Position numbers and translations under genes: made by a program | Shown: positions 1 through 64,000 of the stretch, in pieces | How positions within the stretch are numbered: the stretch's first letter is position 1 | How the letters are laid out: each line of letters starts with the position of its first letter | The notes under the pieces: generated by a model | Told to the model about the DNA's origin: nothing | What the model saw: the letters and a program-made list of their open reading frames with translations, nothing else | Database searches by the model: none | DNA from: Methylocaldum sp. 14B | GTDB taxonomy: Bacteria > Pseudomonadota > Gammaproteobacteria > Methylococcales > Methylococcaceae | Direction: 5' to 3' | NCBI RefSeq assembly: GCF_002005105.1 | Contig: NZ_MSCV01000005.1 | Location: 124,001-188,000 of the forward strand | DNA length: 64,000 nt

Positions 1-188
1 GCATGTTCGGATGGCGGCAGGCGGTAAAAAATCTCCGCCCATTCGTCTTCAAGACGCCGGACGGCCTCATGAACGCCCGATTCGGCCTTCGAGTGGCTGG
101 TACCGGGGAGAATAACAGCTAACAAGGCGAGTACGAGATGTAAGGATTTCAAATGCAAATTTTCAGCAGTGGGCGATGAAACAAGCAT
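1..188 (-). CDS. Secreted protein of unknown function, 3' part outside window
   Basis: Only the first 62 codons are present; the gene runs off the left edge. Reading leftward from the ATG at 188, the product begins with a short polar stretch, then a hydrophobic segment (SLHLVLALLAVILPG) ending near a TSHSKA cleavage region, so a Sec signal peptide is likely. The mature start is charged (VHEAVRRLEDEWAEIFYRL) and looks helical. An internal TTG codon at the start of LKSLHLV could be the real start and would give a more typical signal peptide. I do not recognise the family from this fragment. Confidence 0.5.
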   Translation of the reverse strand, partial: MLVSSPTAENLHLKSLHLVLALLAVILPGTSHSKAESGVHEAVRRLEDEWAEIFYRLPPSEH

Positions 189-264
189 TCTAACAATCGA
201 GGATCGGGTGGTTAATGAGGAATGTCTATAGATTCTCGAGGTGGCGGCCGGTCCGATTGACTGG

Positions 265-864
265 CTACGGCTGATCGGATTTTTCGTTGCCGAAATTTCT
301 TCTCGTTTTTTCTATCTCTCGCCGATAAGTCTCGGCGTCGCCGTAATCGAGAAACCGGCCGTATGAGGAGTGGGGCGATTTGATGCGGCGCGCGTGTTTG
401 ATGGGACACCAGTGCTGTTCGGTGCGGGCGGCAATCTCGCGGACGTAAGCGAGAAGGCCGTTACCGTAGGAACAGTATGCGCAATTTAGTTTTTCGATCA
501 GATTCAGATAAGCCAATCGCCCTCGGTCGAAGACCAGGTAGTCGCCGCGCTTTGCCTTAGGAATGCCGTAAATCGGGAAGCAAACCGCCTGATATAGCGT
601 GACGGCCAGATCCAGAAGGACGAAAGGGACGATCAATGAGTAAATGATCGGCGCGGTGAGCAGCGTGAGCGGGTTGGCCCTGACGATGTACTTGGTCAGG
701 CTCGCCTTGAGTCTGCGGTGTTCCCGCAACAGTTCGTGGGCATAATCGATCCTTCCGTTGCGGAGCTTGATCCGGAATTCTTCCCTATGTTTGGCCAGTT
801 CGGCTTCGAGTTCCTCTTCGAGCGCTTGGATGTTTTCGATCAGGGTCGCGATTCGTGGGTTCAT
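265..864 (-). CDS. Conserved hypothetical membrane-associated protein with Cys/His motifs
   Basis: 199 residues. An N-terminal charged, probably coiled-coil segment (about 1-55) is followed by a hydrophobic stretch (about 62-95, LLTAPIIYSLIVPFVLLD) able to form one or two membrane helices. A cysteine motif CAYCSYGNG lies near 128-136 and HWCPIKHA near 150-158; paired Cys and His suggest metal or redox chemistry, but no cofactor can be named. It is 65 bp downstream of dnaE2 on the same strand and may be cotranscribed with it. Function unknown. Confidence 0.75.
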   Translation of the reverse strand: MNPRIATLIENIQALEEELEAELAKHREEFRIKLRNGRIDYAHELLREHRRLKASLTKYIVRANPLTLLTAPIIYSLIVPFVLLDLAVTLYQAVCFPIYGIPKAKRGDYLVFDRGRLAYLNLIEKLNCAYCSYGNGLLAYVREIAARTEQHWCPIKHARRIKSPHSSYGRFLDYGDAETYRREIEKTRRNFGNEKSDQP

Positions 865-929
865 GAGGTGCTCGAAGAGACGGGAAAATGGATCGTCTAC
901 GATAGCACGAAAGTCGCAGATTCAGCCGG

Positions 930-3900
930 CTAATGAAAATCCCGGCAGGGCACGCTCAAGTTACCCAGCCAGTGGCTCAAGTCTTCCAGCCGGCCGGCAA
1001 CGAGGTGCAACACGCCGTCTTCTTCCTGCACCGTGCCGTGCACGGCGAGGAGTCCCGCTTGCAGAACGATGTGGCGCTGCCGCTGGACCAGGCTGGGCCA
1101 GACGATGACATTGGTCTGGCCGGTTTCGTCTTCGAGGGTGAGAAAGATGACGCCGGAAGCGGTCATCGGGCGCTGCCGGCAGATGACAAGGCCGGCGGTG
1201 CGCGCGAAGCATCCGTGGCCCAGTGCGCGCAATTCCTCGGCACTGAGCAGGCGCCGTGCGGCGAGCCGGGAACGCAGCAGAGTCAAGGGATGGCGGCGCA
1301 GGGTGAGTCCGGTGGACGCGTAATCGGCGACGATGTTTTCGCCCTCGCGGGGCGGACGCAGCAAGGGCACGCCCTCGTCGAACGCCGGCTGGCCGAACAG
1401 CGGCGTGGGGCGTTCGTGCGCGCTCATATCCCAAAACGCGCGATGCCGGTGGCCGGCGAGTCCGTGCAAGGCATCGGCCGCGGCCAATGCTTCGGAATCA
1501 CGGCGGTCGAGTTTTGCGCGGGCGATCAGGTCGGCGGCATCGGCAAAGGGCTTCTCCAGCCGGGCGGCGACGATGCCTTCGGCGCCTTGCCGCGACAAAC
1601 CTTTCATCAGGCGCAGGCCGAGGCGGAGGGCGGACGGTTCGGGGGGCGACCCTTCGAGTGTGCAATCGTAATCGCTGTACCGCACGTCGACTGGGCGGAC
1701 ATCCACGCCGTGACGGCGCGCATCCTGAACGAGCTGGGCGGGAGCGTAAAAGCCCATGGGCTGGCTGTTGAGCAGCGCGCAGGTGAAAGCGGCGGGATGA
1801 TGGCATTTCAGCCAGGCCGAAACATATACCAATAAGGCGAAGCTGGCGGAATGCGATTCCGGAAAGCCGTATTCGCCGAAACCCTGAATCTGCCGGTAGA
1901 TCTGCTCCGCGAACTCGGCGCTGTAGCCGCGTTCGCGCATGCCTTCGATCAGACGGCTTTGGAATTTCTCCAGACCGCCGCGCCGATGCCAGGCCGCCAT
2001 GGCGCGGCGGAGCTGGTCCGCCTCGCCGGCGCTGAAACCGGCGGCCACCATGGCGATCTGCATCACCTGTTCCTGGAAAATCGGGACGCCCAGGGTGCGC
2101 TTGAGCACTTTTTCGACGTCCGGGCCGGGATAAGTGACCGGTTCCCGCCCGCTGCGGCGCGCGAGATAAGGATGAACCATGTCGCCCTGAATGGGACCAG
2201 GGCGCACGATCGCCACCTGAATGACCAGGTCGTAGTAGTTCTCGGGTTTCAAGCGGGGCAGCATGGCCATTTGGGCGCGGGATTCCACCTGAAACACCCC
2301 AAGGCTGTCGGCCCGTTGCAGCATGGCGTAGACCGCCGGATCTTCCGCCGGAATGCGGTCCAGGCTCAGTGCTTCACCGCGCCAGTTGCTCACATAATCG
2401 AGCGCCTTGCGGATGGCGGTCAGCATGCCTAAGGCGAGAACGTCCACCTTGAGCAGGCCGAGCGCTTCCAGATCGTCCTTGTCCCATTGAATCACGGTGC
2501 GTTCAGGCATCGCCGCGTTTTCCACCGGCACCAAGCGCGGCAAGGCGTCCGCCGCGATGACGAAGCCGCCGGTGTGTTGCGACAGATGGCGCGGAAAGCC
2601 GCGCAATTGCCGGACCAATCCGGCGAGCAGGCGGAGTTTCGGATTCTTAGGGTCGAAGCCGGCGGCTTGGAGGCGTTCGGTATCCACACCGTCGCCGCTC
2701 AAAAAATGGGCGGCTCCGGCCAGATGGTCGATCTGCTCGCGGCTGAAGCCTAACGCCTTGGCCACGTCGCGCACCGCGCTGCGGGTCCGGTAAGTGATGA
2801 CGCTGGCGGCCAGGGCGGCGCGCTGCCGGCCGTATTTGCGGTAGATGTATTGGATGACTTCCTCGCGCCGCTCGTGCTCGAAATCCACGTCGATGTCGGG
2901 CGGTTCGTTCCGCTCACGGGAGATGAAGCGCTCGAACAAAAGATCGAGACGCCCCGGATCGACTTCGGTGATGCCTAGGCAATAGCAGACCGCCGAGTTG
3001 GCGGCCGAACCGCGACCCTGGCACAGGATGCTCCGCTCGCGGGCGAAGCGGACGATGTCTTGAATGGTGAGGAAATAGGGCTCATAGGCGAGATCGGCGA
3101 TCAAAGAGAGTTCGTGTTCGATTTGCCGCCGCACCTTGTCGGGAGCGCCGTCAGGCCAGCGGCGCCTGACACCTTCCTCGGTCAAATGACGCAGCCAACT
3201 CTTTGGTGTATGGCCTTCCGGTACCAGTTCGGCCGGATATTCGTAGCGGAGTTCATCGAGCGAAAACCGGCATCGTTCGGCGATGCGCACGGTTTCCGCC
3301 AGCAGCTCCGGGGGATAGAGCCGGGCCAGGCGGGACAGCGGGCGGAGATGGCGCTCGCCGTTCGGGAACAGCGCGTAGCCGAGCTCGGAAAGCGGCCGGT
3401 TCAGGCGAATGGCGGTGAGCGTGTCTTGCAGAGGCTGCCGTTCCGGGCTGTGCATGTGCACATCGTTGCAGGCCACCAAAGGCAGTCCCAGATCGCTGCC
3501 GAGCCGGCAAAGGCGATTCAGACGTTCCCGGTCCGTTCCGCTCAGGAACAGCTCCACGCCGATCCAAAGACGGCCGGAAAAACGCTCCTTAAGCCAGACG
3601 CCTTGTTCCGGTTGCGGCGTTTCGCCCGGCAGCCATAGCGCCAGGCAATGGTCCAGCGGGTGTCGTTCCAGTATGAGGCGGTCCAGCCGGTAATGGCCTT
3701 TGGGCGCATTCATCCGGGCTGCGGTGATGAGGCCGGAAAGCTGCGCGTAGCCTTCCCGATCGGTGGCCAGCAGCACCAGCTTGAGCCCGTCTTCCAATCG
3801 CAAACGGTCGTCCCGGGAGCGCCAGGACGACCCTTCCAATCGCAAACGGTCGTCCGGGGAAGGGGCTGGCCGGCGCTCCCGGCCAGGTCGTTTGCGATTG

Positions 3901-4121
3901 GAGCGTCGAACCGATCCTTCCAATCGGAATTCGCTGCCGACGATCAGCTTCAAGCCGTGACGGCGCGCCTCCAGATGAGCTTTTACCACTCCGGCCAGGG
4001 AGCATTCGTCGGTCAGCGCCAGTGCGGTATAGCCGAGGCGGGCTGCCGTTTCGACCAGCTCTTCGGGGTGCGAGGCGCCGCGCAGGAAGCTGTAATTGCT
4101 GAGGCAATGGAGTTCGGCCAT
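930..4121 (-). CDS. dnaE2: Error-prone DNA polymerase DnaE2 with an in-frame 42-residue repeat insertion
   Basis: C-family polymerase alpha subunit of the DnaE2 type, used in translesion synthesis and damage-induced mutagenesis. An N-terminal PHP domain (starting [20 protein letters not shown]) is followed by the polymerase core with [16 protein letters not shown] and a C-terminal OB-fold region. Length is 1063 residues; without the insert it is 1021, the usual size. Residues 69-110 are encoded by dispersed repeats (3796-3921) placed between RLE and DGLKLVLL, doubling the RLE; removing them restores a normal PHP sequence. The start codon is 3 bp from the stop of lhr, so the two are probably one operon. 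The usual imuA/imuB partners are not in the window. No frameshift is seen, so the polymerase is probably still made. Confidence 0.95.
3796..3921. repeat. Three 42-bp hairpin units, one nested, inside dnaE2
   Basis: Unit 1 is 3796-3837. Unit 2 is split (3838-3857 plus 3900-3921). Unit 3 lies in reverse orientation at 3858-3899, inside the loop region of unit 2. Each is exactly 42 bp: AATCGCAAACGG (or CGA), a 9-nt arm, GAGCG, a second 9-nt arm, three bases, then TTCC. TTCC also precedes the block at 3792-3795. Unit 3 is bordered by GGAA/GGAG, the same duplication on the other strand. Deleting 126 bp rejoins CTTCC to AATCGGAATTC and restores the expected DnaE2 reading (FRLEDGL). Confidence 0.9.
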
Positions 4122-4124
4122 ATC

Positions 4125-7100
4125 CTATGACGCCGAGCCGAGATAAGCCCGCAGCTGCGGCGGGACGGTCCTTTGCGTCAGCCGGTTCTTGAACTCCCAC
4201 TCCCGGTGTTTTTCCACCGAAACCAGGAATTGTGTTTCCTTGCCGGCGTGCAGGGCTGTCGGGATGCCGTCCCGGAACAGCACGCGATTGCCTGGGAGCG
4301 CGGGGATTTTCGCGCCGGGCGTGACGATGCCGACGAGATTCAGCGGATCGACGGCGCTGAGCGTGACCAAGGTTTCGGTGTCTTTCTCCTTGCGCATCGC
4401 GCGCAGGGCTTCCACGGCTTCGGGCAGGGCGAACTGCTCGCCGAAATGGCCGGCCACGAAGCGTCCTCCGCGTATTTCGCCGCGCGCTTCCAGACGCCGG
4501 TAAATGCGTAGGAGATCCTGCCAGGGCGGCGCGACGGTCTCGCGGGCCAACAGCGCCCGAAACACGACGCCATAGCGCTTGAGCAGTGTGCCGGCGATAT
4601 GCTCGACGGCTTCCTGATCGGCCGACTCGGATGCGTTCTCGTCGAGTAGCAAGGGCGGCTGCACGAGCGTCCAGCGCCCGGCTTCCGCCATTCCGAAGGA
4701 AAGTCCCCGATAGCGCTGCTTTTTTTGCTCGGGGATCAGCAGGGCGCGCAGCCCCATGAAACTGTCCGAGGCGACCCACCCGCGCGCCACCAGTTCCGCC
4801 AGCGTGTTTTCCAGCTGGGTCGGCAGTAGACCTGTCCACTGCGCCAGTTCTTCGAAAAAGAGAGCGCCGCGGGTTTTCAGGATATCCGCTACGTGCCGTG
4901 CGGCGGGCGACAGCTCGGTTGACTCGCTTTGAACGGCGAACTGCCGCCAGTACGATAGATGACGCCGGGCTATGAGCGCCATGGGCGAGGATTTGACGGG
5001 CCCTTGGCCGCCTTTGGCGGCGGAAAGCCGGGTCCAGACAATCTTGCCCGAAAGACACAGGGCGTCGAGCCAGGCCGGGTCGTAATCGGCAATTCGCGCC
5101 GGCAGCACATCGCCTTCCCAGGCAACCGCGGCCGCCTCGAAGCCTTCCAGTTGGGCCAGGACCGCCGCGAGGGCTTGCGCGCCCTGCATGCGGTTTTCGG
5201 GATGCACGTGCTGCCAGCGGAACAGGAAACGCATGAAATCGGCGCTGGGCACCGGTTCGATTTCCTGGCGCAGACGGTTGATGGTGTAGCGGTGGATGCG
5301 CGCCAGAAGGCGCCTTTCGCACCATTCTTCCGTGCCGGCTCCTGGCGTATACGACCCGCGCAGGACGAAGCCTTCGTTCTGCAGCGCCAGGAGAGCATAC
5401 TCGACGCGGCCGACGGGAAGAGCCATGGCTTCCGCCAGTTCCGCCGCCGTGACCGGCCCGGTGCAGTCGATGCGCGCGCGGACGATTTCCTTCAGCGCGT
5501 CTTCCGGCGTCCAGGTTTGCTCCAGATACTCCGGCGGCAGTTGTGCCGCATAACCGATGCCAGCCGACGAGGAGCCATCGGCCTGCGCATACACCGCCTG
5601 GAATTGCGGCAAGCGCTCGGCCGCAATCCAAAGAATGTTGCCGCTCGCTACATGCAATTCCGCCACGCGCCCTTGCAGCTTCAACTCCCGAAAGAATGCT
5701 TCCCAGCCGATTTCCGCTTCGGATTGCTGGAGAAAGCCCAGCATCTGCAAGGCGTCGTGCAGCTCGTCGGCGTTGGAGGCCTCGGGCCAGGCTTCCTGCC
5801 GCACCCGGTCGATGGCCGCCTGGTCGAGACGTCCGAGGTCCGCGGCTTCGGAAGGATCGAGCCAGCGGCGGCTGGCCACCGCGCGGGTCCGGCGCTCTTC
5901 CAGGGGAGCTCCGTCCAGAAAGCTGTAGACCTTGGAATTGACGATTTCGGCGGCGAGCGGCGAGGGTTCGGTCAGATCGCGGCACACCACGCGGATCGCG
6001 CCGCTTTCGATCCCGCCGATCACCTCGATCAACCGGTCGATGTCCATGGCTTCGGTCAGGCAATCGTGCACGGTCTGGTTGACCAGCGGATGATCGGGCA
6101 CCTCCCGGTCGCCGACGATGTTCTCGAAGCACGCGAGCTGGTCGGGAAACACGCAGGTGACGAGGTCTTCCGCCTGCATGCGGAGGAGATAGGGGGGCGT
6201 CTTACGGCCGCCCTGAAAGCGCTTGAGCGCGAGCGAGCAGACGGCGTTCCAGCGCCAGCGCACGTTGAACATCGGGGCCGCGAGCAGCGCCTGCACCAAC
6301 AAATCGCGCACGGTGTTGGCGTTCAGGAAACGCGTGACGTCCTCCAGCGGAAAGCTTTGCGAGACGCCCAGTGACAGGATGATGGCGTTCTCGGTGGCGG
6401 CGGCTTGCAGCTCGAAGTTGAAGGTACGGCAGAAGCGCTTGCGCAGGGCGAGTCCCCAGCCGCGATTGACCCGGCTGCCGTAGGGCGCGTGAATGATGAA
6501 CTGCATGCCGCCCGATTCGTCGAAGAAACGTTCGAACACCAGGGTGTCCAAGGTGGGCAGTGTGCTTAGGGCCAGCTTGGCCGCGGCCAGGTAGTTGACG
6601 GCCTGCACTGCGGCCAGCGACGACACGCCGACCTCCTTTTCGAGAAAGGCATTGGCGGCGGGTAGATTCAGGTTCTTATCCGGGCCTACAAAGCCTGTAT
6701 CGAACGGCCTTTCCAAGCGCTCCTCGATTTCCCGCCGGAGCCGCGCCACCGCGTAAGACAGCTCATGAGTCCGCCCTGGCGCTTCGCCGAACCAGAACGG
6801 GATATTGGGCGGCTGATGTCGGGCATCCTCCACGCGCAAGGTGCCGGCTTCGAGCCGCAAGACCCGCCAGCTCGCGTTGCCGAGCTGGAAAATGTCGCCG
6901 GCCAGGCTTTCGATGGCGAAATCTTCGTCCACGGTGCCGATGAATTCCCCGGAGGGTTCCAGGATCACGCGGTATTCGGCGTTGTCCGGAATCGCCCCGC
7001 CGCAGGTCACGGCGGTGAGTCTCGCGCCTCTCCGGGCCCGCAAGCGCTTGTGGATGCCGTCCCGGTGCAAATAGGCGCCGCGCGGCCCGCGCCGGGTACT

Positions 7101-8462
7101 GAAGCCCTCCGCCAGCATCTTGACGATTTCGTCGAACTCTTGCCGGCTCAGTTCGCGGTAGGGAAACGCGCGGCACACGGTGCGGTAAAGCTCGTCCTCC
7201 GACCAGTCCGCCGCGGCCACCATTGCGACGATCTGCTGAGCCAGGACATCCACGGGCTTTTGCGGCATGATCAAGCGATCCAGATCGCCTCGTCGTATCG
7301 CATCGATCAGAGCGATGCATTCGATGAGATCGTCCCGGCTGGCCGGGAACAGCCGGCCCTTGGGCAGACCTCCTGCAAAGTGCCCGGAACGGCCCACTCG
7401 CTGCAGAAAGGTGGAGATCGAGCCGGTGGTTCCCAGTTGGCAAACCAGGTCCACGTCGCCCACGTCGATGCCGAGTTCCAAGGAGGCGGTGGCGACCAGC
7501 GCTTTCAGCTTCCCGGCTTTTAGGCGGTGCTCGGCGGAAAGCCGCTGCTCCCGCGACAGGCTGCCGTGGTGCGAGGTGACGTGTTCCTCGCCCAGCCGTT
7601 CGCTCAGGGCGCGAGCCACCCGTTCCGCCATGCGGCGCGTGTTGACGAAGATCAGCGTGGTCTTGTGCGCCTCGATCAAGGTCGTCATGCGGTCGTAGAT
7701 TTCCTTGGCCGCTTGCTGGGAGAGCACCGCCTCCAGCGGCGAATCGGGCAGCTCGATGGCCAGGTCGAGTCGGCGCCGGTGGCCGGTATCGATGATGCGG
7801 CAATTGGTCCCGCCGGTCAGAAAGCTTGCGACCGATTCGATGGGGTTCTGGGTTGCGGAGAGACCGATGCGGGCGAGGCGGTGCTCGACCAGTCGTTCCA
7901 GCCGTTCCAGCGACAAGGCCAGGTGCGATCCGCGCTTGCTGCCCACCACCGCATGGATTTCGTCGACGATCACCGTCCGAACGGTTTTCAGCATTCGCCT
8001 CCCACCTTCGCTGGTGAGAAGGATATAAACCGACTCGGGAGTGGTCACCAGAATATGCGGCGGATGCTTGTTCATAGCCGCCCGAGCGAGTGCCGGGGTG
8101 TCGCCGGTGCGGACCTGGGAGCGAATCGCCACGTTTGTCGAGCCGAGTTCGAATAGCCTGGTGTTGATTCCGTCCAGCGGCGCTTCGAGGTTCTTGTGGA
8201 TATCGTTGCTCAGCGCCTTGAGCGGCGAGATGTAGAGCACGCGGGTTTCTTCCGGCAAACCGAAGACTTCGCCTTCCCTAACCAGATCGTCTATGGCGGC
8301 CAGAAACGCCGCGAGGGTTTTGCCGGAACCGGTGGGCGCGGCAATCAGCGTATGCCGGCCGGATTTAATGGCGTCCCAGGCTTCGGTCTGGCATTCGGTC
8401 GGCGCGGGGAAGGCGTCCCGGAACCAAGCCGAGACAGCTGGGTGAAATCGATCGAGAATCAT
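4125..8462 (-). CDS. lhr: Lhr-type ATP-dependent DNA helicase
   Basis: 1445 residues, the length of full bacterial Lhr proteins (helicase core plus long C-terminal winged-helix/Lhr-CTD part). Superfamily 2 motifs are visible: Walker [14 protein letters not shown] (about 40-53), DEIH box [15 protein letters not shown], motif III SATQNP, and motif VI region [17 protein letters not shown]. Lhr is a 3'-5' translocase tied to DNA repair. It is the first gene of a leftward unit with dnaE2 (3-bp gap), which makes a shared damage-response role likely by inference. The ATG at 8462 is used; the domain starts immediately after it ([20 protein letters not shown]). Confidence 0.95.
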
Positions 8463-8531
8463 GGAACTACGTTACCCCAAAGCGGACGGCAATCTCAATC
8501 AGGCTTATCGTCGCGGCCGGGCGATCGCGCA

Positions 8532-8566
8532 GTTTTCACCCTCTCCCTCTGGGAGAGGGTGAAAAC
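8532..8566. repeat. Perfect 16-bp-stem palindrome upstream of lhr
   Basis: GTTTTCACCCTCTCCC, a TCT loop, then the exact complement. It lies in the divergent intergenic stretch between lhr and the histidine kinase, at the 5' side of both, so it is unlikely to end either transcript. The CCCTCTCCC/GGGAGAGGG palindrome is a common dispersed repeat type in proteobacteria. Confidence 0.7.
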
Positions 8567-8704
8567 GACGCCGCACCGGGACCCTTTGACCGATGTCCCA
8601 GTTTTGTTATAGCGGTTTCGGTCAAGGTATCGTATTTTCCGCGGCAGTCGATTTTACGGTTTCGATTTCATCCGAAGAGATTCGGATCAATAAGGGCTAC
8701 CTCC

Positions 8705-10654
8705 TTGCACAGATTTCCAATCAGACGGATTTTGAGTAACGGCTATGTTGTAGCGGCATTGGCGACAGCAACCATAGTGATCGTTCAGTATTTCCTGCTG
8801 CCGCTTTTCATGGGATCGCCTCCTTTGCTTCTCTTCCTGCTCGGAGTGGCGCTTGCGGCCTGGTACGGCAGCTTTAGGGCGGGACTTTTTGCCACCGTGT
8901 TGAGCACCTTGGCGAGTATCTTCTATTTGATCGAGCCTCTCCATTCATGGCAGATCGTGGAACAAAGGGAGTGGCTCAGAACCTTGCTGCTGTTGAGCGT
9001 GGGCGCTGTGCTCAGCCTGATGGTTTCGCTTCTGCGTAGCGGAGAACGAAAGGCGCTCCTCGAGGTGCTGCGGCAAAAGGAACGACTCGAGCGGGAAATC
9101 GTCGAGCGCCAGCGGGCCGAACAGGCGCTGAACGCGGCGCATACCGAGGTCGTGAACGAGCGCAGCCGGCTCGAAGCCATCATGGAAACCTTGCCCGTGG
9201 GTGTGGCCATCCTGGACGCACAAGGCGGCATCATCGGCACCAACCGAGCCGTCGATCAGGTTTGGGGCGGGCCGTGTCCGCCCGTACGGTCGGTCAGCGA
9301 TTATGCCGTCTTTAAAGCGTGGTGGGTGGATACCGACGAGCGCGTCCGGCCGGAGGATTGGGCCCCGGCGCAAGTCTTGAAAAAAGGAGAGCCGGTCGTC
9401 GGGCAGCTGATGGAAATTCTGCGTTTCGACGGCGCTCGGGCCATTGTTCACAACAGCGCCGCACCCATCCGCGACGCTACCGGTCGCATCGCGGGCGCCG
9501 CGGTGGTGATTATGGACATCAGCGAAAGCGTCAAGCGGGAACAGGCGTTGCGGGAGAGTGAGGAGCGGTACCGATTGGCGATCGATGCCGCGCAGATGGG
9601 TACCTGGGATTGGGATCTCGGCAGCCGGAAAGTCGTGGGGAATCCTCGTCATGCCGCGCTTTTTGGCTACCCGCCCAAGGAGACGGTGATGGACGAAGGA
9701 ATGATTTCCGATCGGATACATCCGGAGGATTTGCCGCATGTCGCGGCCACCGTCGACGAGGCGAGGGAACGTCACACCCGCTATGACTGCGATTTCCGCA
9801 TTGTCTGGCCGGACGGTTCGGTTCGATGGGTTTCGTCGATCGGAGATTTCCACTATGACGCCCATGGCACTCCGGTGCGCATGATCGGGGTGTTGCGGGA
9901 CATTACCGACCGTAAACAGGCGGAGGAAGCGCTTCGCGATGCCGACCGGCAAAAGAACGAATTCATCGCCATGCTCGGACACGAACTCCGGAATCCGCTG
10001 GCGCCTATCCGGAATGCGGTTCATCTGATGCGCAAGCTGGATACTCCCGATCCCAATCTGCGGTGGGCGCGCGATGTGGTCGACCGGCAAGTCGATCATC
10101 TGGCTCGCTTGGTGAGCGATCTGTTGGATGTGTCGCGAATCGTGCAAGGCAAACTCACGCTTCAAATCACTCTGGTCGATCTCGTGACGGTCATCAACCA
10201 GGCTGTCGAAACCAGTCAGCCGCTGATCGAGTCCAGACACCACACGCTTTCGGTCGCGATGCCCGAAGAGCCGGTGTATCTCGAAGGTGACCACGTGCGC
10301 TTGGTTCAAGTCGTTTCGAATCTTCTCGACAATGCTGCCAAGTACACGCCGGAAGGCGGCAGAATTTGGCTTGCCGCAGTCGCCGAGAACGGGGAAGCGA
10401 TCATCTCCATCCGCGATACCGGCGAAGGAATCTCCAGCGCATTACTGCCCCATCTTTTCGATGCATTCACCCAAGCCGCGAGAACGCTGGACCGAGCGCA
10501 AGGCGGGCTCGGACTGGGTTTGATGATCGTTCAGAAAATCATCGAGATGCACGGGGGAAACGTCGAAGTCAAAAGCGAAGGGCTCGGCAAAGGCAGCGAA
10601 TTCGTAATACGCTTGCCGCTCTGCGAGCAGGTGTGCGTGGTTCCCGGATTGTAG
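8705..10654 (+). CDS. Membrane PAS-domain sensor histidine kinase
   Basis: 649 residues. The N-terminal ~115 residues contain four hydrophobic helices with the layout of the KdpD-like DUF4118 sensor region. A coiled-coil linker (about 118-150) follows, then two PAS domains (about 150-275 and 282-400; the second has WDWDLGSRKVVGNPRHAALF). Then come a HisKA domain with phospho-acceptor His426 in MLGHELRNPLAPI and a HATPase domain (DNAAKYTPEGG, DTGEGIS, GGLGLGL). There is no receiver domain and no adjacent response regulator, so the partner is elsewhere. The best-fitting start is TTG at 8705 with AAGGG about 8 bases upstream; a later TTG (8731) is possible. Confidence 0.9.
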   Translation: MHRFPIRRILSNGYVVAALATATIVIVQYFLLPLFMGSPPLLLFLLGVALAAWYGSFRAGLFATVLSTLASIFYLIEPLHSWQIVEQREWLRTLLLLSVGAVLSLMVSLLRSGERKALLEVLRQKERLEREIVERQRAEQALNAAHTEVVNERSRLEAIMETLPVGVAILDAQGGIIGTNRAVDQVWGGPCPPVRSVSDYAVFKAWWVDTDERVRPEDWAPAQVLKKGEPVVGQLMEILRFDGARAIVHNSAAPIRDATGRIAGAAVVIMDISESVKREQALRESEERYRLAIDAAQMGTWDWDLGSRKVVGNPRHAALFGYPPKETVMDEGMISDRIHPEDLPHVAATVDEARERHTRYDCDFRIVWPDGSVRWVSSIGDFHYDAHGTPVRMIGVLRDITDRKQAEEALRDADRQKNEFIAMLGHELRNPLAPIRNAVHLMRKLDTPDPNLRWARDVVDRQVDHLARLVSDLLDVSRIVQGKLTLQITLVDLVTVINQAVETSQPLIESRHHTLSVAMPEEPVYLEGDHVRLVQVVSNLLDNAAKYTPEGGRIWLAAVAENGEAIISIRDTGEGISSALLPHLFDAFTQAARTLDRAQGGLGLGLMIVQKIIEMHGGNVEVKSEGLGKGSEFVIRLPLCEQVCVVPGL

Positions 10655-10797
10655 GATGCGGTTTGTGCCTCACCGCATCCTACGTTCTCGTTTCTTGATT
10701 ACAAGTCAGTTTGTAGGATGTGGTGACCGAAGTGAACCGCATCGATTGCGAACGATGCGCTTCCAATCGCAAACGGTCGCTTTAGTCGCGACCCTCC
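10651..10797. repeat. Convergent intergenic palindromes carrying a short hairpin unit
   Basis: GTAGGATGCGGT (10651-10662) pairs with ACCGCATCCTAC (10672-10683); the stop codon of the kinase gene lies within the first arm. A second copy of the same family starts near 10712. It is interrupted at 10765-10797 by a 33-bp unit (AATCGCAAACGG, TCGC-TTTAGTC-GCGA hairpin, CTCC end). Both neighbouring genes end here, so the palindromes may also act as a two-way terminator, but there is no T-run. Confidence 0.75.
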
Positions 10798-10824
10798 TTC
10801 GTCAGCACATCCTATAGACGAGGC

Positions 10825-12147
10825 TCAATGCAGCTTGATCTTCGGCCTCAATCTCCGCCGGAAGAATCCCGAGACCATCAGCATGCTGACCCGGATCGGT
10901 CCGAATAGCGCCAGTTGGTGCATCTTGTAGAGCGAAAGGTAAACCAGCCGGGCTATCAGGCCCTCAATCATCACCGTGCCCATCAGATTGCCCATCAGAT
11001 TGCCGACGGTGCTGTATTTGCCGAGCGATACCAGCGAGCCGTAGTCCTTGTATCGGTAGGTGAGCATGGACTTGCCCTCCAGTTTTCGACGGAGATTCTT
11101 CAGGACGAGGGTGGCTTGCTGATGGGCGGATTGGGCGCGTGGCGGAACGGTGGAGTTTTTTTCCGGCCAAGGGCAGGCGGCGCAGTCGCCGATGGCGAAG
11201 ATGTCGTCGTCGACGGTGGTTTGCAGGGTGGGGCGGACCACGACCTGGTTGATCCGGTTGGTTTCGAGATCCGCGATGGTCTTGAGAAAATCGGGTGCTT
11301 TGACGCCGGCAGCCCAGACTTTCAGCGCCGCCGGGATGAATCGGCCGCTTTGGGTCTTCATGCCGTTCTTGGTAACTTCCACCACACGCTCGCCGAGATG
11401 GACCTGAATGCCGAGTTTTTCCAGCTGTTTGAGCGTGGATTTGGAGAGGCGCTCGGGCAGTTCCGGGAGCAATCGGTCGGCGGCCTCGATGATGTGAATC
11501 TGGAGGTCGGACGGCTTCACGTTATCGAGCCCGTAGGCGCTCAATAGCCGTGTGGCCTGATGAAGCTGGGCGGACAGCTCGATGCCCGTGGCGCCTCCGC
11601 CGACGATGGCGACGTCCAATTGACCGGTTTCCTTGACGCCTCCGGTGGCGTGGGCGTGGAAATACGCTTCCAGCAGCCGGTTTTGGAACTGTTCCGCCTG
11701 GTCGGTGGTATCCAGGAACAGGCAATGTTCGGCCACGCCGGTGATGCCGAAATCGTTGCAGATGCTGCCCACGGCGATGACCAGCATGTCGTAGGGATGG
11801 GTGCGGGGCGGCATGATTTCTTCGCCCTTTTCGTTCACCATCGCCGCCAGATGGACTTGTTTGTTGGTGCGATCGAGACCGTCCATGCGGCCCAATACGT
11901 ACCGGAAACCGTTGCTGCTCGCCTGGGCTAGATAATCCAGTTCGTCGTCGTGGGAATCCAGGGTGCCGGCGGCCACTTCGTGCAGCAGCGGTTTCCAGAT
12001 GTGAGTGCGGCTGCAATCGATCAGCGTGATATCGGCCTTCTTCCGGCCAAGGCTCTTGCCGAGCTGCGTAACCAGTTCCAGACCGCCGGCGCCGCCGCCG
12101 ACCACCACGATCCTGGGCCGGTTTTCACTTGTTTTAGATTCGCTCAT
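10825..12147 (-). CDS. ndh: Type 2 NADH:quinone oxidoreductase (NDH-2)
   Basis: 440 residues, normal for the non-proton-pumping NADH dehydrogenase, a membrane-peripheral flavoprotein passing electrons from NADH to quinone. The FAD-binding motif is near the N terminus (VVVGGGAGGLELVTQLG, about 14-30), followed by DCSRTHIWKPLLHEVAAGT, a family signature. The second Rossmann motif VAIVGGGATGIELSAQL binds NADH (about 175-191), and AIGDCAACPW is the C-terminal FAD contact. The C-terminal end is basic and hydrophobic (MLMVSGFFRRRLRPKIKLH), fitting membrane association. An AGAGG ribosome site precedes the ATG. Confidence 0.92.
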   Translation of the reverse strand: MSESKTSENRPRIVVVGGGAGGLELVTQLGKSLGRKKADITLIDCSRTHIWKPLLHEVAAGTLDSHDDELDYLAQASSNGFRYVLGRMDGLDRTNKQVHLAAMVNEKGEEIMPPRTHPYDMLVIAVGSICNDFGITGVAEHCLFLDTTDQAEQFQNRLLEAYFHAHATGGVKETGQLDVAIVGGGATGIELSAQLHQATRLLSAYGLDNVKPSDLQIHIIEAADRLLPELPERLSKSTLKQLEKLGIQVHLGERVVEVTKNGMKTQSGRFIPAALKVWAAGVKAPDFLKTIADLETNRINQVVVRPTLQTTVDDDIFAIGDCAACPWPEKNSTVPPRAQSAHQQATLVLKNLRRKLEGKSMLTYRYKDYGSLVSLGKYSTVGNLMGNLMGTVMIEGLIARLVYLSLYKMHQLALFGPIRVSMLMVSGFFRRRLRPKIKLH

Positions 12148-12713
12148 ATCCTCTCCCCCCTTTTTTAATAGATGACTGATCTAAGACTGGAATAAGCCGG
12201 TCTTGCCCCCTTGAAAGGGCGGTACCCGTTCCCGGCATTTTCGCGTCTTGCCGAAAATGTGATGCTTATCCCGTGCGTAATTCTTTTCCGGTGCTTTGCT
12301 TGGTATAAGCATCCGTCTGAAGCGGCGTTGATGGGACGGCTGCGTAAATCCGCTGAAACAATCGATGAGTCTACGCTGTTATCGATGGCGAATTGATCGG
12401 TATGCCAAAACCGCTAGTCCAAACTGTGATAGCGGAAAAATGCGACATCGAGCGCCTCCCGAATATTCGCTGAAGCCGGCTCCCCCGGCCCGCTGGCGGT
12501 CCGGATTGAGTCGCGCCGATGACGGATTACCGTGAGATGTTCGGCCGCTGCGGATTCTGCCACAGCCGAAGGTCCGATGTCTTTAATCCGGTGTGCGTCG
12601 AGGAACGCGGTGGATGTTCGTCTTAGCCCTTGCTAATATTCGAGCATAGGATTTGGTTATCGGTTGGCTGAAGAACTAGCGATGAGTCGGTTTGTCTTAC
12701 GGACGTTAATCAG
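12148..12713. other. 566-bp divergent intergenic region, no gene seen
   Basis: Lies between the starts of ndh (leftward) and the diguanylate cyclase (rightward), so it should hold both promoters. I see no convincing coding frame, RNA gene or known repeat; the short open frame near 12211-12396 has no recognisable features. Confidence 0.5.
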
Positions 12714-14057
12714 ATGTGTGCCCCACAGGATTTTGTGCTGAATTCCGAGTTTCCAAATCCCATTCCCGATTGGAGCGACCAAATTCCTGTTCCGCTCGTT
12801 ACTATTCGACTGGCCGATCAAAAGCTGCTTTTTCTCAATCGCCCGGCTCGCGAACTTTTCGGCGATACCGTCAAACCCGGACTCGATGCGTCGGTGCTGT
12901 TCGACGACCCTAATGCTCTGCGGCAGTTGCTCGAATCGGTGTGCTCTGACAACAAGACGGTCCGTTCGGAGGCGCTTCTTAAGAACGCGTCGAACAAACA
13001 CCATAAGTATTCGATCGACGCAAGCGCGGCCGAACTGGACGGCGAGCCTATCGCCGTGTTGTCCTTGATCGATGTGCCCGCCTATATACCCCAGCCGGAA
13101 GAAGCCGAGTTTCGTTCCAACATCGCTTTGTGGCGGGGGGTGTTCGACCAGGCGGCCGTCGGGATCGCTTTGTTGGATACGAATTTTCGGTTTATCGAGG
13201 TGAATCGGCGTTGGTTGGAACTGTTCGGATACACCGCCGACGAAATGAGCGCGTTATCTCCGAGCGATCTCATTTCCTCGGAAGACAGTTTCGTATCGCG
13301 CGAACGAGCCGAGGCGCTTTTGGGCGGTGAAGTCGACCAATACCGGGGAGAGAAGCGTTTGGTCCGAAAGGACGGAAGCGTATTCTGGGGCGATTTGTCC
13401 GCGAGCATGCTGCGGGACGGGAAAGATACGGTATCCGTGATTTTAACTTTTCTGATCGACATTACCGATCGCAAGCTGGCGGAAGATAAATTGCAGGCCA
13501 GCAACGAGCGGCTCGAAGCGCAATTGGCCGAGAACCGGATATTGCAGGAAAAACTGAGAGATTTGGCGGTACGCGATCCGCTGACGTCGCTGTTCAACCG
13601 GCGGTACATGGAAGAGACCCTGAGGCGCGAGTTGTCACGATCGGCCCGGGAAGATCAGCCGCTCAGTCTGGTCATGATCGACATCGACCATTTCAAGCAA
13701 CTCAACGACACTTATGGTCATCCGGCGGGGGATCTGGTCCTGAAGGAACTGGCAGCACTGTTGCTGCGCCACCTGCGCAGCGAGGACATCGTCTGCCGCT
13801 TCGGCGGCGAGGAATTCGTGGCCATTCTGCCGGGCGCTCCGTTGTTGACGGCGGCTCAGCGAGCCGAATCCTGGCGTTTGGCGTTTCAGGAATTACACAT
13901 CGTTTATGAAGACCAAGTATTAACCAGCACGCTCTCGATGGGGATCGCGGAATATCCTCGTCATGGCGCGACCAGCGAGGACCTTCTGTTCCAGGCCGAT
14001 AGTGCGATGTACATGGCCAAGCGTGCGGGAGGCAATCGGGTGATGGTCTGGGGTTGA
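12714..14057 (+). CDS. PAS-GGDEF diguanylate cyclase
   Basis: 447 residues, no membrane segment, so probably cytosolic. An N-terminal PAS-like region (about 18-125) is followed by a clear PAS/PAC (about 135-260, FDQAAVGIALLDTNFRFIEV), a short coiled coil (about 262-287) and a GGDEF domain starting DPLTSLFNRRYMEE. The active-site motif is GGEEF near 364-368, the allowed variant, so synthesis of cyclic di-GMP from GTP is expected. RSED five residues before it matches the RxxD inhibitory site, implying product feedback. The input signal is unknown. Confidence 0.93.
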   Translation: MCAPQDFVLNSEFPNPIPDWSDQIPVPLVTIRLADQKLLFLNRPARELFGDTVKPGLDASVLFDDPNALRQLLESVCSDNKTVRSEALLKNASNKHHKYSIDASAAELDGEPIAVLSLIDVPAYIPQPEEAEFRSNIALWRGVFDQAAVGIALLDTNFRFIEVNRRWLELFGYTADEMSALSPSDLISSEDSFVSRERAEALLGGEVDQYRGEKRLVRKDGSVFWGDLSASMLRDGKDTVSVILTFLIDITDRKLAEDKLQASNERLEAQLAENRILQEKLRDLAVRDPLTSLFNRRYMEETLRRELSRSAREDQPLSLVMIDIDHFKQLNDTYGHPAGDLVLKELAALLLRHLRSEDIVCRFGGEEFVAILPGAPLLTAAQRAESWRLAFQELHIVYEDQVLTSTLSMGIAEYPRHGATSEDLLFQADSAMYMAKRAGGNRVMVWG

Positions 14058-14123
14058 GTAGTCTTTGGCGCTGGTGCGCCGTTTGCTTGTCTTGCTCGAC
14101 CTTGTGTGTTTATACGGATTTTC

Positions 14124-16295
14124 ATGAAGCATTCTCTGTCTCGCTCTGATATCTCTTCTCACGCTATCGATGACTTGGAGGCGCGGCTGATGGCTGCTGC
14201 CGGCGGGGCCGAACGCGGCAAGATCGCCGAGGCCCTGAACCTCGCCCGCAGGGCGCGGGATCAAGATACGATCGTCAGGCCGCGCGGCATCGACGTCGCG
14301 GATATTCTCCTCGGGATCAAGGCCGATGGGCTCACGCTGCAGGTTGCGCTGCTGAGCGATCCTTATCTCCGCGATACGCTCAAGGAAGCCGACATCAAGG
14401 CCCAATTCGGGGAGACCGTCGCCGATTTGGTGCAGAAGGTCAATTGGCTCAACACCTTCGACGAATACCGTCCGACCGAAATCAAGGAGCCCGCCCAGGC
14501 GGAACTCTTGCGCCGCATGCTTTTATCGGTGGTCAACGACGTGCGTGCGGTGCTGGTCAAGCTCGCCTATCGTCTCCAGCGCTTGCGGCTGCTCAAGAAT
14601 CAGGACGGCGAGTTGCGCCAAAGGATCGCCATGGAAACCCTGGACGTGTTCGCGCCCCTGGCGAACCGGCTGGGCGTGGGGCAGCTCAAGTGGGAGCTGG
14701 AGGATCTCGCTTTTCGCTATCTAAACCCCGACAAATACCGCGATCTTGCCAACCAGTTGGCGACCAACCGCGCCACGCGGGAAGCTTTCGTCGGTCAATT
14801 CATCGAGATACTGCGGCAGGAATTGGAAGCGAACCATATCCACGCCAAGGTTTACGGCCGTCCCAAGCACATCTACAGCATTTATCGGAAGACGCAGCGC
14901 AAGGAGCTGGACCTGGAGGAGCTGTATGACCTGCACGCCGTAAGGGTCATCGTCGACGATGTTGCGACCTGCTATGCGGTGCTCGGTCTGGTGCACGGCC
15001 GCTGGCTCCACGTTCCCAAGGAGTTCGACGATTACATCGCCAACCCCAAGGAAAACGGCTATCAATCGCTGCACACGGTGGTGATCGGACCCGAAGGCCG
15101 GCCGGTCGAAGTTCAGATTCGCACCCAGGCCATGCACGATTTCGCCGAATACGGTGTCGCGGCTCACTGGCGATATAAGGAAGGCGGCAAGCAGGACGCG
15201 GTTCTCGATCGCAGCATCAATGCCCTGCGCCGCCTGCTGGAAAGCAGGGACGACGATCAGTCGATGCTGGAGGATTTCCGCGCCGAACTGTTCGAGGACC
15301 AGATCTTCGTGCTGACGCCGAAAGGGCAGGTGGTCCGGTTAAGTAAAGGAGCGACGCCGCTGGATTTCGCCTATCACATCCACACCGAGGTGGGGCACCG
15401 CTGCCGCGGCGCGAAGGTCAACGGACGTATCGTGCCGTTGACCTATTCGCTCAAGTCCGGCGAAAAGGTCGAAATTCTCACCGCCAAGCACGGCGGTCCG
15501 AGCCTCGGGTGGCTGGATCCGCACTTGGGTTATGTCAGGACGGGCCACGCGCGTACCAAGATCCGCCAATGGTTCAAGCAGCAGGATCATGAAAAGCATC
15601 TTCGCGCCGGGAAATCCATTCTGGACCGGGAGCGGCAGAAGCTGGGCATCAAGGAAGTCGATCTGGACGAGCTGGCACGGCATTTCCATTTGCCGCGCGG
15701 GGACGATCTGCTGCTGGCCGTCGGCCGCGCCGACATCGCTCCGGCCCAACTGGCCAATGCCTTGAAGCTTCCGGAATGGCAGCCGAAGGTTCCGGCGGCT
15801 CCCCCGGCGAAAAAACCCTTGCCGCCGGCGACGGGCAAGGCATCGGAAGAGGTGACCATCCAGGGAGTCCGCAACCTTCTGACCTATTTCGCCCATTGCT
15901 GCGAGCCCAAGCCCGGCGATCGGATCATCGGTTATGTAACGGTGGGCAAGGGCGTCGCCATCCATCGCCAGGATTGCGACAACATCATTCAGTTGCCGCC
16001 CCGCAAGATGAGCCGTCTGATCGACGTGGCCTGGGGTACGGAGCCGGAAGCGTTCCCGGTGGAGCTCGAAGTCAAGGCGCTGGATCGAAAGGGGCTGCTC
16101 AAGGACATCACCCATATTCTGGCGCACGAACATATCAATATCGTGCGCACCCACAGCGAGACCAACGGGGACGATCAGTCGGTCGTCATGAGGATCACGG
16201 CCGAGGTATCGGACCCCGGACAGCTCAGCTCGGTGCTGGACAAGATCGGCCAGGTGCACAACGTGTTCAGCGCCAGGCGCTTGCAGCACGGGTGA
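14124..16295 (+). CDS. relA: GTP pyrophosphokinase RelA, synthetase-only type
   Basis: 723 residues from the ATG at 14124; an in-frame GTG at 14106 is the alternative. The N-terminal region aligns with the RelA/SpoT hydrolase domain, but the catalytic HD pair is absent (LLSDPYLRDT where HDxxED is expected), so hydrolase activity should be lost. The synthetase domain has RPKHIYSIYRK and the EFDDYIANPKENGYQSLHT segment; the ExDD form is typical of monofunctional RelA rather than RxKD of Rel/SpoT. TGS (DQIFVLTPKGQVVRL), a zinc-finger-type region (YFAHCCEPKPGD) and a C-terminal ACT domain follow. Role: (p)ppGpp synthesis on starved ribosomes. Confidence 0.93.
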   Translation: MKHSLSRSDISSHAIDDLEARLMAAAGGAERGKIAEALNLARRARDQDTIVRPRGIDVADILLGIKADGLTLQVALLSDPYLRDTLKEADIKAQFGETVADLVQKVNWLNTFDEYRPTEIKEPAQAELLRRMLLSVVNDVRAVLVKLAYRLQRLRLLKNQDGELRQRIAMETLDVFAPLANRLGVGQLKWELEDLAFRYLNPDKYRDLANQLATNRATREAFVGQFIEILRQELEANHIHAKVYGRPKHIYSIYRKTQRKELDLEELYDLHAVRVIVDDVATCYAVLGLVHGRWLHVPKEFDDYIANPKENGYQSLHTVVIGPEGRPVEVQIRTQAMHDFAEYGVAAHWRYKEGGKQDAVLDRSINALRRLLESRDDDQSMLEDFRAELFEDQIFVLTPKGQVVRLSKGATPLDFAYHIHTEVGHRCRGAKVNGRIVPLTYSLKSGEKVEILTAKHGGPSLGWLDPHLGYVRTGHARTKIRQWFKQQDHEKHLRAGKSILDRERQKLGIKEVDLDELARHFHLPRGDDLLLAVGRADIAPAQLANALKLPEWQPKVPAAPPAKKPLPPATGKASEEVTIQGVRNLLTYFAHCCEPKPGDRIIGYVTVGKGVAIHRQDCDNIIQLPPRKMSRLIDVAWGTEPEAFPVELEVKALDRKGLLKDITHILAHEHINIVRTHSETNGDDQSVVMRITAEVSDPGQLSSVLDKIGQVHNVFSARRLQHG

Positions 16296-16299
16296 GGGG

Positions 16300-16630
16300 T
16301 TGTGATTTCTTTTCGCATTAGTCGCTTTGGTAAAAGGTGCCGCTGATCGCGGCGACTGCTTTGGAGCGGGTCTCGCCCCGCTGGCGAGTTACTTTTCTTT
16401 GCTTGCCCAAAGAAAAGTAACCCAAAGAAAGGGCACCCGGATGGCGCGCTGATCCTGCGCTTCGCCGCCTTGATCCGGGGGCGACAAAAGGCACGTCCGT
16501 GTGCCTTTGTCGCCGCACGCGATCCCTCGCGTGCCCCTTCGGGCGGTTCCGACTCAAGCCGGCGATGCTCGGGCGCGCCATAACGGGAAAAAAACAGAAG
16601 ACCGAAATGTTCTATACGTAATACGTAGTC
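16300..16630. repeat. Dispersed repeat block with 13-bp stem hairpin (16388-16421)
   Basis: GTTACTTTTCTTT pairs with AAAGAAAAGTAAC across an 8-nt loop. It is followed by CCAAAGAAAGGGCACCC and a second palindromic part. This sequence type is a frequent dispersed repeat in beta- and gammaproteobacteria and often yields a spurious small protein on the minus strand. No gene is supported here. Confidence 0.7.
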
Positions 16631-16633
16631 TCC

Positions 16634-18025
16634 TTAGTGTTGCCCCCATCGGTCGATCATTGCGCCAAGCCAGCCCCGGGAATAGGCCAAACCGTGATAG
16701 ATCGCCAACGCCAGACGCGCCCAGCGGATGTAGAGCCCCGGCCGCCGGATCAAACGGGCGAACCGGAATACCGGATGGCTCCAGGCCGTGATCAGGCTGC
16801 GAAACCGGTAAATCAGTTTTCTTCGGGCGGATAGGCCTCGGGAATCCGGCGGTACACGCTTGCTCGGCTTCACGCCGGGACGCCGCCAACTCAGTCGATA
16901 GGCGAGACCCTCCCGGCGCTGCCGAAAACCCGCGGCCTGGGTTTGTTCGACGAACCGGGCGTCGACCGGCGTCAGGTGCAGCCGGCCTTGTTCGAACCCG
17001 GTCGTCACGAGCCGTTCCATTTCCGGCGAGCGGACGATGACCACATTCGTGCCGCGCCCGTCGGATGAATAAGGTTCCACCCAGGCATCGCCGAAGGCGA
17101 TGTCGGCCGTTTCCGCGACCACGTCGTCGCAGGCGTTGCAGGCCGAGTTCTGAAAAAAACCGGCGCCCCAGTCGCCGTCCGCCAGATGCCACCAGTCCTT
17201 CTGTACCACTTGCCCGTTCCTGAGCGTCAATTGAGCGGTGTACCAGTTCGCCGGACGATCGGGATCTTTGCGGCGGAATTCGACACCTTGAACGTCGTCT
17301 ACCGGGACACCCATTTGCCAGGCGAAGCTTTCCACGAAACGGGCACTCTTCATGTGGCCGCAGAAAAGGCCCAGAGTGAACCGAATGCGTTCGCGAAACA
17401 CGGGATCATAGCGGCGGAGGAGTTGTACCGCCTTGATGAAACAGGGGACTCCGACCACGGCATAGCGTCCCGGATTCGCTCGGATGATTCCGAGCACGTC
17501 CGATAATTCCACCGGATAATAGCGCGACTTCGCGCCAGCCAGGATTTCGTCCTCGGTGCGCGAGATCCGATAACGGAAGAACAGCCCGTCGCGCTTCGGG
17601 TCCGTGGCCGCGACATGCGCCGCGCCGTCGATCCGGCCGGTACGCAGCAGTTCCGCCAAAACCCAGCTGACCATGCCGCCCGAGCTTCCACGCTCGCGGA
17701 ACTCCTTTTCGGCCACGTAACCCACGTGGGCGGTTCGAAAACGTCCCACGGCGGAATCGTGCCGGCCGGCATCCGGAAAAAGCTGCTCGGCCAGCTCGTT
17801 CTCGTCCCTTGCACCAGGCGAAAACGGGCAGATTCGCGCGAACTCCGAGGATCTGCGATGCAGCCATTCGGGAGACCCTGTCGGCTTATATTGCCCGTAC
17901 CGGTCCAGTTCCATCCGCGAGGCGAAGGCATTCGCCCGTGCCACGCAACTGCCGCAGCCGATGCAGAGATCAGAACTCACGATGTCCCGCGGACTGAAGG
18001 TCTGTCGATCGGCTGGGGTCGGCAT
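16634..18025 (-). CDS. FrhB-like coenzyme F420 hydrogenase/dehydrogenase beta-subunit family protein
   Basis: 463 residues. The N terminus has a ferredoxin-like cluster CIGCGSCVARANAFASRM (about 21-38); the middle contains REFRERGSSGGMVSWVLAE and VVGVPCFIKAVQLLRR, typical of the FrhB/FdhB C-terminal domain. A further CNAC lies before VAETADIAFGDAW. In bacteria such proteins often occur in polysaccharide loci beside pyruvyl transferases, where the exact redox reaction is unproven. Here the start is 3 bp after the pyruvyl-transferase-like gene, supporting one operon and a shared surface-glycan role. Confidence 0.85.
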   Translation of the reverse strand: MPTPADRQTFSPRDIVSSDLCIGCGSCVARANAFASRMELDRYGQYKPTGSPEWLHRRSSEFARICPFSPGARDENELAEQLFPDAGRHDSAVGRFRTAHVGYVAEKEFRERGSSGGMVSWVLAELLRTGRIDGAAHVAATDPKRDGLFFRYRISRTEDEILAGAKSRYYPVELSDVLGIIRANPGRYAVVGVPCFIKAVQLLRRYDPVFRERIRFTLGLFCGHMKSARFVESFAWQMGVPVDDVQGVEFRRKDPDRPANWYTAQLTLRNGQVVQKDWWHLADGDWGAGFFQNSACNACDDVVAETADIAFGDAWVEPYSSDGRGTNVVIVRSPEMERLVTTGFEQGRLHLTPVDARFVEQTQAAGFRQRREGLAYRLSWRRPGVKPSKRVPPDSRGLSARRKLIYRFRSLITAWSHPVFRFARLIRRPGLYIRWARLALAIYHGLAYSRGWLGAMIDRWGQH

Positions 18026-18028
18026 CGG

Positions 18029-19099
18029 TCAATCCAATGCGTGATCGAGAAAGTCGTTCGACTGTCGACGGAGCCGATCGACCCGGTCGAGTATCCGGGA
18101 ATCCAACGGTTCGCTCAGGCAGACGTCGTAGGTGGTCGCCGTCGTATCTTCCGATAGTAGACGCTTTTCTCCGCCGATCATGGCCATCAAGTTTTCGATC
18201 TTGGTGGACCGGTACGGGGAGCGCTCGGAGACGAAAGGTTTGGCATAGCGGAGGGCAAAAATACAGCCGTGGAAGAAGTTGGTCGCTACCGCTTCCGCAC
18301 GGGCCATGGCATGGGCGAAATCCTGCGGACCGGCGGTGATCCATTGCTGATCGGCCCAGTCGTTCCGATAGCCCAGGCTGACCATCGGATAGCCGTGCGA
18401 TCTGGCCCAGCGCCTAACATTTCGGCCGAATGCCTCGGAGAAATTGTGCCCATAGACCGCTACGAAAGGCCGATCCGGCCCGCGCCAGATTCCTTCCGGT
18501 CTCGGCATGAACTGAAGACAGGGGTCGAGCACCAATTCCGGTTCGAAGCCGAGCGCGTTTTGAATAATGGCGCGGGAGTTGTCGTCGCGAACCGAAATCG
18601 CCTCGAACCTGCGCAGTCGATCCGCCCAAGCCGGTTCGAGTTCTTGCGAAGCGTCGTAATTGCCGAAACTGGCGCCATAGGAAACCAGCCGTGCCCCGAT
18701 GCCGGCGCCGAAGAACAGTGGACATCCGCCATACCAGGGGTGTCTCAGATTCCACACTTCGTCGCTGCCGACGATCACCCGATCGAAGCTTTCCAGATTG
18801 CTCGCATGTTCGAGGTTGAAGCGCGGCGAACGCGGCAGCTTGGAAATGGCACGGAGAAACTTGAGGAGCTTCAAGCCGTAGAGCAGGTAGTCCATGCTTG
18901 GAACCGACGTCGGCAGGACAGGGCGGAGTGCGCACGTCCATTCGGCGCGTTTGATCCGCCAGGCATCGTGATCCAGGATCACGGCCTCGTGCCCGCGCGA
19001 GCGTAGTTCCTCCACCAGGCAACGCGCTTGCCAGTAGCTGCCGTAATTGATGCAGCGGTGAAAGGTCAGGATTCCCATCCTTGGCTTAGGATTCCCCAT
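18029..19099 (-). CDS. Polysaccharide pyruvyl transferase family protein
   Basis: 356 residues. Family features are visible: MGILTFHRCINYGSYWQARC near the N terminus, VIVGSDEVWNLRHPWYGGCP in the middle (compare GSDQxW of the family), and FFHGCIFALRYAKPFVSE near the C terminus (compare HGxIFA). These enzymes transfer pyruvate from phosphoenolpyruvate to sugars as ketals on exopolysaccharide or lipid carriers. It is the first gene of a leftward pair with the FrhB-like gene. The second methionine (about 19078) is an alternative start closer to the domain. Confidence 0.88.
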   Translation of the reverse strand: MGNPKPRMGILTFHRCINYGSYWQARCLVEELRSRGHEAVILDHDAWRIKRAEWTCALRPVLPTSVPSMDYLLYGLKLLKFLRAISKLPRSPRFNLEHASNLESFDRVIVGSDEVWNLRHPWYGGCPLFFGAGIGARLVSYGASFGNYDASQELEPAWADRLRRFEAISVRDDNSRAIIQNALGFEPELVLDPCLQFMPRPEGIWRGPDRPFVAVYGHNFSEAFGRNVRRWARSHGYPMVSLGYRNDWADQQWITAGPQDFAHAMARAEAVATNFFHGCIFALRYAKPFVSERSPYRSTKIENLMAMIGGEKRLLSEDTTATTYDVCLSEPLDSRILDRVDRLRRQSNDFLDHALD

Positions 19100-19168
19100 A
19101 GCGTTCCGTTCCTGCTTTAACGATTAGATGGCGCGCGAAAAGCGACGTGCGGCACGGTCCAAGAAAAT

Positions 19169-20983
19169 ATGATCGTTTATGGCGACCCAAGCTACGAAGA
19201 GCCTGTTACCGCCACACTCGGCCGGGTTCGGCAATGGGCCGAGCGTGCGAGCGGCCATGCGCCGGATCGAACGGATTCGTCGGCAAAGGATTGCCGACCT
19301 ACCGATCGATGCCGCCGAGTAGGTCGGGAATCCTTTCCCGACGCAATGGATGGGCAAGCGGATACGGCGCCACAGTATGCGGCGGGCGAAGGACGGGACG
19401 CCCGCCGAAGGCTGCTGATCGACGCGGGACAACTGGAGCAAGCCCTGGCCGACCGGGTGGAAAACGACACGCTCGTAGAACGCATCATGAGCGTCACCGA
19501 TCTCGCCGCCGACGCGTTTCTCCACGATTCCGATCTCGGGCCACTCCAAGAAGCGCTCGCCCAACTCGAACTGCCGGCGGACTTGACGGTGCGCGTCAAA
19601 GTGCCGGAAGGATTTGCATTCTACGCGCTCTATCCGGAGCAATACGCCCAAGCCGCGAGATTATGGGTTCGCAATCATGCGGATTCCGATTCGCGGCGGG
19701 CGGTGGTGGTCGGCATTCGCAGCATCGGGACCAGTCTTTCGGCGGTGGTGGCGCGGGAGCTGGCTCAAGCCGGATGGAACGTGCGACGGCTGACGGTCAG
19801 GCCGTCGGGGCACCCGTATGCGCGGCGCGCGGCGATTCCTCGCGAGGCGGTTCAAGGAGCGGTTTTCGGATTGGTCGTCGACGAAGGACCCGGGCTATCC
19901 GGCTCGTCGATGGCGGCCGCGGCTCAAGCGCTGGTCGAAGCGGGACTCGATCGATCCGGAATCGGCTTTTTTCCGGGACATGACCGCGGCCCCGGAAACG
20001 CCGGAACCGAAGACGTGCGGAGGTGGTGGAGCGATACGCCGAGGTATGTCGTCGGGCCGAGCGAAATGGCTTGGCAGGGCCGGCCGCTAGCGGAAGAGCT
20101 GGCATATCGCAGCGGCCCGGCCGTTCGGGTGGACGATCTGAGCGGCGGGATGTGGCGGCATGCCGTCTATCGGCATGAGCAGGAATGGCCGGCGGCGTTC
20201 GTCGCATTCGAGCGGGCCAAATATCGGGTGGTGCGGCGTGACGGCTCGTCGGTGCTGTGGAAATTCGAAGGACTGGCCGGCGGGGTGGAGGCGGTCAGGG
20301 ATAGCATGGCATGGCTGGCTCAACGCGGATGGACCCTGGCTCCTCTGGATTCCGCCCACGGTTTCGTGGCGAGGCTCTGGATCGAAGGCAAGCCGCTTCA
20401 AATAGATCAATGCAATACCGCTGTTCTGGATCGAATCGGGCGCTACATCGTCGATGCGGCCGGTACCGCGCTTTCGATTTCCGAGCAAAGGACATCGCTG
20501 GAGCGGCTCAAAGAGATGTTGTACTGGAACACTCGGGAAAGTCTGGGAGAGGCCTTGGCAACGCGTACGCTACGGTGGAACGGGTTGGTCCCGGAGCATC
20601 CATGGCCAGCCTACGGCGATGGGCGGCTGGCACCCGAGGAGTGGATACGCTCGATCGACGGGAGGCTGATCAAGGTCGATTGCGCCGGGCATTCGACGGA
20701 TCATACGGTAATCGGACGTCAGCCCCTGATTTGGGACTTGGCGGGCGCGACGGTCGAATGGCGGCTCGATAGCGAAACCGTCCGGCCTTTGCTGAGTGCG
20801 TTCGCCGATGCGGGCGGCGAGTTGCCTACACCGGGGACGCTGGCCTTTTACTGCGCGGCCTATGCCGCGTTTCGCTTGGGACAGTGCGCGATCTGCGCCG
20901 GCATGAGCGATCCGAGCGAGCAGCGGCGGCTCCTTCGCGCCGGCGATTTCTACGAGTCGCAACTGTTTCGAATTCTCGCTTAG
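19169..20983 (+). CDS. Conserved protein with phosphoribosyltransferase-like domain, repeat inserted near N terminus
   Basis: 604 residues, no signal peptide or clear membrane helix. A PRTase-type segment is visible at about 168-250: VVVGIRSIGTSLSAVVARELA, followed by VVDEGPGLSGSSM, which resembles the PRPP loop. The C-terminal half is an unrecognised alpha-rich domain. Residues about 36-62 (SSAKDCRPTD...RRVGRESFPD) are encoded by two dispersed palindromes (19277-19349) and look like a non-ancestral in-frame insertion. It converges on the histidine-phosphatase/glycosidase-like operon; the neighbourhood suggests sugar or nucleotide chemistry, but the substrate is unknown. Confidence 0.75.
   Translation: MIVYGDPSYEEPVTATLGRVRQWAERASGHAPDRTDSSAKDCRPTDRCRRVGRESFPDAMDGQADTAPQYAAGEGRDARRRLLIDAGQLEQALADRVENDTLVERIMSVTDLAADAFLHDSDLGPLQEALAQLELPADLTVRVKVPEGFAFYALYPEQYAQAARLWVRNHADSDSRRAVVVGIRSIGTSLSAVVARELAQAGWNVRRLTVRPSGHPYARRAAIPREAVQGAVFGLVVDEGPGLSGSSMAAAAQALVEAGLDRSGIGFFPGHDRGPGNAGTEDVRRWWSDTPRYVVGPSEMAWQGRPLAEELAYRSGPAVRVDDLSGGMWRHAVYRHEQEWPAAFVAFERAKYRVVRRDGSSVLWKFEGLAGGVEAVRDSMAWLAQRGWTLAPLDSAHGFVARLWIEGKPLQIDQCNTAVLDRIGRYIVDAAGTALSISEQRTSLERLKEMLYWNTRESLGEALATRTLRWNGLVPEHPWPAYGDGRLAPEEWIRSIDGRLIKVDCAGHSTDHTVIGRQPLIWDLAGATVEWRLDSETVRPLLSAFADAGGELPTPGTLAFYCAAYAAFRLGQCAICAGMSDPSEQRRLLRAGDFYESQLFRILA
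19277..19349. repeat. Pair of inverted GTAGGTCGG palindromes inside a coding sequence
   Basis: TCGTCGGCAAAGGATTGCCG plus ACCTAC (minus orientation, 19277-19302) and GTAGGTCGGGAATCCTTTCC plus CGACGCAATGG (plus orientation, 19319-19349). The same family occurs at about 22640, 25029, 37400, 37490, 37520, 47723, 53958 and 54886. Here both copies are read through as protein. This copy is also the empty version of the site that carries a 42-bp unit at 22660. Confidence 0.85.
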
Positions 20984-21591
20984 TAAGGCATGGGTAATTC
21001 GCTGCCCGTATTGTTGACGCAAAGCACCCACGGGCCATGGTCGAAGATGGCGACGATGCTGACCGAGGCCAGTCCGATCTCGATGCGGCTGAAAAGATCC
21101 AAAGGCACGCCCAGAAAATAGGCGAGAGCGGCTTTGATCACGTCGCCGTGGCTCACCAGGGCGATGCAGTCGTCCGGGTGTTTTTCGCGCAGGCGGAGCA
21201 TTTCGCCGACGATGCGGGCTTGCGTCTCGACCATCGCTTCGCCGTTGGGGACGCGTGTCCCGCTGCGAAAACTATTCCATCGGCCAAAGGTTTCCAGACG
21301 GCGGAGATCTTCGAGCTTCCTTCCGGTCCAGTCGCCGAGATCGATCTCGTGGAGGGTTTCGAGGGGTTGAACCGGCAGGCCGAGCCGTTCGGACAAGAAT
21401 TCGGCCGTCTCGCGGGTTCGGTCGGCCGGGCTCGAATAAAGAGCCGCAACCGGCAGACGGGCGACCCGTTCTGCCATGTCGTTGGCCTGATTCCGGCCAA
21501 GTTCACTGAGGTGCACGCCCGGCGCTCGGCCGGCGATGGTGTCGCCGCCCAAGAGATGCGCACCGTGGCGAATCAGCAGAAACGTGGTCAT
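20980..21591 (-). CDS. Histidine phosphatase family protein
   Basis: 203 residues. It has the phosphoglycerate-mutase-like signature LLIRHGAH at 5-12, with catalytic His8 in RHG, then SSPADRTRETAEFLSERLG, HEIDLGDWTGRKLEDL and the second catalytic His in LVSHGDVIKAAL (about 146-157). It is likely a soluble phosphomonoesterase acting on a small phosphorylated sugar. The start ATG overlaps the stop of the glycosidase-like gene by one base (TGATG), so translation is probably coupled. In this cluster an inositol- or sugar-phosphate substrate is a reasonable inference. Confidence 0.9.
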   Translation of the reverse strand: MTTFLLIRHGAHLLGGDTIAGRAPGVHLSELGRNQANDMAERVARLPVAALYSSPADRTRETAEFLSERLGLPVQPLETLHEIDLGDWTGRKLEDLRRLETFGRWNSFRSGTRVPNGEAMVETQARIVGEMLRLREKHPDDCIALVSHGDVIKAALAYFLGVPLDLFSRIEIGLASVSIVAIFDHGPWVLCVNNTGSELPMPY

Positions 21592-22478
21592 CACGCGTAG
21601 CGCCGGGTCATTTCGACGCAGAATTCGGCGAATTCCTCCACGCGTTGCGGCGGGCTGGTGTGGTGGGCGTTGATGCCGCGGTGCTCGGGGGTGAAGCAGT
21701 AGGTTACGGTTACCCGGAAGGGTTCGAGCGCCCGCATCTGCCGGTCGAACCAATCGAGTGCGTTCGGCCGAAAACGGTCGGCCCAGCTCAGGCCGGTACG
21801 GAGATAGGTGACGCCCAAATCTTTCATGATTCGCACCGCATCGTCGAGCCGGTGGTCCTCGAAATGAAACCACTGGCACAGGCCCATTTCCGGCGCATAC
21901 TCGTAGAAATGCCGAAAAGCGCGTTTGGGCATGCCGTCTTCCCGCAGCAGGCCCATGTAGAAATGGCGGTAATAGGACGAGCCTTCGGCCTCGCGGTGAC
22001 GGGTCGTGGCGGGCCAGGCTCTGGGCAGGTCGTAAAGGCTGTACCAGTGAATCCGCGGCGCTTGCTCCAGCAGCAGTTCCGCGGTTCGCTTGAGCCCGAA
22101 TTCCTGTACTTCCTCGGCGCCGAAGCTGGAGACGCCGACCTCGGAAATCCAGATGGGCTTGTCGTCGACGACGCTGTGAATTTCGTTCAGCTTGTCGGGC
22201 CATTCGTGAATCTGCCAGTGGTTCCAGTCCAGCGGAAACCCGTGGACGGCCACGGCATCCATGCGCGGAATGACGCCGTAGTTTTTCATCCGTTCCATGA
22301 ACAAGGGATCGATGGGAGAGATGCCCCCGAGGACGACCGGGAGTTTCGGATGTTCCTCGTGCAGGGCATCGGCCGTGAGATTCACCATTTCGGCGAAAAG
22401 ACTCCAGTCCTGGTCGATCTCGAAATCCCAGTGGGATTTATTGTTGGGTTCGTTCCAGAGCATCACTGCTTCGATCAT
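21591..22478 (-). CDS. TIM-barrel glycosidase-like protein (GH39/beta-xylosidase-like)
   Basis: 295 residues from the ATG at 22478, which has GGAGGG just upstream. WNEPNNKSHWDF at 8-19 matches the acid/base Asn-Glu of clan GH-A, and PIWISEVGVSSFGAEE (about 110-125) carries the expected nucleophile-type Glu. A second TIM-like segment follows (VTYLRTGLSWADRF). The open frame extends further upstream, but that part is made of dispersed repeats and lacks protein features. The gene follows a methyltransferase across a 348-bp repeat block and overlaps the phosphatase. Substrate unknown. Confidence 0.82.
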   Translation of the reverse strand: MIEAVMLWNEPNNKSHWDFEIDQDWSLFAEMVNLTADALHEEHPKLPVVLGGISPIDPLFMERMKNYGVIPRMDAVAVHGFPLDWNHWQIHEWPDKLNEIHSVVDDKPIWISEVGVSSFGAEEVQEFGLKRTAELLLEQAPRIHWYSLYDLPRAWPATTRHREAEGSSYYRHFYMGLLREDGMPKRAFRHFYEYAPEMGLCQWFHFEDHRLDDAVRIMKDLGVTYLRTGLSWADRFRPNALDWFDRQMRALEPFRVTVTYCFTPEHRGINAHHTSPPQRVEEFAEFCVEMTRRYA

Positions 22479-22826
22479 GATTTCCCTCCGCAAAGCTGTA
22501 GCGGGTCGCAAAAGCCTCGTTCCTTTTGGGGTGTCGCAAACGGTCGTCTTGGGAGCGCTAGGGCGAGCCTTCCCGACGCCATCGGTCGGCCAAGTGGAGC
22601 CGTCGGCGAGGGATTGCCGCCCTGCAACCGTGCCACTGTGTAGGTCGGGAATCCTTTCCAATCGCAAACGGCCTGGCCGGGAGCGCCGGCCAGCCCCTTC
22701 CCGACGCAATGCCCCATCCAGCGGATTCATCCGCCAGGGACGGCCGACCGACGATTTTTCGCCGGCGACTTTTCGTAGGCTCGAAAGGTATACCGTTCCC
22801 GGCAAACCGCCAATGCTTATTCCGGC
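22479..22826. repeat. Repeat block splitting the operon, with two hairpin units
   Basis: Contains GTAGGTCGG-type palindromes and two hairpin units. One is a complete 42-bp unit at 22660-22701 inserted after TTTCC of a GTAGGTCGGGAATCCTTTCC palindrome. The other is a unit with a replaced left end at 22534-22573 (arms TCGTCTTGG and CTAGGGCGA around GAGCG, pairing through three G-U pairs). No coding sequence is supported. Confidence 0.85.
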
Positions 22827-23624
22827 CTACGGTTTTCTCCCGCGACAGGGATAGACCGCCCGATGATCCCAGTCTTCCAGGTTCAGTTCGGTCCTGCGGC
22901 AGACGTAGACCTCCTCCTCCGGACGGTCGAGGATATCGAAGCCCGCGCTGCGCAGCATCGCTTCGGTGCCGGCGCGGTTGGGAATCCACCAGTTGGTGGG
23001 ATCGCCGGAATAGCGGTGTTCTATGAAATGCATCCTGGGAAAACCTGGCCGGTCGAAGACATCCCGTTCCTCGAAGCCGTAGTCCCGTCCTACCGCCTCG
23101 ATCTCCGGGCTGCCGCGCTGCATGGACTGGAACAGCAGCAGGTCGCGGGCGACGTGTTCGTGGATCAGGTCCAGCGCCAGCAAGGGGTGGCGCAGGTGAT
23201 AGAACACGCCCATGAAGATCACCAGACCGAAGGTTTCGCCGAGGTCGGCGATGTCGTAGACGGACAGCCGGCGAAATTCGATGTCGAGCCCTTTGACCTC
23301 GGCCGCGAAGCGGGCCTGGGCCAGATAAGCCTCGTCCGAGTCGATGCCGACGACCCGCTCGGCACCGCGCTTTTTCATCTCGATGGCGTAGAAACCCGCG
23401 TTGCAGCCGATGTCGAGCACCGATCGGCCGCTCAAATCGGCGGGAAGCGCGTCGGCGAATTGCCGCCACTTGACGGCGGGATAATCTCCGAGGAAATGAT
23501 CGGGAGCGGTATGTACGCCGTCGAGGTCGAGATTGTGGAACCATTCGCCGAGCTCGCGGACGCGCCGCTCGATGCGGTCGCGGGTCCAGACGGTGGTCCC
23601 GTCCGTTTCGGTGGGTTCGATCAT
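22827..23624 (-). CDS. SAM-dependent methyltransferase (TIGR04290-like)
   Basis: 265 residues from the ATG at 23624, which has GGAG 7 bases upstream; a longer frame exists but overlaps the upstream gene. Rossmann motif I is VLDIGCNAGFYAIEMKKRGA (about 68-87), followed by VVGIDSDEAYLAQARFAA and a motif-IV-like LVIFMGVFYHLRHPLLAL. The overall sequence resembles a small methyltransferase family found beside inositol-phosphate synthase and a glycosidase-like gene. The start is about 10 bp after ino1, so it is in the same operon. The acceptor is unknown; a glycolipid or modified inositol is a guess from context. Confidence 0.82.
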   Translation of the reverse strand: MIEPTETDGTTVWTRDRIERRVRELGEWFHNLDLDGVHTAPDHFLGDYPAVKWRQFADALPADLSGRSVLDIGCNAGFYAIEMKKRGAERVVGIDSDEAYLAQARFAAEVKGLDIEFRRLSVYDIADLGETFGLVIFMGVFYHLRHPLLALDLIHEHVARDLLLFQSMQRGSPEIEAVGRDYGFEERDVFDRPGFPRMHFIEHRYSGDPTNWWIPNRAGTEAMLRSAGFDILDRPEEEVYVCRRTELNLEDWDHRAVYPCRGRKP

Positions 23625-23634
23625 GGCGACTCCG

Positions 23635-24720
23635 TCAACGCGGCGCCTTGCCGCGTATGAATGCCTCCGTACGGGCACGGGCTTCGGCATCGGTGAACTG
23701 TTCGGGCGGGGATTTCATGAACCAGGCGGCCGGTCCGATCAGCGCTCCGCCGATGCCCCGATCGAGCGCCAGCTTGACGCAGCGCACCGCATCGATGACC
23801 ACGCCGGCGGAGTTGGGCGAATCCCAGACTTCCAGCTTGAGTTCGCCGTGCAGCGGCACGTTGCCGAAGGTCGTGCCTTCCAGCCGGATGTAGCAGAACT
23901 TGCGGTCGGTGAGCCAGGGCACGTAGTCGCTGGGGCCGACGTGGGCCTCGGCGTCGGACAGGGCATGGTCGAGCTGGCTGGTCACGGCGCGGGTCTTGGA
24001 GAGCTTCTTGGACTCCAGCCGTTCCCGTTCGAGCATATTCAAAAAGTCCGTGTTGCCGCCGAAATTGAGCTGATAGGTGCGGTCCAGCCGGACGCCGCGC
24101 TCGCGGAAGAGATTCGCCAGCACCCGGTGGACGATGGTGGCGCCCACCTGCGATTTGATGTCGTCGCCGATGAGAGGAAGGTTTTTTTCCTCGAAACGCT
24201 TGCGCCAGCGGAGGTTCGAGGCGATGAACACGGGAATGCAGTTGACCATGCCGCAGTCCGCTTCGAGAGCCTGCTCGGCATAGAACTCGGTAGCCTTTTG
24301 GGCGCCGACGGGAAGATAGGAGACGACCACGTCGGTGGCGGTATCGCGGAGCACCTGGGCAATATCTGAGGGCGGATCGGGCGATTCCTCGATGACTTCC
24401 CGGAGATACTTGCCGAGGCCGTCGAGCGTGATGCCGCGGCGGACTTCGACGCCGATTTCGGGAACTTCGCAGAACCGGTATGTGTTGTTCGGCTCCGCGA
24501 AAATGGCTTCGGACAGGTCCTTGCCGACCTTGCTCACATTGATGTCGAAGGCGGCGGAAAACTCGATATCGGAAATGTGATAGCCGCCGAGGTTGACGTG
24601 CATCAGGCCAGGGACGGCATCGCCGTTCTTCGCCTTGCGGTAGAACTCGACGCCCTGGACCAGCGAGGATGCACAATTGCCTACGCCAACGATGGCGATC
24701 CTTACCTTCTTGCGATGCAT
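23635..24720 (-). CDS. ino1: Inositol-3-phosphate synthase
   Basis: 361 residues, the compact prokaryotic size. The NAD-binding loop [18 protein letters not shown] is at about 11-28; [18 protein letters not shown] and KSKKLSKT-like residues ([12 protein letters not shown]) mark the catalytic region. The enzyme converts glucose 6-phosphate to 1D-myo-inositol 3-phosphate with bound NAD. It heads a leftward operon with the methyltransferase, the glycosidase-like protein and the histidine phosphatase. Together they could make a methylated or glycosylated inositol derivative, the phosphatase perhaps removing the phosphate. The product of the pathway is not established by sequence. Confidence 0.92.
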
Positions 24721-24922
24721 ACTCTCTCCTTGAGCATGTCTGGCGGATCGGGAGCGGCCTACGAGACCGTCCGGTTATGGCCGCGGTTTCCTCCCTGGAA
24801 TAGGCGCAGGGACGGCATTCATTGCCGGAAGCGCCGGAGGAAAGTAGATCCCGGTTCGAATATATTTTTCGAGATTAATTTTTGCAAGAAGTTTCGCGGT
24901 ATGCGGCGGGTTTCACTCCGTT

Positions 24923-25047
24923 AACCCGCCCTACGAGCTGGGTAGGGCGGGTTAGGCCGACAGGCCGTAACCCGCCGTACGCCGCGAAAAGGCGGGTTAC
25001 GCGAGTACGCTAACCCGCCCTACAACCTTCGTCGGGAACGGATTCCC
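24923..25047. repeat. AACCCGCCCTAC palindromes between putA and ino1
   Basis: AACCCGCCCTAC (24923-24934) pairs with GTAGGGCGGGTT (24942-24953) across a 7-nt loop. Two further copies follow to about 25022, then a GTCGGGAA/TTCCCGAC palindrome up to the putA stop. They lie downstream of putA and could end its transcript, but no T-run follows. Confidence 0.75.
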
Positions 25048-25050
25048 GAC

Positions 25051-27945
25051 CTACTCGAGGTTCGGAACGAAACCGTGCCTCAGCGTGTTCTCGCTCACCA
25101 CCCGAGTCCACAGAAACTGCTTGAGATAATCGGGGCCGCCGGCCTGTACGCCGGTTCCCGAAAGCCGGGTGCCGCCGAAGGGCTGCGCGCCGACCCGGGC
25201 GCCGGTGGTGCGGCGGTTGAGATACAAATTGCCGACGCGATACCGTTCCCGCGCGAGATCGAGATGTTCCGGAAGGCGCGAAAAAACGCCGCCGGTCAGA
25301 GCGTAGTCCGATTCCAGCGCCAGCGTGAGCGCGGCCTCGAAGGTGGGCGCGCGCAGCACGGCCAGCACGGGGCCGAAGATTTCCTCCCGCGCTAAACGGT
25401 GATGGGACTCGATGCCGGTGATTATGGCGGGCGGACAATAGAAACCGTCCGCGGGAACGCGTCCGAGATAATGAAGGCGACCCTCGGTCCGGCCGAGCTC
25501 GATATAGCTCATGGCCTTCTGCTGCGCATCGCGGGTGATCATCGGTCCGAAAAGAAATGCCGGATCTTCGGGCGGACCGTAGTCGTAGCTGTCGAGGGTT
25601 TCCGTCAGCCGTTTCACCAGCCGGTCGTGAACCCGGCCGACGGCGATGAGACGGGAGCAGGCCGAGCATTTCTGGCCCTGGTAGCCGAACGCGGAGTACA
25701 GGGTTTGGGCGACCGCTTCGTCCAGATCGGCGTCCTCGTCGACGATGATCGCGTTCTTGCCGCCCATTTCGCAGACCACCTGCTTGATGTACCGTTGCTC
25801 CGGCGCGAGCGTGTGCGCCTCCCGAAGAATCTCCAGGCCCACCGTCTTGGAGCCGGTAAATGCAATGACATGCACGTCCGGATGCTTGACCAGATACCGC
25901 CCGACCGTTGCGCCGCTCCCCGGCAGGAGCTGGCACACGCCGGGCGGAAAACCGGCCTGGTCGAGGACGGACTTGAATCCGTGGGCGACGAGATTGGCGG
26001 GTGTCGCCGGCTTCACGATAGCGGTATTGCCGGCGACCAGCGCCGCCGCGGTCATGCCGGTGAGAATCGCCAGAGGGAAATTCCAGGGCGGAATCACGGC
26101 GGCGACGCCGCGCGGCTCGTAGCGAAGATGATTCGGCTCGCCGGGAAAGCAGCGGGTGGGCCGCCAACCGGCCAGTTGCTCCATCCGGTAGGGGTAATAG
26201 CGCAAGTAGTCGACGGCTTCCGCCACGTCCGCGTCGGCCTCGCGCCAATTCTTTCCCGTTTCCAGAACCTGCCAGGCGGCCAGTTCGCCGCGGCGAGCGT
26301 CCATGATGTCCGCCGCCCGCCGGCACAGCGCGACCCGAGCGGCGGCGGGCGTGTCGCGCCAGCCGGGGAATGCGCGGTACGCATTGCGGACGGCGCGCTC
26401 GGCATGGGTGACATCGGCAACCGCCACATGTCCCAGAATCTCGGACGGTCGCGCCGGATTTCTCGATACTTCCAGCTCCGCGCCCTGCGGCGGAACGCCG
26501 GCCATGTCCAGCGGGTAGGTCGCGCCCAGTTTCGTACGCACCGCCGCCAGCGACCTTCGGAATTCCTGGCGAACCCGGTCGTGGCTGAAGTCCTTTAACG
26601 GGGCATTGAGAAAGGCGGGAGAAAGTGTTTCGGTTCCGGGTTCGTGCGGGTCGGGCGCCGCCAGAAGGTCGTCCAAATCGGCGCCTTCGACATAGGTTTG
26701 CCGCAGAATGGACGTGTTGGCGGTATTTTCCATCAAGCGCCGGATCAGATAGGCGATGCCCGGAATCAGCTCTCCCGTGGGGAGATAAACCCGGAGCGCG
26801 ATGTCGGATGCGGCGACGGCGTGGCGCAAGGGCTCGGCCATGCCGTACAGCATCTGGACCTCCCAGTCGGCCGTGGAAAGACCTTGCCGGGACGCCGACG
26901 CGATGGAGTAGGCGAGACTCCGAAGATTATGGCTGCCCACGGCGGGATAGACAGCATCTGCATGCCGGAACAAGAGATCGAGCAGCGATTCGAACTGGGC
27001 GTCGGTAGCCGATTTGTCGAGAAACACCGGCACCGGCCAGTTGCGCTGCTCGGCGAGCGCAACTTCCGTGTCCCAGTACGCGCCTTTGACCAGACGCACG
27101 GAAATCCGGCGTTTTTCCCGCTCCGCCCAGTCGATCAGTTCTCGGAGATCGTCCGCGGTCTCCGGAAGATAAGCTTGCAGCGCGATGCCGGGATGCCAGC
27201 CGTCATCTCCCTCGCTTTCGACCAGGTCGCGGAACAGGCGGAGCGTCAAGGACTTGAGTTCGTAATGCTCCATGTCCACCGTCATGCCGGCTCCAAGTTC
27301 GCGAAGCTTGGCCACCAAGGGCTCCAGCCGGGCGAATACCCGGCGGCGCACGCCGGCGTAGTCGAGCGGATCGAAGTGGGCGGTCAGAGCCGAGAGCTTG
27401 ACGGAGATATGAATCGGCGGATGTCCGAGCGGCAAGCGGTTCGCCGCCAGAAGGTCCAGCAGCGACAAGTATCGGCCCAGATAAATATCGCATTCCCTTT
27501 CGCTCAAGGCAGCTTCGCCCACGGCGTCGACGGTAACGGCCGCGGGTATCCGGGAGATGGTATCCAGCGCTCGGTTCAGGCGATCTTCTTGCTCCTCGAC
27601 AACGAATTGACGCGCAAGGCGCGACACGGCGCGGCGCAGTGCAAAACCGCTGAAGGAATGGCCCCCCAGCTTGAACATGCGGCCCCACAGTCCCCGAAGC
27701 CGATCGGCATGAGGCGCCAGATAGTTCTGAAAATGGCGGGCCAGTTCCCGATCGGTTTCCAGTACCGGCAACACGTCGACGAATTGGAACAGCGCGGCGC
27801 GTAAGCCTTCGTCATGCATGGCCCGCATCAACACGCGCCCTCTCAGGCCCCGCGGGTCGAATAAGGACGGCGGCGACTCTCCGGCCAAACGGTAAAGGTT
27901 TTCGCCGATGTCGCGGACCCTTCGCTCGAAAGCCGTGTCGTTCAT
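25051..27945 (-). CDS. putA: Bifunctional proline dehydrogenase / glutamate-semialdehyde dehydrogenase
   Basis: 964 residues, the size of short PutA proteins that lack the N-terminal ribbon-helix-helix, so it should not repress its own gene. The FAD-dependent proline dehydrogenase barrel spans about 60-480 (VRLVKGAYWDTEV, and YLPTGELIPGIAYLIRRL near the end). The aldehyde dehydrogenase domain spans about 510-960 with EMGGKNAIIVDEDADLDEAV and catalytic Cys in GYQGQKCSACSR. It oxidises proline to glutamate at the inner membrane. It is divergent from the arginase/ornithine-aminotransferase fusion, whose product (glutamate semialdehyde) is the substrate of the second domain. Confidence 0.95.
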   Translation of the reverse strand: MNDTAFERRVRDIGENLYRLAGESPPSLFDPRGLRGRVLMRAMHDEGLRAALFQFVDVLPVLETDRELARHFQNYLAPHADRLRGLWGRMFKLGGHSFSGFALRRAVSRLARQFVVEEQEDRLNRALDTISRIPAAVTVDAVGEAALSERECDIYLGRYLSLLDLLAANRLPLGHPPIHISVKLSALTAHFDPLDYAGVRRRVFARLEPLVAKLRELGAGMTVDMEHYELKSLTLRLFRDLVESEGDDGWHPGIALQAYLPETADDLRELIDWAEREKRRISVRLVKGAYWDTEVALAEQRNWPVPVFLDKSATDAQFESLLDLLFRHADAVYPAVGSHNLRSLAYSIASASRQGLSTADWEVQMLYGMAEPLRHAVAASDIALRVYLPTGELIPGIAYLIRRLMENTANTSILRQTYVEGADLDDLLAAPDPHEPGTETLSPAFLNAPLKDFSHDRVRQEFRRSLAAVRTKLGATYPLDMAGVPPQGAELEVSRNPARPSEILGHVAVADVTHAERAVRNAYRAFPGWRDTPAAARVALCRRAADIMDARRGELAAWQVLETGKNWREADADVAEAVDYLRYYPYRMEQLAGWRPTRCFPGEPNHLRYEPRGVAAVIPPWNFPLAILTGMTAAALVAGNTAIVKPATPANLVAHGFKSVLDQAGFPPGVCQLLPGSGATVGRYLVKHPDVHVIAFTGSKTVGLEILREAHTLAPEQRYIKQVVCEMGGKNAIIVDEDADLDEAVAQTLYSAFGYQGQKCSACSRLIAVGRVHDRLVKRLTETLDSYDYGPPEDPAFLFGPMITRDAQQKAMSYIELGRTEGRLHYLGRVPADGFYCPPAIITGIESHHRLAREEIFGPVLAVLRAPTFEAALTLALESDYALTGGVFSRLPEHLDLARERYRVGNLYLNRRTTGARVGAQPFGGTRLSGTGVQAGGPDYLKQFLWTRVVSENTLRHGFVPNLE

Positions 27946-28100
27946 GACCCTACCTCAGAGTTGCCCAACGAATTCGGACCTCACCCGCGATGATAGTTCC
28001 ATGGCGGAAGCCGCAGCGGGCGTCTCCGACAAGGAACAGAGTGCAGCAAATCGTCTCTAAGGGGAAGTGGCATGAGTGTGATAGATTGGAGGCTATTCCA

Positions 28101-30221
28101 ATGCTTTCCGGATCATCTCTCATGGACGACAAAACCTTAAAACCGATACGACTGATCGGCGTGGCCTTCGACCGCGACGCCGAAACGGGGCCGGAATCCT
28201 TGCGCCTTCTGGGCTTGGATCGGAGGCTGAGGAGCCGGGGCGTTCCAGCCAACTGGCAAACGATTCTCCATCCGCACCGAATACTGGACAAGGTGCCCAA
28301 GGTGGCGGATCTCTGCGAACGAGCGGCACAGGAAACCGAGAGCGCCCTGAGAGCCGGCGAATTTTTCGCCGTATTGGGGGATGACCATTCTTGTGCCGTA
28401 GGCTCCTGGACTGGTGCGGCGGCGGCTTTGGCCGAACGAGGCCCTTTGGGGCTGATCTGGATCGACGCCCACATGGACAGCCATGTGCCGGAGACGAGCC
28501 CCAGCGGCGCATTGCACGGCATGCCTCTCGCGTGCCTCCTCGGTTTCGGCGAACCGTCTCTGGTGAATTTGGGCGGATTCGGCCCGAAGCTGTTTCCCCG
28601 GCATGTTTGCCTGATCGGCGTCCATAGCTTCGAGCCGGCCGAGCAAGCTTTGCTGGAAAGGCTCGGCGTCCGGATCTTCTATTTGGGCGAAGTCCTTCGG
28701 CGCGGCCTGAACAACGTCATGGAGGAAGCGTTGTCCATCGTCCAATCCGATACGGCCGGCTTCGGCGTCACCCTCGATCTCGACGCCATCGATCCGAAGG
28801 ACGCGCCTGGGGTCACGACGCCGGTGGCGGGCGGCATTTCCGGCGAGGAAATGATCGGCGCTTTGGCCATGCTCCAGGGCAATCCGGGCTTTCTCGGCAT
28901 CGAAATCGTGGAATTCGACGCGCCCCGCGATAGGAACCGTGCCACGATCTATCTGGCCAGCGATCTCTTGCTGGCTGCCGTGGTTCCCGAGCGAACCGCG
29001 CGAGCGGAAGACGTTCTGAGCATCACCGAACGCTATGGCGCGCACAACTACGACACCTTGCCGGTGGTTTTGACCCGAGGCGAGGGCGTCTACCTTTGGG
29101 ACGTCGAAGGGAAACGCTATCTGGACATGATGGGCGCCTATTCCGCCGCAAGCCATGGTCATGCCCATCCGCGCCTGGTCCGAACCTTGACCGAGCAGGC
29201 GAAGCGGCTGGCCATCACCTCGCGGGCCTTTCACAGCGACCGGCTCGCGCCTTTCCTCAAGAGGGCTTGCGAACTGACCGGACAGGACATGGCGCTGCCG
29301 ATGAACACCGGCGCCGAAGGCGTGGAGACCGCGCTGAAAGCCGCCCGCAAGTGGGCGTATCAGGTCAAGGGCGTGGCTCCCGACAGCGCCGAAATCATCG
29401 CCTGTCGAGGCAATTTCCACGGGCGGACTATCGCGATCGTAGGTCTTTCATCCGAGCCCGGCTACCGCGAAGGCTTCGGGCCGTTTCCGCCGGGCTTGAA
29501 ACTGATTCCGTACGGCGATTCCGCGGCCTTGGCCGATGCGATTACCGAGAACACGGCGGCGTTTCTGGTCGAGCCGGTCCAGGGAGAGGGCGGCATCGTC
29601 GTCCCGCCGGCGGGTTATCTCGCCGAATGCGCCCGGATTTGCCGGGAGCGGAAGGTTTTGCTGCTGTGCGACGAGGTTCAGACGGGGCTTGGCCGAACCG
29701 GCAAATTCCTGGCTTCCGAGCATGAAGGCGTGAAACCCGACGGCCTGATCCTCGGCAAGGCGTTGGGAGGCGGTTTGCTGCCGGTGTCGGCATTTCTGGC
29801 GAGCCGCGAGGTGATGGGCGTTTTCGGCCCGGGCCATCACGGCAGCACCTTCGGCGGCAATCCTCTGGCTGCGGCGGTCGGGCTGGAGGCGCTCAATGTG
29901 ATCGTCGAGGAAGGGTTGGCCGAGCGCTCGGACGAGCTCGGCGCCCATTTTCTCGAAGGGCTGCGCGCTTTGAGGAGCCCTCTGATTCGCGAGGTCCGCG
30001 GCAAAGGTTTGTTCATTGGTCTGGAACTTAACTCAGGTTTCTCCGGCCGCGAGTTCTGTATGAGGCTGATGGAGCACGGGATTCTGACCCGCGAGACCCA
30101 TCAAACCGTCATCCGATTCGCACCGCCTCTGGTCATCGAACGCAGGGAAGTCGAGTGGGCGGTGGAGACGCTCGAGACCGTCATTCGAGATCTGGAACGC
30201 AATTGTCCCGGCAAGGGGTAA
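28101..30221 (+). CDS. Arginase / ornithine aminotransferase fusion
   Basis: 706 residues from the ATG at 28101, which has GGAGG at 28088-28092; the frame is open upstream but lacks homology. Residues about 8-300 are an arginase-fold ureohydrolase with Mn ligands in GDDHS, DAHMDSH and TLDLDAIDP. Residues about 310-700 are an ornithine aminotransferase with TGAEGVETALKAARKW, the LLLCDEVQTGLGRTGK motif and PLP lysine K553 in LILGKALGG. A single chain would take arginine to ornithine plus urea, then to glutamate semialdehyde. With divergent putA, arginine and proline both drain to glutamate. The GDDHS variant of the usual GGDHS is the only odd motif. Confidence 0.9.
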   Translation: MLSGSSLMDDKTLKPIRLIGVAFDRDAETGPESLRLLGLDRRLRSRGVPANWQTILHPHRILDKVPKVADLCERAAQETESALRAGEFFAVLGDDHSCAVGSWTGAAAALAERGPLGLIWIDAHMDSHVPETSPSGALHGMPLACLLGFGEPSLVNLGGFGPKLFPRHVCLIGVHSFEPAEQALLERLGVRIFYLGEVLRRGLNNVMEEALSIVQSDTAGFGVTLDLDAIDPKDAPGVTTPVAGGISGEEMIGALAMLQGNPGFLGIEIVEFDAPRDRNRATIYLASDLLLAAVVPERTARAEDVLSITERYGAHNYDTLPVVLTRGEGVYLWDVEGKRYLDMMGAYSAASHGHAHPRLVRTLTEQAKRLAITSRAFHSDRLAPFLKRACELTGQDMALPMNTGAEGVETALKAARKWAYQVKGVAPDSAEIIACRGNFHGRTIAIVGLSSEPGYREGFGPFPPGLKLIPYGDSAALADAITENTAAFLVEPVQGEGGIVVPPAGYLAECARICRERKVLLLCDEVQTGLGRTGKFLASEHEGVKPDGLILGKALGGGLLPVSAFLASREVMGVFGPGHHGSTFGGNPLAAAVGLEALNVIVEEGLAERSDELGAHFLEGLRALRSPLIREVRGKGLFIGLELNSGFSGREFCMRLMEHGILTRETHQTVIRFAPPLVIERREVEWAVETLETVIRDLERNCPGKG

Positions 30222-30249
30222 AAGCATGCGGCTCCGGTCTTTGCGCTTT

Positions 30250-30562
30250 TTCCAATTCCACTTGGAAAACGGTGTTCATGGCCGATCAGTTCAGCGATGT
30301 CCACAATGCGGAAGGGCAGGTCAATCCCGATGGAACGCCCAGTCCGAGCGGGCAGTTCGGCAAGATCGAGGACTGCGCCATCGTCAAGCTCGCCACCAGC
30401 TATCGGATCAAGCCCTTGAATACCGACGTGTTCGTCAGCGTGAAAAACCTCTTCGACCAGAACTACATCGTGGATCGCACCCGCGGCATATTGCCGGGCT
30501 CGCCGAGACTGGTGCAGGCGGGATTCAAACTAGACTTCCGAGCCTTTCCTGACCGCTCTTAG
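30250..30562 (+). pseudogene. C-terminal remnant of a TonB-dependent receptor
   Basis: A frame 28 bp after the arginase fusion encodes the last ~95 residues of a FecA-type outer-membrane receptor: VFVSVKNLFDQNYIVDRTRG, then GSPRLVQAGFKLDF, the classic last beta-strand ending in an aromatic. There is no signal peptide, plug or upstream barrel, so this is a decayed fragment. A full FecA-like gene is at 34541, so duplication followed by loss, or recombination, is possible. Confidence 0.8.
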
Positions 30563-30598
30563 CCGGTTTGACGCCGCACAAGGACGTACGGCGCAAGG

Positions 30599-31432
30599 TC
30601 ATTCCTTGACGCTTCCCAGTACCAGTCCTTCGATGTAGTACTTCTGGAGGACGAGAAACAGGATGATCACCGGCAGCACGGTGAGCACCGAGCCGGCCAT
30701 CATCAGTTCGGCGTCTTGCACGTGTTCGCCGAGCAGGTTGGCGAGAGCGACCGGCAGCGTGTAAAGATCGCTGTCGGTCAGGATGATGAGCGGCCACATG
30801 AAGTCGTTCCAGGTGCCCATGAAGGTGAAGATGGCCAGGGTGACCAGGATCGGCTTGCACAGAGGCAGTACCAGGGTCCGGTAAATCCTGAATTCGCCGG
30901 CGCCGTCGATGCGGGCGGCATCCAGCAGGCTGTCCGGAATCGACAGCGCATACTGCCGGATCAGAAAAATGCCGAAAATGCTCGCCATGCCGGGTACGAT
31001 CACGCCGCTGTAAGTATTCACCAGCCCCATCTCTTTAAGCATCAGGAACAAGGGCAGCATGGCGACCTGCGCCGGAATCACCATGGAGGCCAGAAGCAGA
31101 CGAAACAGGCGGTCGCGTCCCTTGAACCGCAGCTTGGCGAAGGCGTAGCCCGCCATGGAATTGAGCAGCAGGGAGAGCACGGTGACCGATGTGGCGATCA
31201 GCGTGCTGTTCAGGAGATAGGCGGCGAGATTCAAGCGGGAGAACAGCATCCGGTAATGTTCCAGCGTCGGCGCTGCCGGCAGCAGCGGAGGCGGGAACCG
31301 GTTCGCCTCGGCCGAAGACATCAAGGACACGGAAACCATCCAGAACAGCGGGAACAGAGTCGCGATCACCGCCGCGATCAGCGCGAGGTGAAGCAGCAGT
31401 GTCTTGATCGGTTTTTCGGAAAATACGGCCAC
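30599..31432 (-). CDS. Carbohydrate ABC transporter permease (MalG type)
   Basis: 277 residues from a GTG start at 31432, 2 bp after the stop of the partner permease; a longer frame is open upstream but overlaps it. Six hydrophobic segments are visible, beginning LLLHLALIAAVIATLFPLFW. The EAA loop that docks the ATPase is DAARIDGAGEFRIYRTLVLP (about 180-199). It forms the inner-membrane channel with the MalF-type partner. The operon has no ATPase gene in this window, so a shared MsmK/MalK-type ATPase elsewhere is needed. Confidence 0.9.
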   Translation of the reverse strand: MAVFSEKPIKTLLLHLALIAAVIATLFPLFWMVSVSLMSSAEANRFPPPLLPAAPTLEHYRMLFSRLNLAAYLLNSTLIATSVTVLSLLLNSMAGYAFAKLRFKGRDRLFRLLLASMVIPAQVAMLPLFLMLKEMGLVNTYSGVIVPGMASIFGIFLIRQYALSIPDSLLDAARIDGAGEFRIYRTLVLPLCKPILVTLAIFTFMGTWNDFMWPLIILTDSDLYTLPVALANLLGEHVQDAELMMAGSVLTVLPVIILFLVLQKYYIEGLVLGSVKE

Positions 31433-31434
31433 TG

Positions 31435-32319
31435 TCAGATTTCCCGTCGCCTCAATCTCAACTGCAACACTGTCCCCGTCAGAATGATGAGAAACAACGT
31501 GAAGGCCACCGCCGCCGCGTAGCCGAGATTCCACCAGCGAAAACCTTCCTGGAACATCAGGAGCGCCACGCTCAGGGTGCTGTTGGCGGGACCGCCCTGG
31601 GTCATCACGTAAGGTTCGGCGAAAAGCTGGAAGTAGCCGATCATCGTGATGACGGTGACGAAGACGAAGGTCGGCGCCAGCATGGGCAAGGTGATGTGGC
31701 GGAATTGGCGCCAGGTGCTCGCGCCGTCGATCACCGCGGCTTCGTACAAACGGACCGGAATGCTTTGCAGCCCGGCGATGAAGATGATCATGTTGAAGCC
31801 GAAATTCTTCCAGATCGCCATCAGGATGATGGCCGGCATGGCCCAGTCGGGGTCGCCCAGCCAGTCGACGGTATCGAGCCCGAGCAGTCCGAGCAGATAA
31901 TTCAAGAAGCCGTAGCGGGGATGGTAGAGATAGCGCCAGACCACGGCTATCGCCACCAGGGTGGTGACGACCGGCAGGAACAGCAGCGAGCGGAACAGTC
32001 CCTTGAACCGGACCAGGCGGTGGTTGACCAAGAGCGCCGCGCCCAGCGACACGGCCACCGACAACGGGCCGCCTACAAGCACGAAATACAGGGTGTTCTT
32101 GAGCGCGGTCCAGAACAAGGGGTCGCCGAGCAACCGAAGATAGTTGTCGAGCGCCACAAAGCGCAGCCGTTCGTGGTCGCCGAGGGCGTAGATGTCGAAA
32201 TCGGTAAAGCTGAGCAGCAGCGACGCCGCGACCGGCAGGAAAAAGAAGACGACGATCAGGATCAAGGCCGGCGCAAGGAACCAGAAGGCGGTATTCGCCG
32301 GTAACAGCGGGGTTTTCAT
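31435..32319 (-). CDS. Carbohydrate ABC transporter permease (MalF type)
   Basis: 294 residues, six predicted membrane helices starting FWFLAPALILIVVFFFLPVA. The EAA motif is YEAAVIDGASTWRQFRHITL (about 202-221). The ATG overlaps the stop of the substrate-binding protein gene (ATGA), indicating translational coupling. The substrate is a sugar or sugar derivative by family; which one cannot be told. Confidence 0.9.
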   Translation of the reverse strand: MKTPLLPANTAFWFLAPALILIVVFFFLPVAASLLLSFTDFDIYALGDHERLRFVALDNYLRLLGDPLFWTALKNTLYFVLVGGPLSVAVSLGAALLVNHRLVRFKGLFRSLLFLPVVTTLVAIAVVWRYLYHPRYGFLNYLLGLLGLDTVDWLGDPDWAMPAIILMAIWKNFGFNMIIFIAGLQSIPVRLYEAAVIDGASTWRQFRHITLPMLAPTFVFVTVITMIGYFQLFAEPYVMTQGGPANSTLSVALLMFQEGFRWWNLGYAAAVAFTLFLIILTGTVLQLRLRRREI

Positions 32320-33569
32320 GGCGCCCGTTTCCGCAACAGCCAGCGACGCTTTTCGAGAATCCGGTCTACGTCCTTGTCCAGGGCAGCTAAGGCTTGCTCC
32401 TCGGTCAATTCGCCGCGCACTGCTTTTTCCGTGTGATGGGCGATTTTGCTGGCGATGCGTTCCCATTCGGGAATTTTCGGCGTGGACACCACCCGCTCCA
32501 ACTGCGTCTTGAAGGCCTGCGTGCGAGCCGCTGTGGCCAGATCGGGGTGCAGCCAGGCGGAGCGGCGGGCGGGGAGGTCGCCGGTCAGACGGTAAAAGGC
32601 AAGCTGTTGTTCGGGTTCGGAGAGAAATTCGATCAGCTTCCAGGCTTGATCTTTACGGCTGGAACTTCGGGCGATCGCGAGACTGGCGCCGCCGGCCAGT
32701 GAAACGCCGGGATAACTCTCATCGGGAGCCGGCATCGGCGCGGTGGCCCACCGGCCTTGCATGGACTTCGGAAGCCGGTGTTCGAACTCGACGATATTCC
32801 AGGGCCCGGTGACATACATCGCGAAATAGCCGCTGGCGAATTCCTGATAAAGATTGGCGATCTGGGCTTCCGATACGGCGGGTGCATACCCCCGGCGGAA
32901 GATGTCGAGATAAAAACGAAAAGCCTGGCGAAAGGCATCGCTCCGGAAATTGCCGAACCGGGCCTCGTCGCGGAGCAGTTCTGACCCCATTTGCAGCGCG
33001 AGGATCACCGGGACCTGCCATTCGTTCATGGGCAAGAGCAGCGCGTAGCGGTCTCCACCGGGCAACGCCGCGATTGCCGCCATCGCCGCGAGCCATTCGT
33101 TCCAGGTCTTGGGCGGCGCCGAAAAACCGGCCTTGACCAGAATATCGGTACGGTAGAAGAGCAGGCGGGTATCGACATACCAAGGCAGACCGTGAAGCCG
33201 TCCGTCGATTTCGTTGGTTTCGATGATGCCCTCGAAATAATCCTCCCGTTGTTGGGCCGTCAGCCTATTGTCAAGACTGTCGACGGCTTTCAGAACGACG
33301 AATTCCGGAATCCAAGTATTGCCCAACTGAAAGACATCGGGCATCGCGTCGCCCGCATAGGCGGTCAACAGCTTTTCGTGAGCCGCGCTCCAGGGAATTT
33401 GCTGAACCTTGACTTGAAGTTCCGGATGGAGCCGCTCGAATTCGGGCATCAGAGACTGAACCACCTCGCCTTCTTGCCCCATGGCCCAGAATTCGAGAAC
33501 GGTTTTTTCCCTGTCCCCACCGCACGCGCCAAGCAGGGCGGGCATCAGCAAAAAACCGATCAGGCGCAC
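32316..33569 (-). CDS. Extracellular sugar-binding lipoprotein of ABC importer
   Basis: 417 residues. The signal peptide MRLIGFLLMPALLGAC carries a lipobox LGAC, so the mature protein is a lipoprotein tethered to a membrane. Family 1 solute-binding features are present: VLEFWAMGQEGEVVQSLMPE at the start, FQLGNTWIPEFV, and an AGGASLAIARSSSRKDQAWK segment. It is the first gene of the leftward three-gene importer. The permeases follow with overlaps; the ATPase is missing from the operon. Confidence 0.92.
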   Translation of the reverse strand: MRLIGFLLMPALLGACGGDREKTVLEFWAMGQEGEVVQSLMPEFERLHPELQVKVQQIPWSAAHEKLLTAYAGDAMPDVFQLGNTWIPEFVVLKAVDSLDNRLTAQQREDYFEGIIETNEIDGRLHGLPWYVDTRLLFYRTDILVKAGFSAPPKTWNEWLAAMAAIAALPGGDRYALLLPMNEWQVPVILALQMGSELLRDEARFGNFRSDAFRQAFRFYLDIFRRGYAPAVSEAQIANLYQEFASGYFAMYVTGPWNIVEFEHRLPKSMQGRWATAPMPAPDESYPGVSLAGGASLAIARSSSRKDQAWKLIEFLSEPEQQLAFYRLTGDLPARRSAWLHPDLATAARTQAFKTQLERVVSTPKIPEWERIASKIAHHTEKAVRGELTEEQALAALDKDVDRILEKRRWLLRKRAP

Positions 33570-33654
33570 GTAAGGTTTTCCGGCAGGTGTCGAGACACGG
33601 TATTCATTGTTTGTTTATTTATCGCGGGAAAACCCCCGGCTCTGCCGCAATGCC

Positions 33655-34200
33655 ATTAAGTTAAGCCGTCATTCCGGCAGGGATTGCCGAAATCCAGTGC
33701 ACAAGGAAGTGAGAGGCCTTTGCCGTCCTTGGCGTCTGGACCCCGGCATTCCCTGCCGGGGTGACGTCATTCGTCTTAACTTAACGGCAGTGCGGCTCTG
33801 TCGGGGGACTCGCAGAGTTTGACATTTCCGGGAGTCAGGTATTGTCCCAATTTCGCTGGGCCGTCATTCCAATCGCAAACGGGCGTTCTGGGAGCGCCAG
33901 AACGCCCCTTCCGGCAGGGATTGCTCACCCCGTCCTTGGGGTTCGTCCTTCGGACCGTGCTGCGCACGTCCAAATTTGCTCCGGGCAAATTTGTGCCGGA
34001 CAAACCGGCAGGACAGCCGGTTTGCACGCATCGCGCCCGAAGGGTGCCGGGCAGGATCGCCCGGCATGAATCCAGTTCACAGGGATTGTGAATGGTCGAA
34101 ACCATCCGTGGTCACTGGACCCCGGCACTCCAATCGCAAACGGGCCTTTAGTCGCCCCCTCCCTGCCGGGGTGACGACATGGCTTTTGCCCGATGGCGGT
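33655..34200. repeat. Two CATTCC-type palindrome copies, one empty and one filled
   Basis: The copy at about 33665-33775 has GTCATTCCGGCAGGGATTGC and CCCCGGCATTCCCTGCCGGG uninterrupted. The copy at about 33860-34180 carries a 42-bp hairpin unit at 33871-33912 after CATTCC and a 31-bp unit at 34132-34162 after CACTCC. The pair therefore shows empty and filled states of two insertion sites. No gene is supported between 33570 and 34440. Confidence 0.85.
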
Positions 34201-34445
34201 CAGGCCCCTTTGAGGGGCCAGCCGTCGAAAGCCACCGGCTTTGCCGGTGGATCGTTACTTTTAGAAAGCAGCCGATCGTCAATTTACCACAGCACCAGGC
34301 CCGCACGGCGAGACGGTTTGCTCCCGACAACTTGCCGAGTTTCAGCATAGCCCGCGCGTGTGCCGATTGAGGAACGAGGCCGAAGAAAGCCCCCTTCTCC
34401 GATCAGAAATGATTTACTGTTCAACGTCGTAATAGTTCTCAAAAA

Positions 34446-34465
34446 GAGATTGATTATCATTAATC
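34446..34465. promoter_or_regulatory. Probable Fur box upstream of FecA-like receptor
   Basis: GAGATTGATTATCATTAATC matches much of the GATAATGATAATCATTATC Fur consensus and lies 76 bp before the receptor start in an AT-rich stretch. Iron-dependent repression is expected. Confidence 0.65.
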
Positions 34466-34540
34466 TTAGATATACAGTGAAGCCATGCCGTTTAAGCGAG
34501 TTTCTTAGCGCAGGCACTGATTAAAACCTTTGGGGAAGGT

Positions 34541-36802
34541 ATGTTGCTATCCAAGCGAATCGTTGGGCCATTGTCATTGGCCTGTCTTTCGGTGAACCTG
34601 GCGTCACAGGTTCAGGCAGATGATCAAGCTGCGCCACCGGCAAGCCTCGGCACGATCCAGGTCGTAGGCAGCGAGGAGCAAGCCAGGGACATGCCGGCTT
34701 CAGCGCAATACATCGACACTTCGGAAATTCGCGATCAAAGTTACAGCGACGTCAACCGCATTTTACGTCGCGTGCCCGGCGTCAACATCCGGGAGGAGGA
34801 TGGTTTCGGATTATTTCCCAACATCAGTTTCCGCGGCGTCGACACGACCCGAAGTGCCAAGATTACCGTGATGGAAGACGGTGTCTTAACCGCGCCGGCG
34901 CCTTATTCCGCACCCGCCGCATATTTTTCGCCCGCTGCCGGACGCATGAGCGGAATTGAAGTCTTGAAAGGCTCGAGTCAAATCAAATACGGTCCGCATA
35001 TCACCGGCGGGGTGCTCAACTATTTGTCAACTCCGATTCCGGACAGCGGCAAGGCCTATCTGAAATTTCTCTACGGCAGTTATAACGAAGTCAGAACGCA
35101 CGGGTTTGTTGGCGATACCTTGAGCACGGAAAACGGCCGTTTCGGTTACTTGGTAGAAGGCTTTTACCGCGGTTCGGACGGGTTCAAGACTATTGATGAA
35201 ACACCCGATTTCCGCAATGGCGACGAAACCGGATTTCAACAGGTCGAGCCGATGGTGCGTTTGTCCTGGGAACCCAACACGGATATCTACCAAAAGCTCG
35301 AGGTCAAGTTCGGCTATTCGAATATGGATGCCGATGAAACCTATCTCGGCTTGAGCGACAACGATTTCAGGAAAGATCCTTATCGGCGGTATTCGGCCTC
35401 GCGCTTCGATAATATAGAAACCGAGCACTTTAGAGGATTTGCTCGTTATTTCATTTCTCCGACCGAGAATTTGGATATTGTCACGACGGCTTACTACAGC
35501 GAATTCAACAGGAATTGGCAAAAGTTGAACGATCTCAGGGGCGGGGTAACGGGCAATATGGATCTATCCGCCGCCCTGGCGGGCGCCAGGAACGGTCTGG
35601 GTCTCGACTGTTTGAAAGGGAACATCGCGTGTAATTTGAGAGTGCGTGACAACAACCGCAGTTATTATTTGGGCGGTGTTGAAACAGTTGCGAATTATCG
35701 TCTTGATTTAGGCGCCACACATCACGAGCTCAGTGGGGGATTCCGTTATCACGAGGACCAGGAAACCCGGTTTCAGCACGATACTCTCTATAACCAGGCG
35801 GCGGATGGAACGATTATCGGCAAGACCGTCGGTGCGCCGGGAAGCCAAGACGACAGAAAAGGCTTGACCAATGCTTATGCCTTTTTCCTGAAGGACCGCA
35901 TCGAGTGGGGGAAATGGGGTTTTACTCCGGGTATCCGTTACGAGCACTTGTATCAGACATATAAGAACAACCTGTCGCCTGCGAATAACGGCAGCAGCTC
36001 TCTCGATATGTATGCCGGAGGCGCGAGTCTCGATTATCGTTTTAACGAAGACTTCATGATGTTCACTAGTGTTCATCGTGGGTTTTCGCCGCCAGGTCCC
36101 CAGGATGCCGTGGTTGACAAGCTTAAGGAAGAAACCAGTAACGCCTATGAACTCGGTGGACGCTATACCCACGGTGCGTTCTCCGCCGAAGTTATCGGAT
36201 TTTATACGCAGTTCGAGAATTTATTGGTTATCGACAGCATAGGCGGCACCGGCAGCGATGCGAATCAAAACTTCGGCAAAGTCGACAGCCGCGGCGTCGA
36301 ACTGGCTCTGAATTTCGATGCCGGCGACGCTTTCGCATGGGGTTTCCGCAATCCTTACTTTTTGTCATTCACTTATACCGACGCGGTGCAGCTGAACGAT
36401 GCCGCCTCTACCAACCCGGAATCGATTTTCAGCTTCGGCAAGGAAGGCAACCGCGTACCCTATATTCCCGAGTACACGCTCAGCTTCGGCAGTGGCCTGC
36501 ACTTCGACCATTGGGGGGTGGACGTCGTAGTTAACTATGTCGGCGAAACATACACCAGCGCGAGCAACACCAGCGAACAAGTCAACGGCGCAGGCCAACC
36601 GGATGCCCGCTTCGGCAAGACCGACGACTTTGTCCTTCTCGATATCTCCGGCTACTATCAACTCACCAAGGGCGTAAAGGTGTTGGCAGGCGTCCAGAAT
36701 GCGACGGACGAGGAATACATCGTGTCACGACAGCCGCACGGTCCACGCCCCGGCATGCCTTTATTCGCCTACGGCGGCTTCGAGCTGGATTTCGACATTT
36801 AG
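34541..36802 (+). CDS. TonB-dependent outer-membrane receptor, FecA-like
   Basis: 753 residues. The signal peptide ends near SQVQA (about 27). The plug domain contains GTIQVVGSEEQARDMPASAQ, VPGVNIREEDGFGLFPNISF, VMEDGVLTAPAPYSAPAAYF and IEVLKGSSQIKYGPHITGG, typical of ferric-dicitrate receptors. The beta-barrel ends with a terminal aromatic strand (GFELDFDI). It imports a ferric chelate across the outer membrane with TonB energy. AAGG precedes the ATG, and a Fur-type operator lies upstream. No FecI/FecR pair or periplasmic-binding ABC genes are adjacent, so regulation is probably by Fur alone. Confidence 0.92.
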   Translation: MLLSKRIVGPLSLACLSVNLASQVQADDQAAPPASLGTIQVVGSEEQARDMPASAQYIDTSEIRDQSYSDVNRILRRVPGVNIREEDGFGLFPNISFRGVDTTRSAKITVMEDGVLTAPAPYSAPAAYFSPAAGRMSGIEVLKGSSQIKYGPHITGGVLNYLSTPIPDSGKAYLKFLYGSYNEVRTHGFVGDTLSTENGRFGYLVEGFYRGSDGFKTIDETPDFRNGDETGFQQVEPMVRLSWEPNTDIYQKLEVKFGYSNMDADETYLGLSDNDFRKDPYRRYSASRFDNIETEHFRGFARYFISPTENLDIVTTAYYSEFNRNWQKLNDLRGGVTGNMDLSAALAGARNGLGLDCLKGNIACNLRVRDNNRSYYLGGVETVANYRLDLGATHHELSGGFRYHEDQETRFQHDTLYNQAADGTIIGKTVGAPGSQDDRKGLTNAYAFFLKDRIEWGKWGFTPGIRYEHLYQTYKNNLSPANNGSSSLDMYAGGASLDYRFNEDFMMFTSVHRGFSPPGPQDAVVDKLKEETSNAYELGGRYTHGAFSAEVIGFYTQFENLLVIDSIGGTGSDANQNFGKVDSRGVELALNFDAGDAFAWGFRNPYFLSFTYTDAVQLNDAASTNPESIFSFGKEGNRVPYIPEYTLSFGSGLHFDHWGVDVVVNYVGETYTSASNTSEQVNGAGQPDARFGKTDDFVLLDISGYYQLTKGVKVLAGVQNATDEEYIVSRQPHGPRPGMPLFAYGGFELDFDI

Positions 36803-37311
36803 AGCATTTTGCGGTTCGGTGTGTTAGCAGGCCGGGAAGCCTTTTCCGACGAAACCGAGCTTCACAGACCCGCGCATTGGCAAGGGATTGCCGGCCTACT
36901 GCTTATTCCTGCCTTCATGTTTGTGGCGCGGGGGAGTCTTCGGACCAAAAGGATGCCATAGGGGGTACGCAGAGCGGACATAACGACGGGATCCGTGCAG
37001 CCTGCCGCGAAATCGCGGCAAACTGGCTTGAATGCCCCGCCGTCGCTTCCCGTCAAAAGTACAATGAATCGCGCATCCGGCGGCAATTACTCCGCCGGGG
37101 TCTCCATTGCCACGGCTCGTTCGCTTACAGTCAAAGTCCAGCGAAGGGGGAGTCGTAGGTTTATCTCCGAAGCACGCCAAGGCCGTGTCCGAGCCATCGC
37201 AGGTGGTCCGTTTCCCAAGCTCCGCGGCAGGGGGTAATGCCAATGCATCACGATCCTGCCGCTATCCCGCGCCATTTCGTCAAACTCCTTTCCGCTGCCA
37301 CGACCGCTCCT
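36803..37311. other. 509-bp intergenic stretch, no gene seen
   Basis: Follows the FecA-like gene and precedes the TAGAGC element. It holds one degenerate palindrome near 36875 and otherwise no recognisable repeat, RNA or protein signal. Confidence 0.5.
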
Positions 37312-37785
37312 TAGAGCGTTTTCATCTCGCTCGTACGGCAAAACAGGCTTGGCGGATGTCGTTGGCGCCTTCGGCTCGGGTGAATGGATTCAAGCATTCG
37401 TAGGTCGGCAATCCCTTCCCAATCGCAAACGGTCGCTTTAGTCGCGACCCTTCCGACGAAGACGCTCGGCCGAGACGTGGCGTCGGGAAAGGATTCCCGA
37501 CCTACAGGGTGCTACAGTCGTAGGTCGGCAATCCTTTGCCGACGAACCCGTTGGCCCAACGGCACCGTCGGGAAGGGCGGCTTCGGCGCTCCAATCGCAA
37601 ACGGTCATCCCAGGAGCGCTGGGATGACCCTTCCAATCGCAAACGGCCTGGCCGGGAGCGCCGGCCACGCCCTTCCCGAAGACGCCGTTTGCGATTGGAA
37701 GGGGCCGATTAAAGGCCCGTTTGCGATTGGGAGGGATTCCCGACCTACTCGCGAGTGCCCGTACAGTCGGTATGAAAATGCTCTA
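37312..37785. repeat. TAGAGC-ended MITE-like element, expanded by nested repeats
   Basis: The left end is TAGAGCGTTTTCATCTCG and the right end is the inverted TAGAGCATTTTCATACCG, i.e. imperfect terminal inverted repeats. The interior shares CAGGC, GTCGTTGGCGCCTTCGGC and GTAGGTCGG palindromes with the compact 180-bp copy at 47640. This copy is larger because palindromes and hairpin units have accumulated inside it. It encodes no protein. Confidence 0.8.
37421..37728. repeat. Cluster of hairpin units in the MITE-like element
   Basis: 37421-37454 is a short unit (TCGC-TTTAGTC-GCGA). 37593-37634 (arms TCATCCCAG/CTGGGATGA, all nine pairs intact) and 37635-37676 (CCTGGCCGG/CCGGCCACG) are two tandem 42-bp units. 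37697-37728 is a short unit in reverse orientation with a GGGCC-TTTAATC-GGCCC hairpin. A truncated reverse 12-mer precedes it at about 37685-37696. Confidence 0.88.
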
Positions 37786-37886
37786 AGTACATTCCATAAA
37801 GTTTTGCGGAACCTCGACAAATTAGTTCGATTGACTGGGGTTCTCCTGCAGTGGTGCATATGCCGCAAGACATTCCCTGAATGTAC

Positions 37887-40800
37887 TTAGTCCCTGACCA
37901 CCAGACGCCCCCACGTACCCCCGGCGAACAGATGAGCCGGACCGTCCCGATAGAGCCAAATTCCGGGCTTCGCGCGTTCGACTTCCGCCGTGAGCGTCAC
38001 CCCGGGCGTCACCAAGCGCGACCAGGGGGAACCGAAATTCGGGACGTCGTCCTTGAACGAATGCCCGTACAGTTGGAATCTGTGCTGACGGGCGCGGCCG
38101 GCCGGATGGACCACGTGGAAACGCAAGCGCTCATCCGCTTTGGCTTCGAAATCGACGAAGGCTAAGGGTTGCCGATCATCGGTGAAGAAGTCGTTCGCGA
38201 AGACGTTGTCATTGAGGTCCTGGGTTTCCTGACCATGCGCATTCGGGTGTGGATCCAGTCCCATGCGCACCCAGAAAGGCGCACTGTGGTAGTTGATGCC
38301 TTGCTCGCCGAGATCATAGGAATCGTCGCAGATGCGGCAGTCGGGAACGGGCTGTCCGTTCTTGTGCAGATTCAGCCCGTCTTGATAGACCACGACGAAT
38401 TCCCGCGCATAGTTCTTGGTGTCATCCTCCCAGACCACGGCCGAGAGACCGGAGGCTCGTTCGAAAGGAATTTCGGTACCGTGGGGCCGGCCTCGCGAGT
38501 CCACGTAAAAATCCTCGGGGTCGAACAACTTGGCGTCGGCCGGTTCGATAATGAGCGCGCCGATCAGACCGTGCGTGCCATGGCCGATGACGTCGCCGTG
38601 GGAACTCAATCCTGCGGCGAGCGGTTCATTGAAGGGCTCGATGACGAGTTTTTCGCCTGTGCTTCCCTGTCGGTCGATATTCACCCGGCCCGCGTACCAG
38701 TTGTAAGTTCGCGTCTCGCCTGGGACCGCCAGCGCTTTGTCGATGCGGTTGAAACCCGCGACTGCGCCGTTTCCGGCATTGACGTCCACGGCCACCAGCT
38801 GTGGATGGAGCGAGACACGGTTCGACGGCGGTGCGTCCAGCAAGCCCTCCTTGTGCTCGTCCACATTGATTTGGGTGATGCGCGGCATGAGTGCGTCGCC
38901 CGGGCGGTCCGACAGACGCGTCCCCAGGTGATTGGTCAGCTTCACCACCGCGCAATGCCCTGCCTTGACCCGAAGCACGAGTGGCGTCAAAGGCTTGCCG
39001 TTGCGAATCGCTTCGACATCGCCAGCCGGAACGAAAACCAGACCGTCCGGGTCATCCAGACCGTGGACATCGTCGTAGCGCATTCCCCTCTCGCCCAGCA
39101 GGTCCTTCACTTGCCAAGCTTCTATAGCGTATTCAGACCGCGGTGCATTCCGGGGACAACCGTCACCGGCCACCAATTGTCCCGCTCGGGGATCGCTTAT
39201 CCTGCCGTCGGTATTGTCGTCCAGAACCGCCAGCGCGCAATGATCGTCGCTACGCCCGCCGTCCGGGCAACTGTTCGGCCCGTCGAGGTGCTGCCGCGCG
39301 ACCGGCTGGGCGGCGCAGCCGGCCTGCCGGAGTTTGTCAATGAAGGGCTTGCGCTGTGCCGCATCCTTGTCCGGCGCGCTGGCTTCGAGCAAATCGACTT
39401 GTCCGACTTTCAGCACGCCATGCTCGTCCTCGCATGCCGCCGGGTCGAAAACTTCAGGGCTGGCGAAAGCGCGCAACAGTCCCCAACTGCCGTTCCACAA
39501 GTCGTCCTGAGTGCCGAAGTGGAAGAGGTAGTCGGCGGTACCGAGTCCGGCGCCGATGTTAGCCAGATTGACCGTGTCCATCTCGAAATGTTCGGAAATT
39601 CCGATTTCCTGGGCATTGATCCAGGGCGCAGTCGGGTTCTTCGCTTCCCTTCGCCAGGCCAGCCCGTGTACGGTGAAACCGTGCTGGACTTCCTGCGCCC
39701 CCTGGATTACGCGCAATTGAACCCGGTCGCCCTCATAGGCCCTGAAGGGCTTCAGGAAGGGATCGCCATTCGGTGCCGAGGAGCTAAAGACATAAGCCAG
39801 ATCGCTGGGGCGACACAGCGCCGGGCGCGCGCTTTCGGGGTCGTCCAGATGCCCTGCGCATTCGCCGGGCTTGAGCTTTGAAAAATGACTGCCGCTTGCG
39901 GGGCTGTCGCGTTCGCCGATACGCAGCGGGATGGGCTCGTGTTTGTAATTGACCAGATAGGGATTGTGGTGGTCGGTGGAAATCGCCTCGGGCATGGCCG
40001 GCGGATCGACGGGATAGCCGTGCAGCTTGCGGTAGGCGACGTAATAGTCCTCCACCGTGGTGTTCACCTTGCCCGCCATGCCTTCCGGCAGAGCCGGACC
40101 TTGCGTTTGCCCGGCATCGTAGAGCAACGCGAAATCGGCGATGGCCAGGGCGAATTCGCGCGTGTCGGGATGCTTTTCCCTGGCTTCCGCCTTGACCACC
40201 ATGCCGCGCGAGCCGACCGCGAAAGATTCGCGGCATGTACGCTCCGGTTCGGTGACGGGGGCGCGGCAGGCAATATCGCGGCTGGCGCCGGCGACGTTCT
40301 GCTCATTTCCGCCGGGTAATCGCCGCTTGCCCGTTTTCATGTCGGTACCGTCCGGGGTACGCCAAACCGAGCCCTTGGGTTCGACCAGCATGGCGTTGTA
40401 AAACCCGTGATGCTGAATCGAGGACGGCGCGAAGTGATCGTGCGTGAATACCGTGCCCAGCGTGCCGTCGCCGTCCTTATGGTCGTGGGCATCCGCCCAC
40501 CAGCGCTGGATGGTGGTCTGAAACACCGGACGGCCCTGCTTGTTGGTCTTGGCGCGAGGCTTAGGCTTGATTTGGCCGAGGTGATCCTTCACCACGCCGA
40601 AGCGGCTGGCTTCGGACAGCTCCTTGATCGCTTCCCAGGCCAGTGTGCCATCCTCGTAATTGAAGCCGTTGCCCGAGCCGTCCGCAGCGAGGACATCGAA
40701 TTTGACCAGATGGATGTGTTGACCGATGGTGTCGGTAGGCGTGGCGACCTGGAAATCGTCGCGTCTCACCGTGGCACCGGCACGGTTGGTATGCAGGAAC

Positions 40801-43031
40801 TCCACGCACTCGCCCGATTCCACACGGAAGAAGAATGGCTCGGCCGCGGCGGTTTTTTTGCCTTCGTAACGAGCAACGTCCCGGTCCAGAACATTGATGC
40901 GTGACTGCGGGTCATGCCAGCCGTGTTCGTTGGTTTGAATGTCCAGATCGATCACCGAAGCGCGGTAACGCCGAATCGGCGCCGTGGGATCCTCGCCGCA
41001 CGGGTCGGCGAAAGGCGCGCCGGGCCGCCGCGCTTTGCCGTTGACCCGGAATACCGCATCCCGGCCCTCCGGCGTCCGGCTCGGGTAACCGGCGGCGTGT
41101 TCATGGAAAGCCATCGCCGCTTTTTCCAATGCGGTGCCCGCTTCGGGCAACAGAATTAGATTCGCGCGGGTGATATGCGCGGTCATGTCGGCGTTCGCCA
41201 ACTGTTCCGCGGCGGTTCGCCCGCCGTTGAATTCCCGCTCGCCGCCGGTTACAAGGTGCCGCCCAAGACCGCCGTTTTCGACGATGTCGAGCGGAGGCTG
41301 CGGCGCACGGTGTCCGGCCTGACCGGGAATGTAAAAAGGGAAGCCTGGAAAGGATTGGGCTATGCGCTTGCTCGGATCGGGATCTTCCGCATAAGTCGGA
41401 GCGGGCGCGATGGCGAGCTCAGGCAAGGGAATCACTGCCGGAATAGGGGTGCCGCCCGTGGCGACGCCGGTTCTCGGATCGGTGCCGGGTCCCCGTTCTC
41501 CATCGGGCAGACGGCGCGTGCCGTCCTCGAAAACGTCGTGGACGCGCCACAACCCCCACATGCCTTGAGCGAAATGCGGGTAGAGATGACAGTGGAAGAT
41601 CGAATCGCCCGGCGCCAGATTGCGGTTGCCGCTGGCCTCGTGCGCGATGGCGTAGGCAAAGCTTTGTTGCGGTGCGATGGTCTGCGAATCGAGATAATTG
41701 GAATACCCGCTTCGACTGGATTCCCATTGATGTGCATGCAGGTGGAACACATGGGTTTCCTTCGGGCCGGCGTGCGAGTTGCGGAACAGCACGGGATCGC
41801 CGAGATAGCTGTGATGGACGTTGGACGGATCGTCCTCGTACTGAGGCAGCAGCGCGGGATCGCCGTTTGCCCAGGATTGCAGGAAAAATTCTTCGTAAAG
41901 GCAGTCGACGCAATCCTTGGCCGGTCCTTTGCCCAGGCGGTTGGCCAACAAGATGGTGCCCATGCCGCTCGCGCCGTAGTTGATGGCAAATCCGTCTCGC
42001 ACCCCCGCCAATTGCGGGTTGGTGGCGAGAATGCGGAAGTCCTCGGGATAGACGGTCTTCAGTTCATCATGGAAGGTGACCGTGAATTCGCGGCCGCTCT
42101 TGCCGCTGTCGTGATCGACGATGATGGCGTCCAAGGGACTGTGGATCAGTTCGAACCGGTCGTTGCCAAGCGGCTTGAGCAGGTTCAGGACGGGATCGCC
42201 GTGCTCGTCGAGCGCTTCATACTCGATCAGCGCGGGTGCCTTGGCCTGCCGTTTCGCTTCCTTGAGTTCGTCGGCGCGGACCGCGCTGCGATACCAGGTG
42301 CTGCGTTCCGGTTCCACCGTCACCGTGCCGAACAGGCCGTGTACCAGCGAGCCGCCGTCGCCTTCGCCCCCGGACGGCGCGGCGAGACTGGCGAACAAAA
42401 AGGTGCCCTCGCGCTCGGCGCGCCAACGGTAGGTGATTGTGGCCCCCGGAGGAATGCCCTGCAAACCGGTTGCGGCAGGATCGTGGCCATCGGCTTCGAC
42501 CCGCAGACCCGAAAGTGCGATGGAGGCGCAGCGGGTGGTTGGGGTATTCCCGTGCGGCGGCGGCGTGCCGGCTGGCGCGCACGGGTCGGAATCAGTCCGA
42601 TGCGCCGATACGACCTGGTTGGCCGCATGGCCTTTTTCCTCGATCGCCTCTTCCTCGATATCGTCGGGATGTCGCTTGGGCCGTTCGGGGCTCAGCAAAT
42701 TGGTGAAGGTCACTTCGAGAATGTCTCCCTTGTGCGCCCTAAGTGCCAAAGGCCGGGCCCGCTTGACCGACTTCAGCCTGACCTTGCCCGGCCGCAGTTC
42801 GGGCTGTCCATCGCTGCTTTCCACATCGCGCTCAAGGGCGTAAATCATGCCGTAGGGGTTGTGGGAACCGAAGCGGTTGTACTGGATATCGTGCTCGATT
42901 GCGACGACATCGGCGTGGATGACTCGGGTGTGACGGGCGTCCCCGCCGTTGTCTTTCGCGGGGCGGCAACCGACACCCGCGAGGGTGGTCAGGATGAGAG
43001 CGAAAATTGTGATAACGCGTCCGACTTTCAT
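37887..43031 (-). CDS. Giant multicopper-oxidase-like exported protein
   Basis: 1714 residues, far longer than laccase-type enzymes (about 500) and longer than MnxG-type manganese oxidases (about 1200). The N terminus is a signal peptide, possibly a lipoprotein (FALILTTLAGVGC). Copper motifs are visible: HLHAHQWES near 430 and HCHLYPHFAQGMWG near 477, the T1/T2/T3 signature. Further His clusters are HIHLVKFD (about 777), THDHFAPSSIQHHGFY (about 864), QHGFTVHGLAW (about 1125) and SHGDVIGHGTHG (about 1480), implying several cupredoxin domains. Oxidation of a metal or organic substrate outside the cytoplasm is likely; Mn(II) is a guess. A partner gene lies 13 bp upstream. Confidence 0.85.
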   Translation of the reverse strand: MKVGRVITIFALILTTLAGVGCRPAKDNGGDARHTRVIHADVVAIEHDIQYNRFGSHNPYGMIYALERDVESSDGQPELRPGKVRLKSVKRARPLALRAHKGDILEVTFTNLLSPERPKRHPDDIEEEAIEEKGHAANQVVSAHRTDSDPCAPAGTPPPHGNTPTTRCASIALSGLRVEADGHDPAATGLQGIPPGATITYRWRAEREGTFLFASLAAPSGGEGDGGSLVHGLFGTVTVEPERSTWYRSAVRADELKEAKRQAKAPALIEYEALDEHGDPVLNLLKPLGNDRFELIHSPLDAIIVDHDSGKSGREFTVTFHDELKTVYPEDFRILATNPQLAGVRDGFAINYGASGMGTILLANRLGKGPAKDCVDCLYEEFFLQSWANGDPALLPQYEDDPSNVHHSYLGDPVLFRNSHAGPKETHVFHLHAHQWESSRSGYSNYLDSQTIAPQQSFAYAIAHEASGNRNLAPGDSIFHCHLYPHFAQGMWGLWRVHDVFEDGTRRLPDGERGPGTDPRTGVATGGTPIPAVIPLPELAIAPAPTYAEDPDPSKRIAQSFPGFPFYIPGQAGHRAPQPPLDIVENGGLGRHLVTGGEREFNGGRTAAEQLANADMTAHITRANLILLPEAGTALEKAAMAFHEHAAGYPSRTPEGRDAVFRVNGKARRPGAPFADPCGEDPTAPIRRYRASVIDLDIQTNEHGWHDPQSRINVLDRDVARYEGKKTAAAEPFFFRVESGECVEFLHTNRAGATVRRDDFQVATPTDTIGQHIHLVKFDVLAADGSGNGFNYEDGTLAWEAIKELSEASRFGVVKDHLGQIKPKPRAKTNKQGRPVFQTTIQRWWADAHDHKDGDGTLGTVFTHDHFAPSSIQHHGFYNAMLVEPKGSVWRTPDGTDMKTGKRRLPGGNEQNVAGASRDIACRAPVTEPERTCRESFAVGSRGMVVKAEAREKHPDTREFALAIADFALLYDAGQTQGPALPEGMAGKVNTTVEDYYVAYRKLHGYPVDPPAMPEAISTDHHNPYLVNYKHEPIPLRIGERDSPASGSHFSKLKPGECAGHLDDPESARPALCRPSDLAYVFSSSAPNGDPFLKPFRAYEGDRVQLRVIQGAQEVQHGFTVHGLAWRREAKNPTAPWINAQEIGISEHFEMDTVNLANIGAGLGTADYLFHFGTQDDLWNGSWGLLRAFASPEVFDPAACEDEHGVLKVGQVDLLEASAPDKDAAQRKPFIDKLRQAGCAAQPVARQHLDGPNSCPDGGRSDDHCALAVLDDNTDGRISDPRAGQLVAGDGCPRNAPRSEYAIEAWQVKDLLGERGMRYDDVHGLDDPDGLVFVPAGDVEAIRNGKPLTPLVLRVKAGHCAVVKLTNHLGTRLSDRPGDALMPRITQINVDEHKEGLLDAPPSNRVSLHPQLVAVDVNAGNGAVAGFNRIDKALAVPGETRTYNWYAGRVNIDRQGSTGEKLVIEPFNEPLAAGLSSHGDVIGHGTHGLIGALIIEPADAKLFDPEDFYVDSRGRPHGTEIPFERASGLSAVVWEDDTKNYAREFVVVYQDGLNLHKNGQPVPDCRICDDSYDLGEQGINYHSAPFWVRMGLDPHPNAHGQETQDLNDNVFANDFFTDDRQPLAFVDFEAKADERLRFHVVHPAGRARQHRFQLYGHSFKDDVPNFGSPWSRLVTPGVTLTAEVERAKPGIWLYRDGPAHLFAGGTWGRLVVRD

Positions 43032-43044
43032 GACGGCATCCCCC

Positions 43045-43734
43045 CTAAATCAACCAAATTCCGTCTACCAGTAACCCGCTGGGGAACGCTCGCCCTTGCA
43101 CTCTCTGCAAGGGATCGGGACCGGACAGGGGATTGAAGGTATAGCCGTTGCTGACGACGATGCGAAACGTCACGCGCACGGAGCTCGACGTTTTCCAGGA
43201 ATAAGGCATCCAGCCGCTCGACCAGCGGATCGAGCCGTCGGGACTCTTCAAACCTTGGCTTTGCACCAGGAGTTTTTGTTCAATCGTCTGTCCGGTTTGC
43301 TCGTCGATCAATTCGGCCAAGGCAAAGTCGTTGATATCGTCGCGCTGGTCGTAAACCAGAAAATTCCAGCGCGTCATGATGCCTTCGCCGGGCTTGAGGC
43401 TGATGCCCTCCACCGCAAGACTGGCGCCGTCGATACCGCGCGTTTTCTGCGACAGCAGATCGATGAAATCAAGGTCCGAGGTGTCCAGTGGATCACGGCT
43501 GGCTGGCGCGGTCAGATCGGATGACAGTATTTGGCTGGGCGGCAGGCGGGTTCCGTTGGAGAGATCGATAAGATTCGGATCGTCGAGGATGGCGAAATGC
43601 TTACCAAGTCCGGGCGACACCGAGCGGTTTTCCCAAGCATGTCGAAAATCCCGATCCACTCGCGCTCGCCCGCGGACGGCGAAACCTTCGAATGTGCCCT
43701 TTTGAAAGATGTTGTTATCGGCTGGAAAGGACAT
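43045..43734 (-). CDS. Hypothetical partner of the multicopper-oxidase-like protein
   Basis: 229 residues, first gene of a two-gene unit with the giant oxidase (13-bp gap). There is no signal peptide, membrane helix or motif that I recognise. It is rich in beta-type sequence with many Asp and Ser (ILDDPNLIDLSNGTRLPPSQ, SSVRVTFRIVVSNGYTFNPL) and ends in a hydrophobic tail (LLVDGIWLI). Such a fold could bind or present the oxidase, but no function can be assigned. Confidence 0.7.
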   Translation of the reverse strand: MSFPADNNIFQKGTFEGFAVRGRARVDRDFRHAWENRSVSPGLGKHFAILDDPNLIDLSNGTRLPPSQILSSDLTAPASRDPLDTSDLDFIDLLSQKTRGIDGASLAVEGISLKPGEGIMTRWNFLVYDQRDDINDFALAELIDEQTGQTIEQKLLVQSQGLKSPDGSIRWSSGWMPYSWKTSSSVRVTFRIVVSNGYTFNPLSGPDPLQRVQGRAFPSGLLVDGIWLI

Positions 43735-44874
43735 GGCGCCTCCTCGTTTTTTTTGTTATTACGGTTTTGTTAAGGGCGTGAGCAAACTGTTTATCCGCAA
43801 TCCAGGATGTTTTCCCGCTATTCTCCGCTCGGGTATGCCTATGCTGTCAAGTTAAACCTTAAACTGTTTAATAGTATCGAAAAAGCGGTTTTTCATACTC
43901 TTCAACGCCAGAATCTCTGGTGCCGATATTCAGCCGCATTTGAGGCAGAATTTATAGAGAGGCGGCCAATTCAAAGAAGTTTTCGATAACCCGTGTTTCG
44001 AGATAATCGGCATGAATTTGAATCGACTCGATTTGGGTTACATAAAACCGATTATACTTTCGATCCCCTCTGTCGAAAGGTTATACGGCGATTATTCATC
44101 AACGGGTTATTGCCAATCACTGCTCGCCAAGGTTGCCGTCCACTCTGTGCTGAAGGCGCAATGTATTTCATACGACACAACAAATCCTTTTCAGCACATC
44201 ACAAAACCGATTTGAGCAATAAAGTAGAACGGCTATGAGATTTTGTCGGCAAAATATAAAGTCTGACGAAATATCCGGGCGAGTCTTTTAGGTCTTCAAC
44301 CAAAGAACTGGTCCGGCACTCAAACTCTCAAATTCATGCCTCTTACTTGGGAGGAAGCCAATCCTGCAAAATCAAGCCATGTGTATTATTTGCTAACCAT
44401 GAGCCTTGCTACGAAGTGAATCTTCTGGATATACGTTAAGCCGGGGTCCGTTTGTATTAGGCGATAGGTATCTTGTGCCGGGAGCGTGCACGCTCCGACA
44501 AGGATTCGTCTGTGAAAAATTACCCTGGCACGTACAATTTGTCCCCTGTTTGGTTTCGAAGCGGTTAACTGTGTTGGAATGTAAGAACTGCCCCCCCTTT
44601 CGCCCGTGCTCAAGATTCGCCTCGATCGTCTCAAGATCGGCTTCAACGGGCGTTCACCTCTGCCGATACCGGCCTTCCCGAGCGTCAGCTCTCTTCGAGA
44701 CCGAATCGGTGGTTCGTTCCCAAAGGCGCCATTGAACACGCGATTCCAGTTGCCGGCACACGACAAGACAGAACGTGAAGTCAAATTAACACGCCCTCGG
44801 TGGCGTACAATATCACACGCATATCCGCCTCATGGGCTACGCTGGTTTCGGACATAGAACACGAGAAATCCCTT
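43735..44874. other. 1.1-kb AT-richer region, no supported gene
   Basis: This stretch is clearly less GC-rich than its neighbours, mainly 43800-44300. Several short open frames exist but none has a ribosome site or recognisable product. It may be a decayed gene or transferred DNA. Confidence 0.45.
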
Positions 44875-45414
44875 ATGAAAGCATCGAACAGGAAAATGAC
44901 TCAAAAGGTGTTAGTCATTGTTTTCGGCGCATTACTGTCCTCGCTTAACCCCGCTTGGGCAGAAACCGATAAGGAAATCCAAGAGAAAGCGCTCAAAGCT
45001 CGCGAACAGAGCCAGCACGGTGCCATGGATCATTCGGCTCATGCCAGCCCCGAGGGAGCGGCAGGCAAATTTCGGGGCGTCTTTTACGGCTACCTGCCGT
45101 GTCATGAAGAAGATTGCAACGGTCTGAAAATGACCCTGTCCTTGAATGCCAAGAACAACTATCTTTTGGTCATCCAGCCCGCAAAGCCGCAAAACCGAGA
45201 GTCCTTCGAAAAAGGAAAATACGAATGGAACGACACCAAAGGTGTCGTCTTGTTGACCCCCAACAAAGAGGCCCCTCAGCGTCGGCTCGCCATTAAAGAT
45301 GAAGGCACTTTGCTCTATCTAAGCGACGACGGGGCGCCATTGCCTGGAGACCAGGACAGGTATCTGCTGCAACGGAGCGACAGGGCCGGCAATCGGGAAA
45401 TGCACATCCATTGA
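44875..45414 (+). CDS. NlpE-like copper-response/resistance protein
   Basis: 179 residues from the ATG at 44875, giving a Sec signal peptide (VLVIVFGALLSSLNPAWA). The mature N terminus is His/Met-rich (QHGAMDHSAHASPEG), typical of copper binding. The following domain resembles the NlpE N-terminal fold: FYGYLPCHEEDCNGLKMTLS with two cysteines, then LLYLSDDGAPLPGDQDRYLL. NlpE proteins sense envelope stress and copper. No lipobox is present here, unlike E. coli NlpE, so it is probably soluble and periplasmic. Its position near the oxidase is consistent with a metal theme. Confidence 0.78.
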   Translation: MKASNRKMTQKVLVIVFGALLSSLNPAWAETDKEIQEKALKAREQSQHGAMDHSAHASPEGAAGKFRGVFYGYLPCHEEDCNGLKMTLSLNAKNNYLLVIQPAKPQNRESFEKGKYEWNDTKGVVLLTPNKEAPQRRLAIKDEGTLLYLSDDGAPLPGDQDRYLLQRSDRAGNREMHIH

Positions 45415-46068
45415 CGAATACTGCGCCAAAGGACAATTGGCGAAGAATTGAAGTTCAAACGAGCTCCGATAGTTTGTTTTCGGGTGGGTAGTTTTCGGCC
45501 TCAACGGCCATTCGTCCTTCCAAGGCCCGCCATTCCTGAGCGGCCGCTTTTCCAAAATCGAGCGAGTCGTCAGTGCCCAAAGCTACCGGTCGCCACTCTG
45601 CGGATTCAAGGGCGGGTTACCGAGTGGAGTGGTCATTCGCGTCCACAAGCCGACAGGCTGCTGAGGCAATGATCGACAGTGACTCTCGCCGAGATCCTGC
45701 ACGCACGAGCGAGCTTTGCGGAAAGCGGCCGCCCCACACATGGATGCTAGGTGTGGCGACCTGAAATCATAAAGCGCTGGAAGAGCAAGCGGCTGCATTC
45801 GTACCCGGGCTATCAGAGCTCGGATCAATTTGAGATAAATGGCCGAATGGCCAATGCGGCTTGACTGGGGTGTCCCTTTCTACTTGACCATGTCAAACAT
45901 TAAAACATTAGAAACTTCTCATTGACCACGTCAAACATTAGACATAATCTGACGCCGCAACGACAGATAAGGAGGGGCTTATCGCAAAAATTGCGATGCG
46001 GTGTAGCATAAGCTTTGTTTATGAAAAACAGTACGAAGTATTATCCATCTGAAATGACGGGGCGGGGT
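45415..46068. other. 654-bp intergenic region, no gene seen
   Basis: Contains two similar short phrases, CATGTCAAACATTA and CACGTCAAACATTA (about 45889-45940), just upstream of the beta-propeller gene; these could be operator half-sites. No coding sequence is supported. Confidence 0.4.
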
Positions 46069-47136
46069 ATGAAAGAGAAATGCCTTATTCTAAGGCTCTG
46101 TTCCGTGGCGCCGGTACTCATCCTGGCGCACGGGGTTTGTGATGCGATGCCGGGTATGGACATGCCGGGTAACGAGAGCGCCAAAGCGATTCCGCCAATA
46201 TCGAAAAGTATGGGCGAACCGCTCAACTCGGCTGGTGCGGACTTCGAGATCAGCTACAGCGCCGACGGGAAAACCGCCATCTTTACCTCCACCCGTCCGG
46301 GCAGCGTAGAGTCGTCTGGGACCCCCTACAATTTCGACATTTGGATGTCCCACTATGAGAATGGCGCCTGGCAGGAGCCCGTCCATTTGGGACCGGAGGT
46401 TGATCCCGCTGTAGGGCCGAACATCAACACGTCCGCCTGGGAACTGGAGCCGAGTTTCTCCGATGACGGAAATGTCATTTACTTCACGAGATACGAGCCG
46501 GGTAATCTGTCCACCGGCGATCTCTACGTCACTCAAAAAGTCGATGGCGTCTGGCAGCCGGCCAGAAACTGGAACGAAGTTCCCGAGCTGCCGCACATCA
46601 ATACGCCGACTGGCGAGGAGCACTGCCCAATCATCGCTTCCGACAGCCTGATTTACTTCAGCTACCAACAGCCGGGAGTAACGCAAGATAGCGACATCTG
46701 GAAGGTTGAGAAGAAGGACGGCGTCTGGCAGAAGCCGCAGAGCCTCGGTCCGAGGATTAATTCGCCGTACCGCGACCATCTGCACTGGACCGGACTGTCA
46801 AAGGACGGCAAGAGCATAATCGTTACCAGCACGCGGCCTGACCTCGGTTCGCGGGGCGGCCATGATGAGTGGATCGCATACCAGAATCCGAAAGGTGAAT
46901 GGCAGGAACCATTGAACCTCGGTGATACCATCAATACCGCCGGCGAAGACATGTGCTGGAGCTTCACGCCCGATGGCGAGAAGTTCACTGGAGGTTGGGG
47001 GCAGCCGGGTACCTACGATCTTGACCTCAGGTGGGTCAACAAGGATGACATTCCTCTGCTGAAGAACTTCAAGCCGATCGGTCCGCCGCCCAACCTGCTC
47101 GCCAGCAGCAGGACAAAGCAGAAGAATATCAGGTAA
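46069..47136 (+). CDS. Secreted PD40/WD40-like beta-propeller protein
   Basis: 355 residues from the ATG at 46069, preceded by a G-rich ribosome site; an earlier ATG (46018) would put extra residues before the signal peptide. The signal sequence (LILRLCSVAPVLILAHGVCD) is followed by a Met-rich segment AMPGMDMPGN. Repeated blades contain the PD40 pattern: SYSADGKTAIFTSTRPGS, SFSDDGNVIYFTRY, GLSKDGKSIIVTSTRPD and SFTPDGEKFTGGW. The fold is TolB-like; binding or enzymatic roles vary widely, so the function is unknown. A strong terminator follows. Confidence 0.85.
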   Translation: MKEKCLILRLCSVAPVLILAHGVCDAMPGMDMPGNESAKAIPPISKSMGEPLNSAGADFEISYSADGKTAIFTSTRPGSVESSGTPYNFDIWMSHYENGAWQEPVHLGPEVDPAVGPNINTSAWELEPSFSDDGNVIYFTRYEPGNLSTGDLYVTQKVDGVWQPARNWNEVPELPHINTPTGEEHCPIIASDSLIYFSYQQPGVTQDSDIWKVEKKDGVWQKPQSLGPRINSPYRDHLHWTGLSKDGKSIIVTSTRPDLGSRGGHDEWIAYQNPKGEWQEPLNLGDTINTAGEDMCWSFTPDGEKFTGGWGQPGTYDLDLRWVNKDDIPLLKNFKPIGPPPNLLASSRTKQKNIR

Positions 47137-47223
47137 TTGCTGTAGCCCTATATCAAGAACCAGACTGTCTCAGCGGCGCATTCTCGAAAAGGACAAAGGG
47201 ACGGTGGTTTGCCTATGAATATG

Positions 47224-47264
47224 AAACGGAGAGGGTCTGCGAGAATCCTCTCCGTTTGTTTTTT
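47224..47264 (+). terminator. Rho-independent terminator after the beta-propeller gene
   Basis: AAACGGAGAGG (47224-47234) pairs with CCTCTCCGTTT (47247-47257), followed by GTTTTTT. Perfect 11-bp stem plus T-run. Confidence 0.88.
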
Positions 47265-47297
47265 CCTTGAGTTTCGACCGCTTGGATTATCGGCTGG

Positions 47298-47515
47298 GTG
47301 AAATCGGCGCATGTGAAAGCCGATTGCCATTTGAAATTGCGCCCTGGCACCAATGTGGCGCTGATCAATGCCTTGGCGCGTGTGATCGTTACCTATAAGG
47401 ACCGGCGAATGACGCTTCGCGCTGGAGCGCTTCGAACCGGCCTCCTACGAGAAATGGCAGGCGCTCGTCAGCGAAGAGCATGATTCGCCCGAGGCTACCG
47501 AGTCGGTAACCGGGG
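47298..47515 (+). pseudogene. Fragment of a molybdopterin oxidoreductase (formate dehydrogenase alpha type)
   Basis: The first frame encodes LKLRPGTNVALINALARVIV, a hallmark of formate dehydrogenase/nitrate reductase catalytic subunits. A frame change near 47395 is followed by ERFEPASYEKWQALVSEEHD and SPEATESVTG, the next conserved block of the same family. Both ends of the gene are missing. It is a clear relic, with no start, Fe-S or active-site region. A selB fragment lies at 54000, on the far side of the sigma/peptide island. Confidence 0.85.
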
Positions 47516-47639
47516 CAGACCCAACACGCCTGTCGCCGGCCGCCATTTAAGCCTGTCGATTGTCGCTCCGTGCCCGTTCCGATCATTCACTCAGGGTGGC
47601 CACGGCGACCGGAATTCGGCCATTTCTGCCATTCGCACT

Positions 47640-47819
47640 TAGAGCGTGTTCATCTCGCTCGTACGGCGAAACAGGCCTGGCAGGAGTCGTTGGCGCCTTC
47701 GGCCAGGGTAGATCGACTCAATCGTAGGTCGGCAATCCTTTGCCGACGAACCCGTTGCGTCGGGAATGGATTCCCGATCTACTCGCGAGTTCCCATACAG
47801 TCGGTATGAAAATGCTCTA
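47640..47819. repeat. Compact 180-bp TAGAGC MITE-like element
   Basis: Begins TAGAGCGTGTTCATCTCG and ends with the inverted form of TAGAGCATTTTCATACCG. It contains a GTAGGTCGGCAATCCTTTGC palindrome followed by an inverted one. It looks like the basic form of the element seen expanded at 37312 and halved at 53922. Confidence 0.82.
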
Positions 47820-47951
47820 GTTTTCAGCGGGCTTGGAACGTCGGCTTCATGGAACCATGATCGAATTGGTACTTTGGCCGATCTTAAGACCGTTGGGACG
47901 CGCGCCGTGAGCATCCGCGGCTGGCCGCTCACCGCCGGACCGTATTGGGCT

Positions 47952-48045
47952 ATTGGGCAGGGGCCCCCTTTTCAGACCGCCGCGACATCCCGCGGCAAAA
48001 AATCCTGACGGCGGTGAACCTTTCCGAATTTCCTGAAATTTACGG
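47952..48045 (+). promoter_or_regulatory. Shared upstream block, copy 1 (before VEGG peptide gene)
   Basis: 94 bp nearly identical to the reverse complement of 53716-53810: the first ~70 bp (from ATTGGGCAGGGGCCCCC through GGCGGTGAACC) are the same, then AACCTTTCCGAATTTCCTGA diverges slightly. GAACCT, a 17-bp spacer and TTTACG have the layout of an ECF -35/-10 pair. The imperfect palindrome TTCCGAATTTCCTGAA lies between. The block ends 59 bp before the ATG at 48105. Confidence 0.65.
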
Positions 48046-48104
48046 TAAAAGAAGGAATGCGAGGATAGGGGAGGCGTTAACCCTGTAATACAAGGAGTTC
48101 GATT

Positions 48105-48413
48105 ATGAAATCTTATGCAATAGCAGCAGTACTGTCTTCGGTGATGATGGCCGGGCCTGCAATGGCCGATAACGACTTCCGGGCATTGGGCAAGGTGTCC
48201 AGCTTGAAACCGATGACCGAAGGGCAACTCTCTGCTGTCGAAGGCGGGATTTTGTTCCCGTTTAAGAAAGATCACGATCGTAAATTAAACGTTGGTAACG
48301 TTAACCAGAACATAGCCGTAACCACGATAACCGCGGTCAACCTAGCCTTGGGCAAGGGCGGCGCCAATCAGAATATTGTGGCGGTCACGCAGCAGAGCAT
48401 TGGCGGTAAATAA
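48105..48413 (+). CDS. Small secreted peptide with VEGG (double-glycine) motif, 1
   Basis: 102 residues; AAGGAG lies 7 bases before the ATG. The Sec signal peptide ends at AMA (about 21). Residues 22-48 (FRALGKVSSLKPMTEGQLSA then VEGG) resemble a bacteriocin-type leader end with GG at 47-48, yet sit after a Sec signal, which is unusual. The remaining 54 residues are Asn/Gln-rich with a repeated NQNI (NVNQNIAVTTITAVNLALGK and GANQNIVAVTQQS), somewhat like curlin repeats. It is preceded by the shared ECF-like block and followed by a terminator. Function unknown; an exported, proteolytically released peptide is plausible. Confidence 0.75.
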   Translation: MKSYAIAAVLSSVMMAGPAMADNDFRALGKVSSLKPMTEGQLSAVEGGILFPFKKDHDRKLNVGNVNQNIAVTTITAVNLALGKGGANQNIVAVTQQSIGGK

Positions 48414-48461
48414 AGCGAAGCCCATGGCCCATATCGAATGCTGATGAGGGCCGGAGAACCA

Positions 48462-48496
48462 GGCGGGGGAACGGTCATACGATCCCCCGCCTTTTT
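48462..48496 (+). terminator. Rho-independent terminator after peptide gene 1
   Basis: GGCGGGGG (48462-48469) pairs with CCCCCGCC (48484-48491), followed by TTTTT. It separates the two peptide genes, so the second may have its own promoter or rely on read-through. Confidence 0.9.
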
Positions 48497-48525
48497 GCTT
48501 CAATCAGAAAAGTATGGAGCGGCCG

Positions 48526-48891
48526 ATGAAAACATCATTCACATGGGGCGGTTTGCTACCGCTCGCTCTCTTATGTATGACTGCGGCCTCCGCTGATTCC
48601 CAGTTTCACGCCTTGGATAATCTGTCCCAGCAAGAAACGGGTACTGCGTTGTCTCGGCTGGACGATAGCGCGCTCGATCGAGTGGAAGGCGGGCTGGATA
48701 TTGCGTCCGGTTCGGTCGATCTGGCATCGCAACAAGCCGTGATGCAAGCGGTGGTGCTTGAGAGCACAATGCAAGCAGCCGATGGCACTGTGACTGAAAA
48801 GCGGGTCGATCGCGCGACCTCGCTGTTTCAGGTTTGCAGCTCGCCACCCTGTACCCAAAGTTGGCATCTTACGACGTCTTCGCATCTTTAA
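48526..48891 (+). CDS. Small secreted peptide with VEGG motif, 2
   Basis: 121 residues from the ATG at 48526, with GGAG 5 bases upstream; an earlier ATG at 48514 is weaker. A Sec signal ends at ASA (about 23). The next segment, FHALDNLSQQETGTALSRLD then DSALDRVEGG, parallels peptide 1 (F-x-AL-x-LS ... L-x-x-VEGG), with GG at 55-56. The C-terminal part is different and contains CSSPPC, which could form a disulfide. The two genes look like diverged paralogues sharing only signal and pre-GG segment, as expected if that segment is removed. Confidence 0.7.
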   Translation: MKTSFTWGGLLPLALLCMTAASADSQFHALDNLSQQETGTALSRLDDSALDRVEGGLDIASGSVDLASQQAVMQAVVLESTMQAADGTVTEKRVDRATSLFQVCSSPPCTQSWHLTTSSHL

Positions 48892-49896
48892 AATTGTGTC
48901 ATAGCGATCGACGTCCGCCGGCGTATGGATTGAGGAGCATGGATTGGCGCATCAATCCGTACACCGGTCGTCAGTCGGAAATAGTTTTCAAACGCGGGAA
49001 GGGGGCGGCGAAGCATGGGAGAAATCATGGTGATCCGAATAAAGCCCTTTGAGGCGGCGGAGTGTATCTCGCAATCTTTGCTCAAAAGGTATCGACCGCG
49101 ATAGGCCGGGTTGCGGCTCTTCACCCTCTTGCCGGCGTCGTAACTCGCGATTTCCTCTTTTTTGCACTGTCCTGGCAGACAGCTTTTTCGGCCTTGTGCT
49201 TCCGGTTCCGGTCCGCGTGTGTGGGGCGGTTAGAGACACCCAAGGTCAGATTTCTCGATACCAGCCCGACACTGTCAGTAGAAAACCTTCTTTGCCCTCG
49301 AACACCCGTCCTAGTCGCATGAACCGAATACGACGAAAGTCGATAGGATGCTTGAGCGGACGGGAGGTTTTACAAACGACGGACTGCCTATAGCTCGGGA
49401 AAGGTGTGCCGTGCTGACTCTTTCGGGCTTGCTGTGTATCCTTCAGGTTGAAAGGTATCCGCCGCAAGAATCTCGGAGGTGGGTTGAACTTTCCAATATT
49501 TGGACCGACTCCAAGTAGTATTCCTGGCGGACCGCCGTTATCTTTTTGGTTCCACAACTTGGCATAGCCAGTGGATAGGCATTTGCGCGACTCGATCGCC
49601 CAACTGACTCAGGAGGAGTTTCCTATGACAAGCCAACGCCCAACTCCCGGAACCCGCGCTGCTCAGCCCCCGTGCGAGCCTTCTGCCGTGCGCCTTCGCT
49701 ATGCGCATCACCGGAGTTCCGTCCCTATCCGAGGCCGGACGTGTGAACGCCTGCCGTCCGTCGTCAGCCGAAGATGTGTCGGTCGGACGAATTCTCTCAT
49801 GGCGAGCTGAGTTCACGCTTGTCGACATCGGATCTCTCCTGATCGTTCCCGGAGAGAATGCGGTCATATCCCTTGCCGAAACCGATAAGAGCTTTC
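48892..49896. other. 1-kb region without a recognised gene
   Basis: AGGAGGAG at 49611-49618 precedes an ATG at 49625 with a 61-codon frame of low-complexity Arg/Pro-rich content, probably not a real gene. The overlapping frame ending in the TorF-like start (49701-49907) is also doubtful. No repeat family from elsewhere in the window was recognised. Confidence 0.4.
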
Positions 49897-50616
49897 ATGA
49901 ATCGTAGGCTTTCGTGGCTACTGCTCGCCTTGTTCAGTGTTCCGGCGCTTGCCGACTTCAAGGGATCCGTGACCTTCGCAACGGATTATGTTTATCGGGG
50001 CTATACGAAGAGCAGGAACAATCCCGTCGGCCTGGGGAATCTGGAATACGAGCATGAACTCGGCTTGTATGCCGGCCTCTGGGTGGCACCGGTGAGTTTC
50101 GACGATGAATACTATGATGACCGAGCCCGTGTGGAAATCAATCCTTATCTGGGTTGGGCGACCAAGTTTGCCAAGAACTGGAAGCTTGATCTCGCGGCTA
50201 GCCGGTATCTATATGATGGCAAAGTGTTCGGCCAGGACTCGGACTATAACGAACTCTACGGTTCGCTCCATTACCGCGATTTTCTGAGCGCTCGGGTGGC
50301 TTTTGCCTACGATACCTATAACCGTGGCGCCAAGACCTTGGCCTATGAACTGGTCGGCCGCTATAGCCCGGTGGATCGGCTGCAACTGTCCGCGGGCGTA
50401 GGCTTTCATCAGGCCGGCGAACTGGCGCACTACGACTACTTTTTCTGGAATGCCGGAGTGACCTGGTACGTGAATCGGTATATTTCGGTCGATTTGCGCT
50501 ATGTGGATACCAAGTTGCCTTATTACGAGCATCACGAGGACGAGCCTGAGAATGGATCGATATATCTCCAGCCGCTGGATGACCGCTTTCTATTTTCCCT
50601 CTCTGTCGGCTTTTAG
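49897..50616 (+). CDS. TorF/TIGR02001-like outer-membrane beta-barrel protein
   Basis: 239 residues. The signal peptide ends at VPALA (about 17), and the mature protein starts DFKGSVTFATDYVYRGYTKS, the hallmark of the TIGR02001/TorF family. Alternating aromatic strands continue to a terminal FLFSLSVGF, a classic outer-membrane C-terminal signal. The role of the family is unclear. It lies inside the island between the VEGG peptides and the anti-sigma operon; whether it belongs to the same regulon is not shown by sequence, since no copy of the shared block precedes it. Confidence 0.85.
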   Translation: MNRRLSWLLLALFSVPALADFKGSVTFATDYVYRGYTKSRNNPVGLGNLEYEHELGLYAGLWVAPVSFDDEYYDDRARVEINPYLGWATKFAKNWKLDLAASRYLYDGKVFGQDSDYNELYGSLHYRDFLSARVAFAYDTYNRGAKTLAYELVGRYSPVDRLQLSAGVGFHQAGELAHYDYFFWNAGVTWYVNRYISVDLRYVDTKLPYYEHHEDEPENGSIYLQPLDDRFLFSLSVGF

Positions 50617-50944
50617 TGAACTTTTGGCCTGGCCGCGGAATAAATAGAGTAGAACCGCGGATTGACAGGTCCTCTTGTAGGCGATTTATCGCTTACTAGC
50701 CGGATAGCCGAACGGTCAAAAGAGCACGGTCGACCTTGTTCGGGTCCAATGGTTTTGTAATGACGACAGGTCGAGTTTCTTTTGAAGGACGCCCCCTAGA
50801 ATGCAGGCTTATGGGCTAGACCTGTTCGACAGTGGTGTAGCGTTCGAGAAGCGCTGAACGTATGTCTCACATTTGCAAATAGCTCGAGCTCTTCTTGGAT
50901 GATGGGATGCCTAAGTTGGATGCTCTTATTGTTGGAGAAGCGCG

Positions 50945-51652
50945 ATGAATCTGAGTAAGCCATGCCCGCCGGACCGTGAGCACGATGATGTGTTTTCACT
51001 TTTGCCCTGGCATATAACCGGAACCCTAGAGAGCGAAGAGCAGGCGCGGGTGGAGGCGCATTTGAGCCGTTGCCTGATTTGCCGACGTGAACGGGTGAAG
51101 CTTTACGCGCTTTCGGAGCGAATCTCTCACACGCCTTGTCCGAATCTGGATCCGCAGGCCGGATACTCTCGCCTGCTCGCCACCATTCGGCAGCGTGAAC
51201 GATCCGAATCGGCGGCGTTGCACTTCGATCGATTTGGCCGACTTCGAACCTGGCTCCGGCATTTTCCGGTCATCGTAAGCAAGCCACTGACCCGCGTGGC
51301 TCTGGCGGTGGTGCTTTTGCTGCTGATCGTCCCCTTGAGCTGGCGCCAGTGGGATCAACTAACGGAGCCCCGGTTTCGAACTTTGGCCGACCCCGCTTCG
51401 ACCGCAGCCTCGAATCAGGGGGATCTGCGCCTGGTGGTCGAACCGAGTCTTGGCGCCGAACATGTTGATGCGCTCTTGAAAGCAGTCGACGGGAGCCGAG
51501 TCGACATGCCCGGTTCGGCGGACGTTTATACGGTCCGACTGGCCGACGGCAGAGACAAGAATGCGAGGATCGAAGCGGCCTTGGCCTACCTTCGGCGCCA
51601 ACCGGGTGTATTGCTGGCAGAGCCGACAACCGGGCCTTCTTCGGCGCCATGA
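50945..51652 (+). CDS. Zinc-finger anti-sigma factor with protease-prodomain-like periplasmic end
   Basis: 235 residues; GGAG lies 7 bases before the ATG. The N-terminal anti-sigma domain has the zf-HC2 motif HLSRCLICRRE (His39, Cys43, Cys46). One membrane helix follows (VALAVVLLLLIVPLSW, about 118-133). The periplasmic end (about 155-235: LRLVVEPSLG, YTVRLADGRDKNARIEAALA, YLRRQPGVLLAEP) resembles the propeptide/inhibitor fold of subtilases, with the final VLLAEP in the place of the usual prodomain exit. The stop overlaps the start of the subtilase gene (ATGA). It should hold the convergent ECF sigma inactive at the membrane. Confidence 0.82.
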   Translation: MNLSKPCPPDREHDDVFSLLPWHITGTLESEEQARVEAHLSRCLICRRERVKLYALSERISHTPCPNLDPQAGYSRLLATIRQRERSESAALHFDRFGRLRTWLRHFPVIVSKPLTRVALAVVLLLLIVPLSWRQWDQLTEPRFRTLADPASTAASNQGDLRLVVEPSLGAEHVDALLKAVDGSRVDMPGSADVYTVRLADGRDKNARIEAALAYLRRQPGVLLAEPTTGPSSAP

Positions 51653-52956
51653 CGTTCAGCTTGATCGCTTTAGTCTTGGCGCTCCTGTTGCAACTGACCG
51701 GATGCGTGACGGACCGTGATTTTCCAAGCATCGGTCCCACGGCCGATCCATCGATTGAAGAGCGGCGCATCCTGGTGACTTTCACCGATTCGAGCATCGG
51801 ACGCAAGGTGCCGGACAATATTCTGGATCGTTATCGCGCACATGGCCGTTACATGAGTTCTGCCTGGAGCACCCGCGTCGCGGTAGATTTGGCGGAGCAG
51901 TACGGGCTGAAGCTGATGGCGGAATGGCCTGTTACCATTTTGAGAGTAGTGTGCGTGGTGTACGAAATTCCTGTCGGTCAAATCCCCGCCGATACTATCA
52001 AGACCATCGCGCAGGATCGCCGGGTCGAATCCGTACAGATCATGCGGACCTTCCGGGCTTTAGTAAATAATGCGTCGGCTTCCTTCGGCAGTGATCCTTA
52101 TTTTCGACTGCAAAAAAACTTACAGCGCATGCACATCGAGGAAGCCCATCGTCTGACGACCGGACGGGGCGTTCGCATCGCGCTGGTCGATACCGGTGTG
52201 GATGATACCCATCCCGACCTCAGGGGCCAAATCGCTGTCTCTAAAAATCTGGCATCATCGAATCACGATAAACCGACCGATGATATCCACGGGACGGCTG
52301 TCGCCGGCATAGTCGCCGCTCACCGTGGAAATGGAATTGGTATTGCGGGAGTTGCGCCCGATGCCAAAATCTACGCGCTTAAGGCGTGTTGGCCGGAGCG
52401 CTTCGGTTCCGTCGCTGCAGTGTGCAACAGCTTTACGCTCTTGGCGGCGCTCAATGAAGCCGTGCGTCTTGGCACCCATATCATCAATCTGAGCCTGACC
52501 GGGCCTGATGATCCGCTGGTCGGACGGCTTCTTCGGGCGGCGATCGATCAGGGTATCCTCGTGGTCGGCGCGGACGCCCGTGAAAACGGATCGATCGCGG
52601 GCTTTCCCGCCAATCAGACCGGAGTCATTGCGGTCCGAGCCGCCCAGGTGGATCGCAAGCCGGAAGCGGCCGCCAACGATGGGATCCATGCCCCCGGTAC
52701 CGATATTCTTACGACACTGCCGCACGGGAGGTACGACTTCGTGTCCGGTAGTTCCTTCGCCGCTCCCCATGTCACGGGCCTGTTGGCCCTGATGCGGCAA
52801 CTCAAGCCCAGCTTGACCTCGCCTGAGGCTATAGAACTCCTACACGCGTCGGCGGCGACCTCCGCGCAAGCTCCGAATCCATTGGACCGGATCGTCGATG
52901 CTTGCCTTGCACTCGCGCGATTGCTCGGTATCCCTGATTGCGGAAAGCCTTCGTAG
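51649..52956 (+). CDS. Subtilisin-family (S8) serine protease lipoprotein
   Basis: 435 residues. The signal peptide has lipobox LTGC (Cys19), so it should be membrane-anchored outside the cytoplasm. A prodomain-like region (about 38-135) precedes the catalytic domain. The triad is Asp181 (ALVDTGVDDTHPDL), His214 (DIHGTAVAGIVAA) and Ser369 (SGSSFAAPHVTGLLAL; GSS replaces the usual GTS). It is translationally coupled to the anti-sigma gene. It may cleave the anti-sigma periplasmic domain, be inhibited by it, or process the VEGG peptides; these are inferences from gene order and domain resemblance. Confidence 0.92.
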   Translation: MTFSLIALVLALLLQLTGCVTDRDFPSIGPTADPSIEERRILVTFTDSSIGRKVPDNILDRYRAHGRYMSSAWSTRVAVDLAEQYGLKLMAEWPVTILRVVCVVYEIPVGQIPADTIKTIAQDRRVESVQIMRTFRALVNNASASFGSDPYFRLQKNLQRMHIEEAHRLTTGRGVRIALVDTGVDDTHPDLRGQIAVSKNLASSNHDKPTDDIHGTAVAGIVAAHRGNGIGIAGVAPDAKIYALKACWPERFGSVAAVCNSFTLLAALNEAVRLGTHIINLSLTGPDDPLVGRLLRAAIDQGILVVGADARENGSIAGFPANQTGVIAVRAAQVDRKPEAAANDGIHAPGTDILTTLPHGRYDFVSGSSFAAPHVTGLLALMRQLKPSLTSPEAIELLHASAATSAQAPNPLDRIVDACLALARLLGIPDCGKPS

Positions 52957-53027
52957 CCGATCTTCACGTTCCCGAACCGCCGCTTCATGACTAGGTGGAG
53001 AGCTTTCTATCGCGCGAGCAGCCGGCG

Positions 53028-53657
53028 TCATGACATATCCTCTTCGGAAGGATCCATGAGCTCCGGTGTCAGCTCGTTAAATAAGGTCTGAAGCCTCTTG
53101 CGTGCATGAAACATCCGTGTTTTCACCGTATTTTCCGGACAGTCGAGGATGGCTGCGATCTCCTGATAACGAAGTCCATGGCCAAAGGTCAACTCGATAA
53201 CGGCGCGTTGCTCCTGCGGGAGCGAGTCCAAAGCAACGGAGAGCAGATCCTCGCCTTCCACCTGCCGTGCCGGTGACGCTCTGTTATCCGCCAATTCCTC
53301 TCCGAACTCGTCAATAGGCACGGCATGGGCGGATCTGGCCTGCTTCGCCGAGGCCTTAAGCGCCTTTCGATAAGCAATACCGAAAATCCAAGTTGATACC
53401 TTACATGTGTAATCAAAGGTCTCGGGCTTTTCCCACACGACTAGCATCGTTTCATTGATCACATCCTCCACCATATCCGGCTGTCGCGTCGCCTGAAAAA
53501 TAAACCTGGACAAGCGATGATAGAAGGCCGAATACAACATCTCGAAAGCACTCACATCGCGCGCCTGGATACCGGTCATCAGTTCCCGATCCCGATGATC
53601 ATCGATGCATGAGGCGGTTTGTCTATCAGGCAGGATTAGCGTGGGATCGACGGTCAT
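53028..53657 (-). CDS. ECF-type RNA polymerase sigma factor
   Basis: 209 residues from the ATG at 53657; an in-frame TTG two codons earlier is the alternative. Region 2 is visible (FEMLYSAFYHRLSRFIFQAT, DVINETMLVVWEKPETFDY) and region 4 (SLPQEQRAVIELTFGHGLRY, QEIAAILDCPENTVKTRMFH), with no region 3, as in extracytoplasmic-function sigmas. The gene is convergent with the anti-sigma/subtilase operon, an unusual layout since partners are normally in tandem. It is preceded by a copy of the same block found before VEGG peptide 1, suggesting autoregulation. Confidence 0.93.
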   Translation of the reverse strand: MTVDPTLILPDRQTASCIDDHRDRELMTGIQARDVSAFEMLYSAFYHRLSRFIFQATRQPDMVEDVINETMLVVWEKPETFDYTCKVSTWIFGIAYRKALKASAKQARSAHAVPIDEFGEELADNRASPARQVEGEDLLSVALDSLPQEQRAVIELTFGHGLRYQEIAAILDCPENTVKTRMFHARKRLQTLFNELTPELMDPSEEDMS

Positions 53658-53715
53658 AGGCAATGAATCGGTACCATGGTTGGTTTTTCCGAAGCAGGAA
53701 TAATCCGAGTCTAAT

Positions 53716-53810
53716 CTGTAGATTTCGGGAAATTCCGAAAAGGTTCACCGCCGTCAGGATTTTTTGCCGCGGGATGTCGCGGCGGTCTGAAAAGGGGGCC
53801 CCTGCCCAAT
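53716..53810 (-). promoter_or_regulatory. Shared upstream block, copy 2 (before ECF sigma gene)
   Basis: 95 bp, read on the minus strand from 53810. It is identical to copy 1 (47952-48045) through GGCGGTGAACC, then TTTTCGGAATTTCCCGAAAT and CTACAG. GAACCT, 18 bp, TCTACA fits an ECF-type promoter. The palindrome TTTCGGAATTTCCCGAAA is more complete than in copy 1. It ends 58 bp before the sigma ATG. Confidence 0.65.
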
Positions 53811-53921
53811 AAGGAGCCGGTCGAACCCGATTTCTGGGTGACAACTCACTATCCTTGGGCGGACAGCCGCCTCATAGAAAAGATTCGGGCGCTGATACTA
53901 CAGCAGACTCTTTAGCGGGCT

Positions 53922-53999
53922 AGAGCATTTTCATACCGACTGTACGGGCACTCACGAGTAGGTCGGGAATCCTTTCCCGACGCCACGTCTCGGCCGCGC
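53922..53999 (-). repeat. Right half of a TAGAGC MITE-like element
   Basis: TAGAGCATTTTCATACCGAC followed by TGTACGGGCACTC and a GTAGGTCGGGAATCC palindrome, in the opposite orientation to the other two copies. The element stops where selB coding sequence begins, so it marks the break point that removed the 5' part of that gene. Confidence 0.75.
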
Positions 54000-54379
54000 A
54001 TCTTCTATGGCGGCGGACCGCGCCCTTACTGCTGGAACAGCCTTTCCAGCCGCCGCGGGTGCGCGATATCGCCCGCGCCGAATCCCTGGACGAAACGGCG
54101 GTGCGGAAGCTTCTGATACAGGCGGCGCGTATGGGCCGGGTCTACCGCGTCGCCCACGATCACTACTTCGACCGGACGGCCGTCGCCGCGCTAGCCGACA
54201 TCGTCCGCGACCTCGCCCGGGAAGCGCCCGACGGCACGGTCACGGCCGCCCCGTTCCGCGACCGCATCGGCACCGGCCGCAAGCTGGCCATCCACATTCT
54301 GGAATACTTCGACCGCGTCGGCCTGACCCGCCGCCTGCGCGACACGCACCTGCTGCGCAACGACGGTCTGCAATTCTGA
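54000..54379 (+). pseudogene. selB: C-terminal remnant of selenocysteine elongation factor SelB
   Basis: The frame from about 54017 encodes TAPLLLEQPFQPPRVRDIAR, then LDETAVRKLLIQAARMGRVY and DGTVTAAPFRDRIGTGRKLA, ending IHILEYFDRVGLTRRLRDTH. These are the winged-helix repeats that bind the SECIS RNA in SelB. The GTPase domains are absent and the MITE half abuts the 5' end, so this is a fragment of about 120 codons. An internal GTG at 54059 could allow a 106-residue product, but a function is doubtful. Confidence 0.85.
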
Positions 54380-54453
54380 CCACTTGGCCCTGCGCCAACG
54401 CTGAGCAGCCTGTTCCTGTTTCCACTGGGAAACAAAAGGGTCGGATACCCGTT

Positions 54454-54592
54454 AAGGAAGCTCTGAACAAGTGGATTCCGTTCACTGTTCGACAAGCCTG
54501 TCCTGAGCCCGTCGAAGGGCTCACCACGAACGGAATCAAGTCGTTACCGTTCGTCCTGAGCCTGTCGAAGGACTTAACCAGAGCTTCCTTAA
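54454..54592. repeat. 139-bp palindromic element with TTAAGGAAGCTCTG ends
   Basis: TTAAGGAAGCTCTG (54454-54467) and its inverse CAGAGCTTCCTTAA (54579-54592) bracket CCTGAGC-CTGTCGAAGG palindromes, a common dispersed type. A diverged relative starts at about 62966, directly at the last attC, so the pair brackets the integron. Confidence 0.8.
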
Positions 54593-54926
54593 ACGGCAAC
54601 ACCCCTCACAGCTTGCCGAAGAGGGATTTTGCCAATGTCATGTCAGTGCTAAGTCCCTTATTCCATTCGGCATTAAATTGAACATTACGTAGGGTGGGTT
54701 AGGCGCGTACCAGAAAACGTTTTCTGGCGGTCACTGGGCTATGAACGCGCCGTAACCCACCGATTCCGCGGCTATTGAAAGCGATTTGGAATGACCCCGA
54801 ACTTTCCGAAAAGAAGATCTGAAAAGCCTGTCCCCTGGGCAAAACACCATTCATCCCGGCCGAAAGTGCCGGTGCCGGGCACCCGGCGTAGGTCGGCGAA
54901 CCTTTGCCGACGAAAGTGTTGGTCCG

Positions 54927-55315
54927 TTATACCAGATGGGAAAAGTTCCAGTTCAATCCGTCCAAGGGACTGACCACACCTTGCCCACCCCGATTCAGCA
55001 CATGGGTATAAATCATGATGGCGCTCACGTCCTTCAGTCCCGGTAAAGCGATGCCCAATGTCGCTCATAGAGAAATAAGAGAGCCGCCAAGGCTTGATTC
55101 TGCGTCGACGCCGACACATTGCCTTCCACCGCGAGATGCGTCAGAAACACTTCCACCTCGACGATGCCCGTGTCGCGGGAATAGTGTCTGCCGTTAAAGA
55201 GAATAAAGCGCCTGACCCATTGGACAGATTGCGTTTCCCTACTAATATCTTAATGCTTCGTCCTGCCGCGGGCGCGCACCTGATCCAGCAGTTTCGGGCC
55301 ACCGGCGGCAGGCGG
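54927..55315 (-). pseudogene. intI: Integron integrase (IntI) remnant with large internal deletion
   Basis: Minus-strand reading gives the N-terminal part (PKLLDQVRARGRTKH, a stop, then VQWVRRFILFNGRHYSRDTG and [33 protein letters not shown]). After a deletion of most of the middle it joins in another frame to the C-terminal part [28 protein letters not shown], with the catalytic Tyr in IYTHVL. Order and spacing match IntI; about two thirds of the protein, with most catalytic residues and the IntI-specific insert, is missing. It lies left of, and divergent from, the attC array, the canonical integron layout. Confidence 0.88.
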
Positions 55316-55378
55316 TGTATTTGCTTTGGCCATAAGCCCCGTCTACATGAAGCTAGTGTATTAAATACAAATACTTAG

Positions 55379-55422
55379 AATAACAAATTCCGAGTTATTC
55401 ACCTCACTGCTCGGTGTTATAC
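55379..55422 (+). other. attI or short attC at the start of the cassette array
   Basis: AATAACAAATTCCGAG and CTCGGTGTTATAC form the two halves, with GTTATAC as the recombination core. It lies between the intI remnant and the first cassette, where attI is expected, but has attC-like pairing (CCGAG/CTCGG). Confidence 0.55.
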
Positions 55423-55433
55423 ACCTGACGTAG

Positions 55434-56360
55434 GTGTCTGATACAAAGTTAGCTGCCAAAAACATGCGCTCACCCATCTGTCTTCTTGAAGCCCAAATTG
55501 CAGGTGCTCCATTCAATGTGGCGCCGGAGAAAGCCAGCCTCTGTGCACAGCAACGTGACAATCACAAGATTGACTTTGTCATGGTAGATGAGCCCAAGTT
55601 CGGTGTCAGGGTCAGACTAGACGCGGATAGCCAAACACCTGAGATTGTGCTGCCCATAGCATCGCTGGAGTATTTATGGGCCTTTTCTCATTACTGCTGG
55701 GTTCTGACGCAAGAGTACGCAGCAGCACAACGCGCTGGTGCAAAGCAGTTTGACTGCGTTGGAAACGAAAGGCTTAGGGAGTCAACCCATATTCTCCAAT
55801 GGGCCAAAGCCAACCTAGTCAACTCCGGCACAGCCCAATGGCCTGAGTTTGGTCCTCGCCCAAAGCAGGATTCTGACAGTTGTGACGACTCGCGGGTTGC
55901 GACTGAGCTTTTCCTTTGCACAATCGCCTGGATCTTGCATCACGAAATCGCGCATGTTGTTCTGCAGCACCCAATGATCGACACTGCTTTCTCAGAGCAA
56001 GAGGAGCGAGAAGCAGATAGGTATGCAACTGATTGGCTATTGGATGGCCTGCCCCAAGACGACCCCAGGCTAAGGAAACGTGCGCTTGGCCTGACCGTCG
56101 CAGTACTCTGCTTACAGAGCTTAGAGGTCGACACTGTCTCGTGCTTACGAAATACACATCCAGCAGCCCACGACCGAATATTCAAGAACACAGCAATCTA
56201 CCAAGTTGGAAATGATGAAGTAGTAGAAGCTATGTGTACCGTCGTTCTCCAGTACCTGTTTCATGACACGGGAATTTCAGCAGATGTCGATGGAGCATCC
56301 TTTTCAGAAATTCTTGGTGAGTTGCTATACGACATATCGCGCGCCAAAAGCGGCAGCTAA
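55434..56360 (+). CDS. Cassette 1: Lit/peptidase U49-like HExxH metalloprotease
   Basis: 308 residues from GTG at 55434; the ATG at 55464 is the alternative. A zinc-protease motif HHEIAH is present (His170, Glu171, His174), followed by EQEEREADRYATDWLLDG, in which a downstream Glu/Asp could be the third ligand. The layout resembles the phage-exclusion protease Lit (peptidase U49), which cleaves EF-Tu upon phage infection. There is no signal peptide, so it is cytosolic. The stop lies inside the following attC. Phage-defence function is inferred from family resemblance and cassette context. Confidence 0.7.
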   Translation: MSDTKLAAKNMRSPICLLEAQIAGAPFNVAPEKASLCAQQRDNHKIDFVMVDEPKFGVRVRLDADSQTPEIVLPIASLEYLWAFSHYCWVLTQEYAAAQRAGAKQFDCVGNERLRESTHILQWAKANLVNSGTAQWPEFGPRPKQDSDSCDDSRVATELFLCTIAWILHHEIAHVVLQHPMIDTAFSEQEEREADRYATDWLLDGLPQDDPRLRKRALGLTVAVLCLQSLEVDTVSCLRNTHPAAHDRIFKNTAIYQVGNDEVVEAMCTVVLQYLFHDTGISADVDGASFSEILGELLYDISRAKSGS

Positions 56361-56413
56361 CAATTCATTCAAGCCGACGCCGCTTCGCGGCGCGGCTTAA
56401 TTCAGGCGTTAGC
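56356..56413 (+). other. attC site after cassette 1
   Basis: GCTAACAATTCATTCAAGCC, GACGCCGCTTCGCGGCGC, GGCTTAATTCAGGCGTTAGC: complementary outer arms, an inner hairpin and core GTTAGCC. About 58 bp. Confidence 0.9.
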
Positions 56414-56423
56414 CGGGGAGAAC

Positions 56424-57251
56424 ATGAAGGACTGCTTCACCTCATTAGCCATTCGGATACTGATCGGTGTCGTTGCCATCGTGTTTGTCCTCGCAATGGC
56501 TGCCGCAGGTCTTGCGACCAAGGCTTTCTTAACAGGTGCGACACTGCCACCCAATGTAGGGGTAGCGCCGCTACTCACCGCGATCGTGGCGAGTTCCGGC
56601 GTTCTTGTTGCCTTGCTTGCATTCGCCCGAGATCGCGAAAAGCTGGCGCGGGAGCGAGAGGAGAATCGCTCGAAGATACTTCTAGAGCAGGCTAAGGCGG
56701 GTCTAGACGAGGTCATCGAGCTTCTTAAGGACCAGAACAACAACCGAGTAATCTGGGTCCGAGCAGCCCGCGTACTTTTGGAGGCAACTGCTCTTGGACG
56801 GGCAATCAAGGCACCGGAGTACGCCAAGGCCTACAGGCTCTACGAAGACAGAATCCGTAGCGAGCTCTACCGCGCCTTGACCGTCTACGACGAGGAAACG
56901 CAAGAGCGTAATCCCCTACCTCCTCAGTTCTTTTACGGAATCAAGGATTGGAGTAGGCAGATATCCCTTGATGATGCCGCGAGGGAAGTGTCTCCCGAGG
57001 TTCGCGTCAGCAGCGTGTCGATAGACAGCGTTGTGGCAGAACCATCCCTGAAGCCCCTTGCCGCCAAATCCGTAGTAGCGGTGTTCGAGTTCCTCGAATA
57101 CCCAAGCGACTATTCTGATCCTCTGCTGGAAGTGGAGGTGTGGCAAGGTGACTGGGACAGTTCATATGGTCCTAGCCAAGGTGCCCGGAGATATGTCGCA
57201 CACGCACAGGCCACTACCGCTGTTGGCGGAAGAATTCACAAGAGAGCATAA
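56424..57251 (+). CDS. Cassette 2: membrane protein of unknown function
   Basis: 275 residues. Two membrane helices lie at about 9-31 (ILIGVVAIVFVLAMAAAGLA) and 47-68 (LLTAIVASSGVLVALLAFAR), followed by a charged coiled coil (about 70-105) and a cytosolic domain with no motif I recognise. The layout of two helices plus a soluble domain is common among integron cassettes. The start ATG lies 10 bases after the previous attC. Confidence 0.7.
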   Translation: MKDCFTSLAIRILIGVVAIVFVLAMAAAGLATKAFLTGATLPPNVGVAPLLTAIVASSGVLVALLAFARDREKLAREREENRSKILLEQAKAGLDEVIELLKDQNNNRVIWVRAARVLLEATALGRAIKAPEYAKAYRLYEDRIRSELYRALTVYDEETQERNPLPPQFFYGIKDWSRQISLDDAAREVSPEVRVSSVSIDSVVAEPSLKPLAAKSVVAVFEFLEYPSDYSDPLLEVEVWQGDWDSSYGPSQGARRYVAHAQATTAVGGRIHKRA

Positions 57252-57313
57252 GCGGCTAACAAACGCGTGCAGCCGACGTGCGAGGACGCACGCGGCTGAC
57301 GCGTAGCGTTGAG
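57252..57313 (+). other. attC site after cassette 2
   Basis: GGCTAACAAACGCGTGCAGC and CGCACGCGGCTGACGCGTAG pair around CGACGTGCGAGG; core GTTGAGCC. 62 bp. Confidence 0.88.
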
Positions 57314-57367
57314 CCAGAATAGAATCCGCGTTGGTAATTGAATATTAAGCCCGCTTGGTGGACAGCA

Positions 57368-57601
57368 ATGGAAAATCACGATAATAAGCGAAGCACCTTT
57401 GCGAGGTGCATAACCTGGTTGATGCACACTCGCGACGGCGCTTCGCTAAGCCGGAGTTTTCATTACTATTCCCGGCGCCCTGTTATTCCACTTGCAAGCC
57501 TATTCCCGCCCAACTTTTCGTTAAAGCACACGCGTTACCAGGCTCGCAATAAGCGCATGCGTAAATTTGATAATCGGCCTGAGTTTATATGTCCGTCTTA
57601 A
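57368..57601 (+). CDS. Cassette 3: doubtful small ORF
   Basis: 77 codons from the ATG at 57368. The product is basic with no recognisable motif (KRSTFARCITWLMHTRDGAS). The frame ends just before GGTGCTCAACTCATAAACGT, which resembles the right half of an attC, but a matching left half was not found. The segment may be a cassette without a real gene. Confidence 0.25.
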   Translation: MENHDNKRSTFARCITWLMHTRDGASLSRSFHYYSRRPVIPLASLFPPNFSLKHTRYQARNKRMRKFDNRPEFICPS

Positions 57602-57647
57602 CGCGGTGCTCAACTCATAAACGTTATGTTCAAAAGAAAGCCCGCAG

Positions 57648-58412
57648 ATGAGTGTAAAGAAGTCAGTACAGGAAACCATCCTGGCATTGCCAATAATATT
57701 TGGAATGTTTCATTTATTTATTTTTAGTGTATGGTTGTACTGGCCAATAGCACCAGAAATTCCTTTGGTCTTGTTAAGCTCCATACTCCTAGTATGCTAC
57801 AAGCGGATGGAATGGTTCGTTCCGTTTCCATTGCACACCCGGAACAAAAAAGAACCCACGCTTACTCATAAGCTTATTGAGTTGCCGTTCTGGTATCTGG
57901 TGATGGCCCTTCTCTACGGGCATCTTCGGCAAAAATTCGACCTGTCGAGCCAACTCAACGAAAACATCACTGAAGTGATTCTGTGGGGGTATGGTGCGTT
58001 TTTCGTACTCACCGCAACCATTTCACCATTAAGCCATTACATACTAAATAATTTCTCAGGCTTTCTCTCAAGCATCAAAGAAATACCTCAGTTAGTTCAA
58101 CGGGTCTTAACAATTTTTGTCGTTTATATTGGGAGCGCAGCCATATTTGCTGCGCTATTTAGATATCAATCTGTATGGGTAGAGGGATCTTTCAGCAAGC
58201 CACTCGAAACTTCTCTTGATTCTTTTTATTTTAGCGTCGTCACTATGACCACGCTTGGATATGGTGACATTTATCCAACCAATGATACAACCAAGATATT
58301 GGTGATTATTCAGGTGTTACTCGGGCTGATCCTGCTGGCGGTGATGGTTGGCACTGCAATTTCAGTAACTTTTCATGAGCTTGCTAACTCTGATGAAGAA
58401 CATAACAAGTAG
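57648..58412 (+). CDS. Cassette 4: potassium-channel-like membrane protein
   Basis: 254 residues, hydrophobic throughout, with about six helices. The C-terminal third has a pore signature MTTLGYGDIYPTND (about 199-212), with selectivity filter TLGYGD, flanked by a pore helix (SLDSFYFSVVT) and an inner helix (ILVIIQVLLGLILLAVMVGT). It resembles two-pore-helix ion channels (Ion_trans_2) without the RCK regulatory domain. GC content is lower than average for the window, consistent with transfer. The stop lies inside the following attC. Confidence 0.82.
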   Translation: MSVKKSVQETILALPIIFGMFHLFIFSVWLYWPIAPEIPLVLLSSILLVCYKRMEWFVPFPLHTRNKKEPTLTHKLIELPFWYLVMALLYGHLRQKFDLSSQLNENITEVILWGYGAFFVLTATISPLSHYILNNFSGFLSSIKEIPQLVQRVLTIFVVYIGSAAIFAALFRYQSVWVEGSFSKPLETSLDSFYFSVVTMTTLGYGDIYPTNDTTKILVIIQVLLGLILLAVMVGTAISVTFHELANSDEEHNK

Positions 58413-58514
58413 TTCCAGCGGACCCCAAACACTGCGCGGCTTTTTGCGCATGCCTTCGGCATTGTTGCGCAAACGCCGCTTCGCGTTTGGTTCCGCTGAA
58501 CAAGGGCGTTAGCG
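58400..58514 (+). other. attC site after cassette 4
   Basis: ACATAACAAGTAGTTCCAGC, GGACCCCAAAC ... GTTTGGTTCCGCTGAAC, core GTTAGCG. Long variable terminal structure, about 115 bp. Confidence 0.85.
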
Positions 58515-58519
58515 CGGAT

Positions 58520-59113
58520 ATGTCAGAGAAGACAACAGATCGTGTTATTGAGTTTGTAACCAAGTACGCTTGGGTCGTCTGCATTGCGATCACGTTTGTT
58601 CTCTTCGTCCCAAAAGACGCCGCGGATCAAATCGGTGTTTCTGAGGTTCGAAGCAAGTATCTCGGATACCTTTGGATCGGTCTCGTCGTAACAGGCCTGC
58701 TTTGGGTCGCGTCGGCATTCCGATATCTAGACACGAAAGCGGAAGGCTTTTTCGCGAGACGACGAGCAGCGCGAAAAGAACTAGACCGATTGATGCGACT
58801 TGAGCAAACGCTTGGGCTCCGAATAAGCAGCCTCAATGACGCCGAGATCATGTGGATCAAGTACTGCCTTTTCTACGAGCAGCAGACCTTGAGCGCAGAG
58901 CGTACAAGGCCCGTCGCTCAATCGCTCGTTCACAAGGGGATTTTGCAGGAAGGGTCAGGACACATTCTGGATCTGCCGTTTCACATACCAGATGACGTTT
59001 GGTTGTATCTTCTGCGGCACAAGGACGATCTTCTGCCCGAAAGCGAGAGAACCGATCCTCGTCTGGAGCGTGCTTTGCAAGAGTTTAAAAAGTCATTGCA
59101 CTGGCGTACATGA
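58520..59113 (+). CDS. Cassette 5: superinfection-exclusion SieB-like protein
   Basis: 197 residues from the ATG at 58520, immediately after the attC core. Two membrane helices: YAWVVCIAITFVLFV (about 15-29) and LGYLWIGLVVTGLLWVASAF (about 45-64). A basic segment (RRRAARKELDRLMRLEQTLG) and a soluble domain ending PFHIPDDVWLYLLRHKDDLL follow. The two-helix plus soluble arrangement and several motifs match the SieB family, named for a phage protein that aborts growth of other phages. The assignment is by resemblance. Confidence 0.65.
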   Translation: MSEKTTDRVIEFVTKYAWVVCIAITFVLFVPKDAADQIGVSEVRSKYLGYLWIGLVVTGLLWVASAFRYLDTKAEGFFARRRAARKELDRLMRLEQTLGLRISSLNDAEIMWIKYCLFYEQQTLSAERTRPVAQSLVHKGILQEGSGHILDLPFHIPDDVWLYLLRHKDDLLPESERTDPRLERALQEFKKSLHWRT

Positions 59114-59121
59114 GCATCGGT

Positions 59122-59189
59122 ACGCTAACAAGCCGTTCAACCCGATCGCGCGCGAAAACCCGCGCTCCGGGTTAACGGCGGCGTTAATG
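59122..59189 (+). other. attC site after cassette 5
   Basis: ACGCTAACAAGCCGTTCAAC, CCGATCGCGCGCGAAAACCC, GCGCTCCGGGTTAACGGCGG; core GTTAATG. 68 bp, arms CCGTTCAACCCG/CGGGTTAACGG complementary. Confidence 0.88.
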
Positions 59190-59207
59190 TTCTTGCTGGG
59201 GTCATGA

Positions 59208-60200
59208 GTGTTATTTGAAGACAGCGATATTGATAAGTACCTTTATGAAGAGATTCCTCTTGATAGAGATTGCGTTCTTATGAGCGAGATCTATATAAAG
59301 GAATTTGATGAGGCGCTGGGAAAGATGCTCCGGAGGGAAGAGTGTAATCCTTACGAAGTAGGCTATGTTAGCCTGGTCGTTGTAAGAAAAATCAATGACA
59401 CCTCCCTTGAGCTTTCGTGGTACCCGAACACCTTCACTAGATTTCATGAAGTCTCAATCACACTGCCAAAGGACATGATCAAGGTATGTGTGGGCTGCTG
59501 TCAGTACGGTATTAAGCCCTACATTTTCGTAGATCATGAATGGTTAGAACATCTCCACTTACGAGAATATTCTGTATTCGCACTCGTTGACGCAATAGGT
59601 GTTAAAAATGCGATAAGAGGCAACGCTCTAAATAAAGATAAGCTAATTAAACTTAGAGATAAAATAGATGAATTAGCTGAGAATCAACCAGGCATATCCT
59701 TTATTTCGTTTGCTGACAGTTTGATTCTCAAGAGCAACTGGGATGTAGGCTACTTCCAAAACGGAGTTAAGTGCTCATATAGTCCAGAAAAGATCTTGTA
59801 TGTTATCAAAAAGCTTGATTTTCTTTATCAAGAAATTCTAGGCCTAAAAATTTACGCTGCGCTTACGCAAGGAAGCAATGAATACTATGGCGAGTCATTG
59901 CTTCATATATCTAAAACGAAAAATCATGTTTGCCTAAATAGTTTAGGGGTCCCGTTTGCAGAATTATTGGCAATTGAGAACGCGGCAAAAAAAGCCATTA
60001 AATCAGGTGTGCATCCTCCTATGCAGTTGTACTTGGACGAACAGTATTACCATTCATTGAAGTTTAAGTTCGATTTCAAGAAGAATGATAAACCAAGAAA
60101 TCCATATTCAGCGATAATGAAATCGCACCAGCCGAGCTATTTTTATTCTACTTGCGATGAGCTAATTGCCAATTTCGACAACAAACCAAGCGAACATTAA
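59208..60200 (+). CDS. Cassette 6: AT-rich protein with possible nucleotidyl-cyclase fold
   Basis: 330 residues from GTG at 59208. Base composition is clearly lower in GC than neighbours. A segment ISFISFADSLILKS (about 165-178), followed by IYAALTQGSNEYYGESLLHI and AFAELLAIENAAKKA-like residues (VPFAELLAIENAAKKAIKSG), has the order of class III cyclase-like proteins: a strand with metal Asp, then a GxxxxG hairpin and a helix. Canonical catalytic residues could not all be placed, so activity is uncertain. If real, a cyclic-nucleotide signalling or defence role would be possible. Otherwise unknown. Confidence 0.55.
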   Translation: MLFEDSDIDKYLYEEIPLDRDCVLMSEIYIKEFDEALGKMLRREECNPYEVGYVSLVVVRKINDTSLELSWYPNTFTRFHEVSITLPKDMIKVCVGCCQYGIKPYIFVDHEWLEHLHLREYSVFALVDAIGVKNAIRGNALNKDKLIKLRDKIDELAENQPGISFISFADSLILKSNWDVGYFQNGVKCSYSPEKILYVIKKLDFLYQEILGLKIYAALTQGSNEYYGESLLHISKTKNHVCLNSLGVPFAELLAIENAAKKAIKSGVHPPMQLYLDEQYYHSLKFKFDFKKNDKPRNPYSAIMKSHQPSYFYSTCDELIANFDNKPSEH

Positions 60201-60242
60201 CAAGGCATAGCAGCGGACAAGCCGCTGAATGCAACGTTAGAA
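60194..60242 (+). other. attC site after cassette 6
   Basis: ACATTAACAAGGCATAGCAG, CGGACAAGCCGCTGAATGCA, core GTTAGAA. CAGCGG/CCGCTG form the stem. 49 bp; the preceding stop codon lies inside. Confidence 0.85.
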
Positions 60243-60254
60243 GTTCGGAACGCG

Positions 60255-60845
60255 ATGACGATTGAAGACATATTCAAGGTTGTAAGCCTAGTTCTCGCCT
60301 CCTTCGGAGGTGGGGCCCTAATTGTGGTTGGCCTCACCAAGTGGCTTGGAAACGTAATGGCTGGTCGTATCCTTCAAACCGAAAAGGCCAAGCTAGATAA
60401 GCAGCTAGAGGGACTTCGGCATGAACTAGGATTAACGAAATCCTCCTACGAGCATCATCTCGACTTGATTCTCGATTACTACGCAACCTTCTACAGGCAC
60501 TACCGGCTATGCCAGCGAACAGCCTACGTAGACGCCCACCGGGAACTGCCCAACGGTGAAATGAAATTCACGAAGGACGAATTCATAGCTTCTCTTGGAA
60601 AGTTCCTCTCCGAGTGGGCGGAAAAGGAAGGAAGAATACGTCTGTTGCTTCCCTCACCGTTGTTGGCCCTCCATGAGAGAGCGGTCGGACAATTCAATGA
60701 ATTTAAGAGAGCCGTTCACGACTTTACGCCCGCCGAACCGGCCCCGAGGAGGAAGGAGCTGGTGTTTCGCGAAATCGATGAAATCAAGGCCGAGCTGGAA
60801 AATGGCCTTCGCGAATTCCTGCGCACGGAAAGCCTGCTGAAATGA
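60255..60845 (+). CDS. Cassette 7: single-helix membrane protein with coiled coil
   Basis: 196 residues. One membrane helix at about 8-30 (VVSLVLASFGGGALIVVGLT) is followed by a coiled-coil stretch (about 40-65, TEKAKLDKQLEGLRHELGLT) and a mainly helical cytosolic domain (YYATFYRHYRLCQRTAYVDA). No enzymatic motif is visible. Similar short anchored helical proteins are frequent in integron cassettes; function unknown. Confidence 0.7.
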   Translation: MTIEDIFKVVSLVLASFGGGALIVVGLTKWLGNVMAGRILQTEKAKLDKQLEGLRHELGLTKSSYEHHLDLILDYYATFYRHYRLCQRTAYVDAHRELPNGEMKFTKDEFIASLGKFLSEWAEKEGRIRLLLPSPLLALHERAVGQFNEFKRAVHDFTPAEPAPRRKELVFREIDEIKAELENGLREFLRTESLLK

Positions 60846-60851
60846 AAAAAC

Positions 60852-60957
60852 TTCTAACAATCGGTTGCACTCCGACCCGCAAAAGCGGCACTGTTTTGTT
60901 GGCATTGTCTGGCATCATCAGGCCGCTTTTGCGGTCGGGTGAACCGAAACGTTAACT
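60852..60957 (+). other. attC site after cassette 7
   Basis: TTCTAACAATCGGTTGCACT, CCGACCCGCAAAAGCGGC ... GCCGCTTTTGCGGTCGGGTG, core GTTAACT. The arms CCGACCCGCAAAAGCGGC and its inverse pair along 17-18 bp. About 106 bp. Confidence 0.88.
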
Positions 60958-60964
60958 GGCAAAA

Positions 60965-61594
60965 ATGAGCAAAGTTCTAGCAGGCGTTGGAAATATACTG
61001 GCAGGTTTCTTTTTTGGGGTTGGGCTGCTATCACCGTTAAATAAATGGGGTCAGACACGAATATTCCGCGAAACTGACCAGTGTTAACTTTCCGAGGCAT
61101 ATCATGGCCCGCCTTCCCCGCTACGTCATGCCAGGCCAACCCCAGCACATCATCCAGCGCGGCAATAATCGGCAGATCATCTTCGCCGCCGATGCGGATT
61201 ACCAGTTCTTCCGCGATGCCCTTGTGGGTGCGTCCCGCAAACATGGCTTGCAGATACACGTCTACGTCTGGATGACCAGCCATATCCACCTACTCGCTAC
61301 TCCGCAATTCGAGAACAGCATCAGCATGGTGATTCAATCCGTTGCCCGCAAGTATGAGCAATATTTCAACTACACCTACCAGCGCAGCGGCACGCGATGG
61401 GAAGGGCGCTAGGTGACGAAAAGTTCCAGGCGACGACAGAATTGTTCAGCAAGCGACGCGCAGCTTCCAAAGGAGTTGGCGTCCGAGGAAGGAGAATAAT
61501 CGTGTCTGACCCCATTTATCCAAAAATTGAATCTAATACAAAGTTCGGTGAAGAGCATGCCGCAGGCGCAAAGGCTCATACGGCAGTAAACTGA
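60965..61594 (+). pseudogene. Cassette 8: small membrane protein gene interrupted by a transposon derivative
   Basis: Starts ATG 60965 just after the attC: MSKVLAGVGNILAGFFFGVG then LLSPLN, a hydrophobic peptide cut at about 61041. After the element, the sequence resumes with YPKIESNTKFGEEHAAGAKA then HTAV and a stop at 61594, plausibly the original 3' end. The gene is broken. Confidence 0.55.
61041..61519 (+). mobile_element. Deletion derivative of an IS200-like/REP-associated (Y1) transposase element
   Basis: Perfect 20-bp terminal inverted repeats, ATAAATGGGGTCAGACACGA at both ends in opposite orientation, enclose about 480 bp. The internal gene starts at 61104: MARLPRYVMPGQPQHIIQRG, then NNRQIIFAADADYQFFRDAL, VWMTSHIHLLATP (HUH-type HIH motif). 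It stops after GTRWEGR at 61412, where the family normally continues. The following bases encode ALGDEKFQATTELFSKRRAA, the family's C-terminal block, so an internal deletion joined the two. The conserved catalytic Tyr region falls in the deleted part; it cannot be active by itself. Confidence 0.85.
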
Positions 61595-61629
61595 GACATC
61601 ACACGAAACTCTCTGCGGGAGAAGGGCCC

Positions 61630-61851
61630 ATGAAAACAGAAGATCTGTTGCGAGAAATCGAGTCACTCCCTGTGGAGGAGCGCGCGCGGGTAGCTGACTC
61701 AGTGCTCAAGAGCTTGAACCCACCAGAATCTGAAATCGACAAGAAGTGGGCTGAAGTGGCCAAACGGCGGCTGGAAGAGATTAAATCAGGTTCTGTTAAG
61801 CCGGTATCGGGAGAAGAGGTCTTTGAAGAGGTCTGGAAACGGTTCTCGTGA
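61630..61851 (+). CDS. Antitoxin of RelB/addiction-module type
   Basis: 73 residues: LLREIESLPVEERARVADSV then LKSLNPPESEIDKKWAEVAK, the unstable-antitoxin family (PF09720-like), acidic and helical. The stop codon overlaps the toxin start by one base (TGATG), the usual coupled arrangement. Because the toxin is broken (amber stop), the antitoxin may be an orphan now. Confidence 0.85.
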   Translation: MKTEDLLREIESLPVEERARVADSVLKSLNPPESEIDKKWAEVAKRRLEEIKSGSVKPVSGEEVFEEVWKRFS

Positions 61852-62147
61852 TGCGGTACTCCTTCCATCCAGAAGCCCAAATGGAGTTCCGACTCGCAAT
61901 CGATTACTACGAGGAACGAGAAAAGACGCTTGGGTATCAATTCGCGACGGAAGTCTACGCTGCGATAGAGCGAACCACCGCGCATCCCGGAATGTAGCCC
62001 TTTATTGAAGAAGGCGTTCGCCGCTGTCTTATTCGTCGGTTCCCGTATGGAATTGTGTACCATCACGACGAGAGCAATGACGAATTGCTAATTCTTGCAG
62101 TAATGCATCTTCATCGCGAACCGTACTATTGGGTTCATCGAAACTGA
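61851..62147 (+). pseudogene. RelE/ParE-type toxin with internal amber stop
   Basis: The frame encodes MRYSFHPEAQMEFRLAIDYY, then EEREKTLGYQFATEVYAAIE, RTTAHPGM, TAG at 61995-61997, then PFIEEGVRRCLIRRFPYGIV and LILAVMHLHREPYYWVHRN. The family has Trp (or similar) before PFIEEGVRR, so a single TGG-to-TAG change is the simplest explanation. The full length would be 98 residues. The C-terminal catalytic region (RRFPYGIVY) is intact but beyond the stop. Confidence 0.85.
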
Positions 62148-62382
62148 TGCCGAACAATGCGCTCAACTCGGACTGCCTCGGTCGCTCCGCTCCTTCGGCA
62201 GTGAACGATGCGGTTCGTTCCTCACCGCATCCTACAAAACCGCTATTCAGGGCTGGCCAAACGCAGCGCTCAAAGGAAAGTGCCGCCTGTTGGCTGCTTT
62301 GAAGGTTGGTTTTTTGATCTGGTTCGGTGGCTTCGTTGAACATCCGTTGGAGGCGTGCCCCTTACCTTTGCGTTGGGCATAA
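62148..62382 (+). other. Two decayed attC-like segments with an intruding GTAGGATGCGG palindrome
   Basis: GCCGAACAATGCGCTCAACT, then CGGACTGCCTCGG, resembles the left half of an attC. Its right side is interrupted by GATGCGGTTCGTTCCTCACC, then GCATCCTAC, the palindrome family seen at 10651. CTGGCCAAACGCAGCGCTC to TTTGCGTTGGGC (about 62252-62382) looks like a longer attC with core GTTGGGC. Confidence 0.5.
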
Positions 62383-62400
62383 CCGGAAAGGTCATCATCA

Positions 62401-62671
62401 TGCCAACAATTTCGATGTTTTACGCATCCTCATTCGAATGTTTTTCTATGATACGGACAAGCACAACGTGCCGCACATCCATGCCGAATATCAAGGCCAA
62501 GTAGCCGTTTACTCGATTCTCGACGGAGCCGTTTTGGTTGGAGAGCTTCCACCGAGGAAACACAAACTGGTCGTCGCATGGATTGAAATACACCAAGATG
62601 ATTTGCTTGCTGACTGGCAATTGGCCGTCAACGGCAAGAAACCGTTCCCGATTCGAGGGCTTGATCAATGA
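62401..62671 (+). pseudogene. DUF4160 protein gene with frameshift
   Basis: ATG at 62401 starts MPTISMFYA in one frame. The conserved continuation ILIRMFFYDTDKHNVPHIHA then EYQGQVAVYSILDGAVLVGE, PPRKHKLVVAWIEIHQDDLL, ADWQLAVNGKKPFPIRGLDQ is in the next frame. One missing G (TACGC for TACGGC, about 62425) explains it. It overlaps the DUF2442 gene by 4 bp. The two families are often paired and behave like toxin-antitoxin partners, though their roles are not well defined. Confidence 0.8.
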
Positions 62672-62958
62672 ATATTGCGGAAGTCATTCCACAAGATAAT
62701 TACGTGCTGTACATCAAATCCGAAGATGGAAAAACCGGTTTATTTGACGTAAAGCCATATCTCGGCTCTGAAGCATTCTCACCGTTAAAAGACAAAGCCG
62801 AGTTCGAGCGAGTTCACAATGGTCGATATTTTGTCGAATGGGACTGTGGAGCAGATCTATCTGCGGATACTATTCAGGCACGCTGGGAAGCCACATCAAC
62901 GAGGGATGCCCAACAAAGCGCTCCAGCGGACTCCGCTGATACTCCACCGCTGAGCTAA
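62668..62958 (+). CDS. DUF2442 protein, C terminus read into attC
   Basis: 96 residues: MNIAEVIPQDNYVLYIKSED, GKTGLFDVKPYLGSEAFSPL, RVHNGRYFVEWDCGADLSAD, the DUF2442 pattern. It starts within the last codons of the DUF4160 frame (ATGA), a coupled pair. The last ~20 residues (TRDAQQSAPADSADTPPLS) are encoded by the following attC and are not part of the family. Confidence 0.85.
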   Translation: MNIAEVIPQDNYVLYIKSEDGKTGLFDVKPYLGSEAFSPLKDKAEFERVHNGRYFVEWDCGADLSADTIQARWEATSTRDAQQSAPADSADTPPLS

Positions 62959-62968
62959 TTCGTTAGGG
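62908..62968 (+). other. Last attC site of the array
   Basis: GCCCAACAAAGCGCTCCAGC, GGACTCCGCTGATACTCCAC, CGCTGAGCTAATTCGTTAGG; core GTTAGGG. AGCGCTCCAGCGG and CCGCTGAGCTAATT form the arms. 61 bp. Confidence 0.88.
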
Positions 62969-63080
62969 AACCTCTGAACAAGTGGATTCCGTTCACGGTT
63001 CGACAAGCCTGTCCTGAGTCCTTCGACAGGCTCAGGACAGGCCCTTCGACTCGGCTCAGGGCGAACGGCCTACTGAGATA
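62966..63080. repeat. Palindromic element abutting the array end
   Basis: CTCTGAACAAGTGGATTCCG and TTCGACAAGCCTGTCCTGAG are shared with 54463-54508; the inner part is a CCTGAG-CTTCGACAGGCTCAGG palindrome. It begins right at the recombination core of the last attC. Confidence 0.75.
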
Positions 63081-63629
63081 GGCTCTAAATATTTCGCCGA
63101 TCAGCAGAAAACCAGGGAGCGTCTTTCCAATACTCGCCGTTGTTGGAGGCTGAGCGGCCGGATTGGGCACGAATCACTCGCGCGAGTTCGAAAAAGCGGG
63201 CGTTCACGGACGTCCGGTAGTGATCAGGGGGAGTGGCGGCCTTGGCCGAAAACTACGCACTCGAAAACAAACTTCCGGAGCTCGTTCTTGGCTGTCATTC
63301 AACATTGAAACAGCAAAGCGTCGAGGTAAAGGATCGGAAAAGAGCCGGCGAGTCCGGTACGTGTCCTCGGGGATCTCCACCGACGAGGAATGCCAGATCG
63401 CCCGGGAAACCTGGCCATCGTGCACGGCAGATCGGGCGGGGCGGGGCGGGGCAGGGCGTTAGGCGATACGATAGACAATGTTCTTATGCATATGGGTGCA
63501 GCATACCTAGACCCGAGTAAGGCGGCAGCAGTCTCCGGCGATGGCGGCGGAAGTGCCGGATGCGCTTTGCTTAATCCGGCCTACGCGTCCGCAGGGATAT
63601 TTTTTCCGGGAAATCTCCTAAGGGGTATA
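63081..63629. other. 549-bp region, no gene seen
   Basis: Separates the cassette array from the final partial gene. Short frames exist on both strands without recognisable content. GGGCGGGGCGGGGCGGGGCA at about 63435 is a short G-rich tandem that could fold into a G-quadruplex. AATCCGGCCTACG near 63572 is a common palindrome half. Confidence 0.4.
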
Positions 63630-64000
63630 TTGCTTCTCGCCATCGGCATGGCAACGATGTTGCCGGCACTCTGCCGGGCACTGGACGGAGCAGATGCCGA
63701 GCCGTGCCCGGAGGGCGGGGCCGCGTCCGTTTGGACATCGCCGGAAAAGCCGGTGATCGGCGAGCCGCTCAAGCTCATGGTCGTGGCGACTGACGGGCCG
63801 GTGAGCGAACTGAGAGCCTTCGCGCCGGATGGCGCTGAACTAGCCTTGGCCGTCACCTGGCGGGGCGGACCTCCGTGGAGCGCGGCCTCCTTCATCGATC
63901 ACGCCGTCCCTGGAGCCTACCGCATCGAAGCGCGGAGACAGGGCGAGATGGTCGCATGCCGCCGCCTGATCGTCGGCAACGACGCCGAGGCCGGATCGGA
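63630..64000 (+). CDS. Exported protein, N-terminal part only
   Basis: The frame begins at a TTG (63630) with AAGGGG 4 bases upstream; an ATG at 63648 is the alternative. The first residues LLLAIGMATMLPALCRAL form a signal peptide. The following ~100 residues (PGEPLKL-like, PEKPVIGEPLKLMVVATDGP, LAVTWRGGPPWSAASFIDHA, VPGAYRIEARRQGEMVACRR) look like an Ig-like or beta-sandwich domain. The gene runs off the right edge; the catalytic or binding domain, if any, is not visible. Confidence 0.65.
   Translation, partial: MLLAIGMATMLPALCRALDGADAEPCPEGGAASVWTSPEKPVIGEPLKLMVVATDGPVSELRAFAPDGAELALAVTWRGGPPWSAASFIDHAVPGAYRIEARRQGEMVACRRLIVGNDAEAGS

What the first reader, a model, noticed from the sequence alone, without database searches (positions are those of the whole stretch)
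47952..53810. Candidate new system: ECF sigma regulon with VEGG peptides, anti-sigma and subtilase
A ~94-bp block, the first ~70 bp identical, lies just upstream of both the first VEGG peptide gene (plus strand) and the sigma gene (minus strand), each time reading into the gene and ending 58-59 bp before the ATG. Each block ends in an ECF-like -35/-10 pair. Between them lie the anti-sigma and subtilase (coupled) and a TorF-like barrel. The simplest model is that the sigma activates itself and an exported peptide, with the protease and anti-sigma controlling its release.
Basis: partly seen in the sequence, partly recalled or inferred. Interest (0 to 1): 0.85.

Follow-up and report, generated by a model that had tools for sequence, protein, structure and literature searches.

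The report
Subtilase-linked sigma switch for secreted peptide
A probable methane-oxidising bacterium carries a gene switch in which a membrane "brake" protein ends in a domain that looks like a protease's own safety cap, sits next to that type of protease, and appears to turn on itself and a small exported peptide; the brake-plus-protease pair recurs in many bacteria, but no experiment has tested it.

Summary
A ~94-bp block, 73 bp of it identical, lies in front of the first VEGG gene and of the ECF sigma gene, and nowhere else in the genome at E 0.01. Only its inner part is shared by both upstream regions in a sister species. The refined pattern has three hits in the genome, all in this locus, and none in two sister genomes lacking the anti-sigma; an earlier pattern discriminated poorly.

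The core is an older module, TorF-sigma-anti-sigma-subtilase. Its anti-sigma is found in 50 of 151 order genomes, with the same motif before most sigma genes examined. Similar sets occur in alpha-, beta- and gammaproteobacteria and Acidobacteriota. The anti-sigma C-terminus looks like a subtilase prodomain, suggesting that it docks onto the subtilase.

VEGG peptides are a genus-specific add-on. Paralogues lie in Fap/Nap-like clusters with FapF, C39 peptidase and a sigma-54 activator.

No expression or biochemical data. New variant of a known kind.

The parts
47951..48043 (+). first copy of the ~94-bp block upstream of VEGG1; its outer half is not found in the sister species
48015..48043 (+). 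promoter-like site P1, ECF-type: TGAACCTTT-N11-GAAATTTAC, 90 bp before the VEGG1 ATG
48105..48413 (+). VEGG1: 102-aa peptide with Sec-like signal (by eye), ...QLSAVEGG double-glycine motif and Asn/Gln-containing C-terminal part
   Evidence: six matches in this genome (one weak, E 8e-4), 4 of 151 order genomes, all of one genus
48462..48496 (+). G+C-rich hairpin followed by T-run between VEGG1 and VEGG2 (attenuator-like; read by eye)
   Evidence: sequence; similar stretches before other VEGG2 copies
48514..48891 (+). VEGG2: second VEGG peptide (start 48514 or 48526)
49897..50616 (+). TorF/Gcw_chp family putative outer-membrane barrel (ORF opens at 49858; start at 49897 is inferred)
   Evidence: PF09694 4.2e-19; TIGR02001 1e-26
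50617..50645 (+). promoter-like site P2: TGAACTTTT-N11-GGAATAAAT, directly after the TorF stop, 328 bp before the anti-sigma ATG; in several other genera this place precedes the sigma gene
50945..51652 (+). anti-sigma factor (ASF): zf-HC2/ASDI N-terminus, one likely transmembrane helix, prodomain-like C-terminus
51416..51634 (+). subtilase-prodomain-like tail of the anti-sigma factor (residues 158-230)
51649..52956 (+). S8 subtilase, putative lipoprotein (LTGC, by eye), own N-terminal prodomain-like region, residues D181/H214/S369 invariant in 12 of 12
53028..53657 (-). ECF sigma factor
53718..53747 (-). promoter-like site P3: TGAACCTTT-N12-GAAATCTAC, 90 bp before the sigma ATG
53718..53811 (-). 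second copy of the ~94-bp block upstream of the sigma gene

Best explanation
This is an autoregulated ECF sigma/anti-sigma switch whose anti-sigma factor is paired with a dedicated envelope subtilase. At rest the zf-HC2 domain holds the sigma at the inner membrane, while the tail of the anti-sigma, a fold like a subtilase prodomain, reaches into the periplasm (inferred from domain order). The tail docks on the active site of the neighbouring putative lipoprotein subtilase (inferred). When the subtilase becomes free or active, it cuts the anti-sigma as a site-1 protease, further proteolysis releases the sigma, and the sigma transcribes its own gene, the anti-sigma/subtilase operon and VEGG1 from three promoters of one type (site sharing is shown by sequence; transcription and cleavage are inferred). 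In this genus the older module (TorF-sigma-anti-sigma-subtilase) was rearranged and a VEGG1-VEGG2 pair was placed under its promoter (inferred). VEGG paralogues sit in Fap/Nap-like clusters, so the output is probably a matrix or secreted peptide.
For: Promoter: conserved core in front of sigma and VEGG1 in two species. Pattern TGAACYTTTN{9,13}GRAAT: three hits in the whole genome, all in this locus; four in G037, three of them in the same locus; none in G061 and G077, which lack an anti-sigma match. Pattern TGAACCTTTN{9,13}GGAAT: 27 of 50 anti-sigma-positive and 10 of 101 negative order genomes (Fisher P 9e-9), reversed control 11 of 50 and 17 of 101 (P 0.5). The 9-mer TGAACCTTT occurs 27 times in 31 loci, against a median of 2 and maximum of 11 for 200 shuffles. 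Linkage: in 29 of 29 order loci examined the anti-sigma is followed by the subtilase and a sigma lies nearby; 14 of 18 further class loci have the subtilase match downstream on the same strand, 27-1137 bp away; 31 of the 80 loci fetched by subtilase similarity carry an anti-sigma match nearby. Tail: PF22148 (fervidolysin prodomain) matches 10 of 12 full anti-sigmas at E up to 0.5, best 8.5e-6, and 17 of 46 tails at E up to 0.01, best 1.4e-7. The model gives beta-alpha-beta-beta-alpha-beta. The four best VIA rows of 50 shown are subtilase prodomains, 1spb_P with Z 8.9, rmsd 2.5, 68 aligned. N-terminus: ChrR/RsiW-like. Subtilase active-site residues are invariant. VEGG: FapF, C39 and sigma-54 activator neighbours of the paralogues.
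Against: Profile comparison of the anti-sigma tail with the subtilase's own prodomain region is not significant (probability 2.7%). A tail profile finds no prodomain in the PDB sequences. Foldseek gives no PDB match at E 0.001 or below for the anti-sigma model; the fold is common, other ferredoxin-like folds follow within 1 Z unit, and the tool notes a typical best Z of 7 to 8 for models without a clear match. The window's own tail scores below the PF22148 cut-off. Three class-level loci have the tail but no subtilase in the stretch read (G462, G241, one of G362). The genome patterns were written after seeing the sites, so the genus count is partly circular. A first pattern, GAACCTTN{15,17}TYTAC, discriminated poorly: 3 hits in G000 (2 in the locus) against 4 for its reversed control, 8 in G037 (2 in the locus) against 1. 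The stricter order pattern has no hit in G000 itself. Of the 27 nine-mer hits several precede no long ORF. P2 is 328 bp from its gene. No complex model, expression or cleavage data exist.
Confidence: 0.6

Rival explanations
1. The tail is an inhibitor, not a substrate. The anti-sigma keeps the subtilase latent, and the protease is an output of the switch (for example processing exported proteins such as VEGG) rather than the trigger that frees the sigma.
For: Subtilase prodomains are inhibitors as well as chaperones (established knowledge of the S8 family). The anti-sigma/subtilase pair lies behind a site of the same type (P2). The Glu-Pro near the C-terminus, invariant in 12 of 12 of alignment A2, is followed by only 3 to 14 residues, as expected for a product-like inhibitor; it is not invariant in the wider set of 46.
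Against: The anti-sigma occurs in 48 order genomes without a VEGG1 match, so VEGG is not its constant substrate. Class I membrane anti-sigmas are commonly released by site-1 proteolysis (general knowledge).
Confidence: 0.25
2. The subtilase is merely a neighbour. The sigma is controlled by another periplasmic signal binding the ferredoxin-like tail, and the gene order is historical.
For: Three class loci have the tail without a subtilase in the stretch read. The ferredoxin-like fold is common. Direct profile comparison with the subtilase's own prodomain fails.
Against: Linkage in 29 of 29 order loci and 14 of 18 class loci, and in records named as several proteobacterial classes and Acidobacteriota. 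PF22148, a subtilase prodomain family, is the only family hitting more than one of the 46 tails at E 0.01.
Confidence: 0.12
3. The shared 94-bp block is a recent inverted duplication or gene conversion with no regulatory meaning.
For: In this genome the two copies (96%) are more alike than either is to its counterpart in G037 (86% and 79%). A dispersed repeat flanks both.
Against: The inner core is kept in front of both genes in G037 while the outer half is not found there, and the motif lies before the sigma gene in most order loci examined.
Confidence: 0.05
4. VEGG1/VEGG2 are under sigma-54 or housekeeping control here as in the Fap-like clusters, and the ECF site is incidental.
For: Other VEGG1 copies have TGGCAC...TGCA-like upstream sequences (read by eye).
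Against: The ECF pattern occurs before only the locus copy of VEGG1 in each of two species, at near-equal spacing.
Confidence: 0.08

Closest known systems
Class I (zf-HC2) membrane anti-sigma factors, e.g. RsiW/ChrR type, with ECF sigma
   Same: Anti-sigma domain matches ChrR and RsiW by sequence; one likely transmembrane helix; sigma gene nearby; autoregulatory promoter inferred
   Different: Periplasmic part resembles a subtilase prodomain, and a subtilase gene overlaps or lies downstream. No such pairing in what I saw of PMC7406223 (passages and section 6 part 1) and PMC8103513 (passages)
ECF54 group (subtilase, carboxypeptidase and CHAT proteins in the gene context)
   Same: Subtilase encoded near an ECF sigma (PMC8999054, passages)
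   Different: [quoted passage not shown] here a class I anti-sigma is present. ECF group membership could not be tested (the classification paper is not held)
RsiV/sigmaV lysozyme receptor of Bacillus
   Same: Anti-sigma that binds an enzyme as the signal (PMC4183432, PMC5014341: start of abstract in the search listing only)
   Different: That enzyme is lysozyme, a signal from outside; here the candidate partner is the cell's own subtilase
Eukaryotic site-1 protease (S1P)/SREBP
   Same: A subtilase (recalled) with inhibitory prodomain whose cleavage activates a transcription factor (PMC11231238, title and start of abstract in the listing; rest recalled)
   Different: An analogy of working only; here the prodomain-like part sits on the regulator; no homology claimed beyond the S8 family
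Fap amyloid secretion (Pseudomonas) and nap island (Neisseria)
   Same: VEGG paralogue clusters hold a FapF homologue, a C39 peptidase and double-glycine peptides (PMC5557850 and PMC11798529, passages)
   Different: The VEGG pair in the window lacks FapF and C39 neighbours in the part read and carries an ECF-type site; VEGG1 and VEGG2 match no Pfam or NCBIfam family at E 1

Membership tests
ECF sigma factor | sigma region 2 and region 4 only | tested here: met
   PF04542 9.1e-9, PF08281 7.5e-17, no region 1 or 3 family listed; TIGR02937 7.4e-25
ECF sigma factor | recognises GAAC-type -35 promoters, usually its own | tested here: inconclusive
   Sites conserved by comparison; no transcription test
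class I (ASDI, zf-HC2) anti-sigma factor | anti-sigma domain with HxxxCxxC motif | tested here: met
   PF13490 1.4e-5, 12 of 12 members; H39, C43 and C46 invariant in 12
class I (ASDI, zf-HC2) anti-sigma factor | inhibits the cognate sigma | not testable with these tools
   -
subtilase prodomain (I9/fervidolysin-type) | sequence match to a prodomain family | tested here: inconclusive
   PF22148 in 17 of 46 tails at E 0.01, best 1.4e-7; the window's own tail scores 20.2 bits against a cut-off of 21; hhalign and PDB sequence search negative
subtilase prodomain (I9/fervidolysin-type) | beta-alpha-beta-beta-alpha-beta fold | tested here: met
   Model; VIA rows 1-4 are S8 prodomains, though the fold is common
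subtilase prodomain (I9/fervidolysin-type) | encoded in cis on the protease it binds | tested here: not met
   Encoded on the anti-sigma factor; the subtilase model has its own N-terminal beta-alpha-beta-beta-alpha-beta region
S8 subtilase | Asp/His/Ser triad | tested here: met
   PF00082 8.5e-36; D181, H214 and S369 invariant in 12 of 12 (triad labels recalled)
Fap/Nap-type double-glycine peptide | GG motif plus linked FapF-like barrel and C39 peptidase | tested here: inconclusive
   Met for paralogue clusters L074 and L079; not seen at the window locus itself
ECF54 | subtilase in the context without an anti-sigma factor | tested here: not met
   A class I anti-sigma is present; the defining feature is taken from passages of PMC8999054

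The most novel reading that the evidence does not exclude
The anti-sigma tail is a trans-acting subtilase prodomain. The occupancy of the envelope subtilase's active site is itself the signal: a competing substrate or misfolded envelope or exported protein displaces the tail, and the freed protease then destroys the anti-sigma. This would be a bacterial counterpart in working to S1P/SREBP, spread over proteobacteria and Acidobacteriota, with lineage-specific outputs such as the VEGG peptides.
Probability: 0.42. Interest if true: 0.82.

Novelty: new variant of a known kind. Interest (0 to 1): 0.62.

Why it matters
How many ECF anti-sigma factors sense their signal is unknown (general knowledge). 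Here the sensor domain suggests its own partner, a protease encoded next door, so the signal path can be tested directly with two purified proteins and a reporter. If true it would add a class of anti-sigma factors controlled by a prodomain-protease pair, and it links one such switch to Fap/Nap-related exported peptides in a probable methanotroph.

Tried and rejected
Rejected: a terminal-inverted-repeat transposon reading of the two inverted blocks. Only two copies of the block exist, the six genes scanned show no transposase (no dedicated transposase search was made), and the outer repeat is a dispersed element. Rejected: VEGG peptides as essential to the module.

Led nowhere: Rfam on six VEGG loci (0 matches); scan of genome contigs with the single anti-sigma sequence (no relative); first promoter pattern, not better than its control in G000; hhalign of tail against the subtilase's own prodomain (not significant); tail profile against PDB sequences (no prodomain). 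Paper searches for an anti-sigma with a subtilase or prodomain: searches showed no such system in the titles and abstract starts listed. Lists were capped (20 of 34, 15 of 403, 12 of 18, 10 of 52), so a description may have been missed. Weak but in the right direction: the tail profile searched against the ORFs of 47 subtilase loci without an adjacent anti-sigma gave as its four best hits four subtilase ORFs, each just before or overlapping the start of the catalytic match, E 0.015-0.29.

Rows dropped: L224 from the tail set because its match ended too early; 27 of the 72 remaining tails were left out of alignment A4, which holds 45 of them plus the window's own; a TorF match inside the sigma gene of L008/L085 was not counted as TorF; among the 80 loci, L220 and L228 reach the contig edge and count as not linked; G336 (contig end) counts as not linked in the 18. 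One search listed more places than the 29 loci examined, which are the best-scoring ones.
Full report
Where it is. The window is G000:C5:124001-188000 of a 5.6-Mb draft genome.

The observation. The two blocks are real, inverted to each other, 96% identical over about 94 bp with the outer 73 bp identical, and found only twice in the genome. The flanking inverted repeat I2 is a dispersed element with 40 matches scored and carries no information here.

What the block is. In the sister species G037 the gene order is kept (VEGG1, VEGG2, TorF, anti-sigma, subtilase, sigma on the other strand; 53-88% protein identity). There the two upstream regions share only the inner part of the block: about 48 bp at 85%. 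My reading of the four sequences is AAAAAATCCnGACGnnnGTGAACCTTTTC...TTTCCnGAAATYTACRG. So the conserved unit looks like an ECF-type promoter. The extra identity in G000 is best read as recent homogenisation (inference: the copies within G000 are more alike, 96%, than each is to its G037 counterpart, 86% and 79%).

A third site and the regulon. TGAACTTTT-N11-GGAATAAAT stands at 50617, directly after the TorF stop. With the pattern TGAACYTTTN{9,13}GRAAT, G000 has 3 hits, all in this locus; G037 has 4, three of them in the locus; G061 and G077, which have no anti-sigma at E 0.001, have none; the reversed pattern gives 0, 0, 2 and 1. The pattern was written after seeing the sites, and an earlier one, GAACCTTN{15,17}TYTAC, was poor: 3 hits in G000 (2 in the locus) against 4 control hits, 8 in G037 (2 in the locus) against 1. 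A broader view comes from other genera. In 31 loci of the order (11, 20) the 9-mer TGAACCTTT occurs 27 times; 200 shuffled 9-mers have median 2 and maximum 11. Within 180 bp of the sigma gene it is exact in 11 of 31 and within one mismatch in 23 of 31; 300 shuffled 9-mers reach at most 1 and 6. Related loci are not independent, and the motif was picked after looking. Over 151 order genomes the pattern TGAACCTTTN{9,13}GGAAT is found in 27 of 50 anti-sigma-positive and 10 of 101 negative genomes, P 9e-9; the reversed pattern in 11 of 50 and 17 of 101, P 0.5. This strict form has no hit in G000 and one in G037. Among the sites in other genera I picked seven with a long ORF behind them for domain scans: a TIGR03118 protein (L145), a multicopper oxidase (L155), a cytochrome c/propeller protein (L161), a cupredoxin (L084) and Flg_new_2 repeat proteins (L088, L090, L091). 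They look exported by eye; this is a selection, not a census.

The ancestral module. The anti-sigma was found in 50 of 151 order genomes. All 29 loci examined with flanks (L005-L033, the best-scoring places) have the subtilase next to it and a sigma nearby, 25 of 29 a TorF within the ~3.7 kb read. Among the 31 larger loci, which overlap this set, 24 read TorF-sigma-anti-sigma-subtilase on one strand, 5 lack an adjacent TorF, one has TorF elsewhere, and one is the window-type G037. At class level 17 of 369 genomes match at E 1e-12, the window's own included. Of 18 loci other than the window, 14 have a subtilase match downstream on the same strand, 27-189 bp away in seven and 554-1137 bp in seven, 3 have none in the stretch read, one is a contig end. 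Of the 80 best loci fetched by subtilase similarity, 31 carry an anti-sigma match nearby, in records titled Duganella, Janthinobacterium, Dokdonella, Sphingopyxis, Bradyrhizobium, Methylobacterium, Kaistia, Acidobacteriota and Desulfobulbaceae among others, several of them MAGs. The window therefore shows a rearranged version: the sigma has moved and P2 stays where the sigma promoter was (inference).

The anti-sigma tail. The N-terminus is a class I anti-sigma domain (ChrR and RsiW in the PDB). A helix at 114-139 is the likely membrane span. Residues 160-227 form beta-alpha-beta-beta-alpha-beta in the model (blocks of pLDDT 77-93 from residue 161 to 230; whole-model pTM 0.36). PF22148, the fervidolysin prodomain family, matches 10 of 12 full proteins at E up to 0.5 (best 8.5e-6; the window's own 0.0082, below cut-off) and 17 of 46 tails at E up to 0.01 (best 1.4e-7; no other family hits more than one). 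Foldseek has no match at E 0.001 or below, but lists subtilisin prodomains with target TM-scores near 0.7. VIA-align 2 ranks four subtilase prodomains first (1spb_P, Z 8.9, rmsd 2.5, 68 aligned); other ferredoxin-like folds follow within 1 Z unit. Against: hhalign with the subtilase's own prodomain region fails (2.7%) and a PDB sequence search fails. The subtilase keeps D181, H214 and S369 in 12 of 12 and has its own prodomain-like region at 40-131 in a model of modest confidence (mean pLDDT 71, low around 353-369); its best Foldseek match is pro-subtilisin E (E 8.5e-17).

The VEGG peptides. VEGG1 matches occur only in the four genomes of the genus among 151 (23 places). FapF and sigma-54-activator homologues lie beside VEGG copies in L074, L078, L079 and L080, one in each of the four genus genomes; a C39 peptidase in L074, L076, L079 and L082. 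The FapF call rests on a PDB match of E 3e-22, C39 on PF03412 4.5e-22, the activator on PF00158 with a VpsR domain, all for L079. Fap (PMC5557850, passages) has a periplasmic C39 protease whose target was reported as unclear; the nap island (PMC11798529, passages) has GG peptides, C39 and a FapF homologue. So VEGG is best read as an exported peptide with a second, periplasmic GG processing site (inference). The copy in the window is the version wired to the ECF sigma.

Mechanism and verdict. Shown by sequence: shared promoter-like sites confined to the locus, conserved module, anti-sigma domain, prodomain-like tail (moderately strong), intact protease residues. Inferred: docking, cleavage, signal, transcription. 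I found no description of such an anti-sigma in the listings (capped lists, titles and abstract starts) or in the passages read, but the main ECF classification paper is not held, so the linkage may already be tabulated there.

Noticed in passing
L074, L076, L078, L079, L080, L082 (upstream of VEGG1 copies, sequences): Many VEGG1 copies of the Fap-like clusters have TGGCAC...TGCA sigma-54-like sites and leaders with a GGTCG-NAAGGA-NNCGACC hairpin and further GGA motifs (by eye), which look like CsrA/RsmA sites or an undescribed leader RNA; Rfam has no match at gathering threshold.
   Followed up: partly
L134 (G462), L142 (G241): Sigma and tailed anti-sigma genes lie between DnaK/DnaJ/DapB-like and CarA/CarB-like genes (names recalled from the sequences) with no subtilase match in the stretch read.
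   Followed up: no
window 47753-47820 and 53920-53987: A ~70-bp repeat with 40 matches scored in the genome.
   Followed up: no
L084, L145, L155, L161: Genes behind the same ECF-type motif in other genera include a cupredoxin, a TIGR03118 protein, a multicopper oxidase and a cytochrome c/propeller protein, hinting at an extracellular redox or copper theme.
   Followed up: partly
window 44800-45414: An apparently exported ORF that resembles the N-terminal domain of NlpE (recalled, not searched), upstream of the locus.
   Followed up: no
L085:8303-8713 (G029): The sigma gene looks N-terminally truncated and overlaps a TorF-like fragment in another frame.
   Followed up: partly
L073 (G000:C4), L077 (G037), L081 (G077): A further VEGG1 lineage, paired with VEGG2 in L073 and L081, has a similar upstream region of its own without a hit of the ECF pattern; the G000 copy is 87% identical to the VEGG1 of the window.
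   Followed up: no
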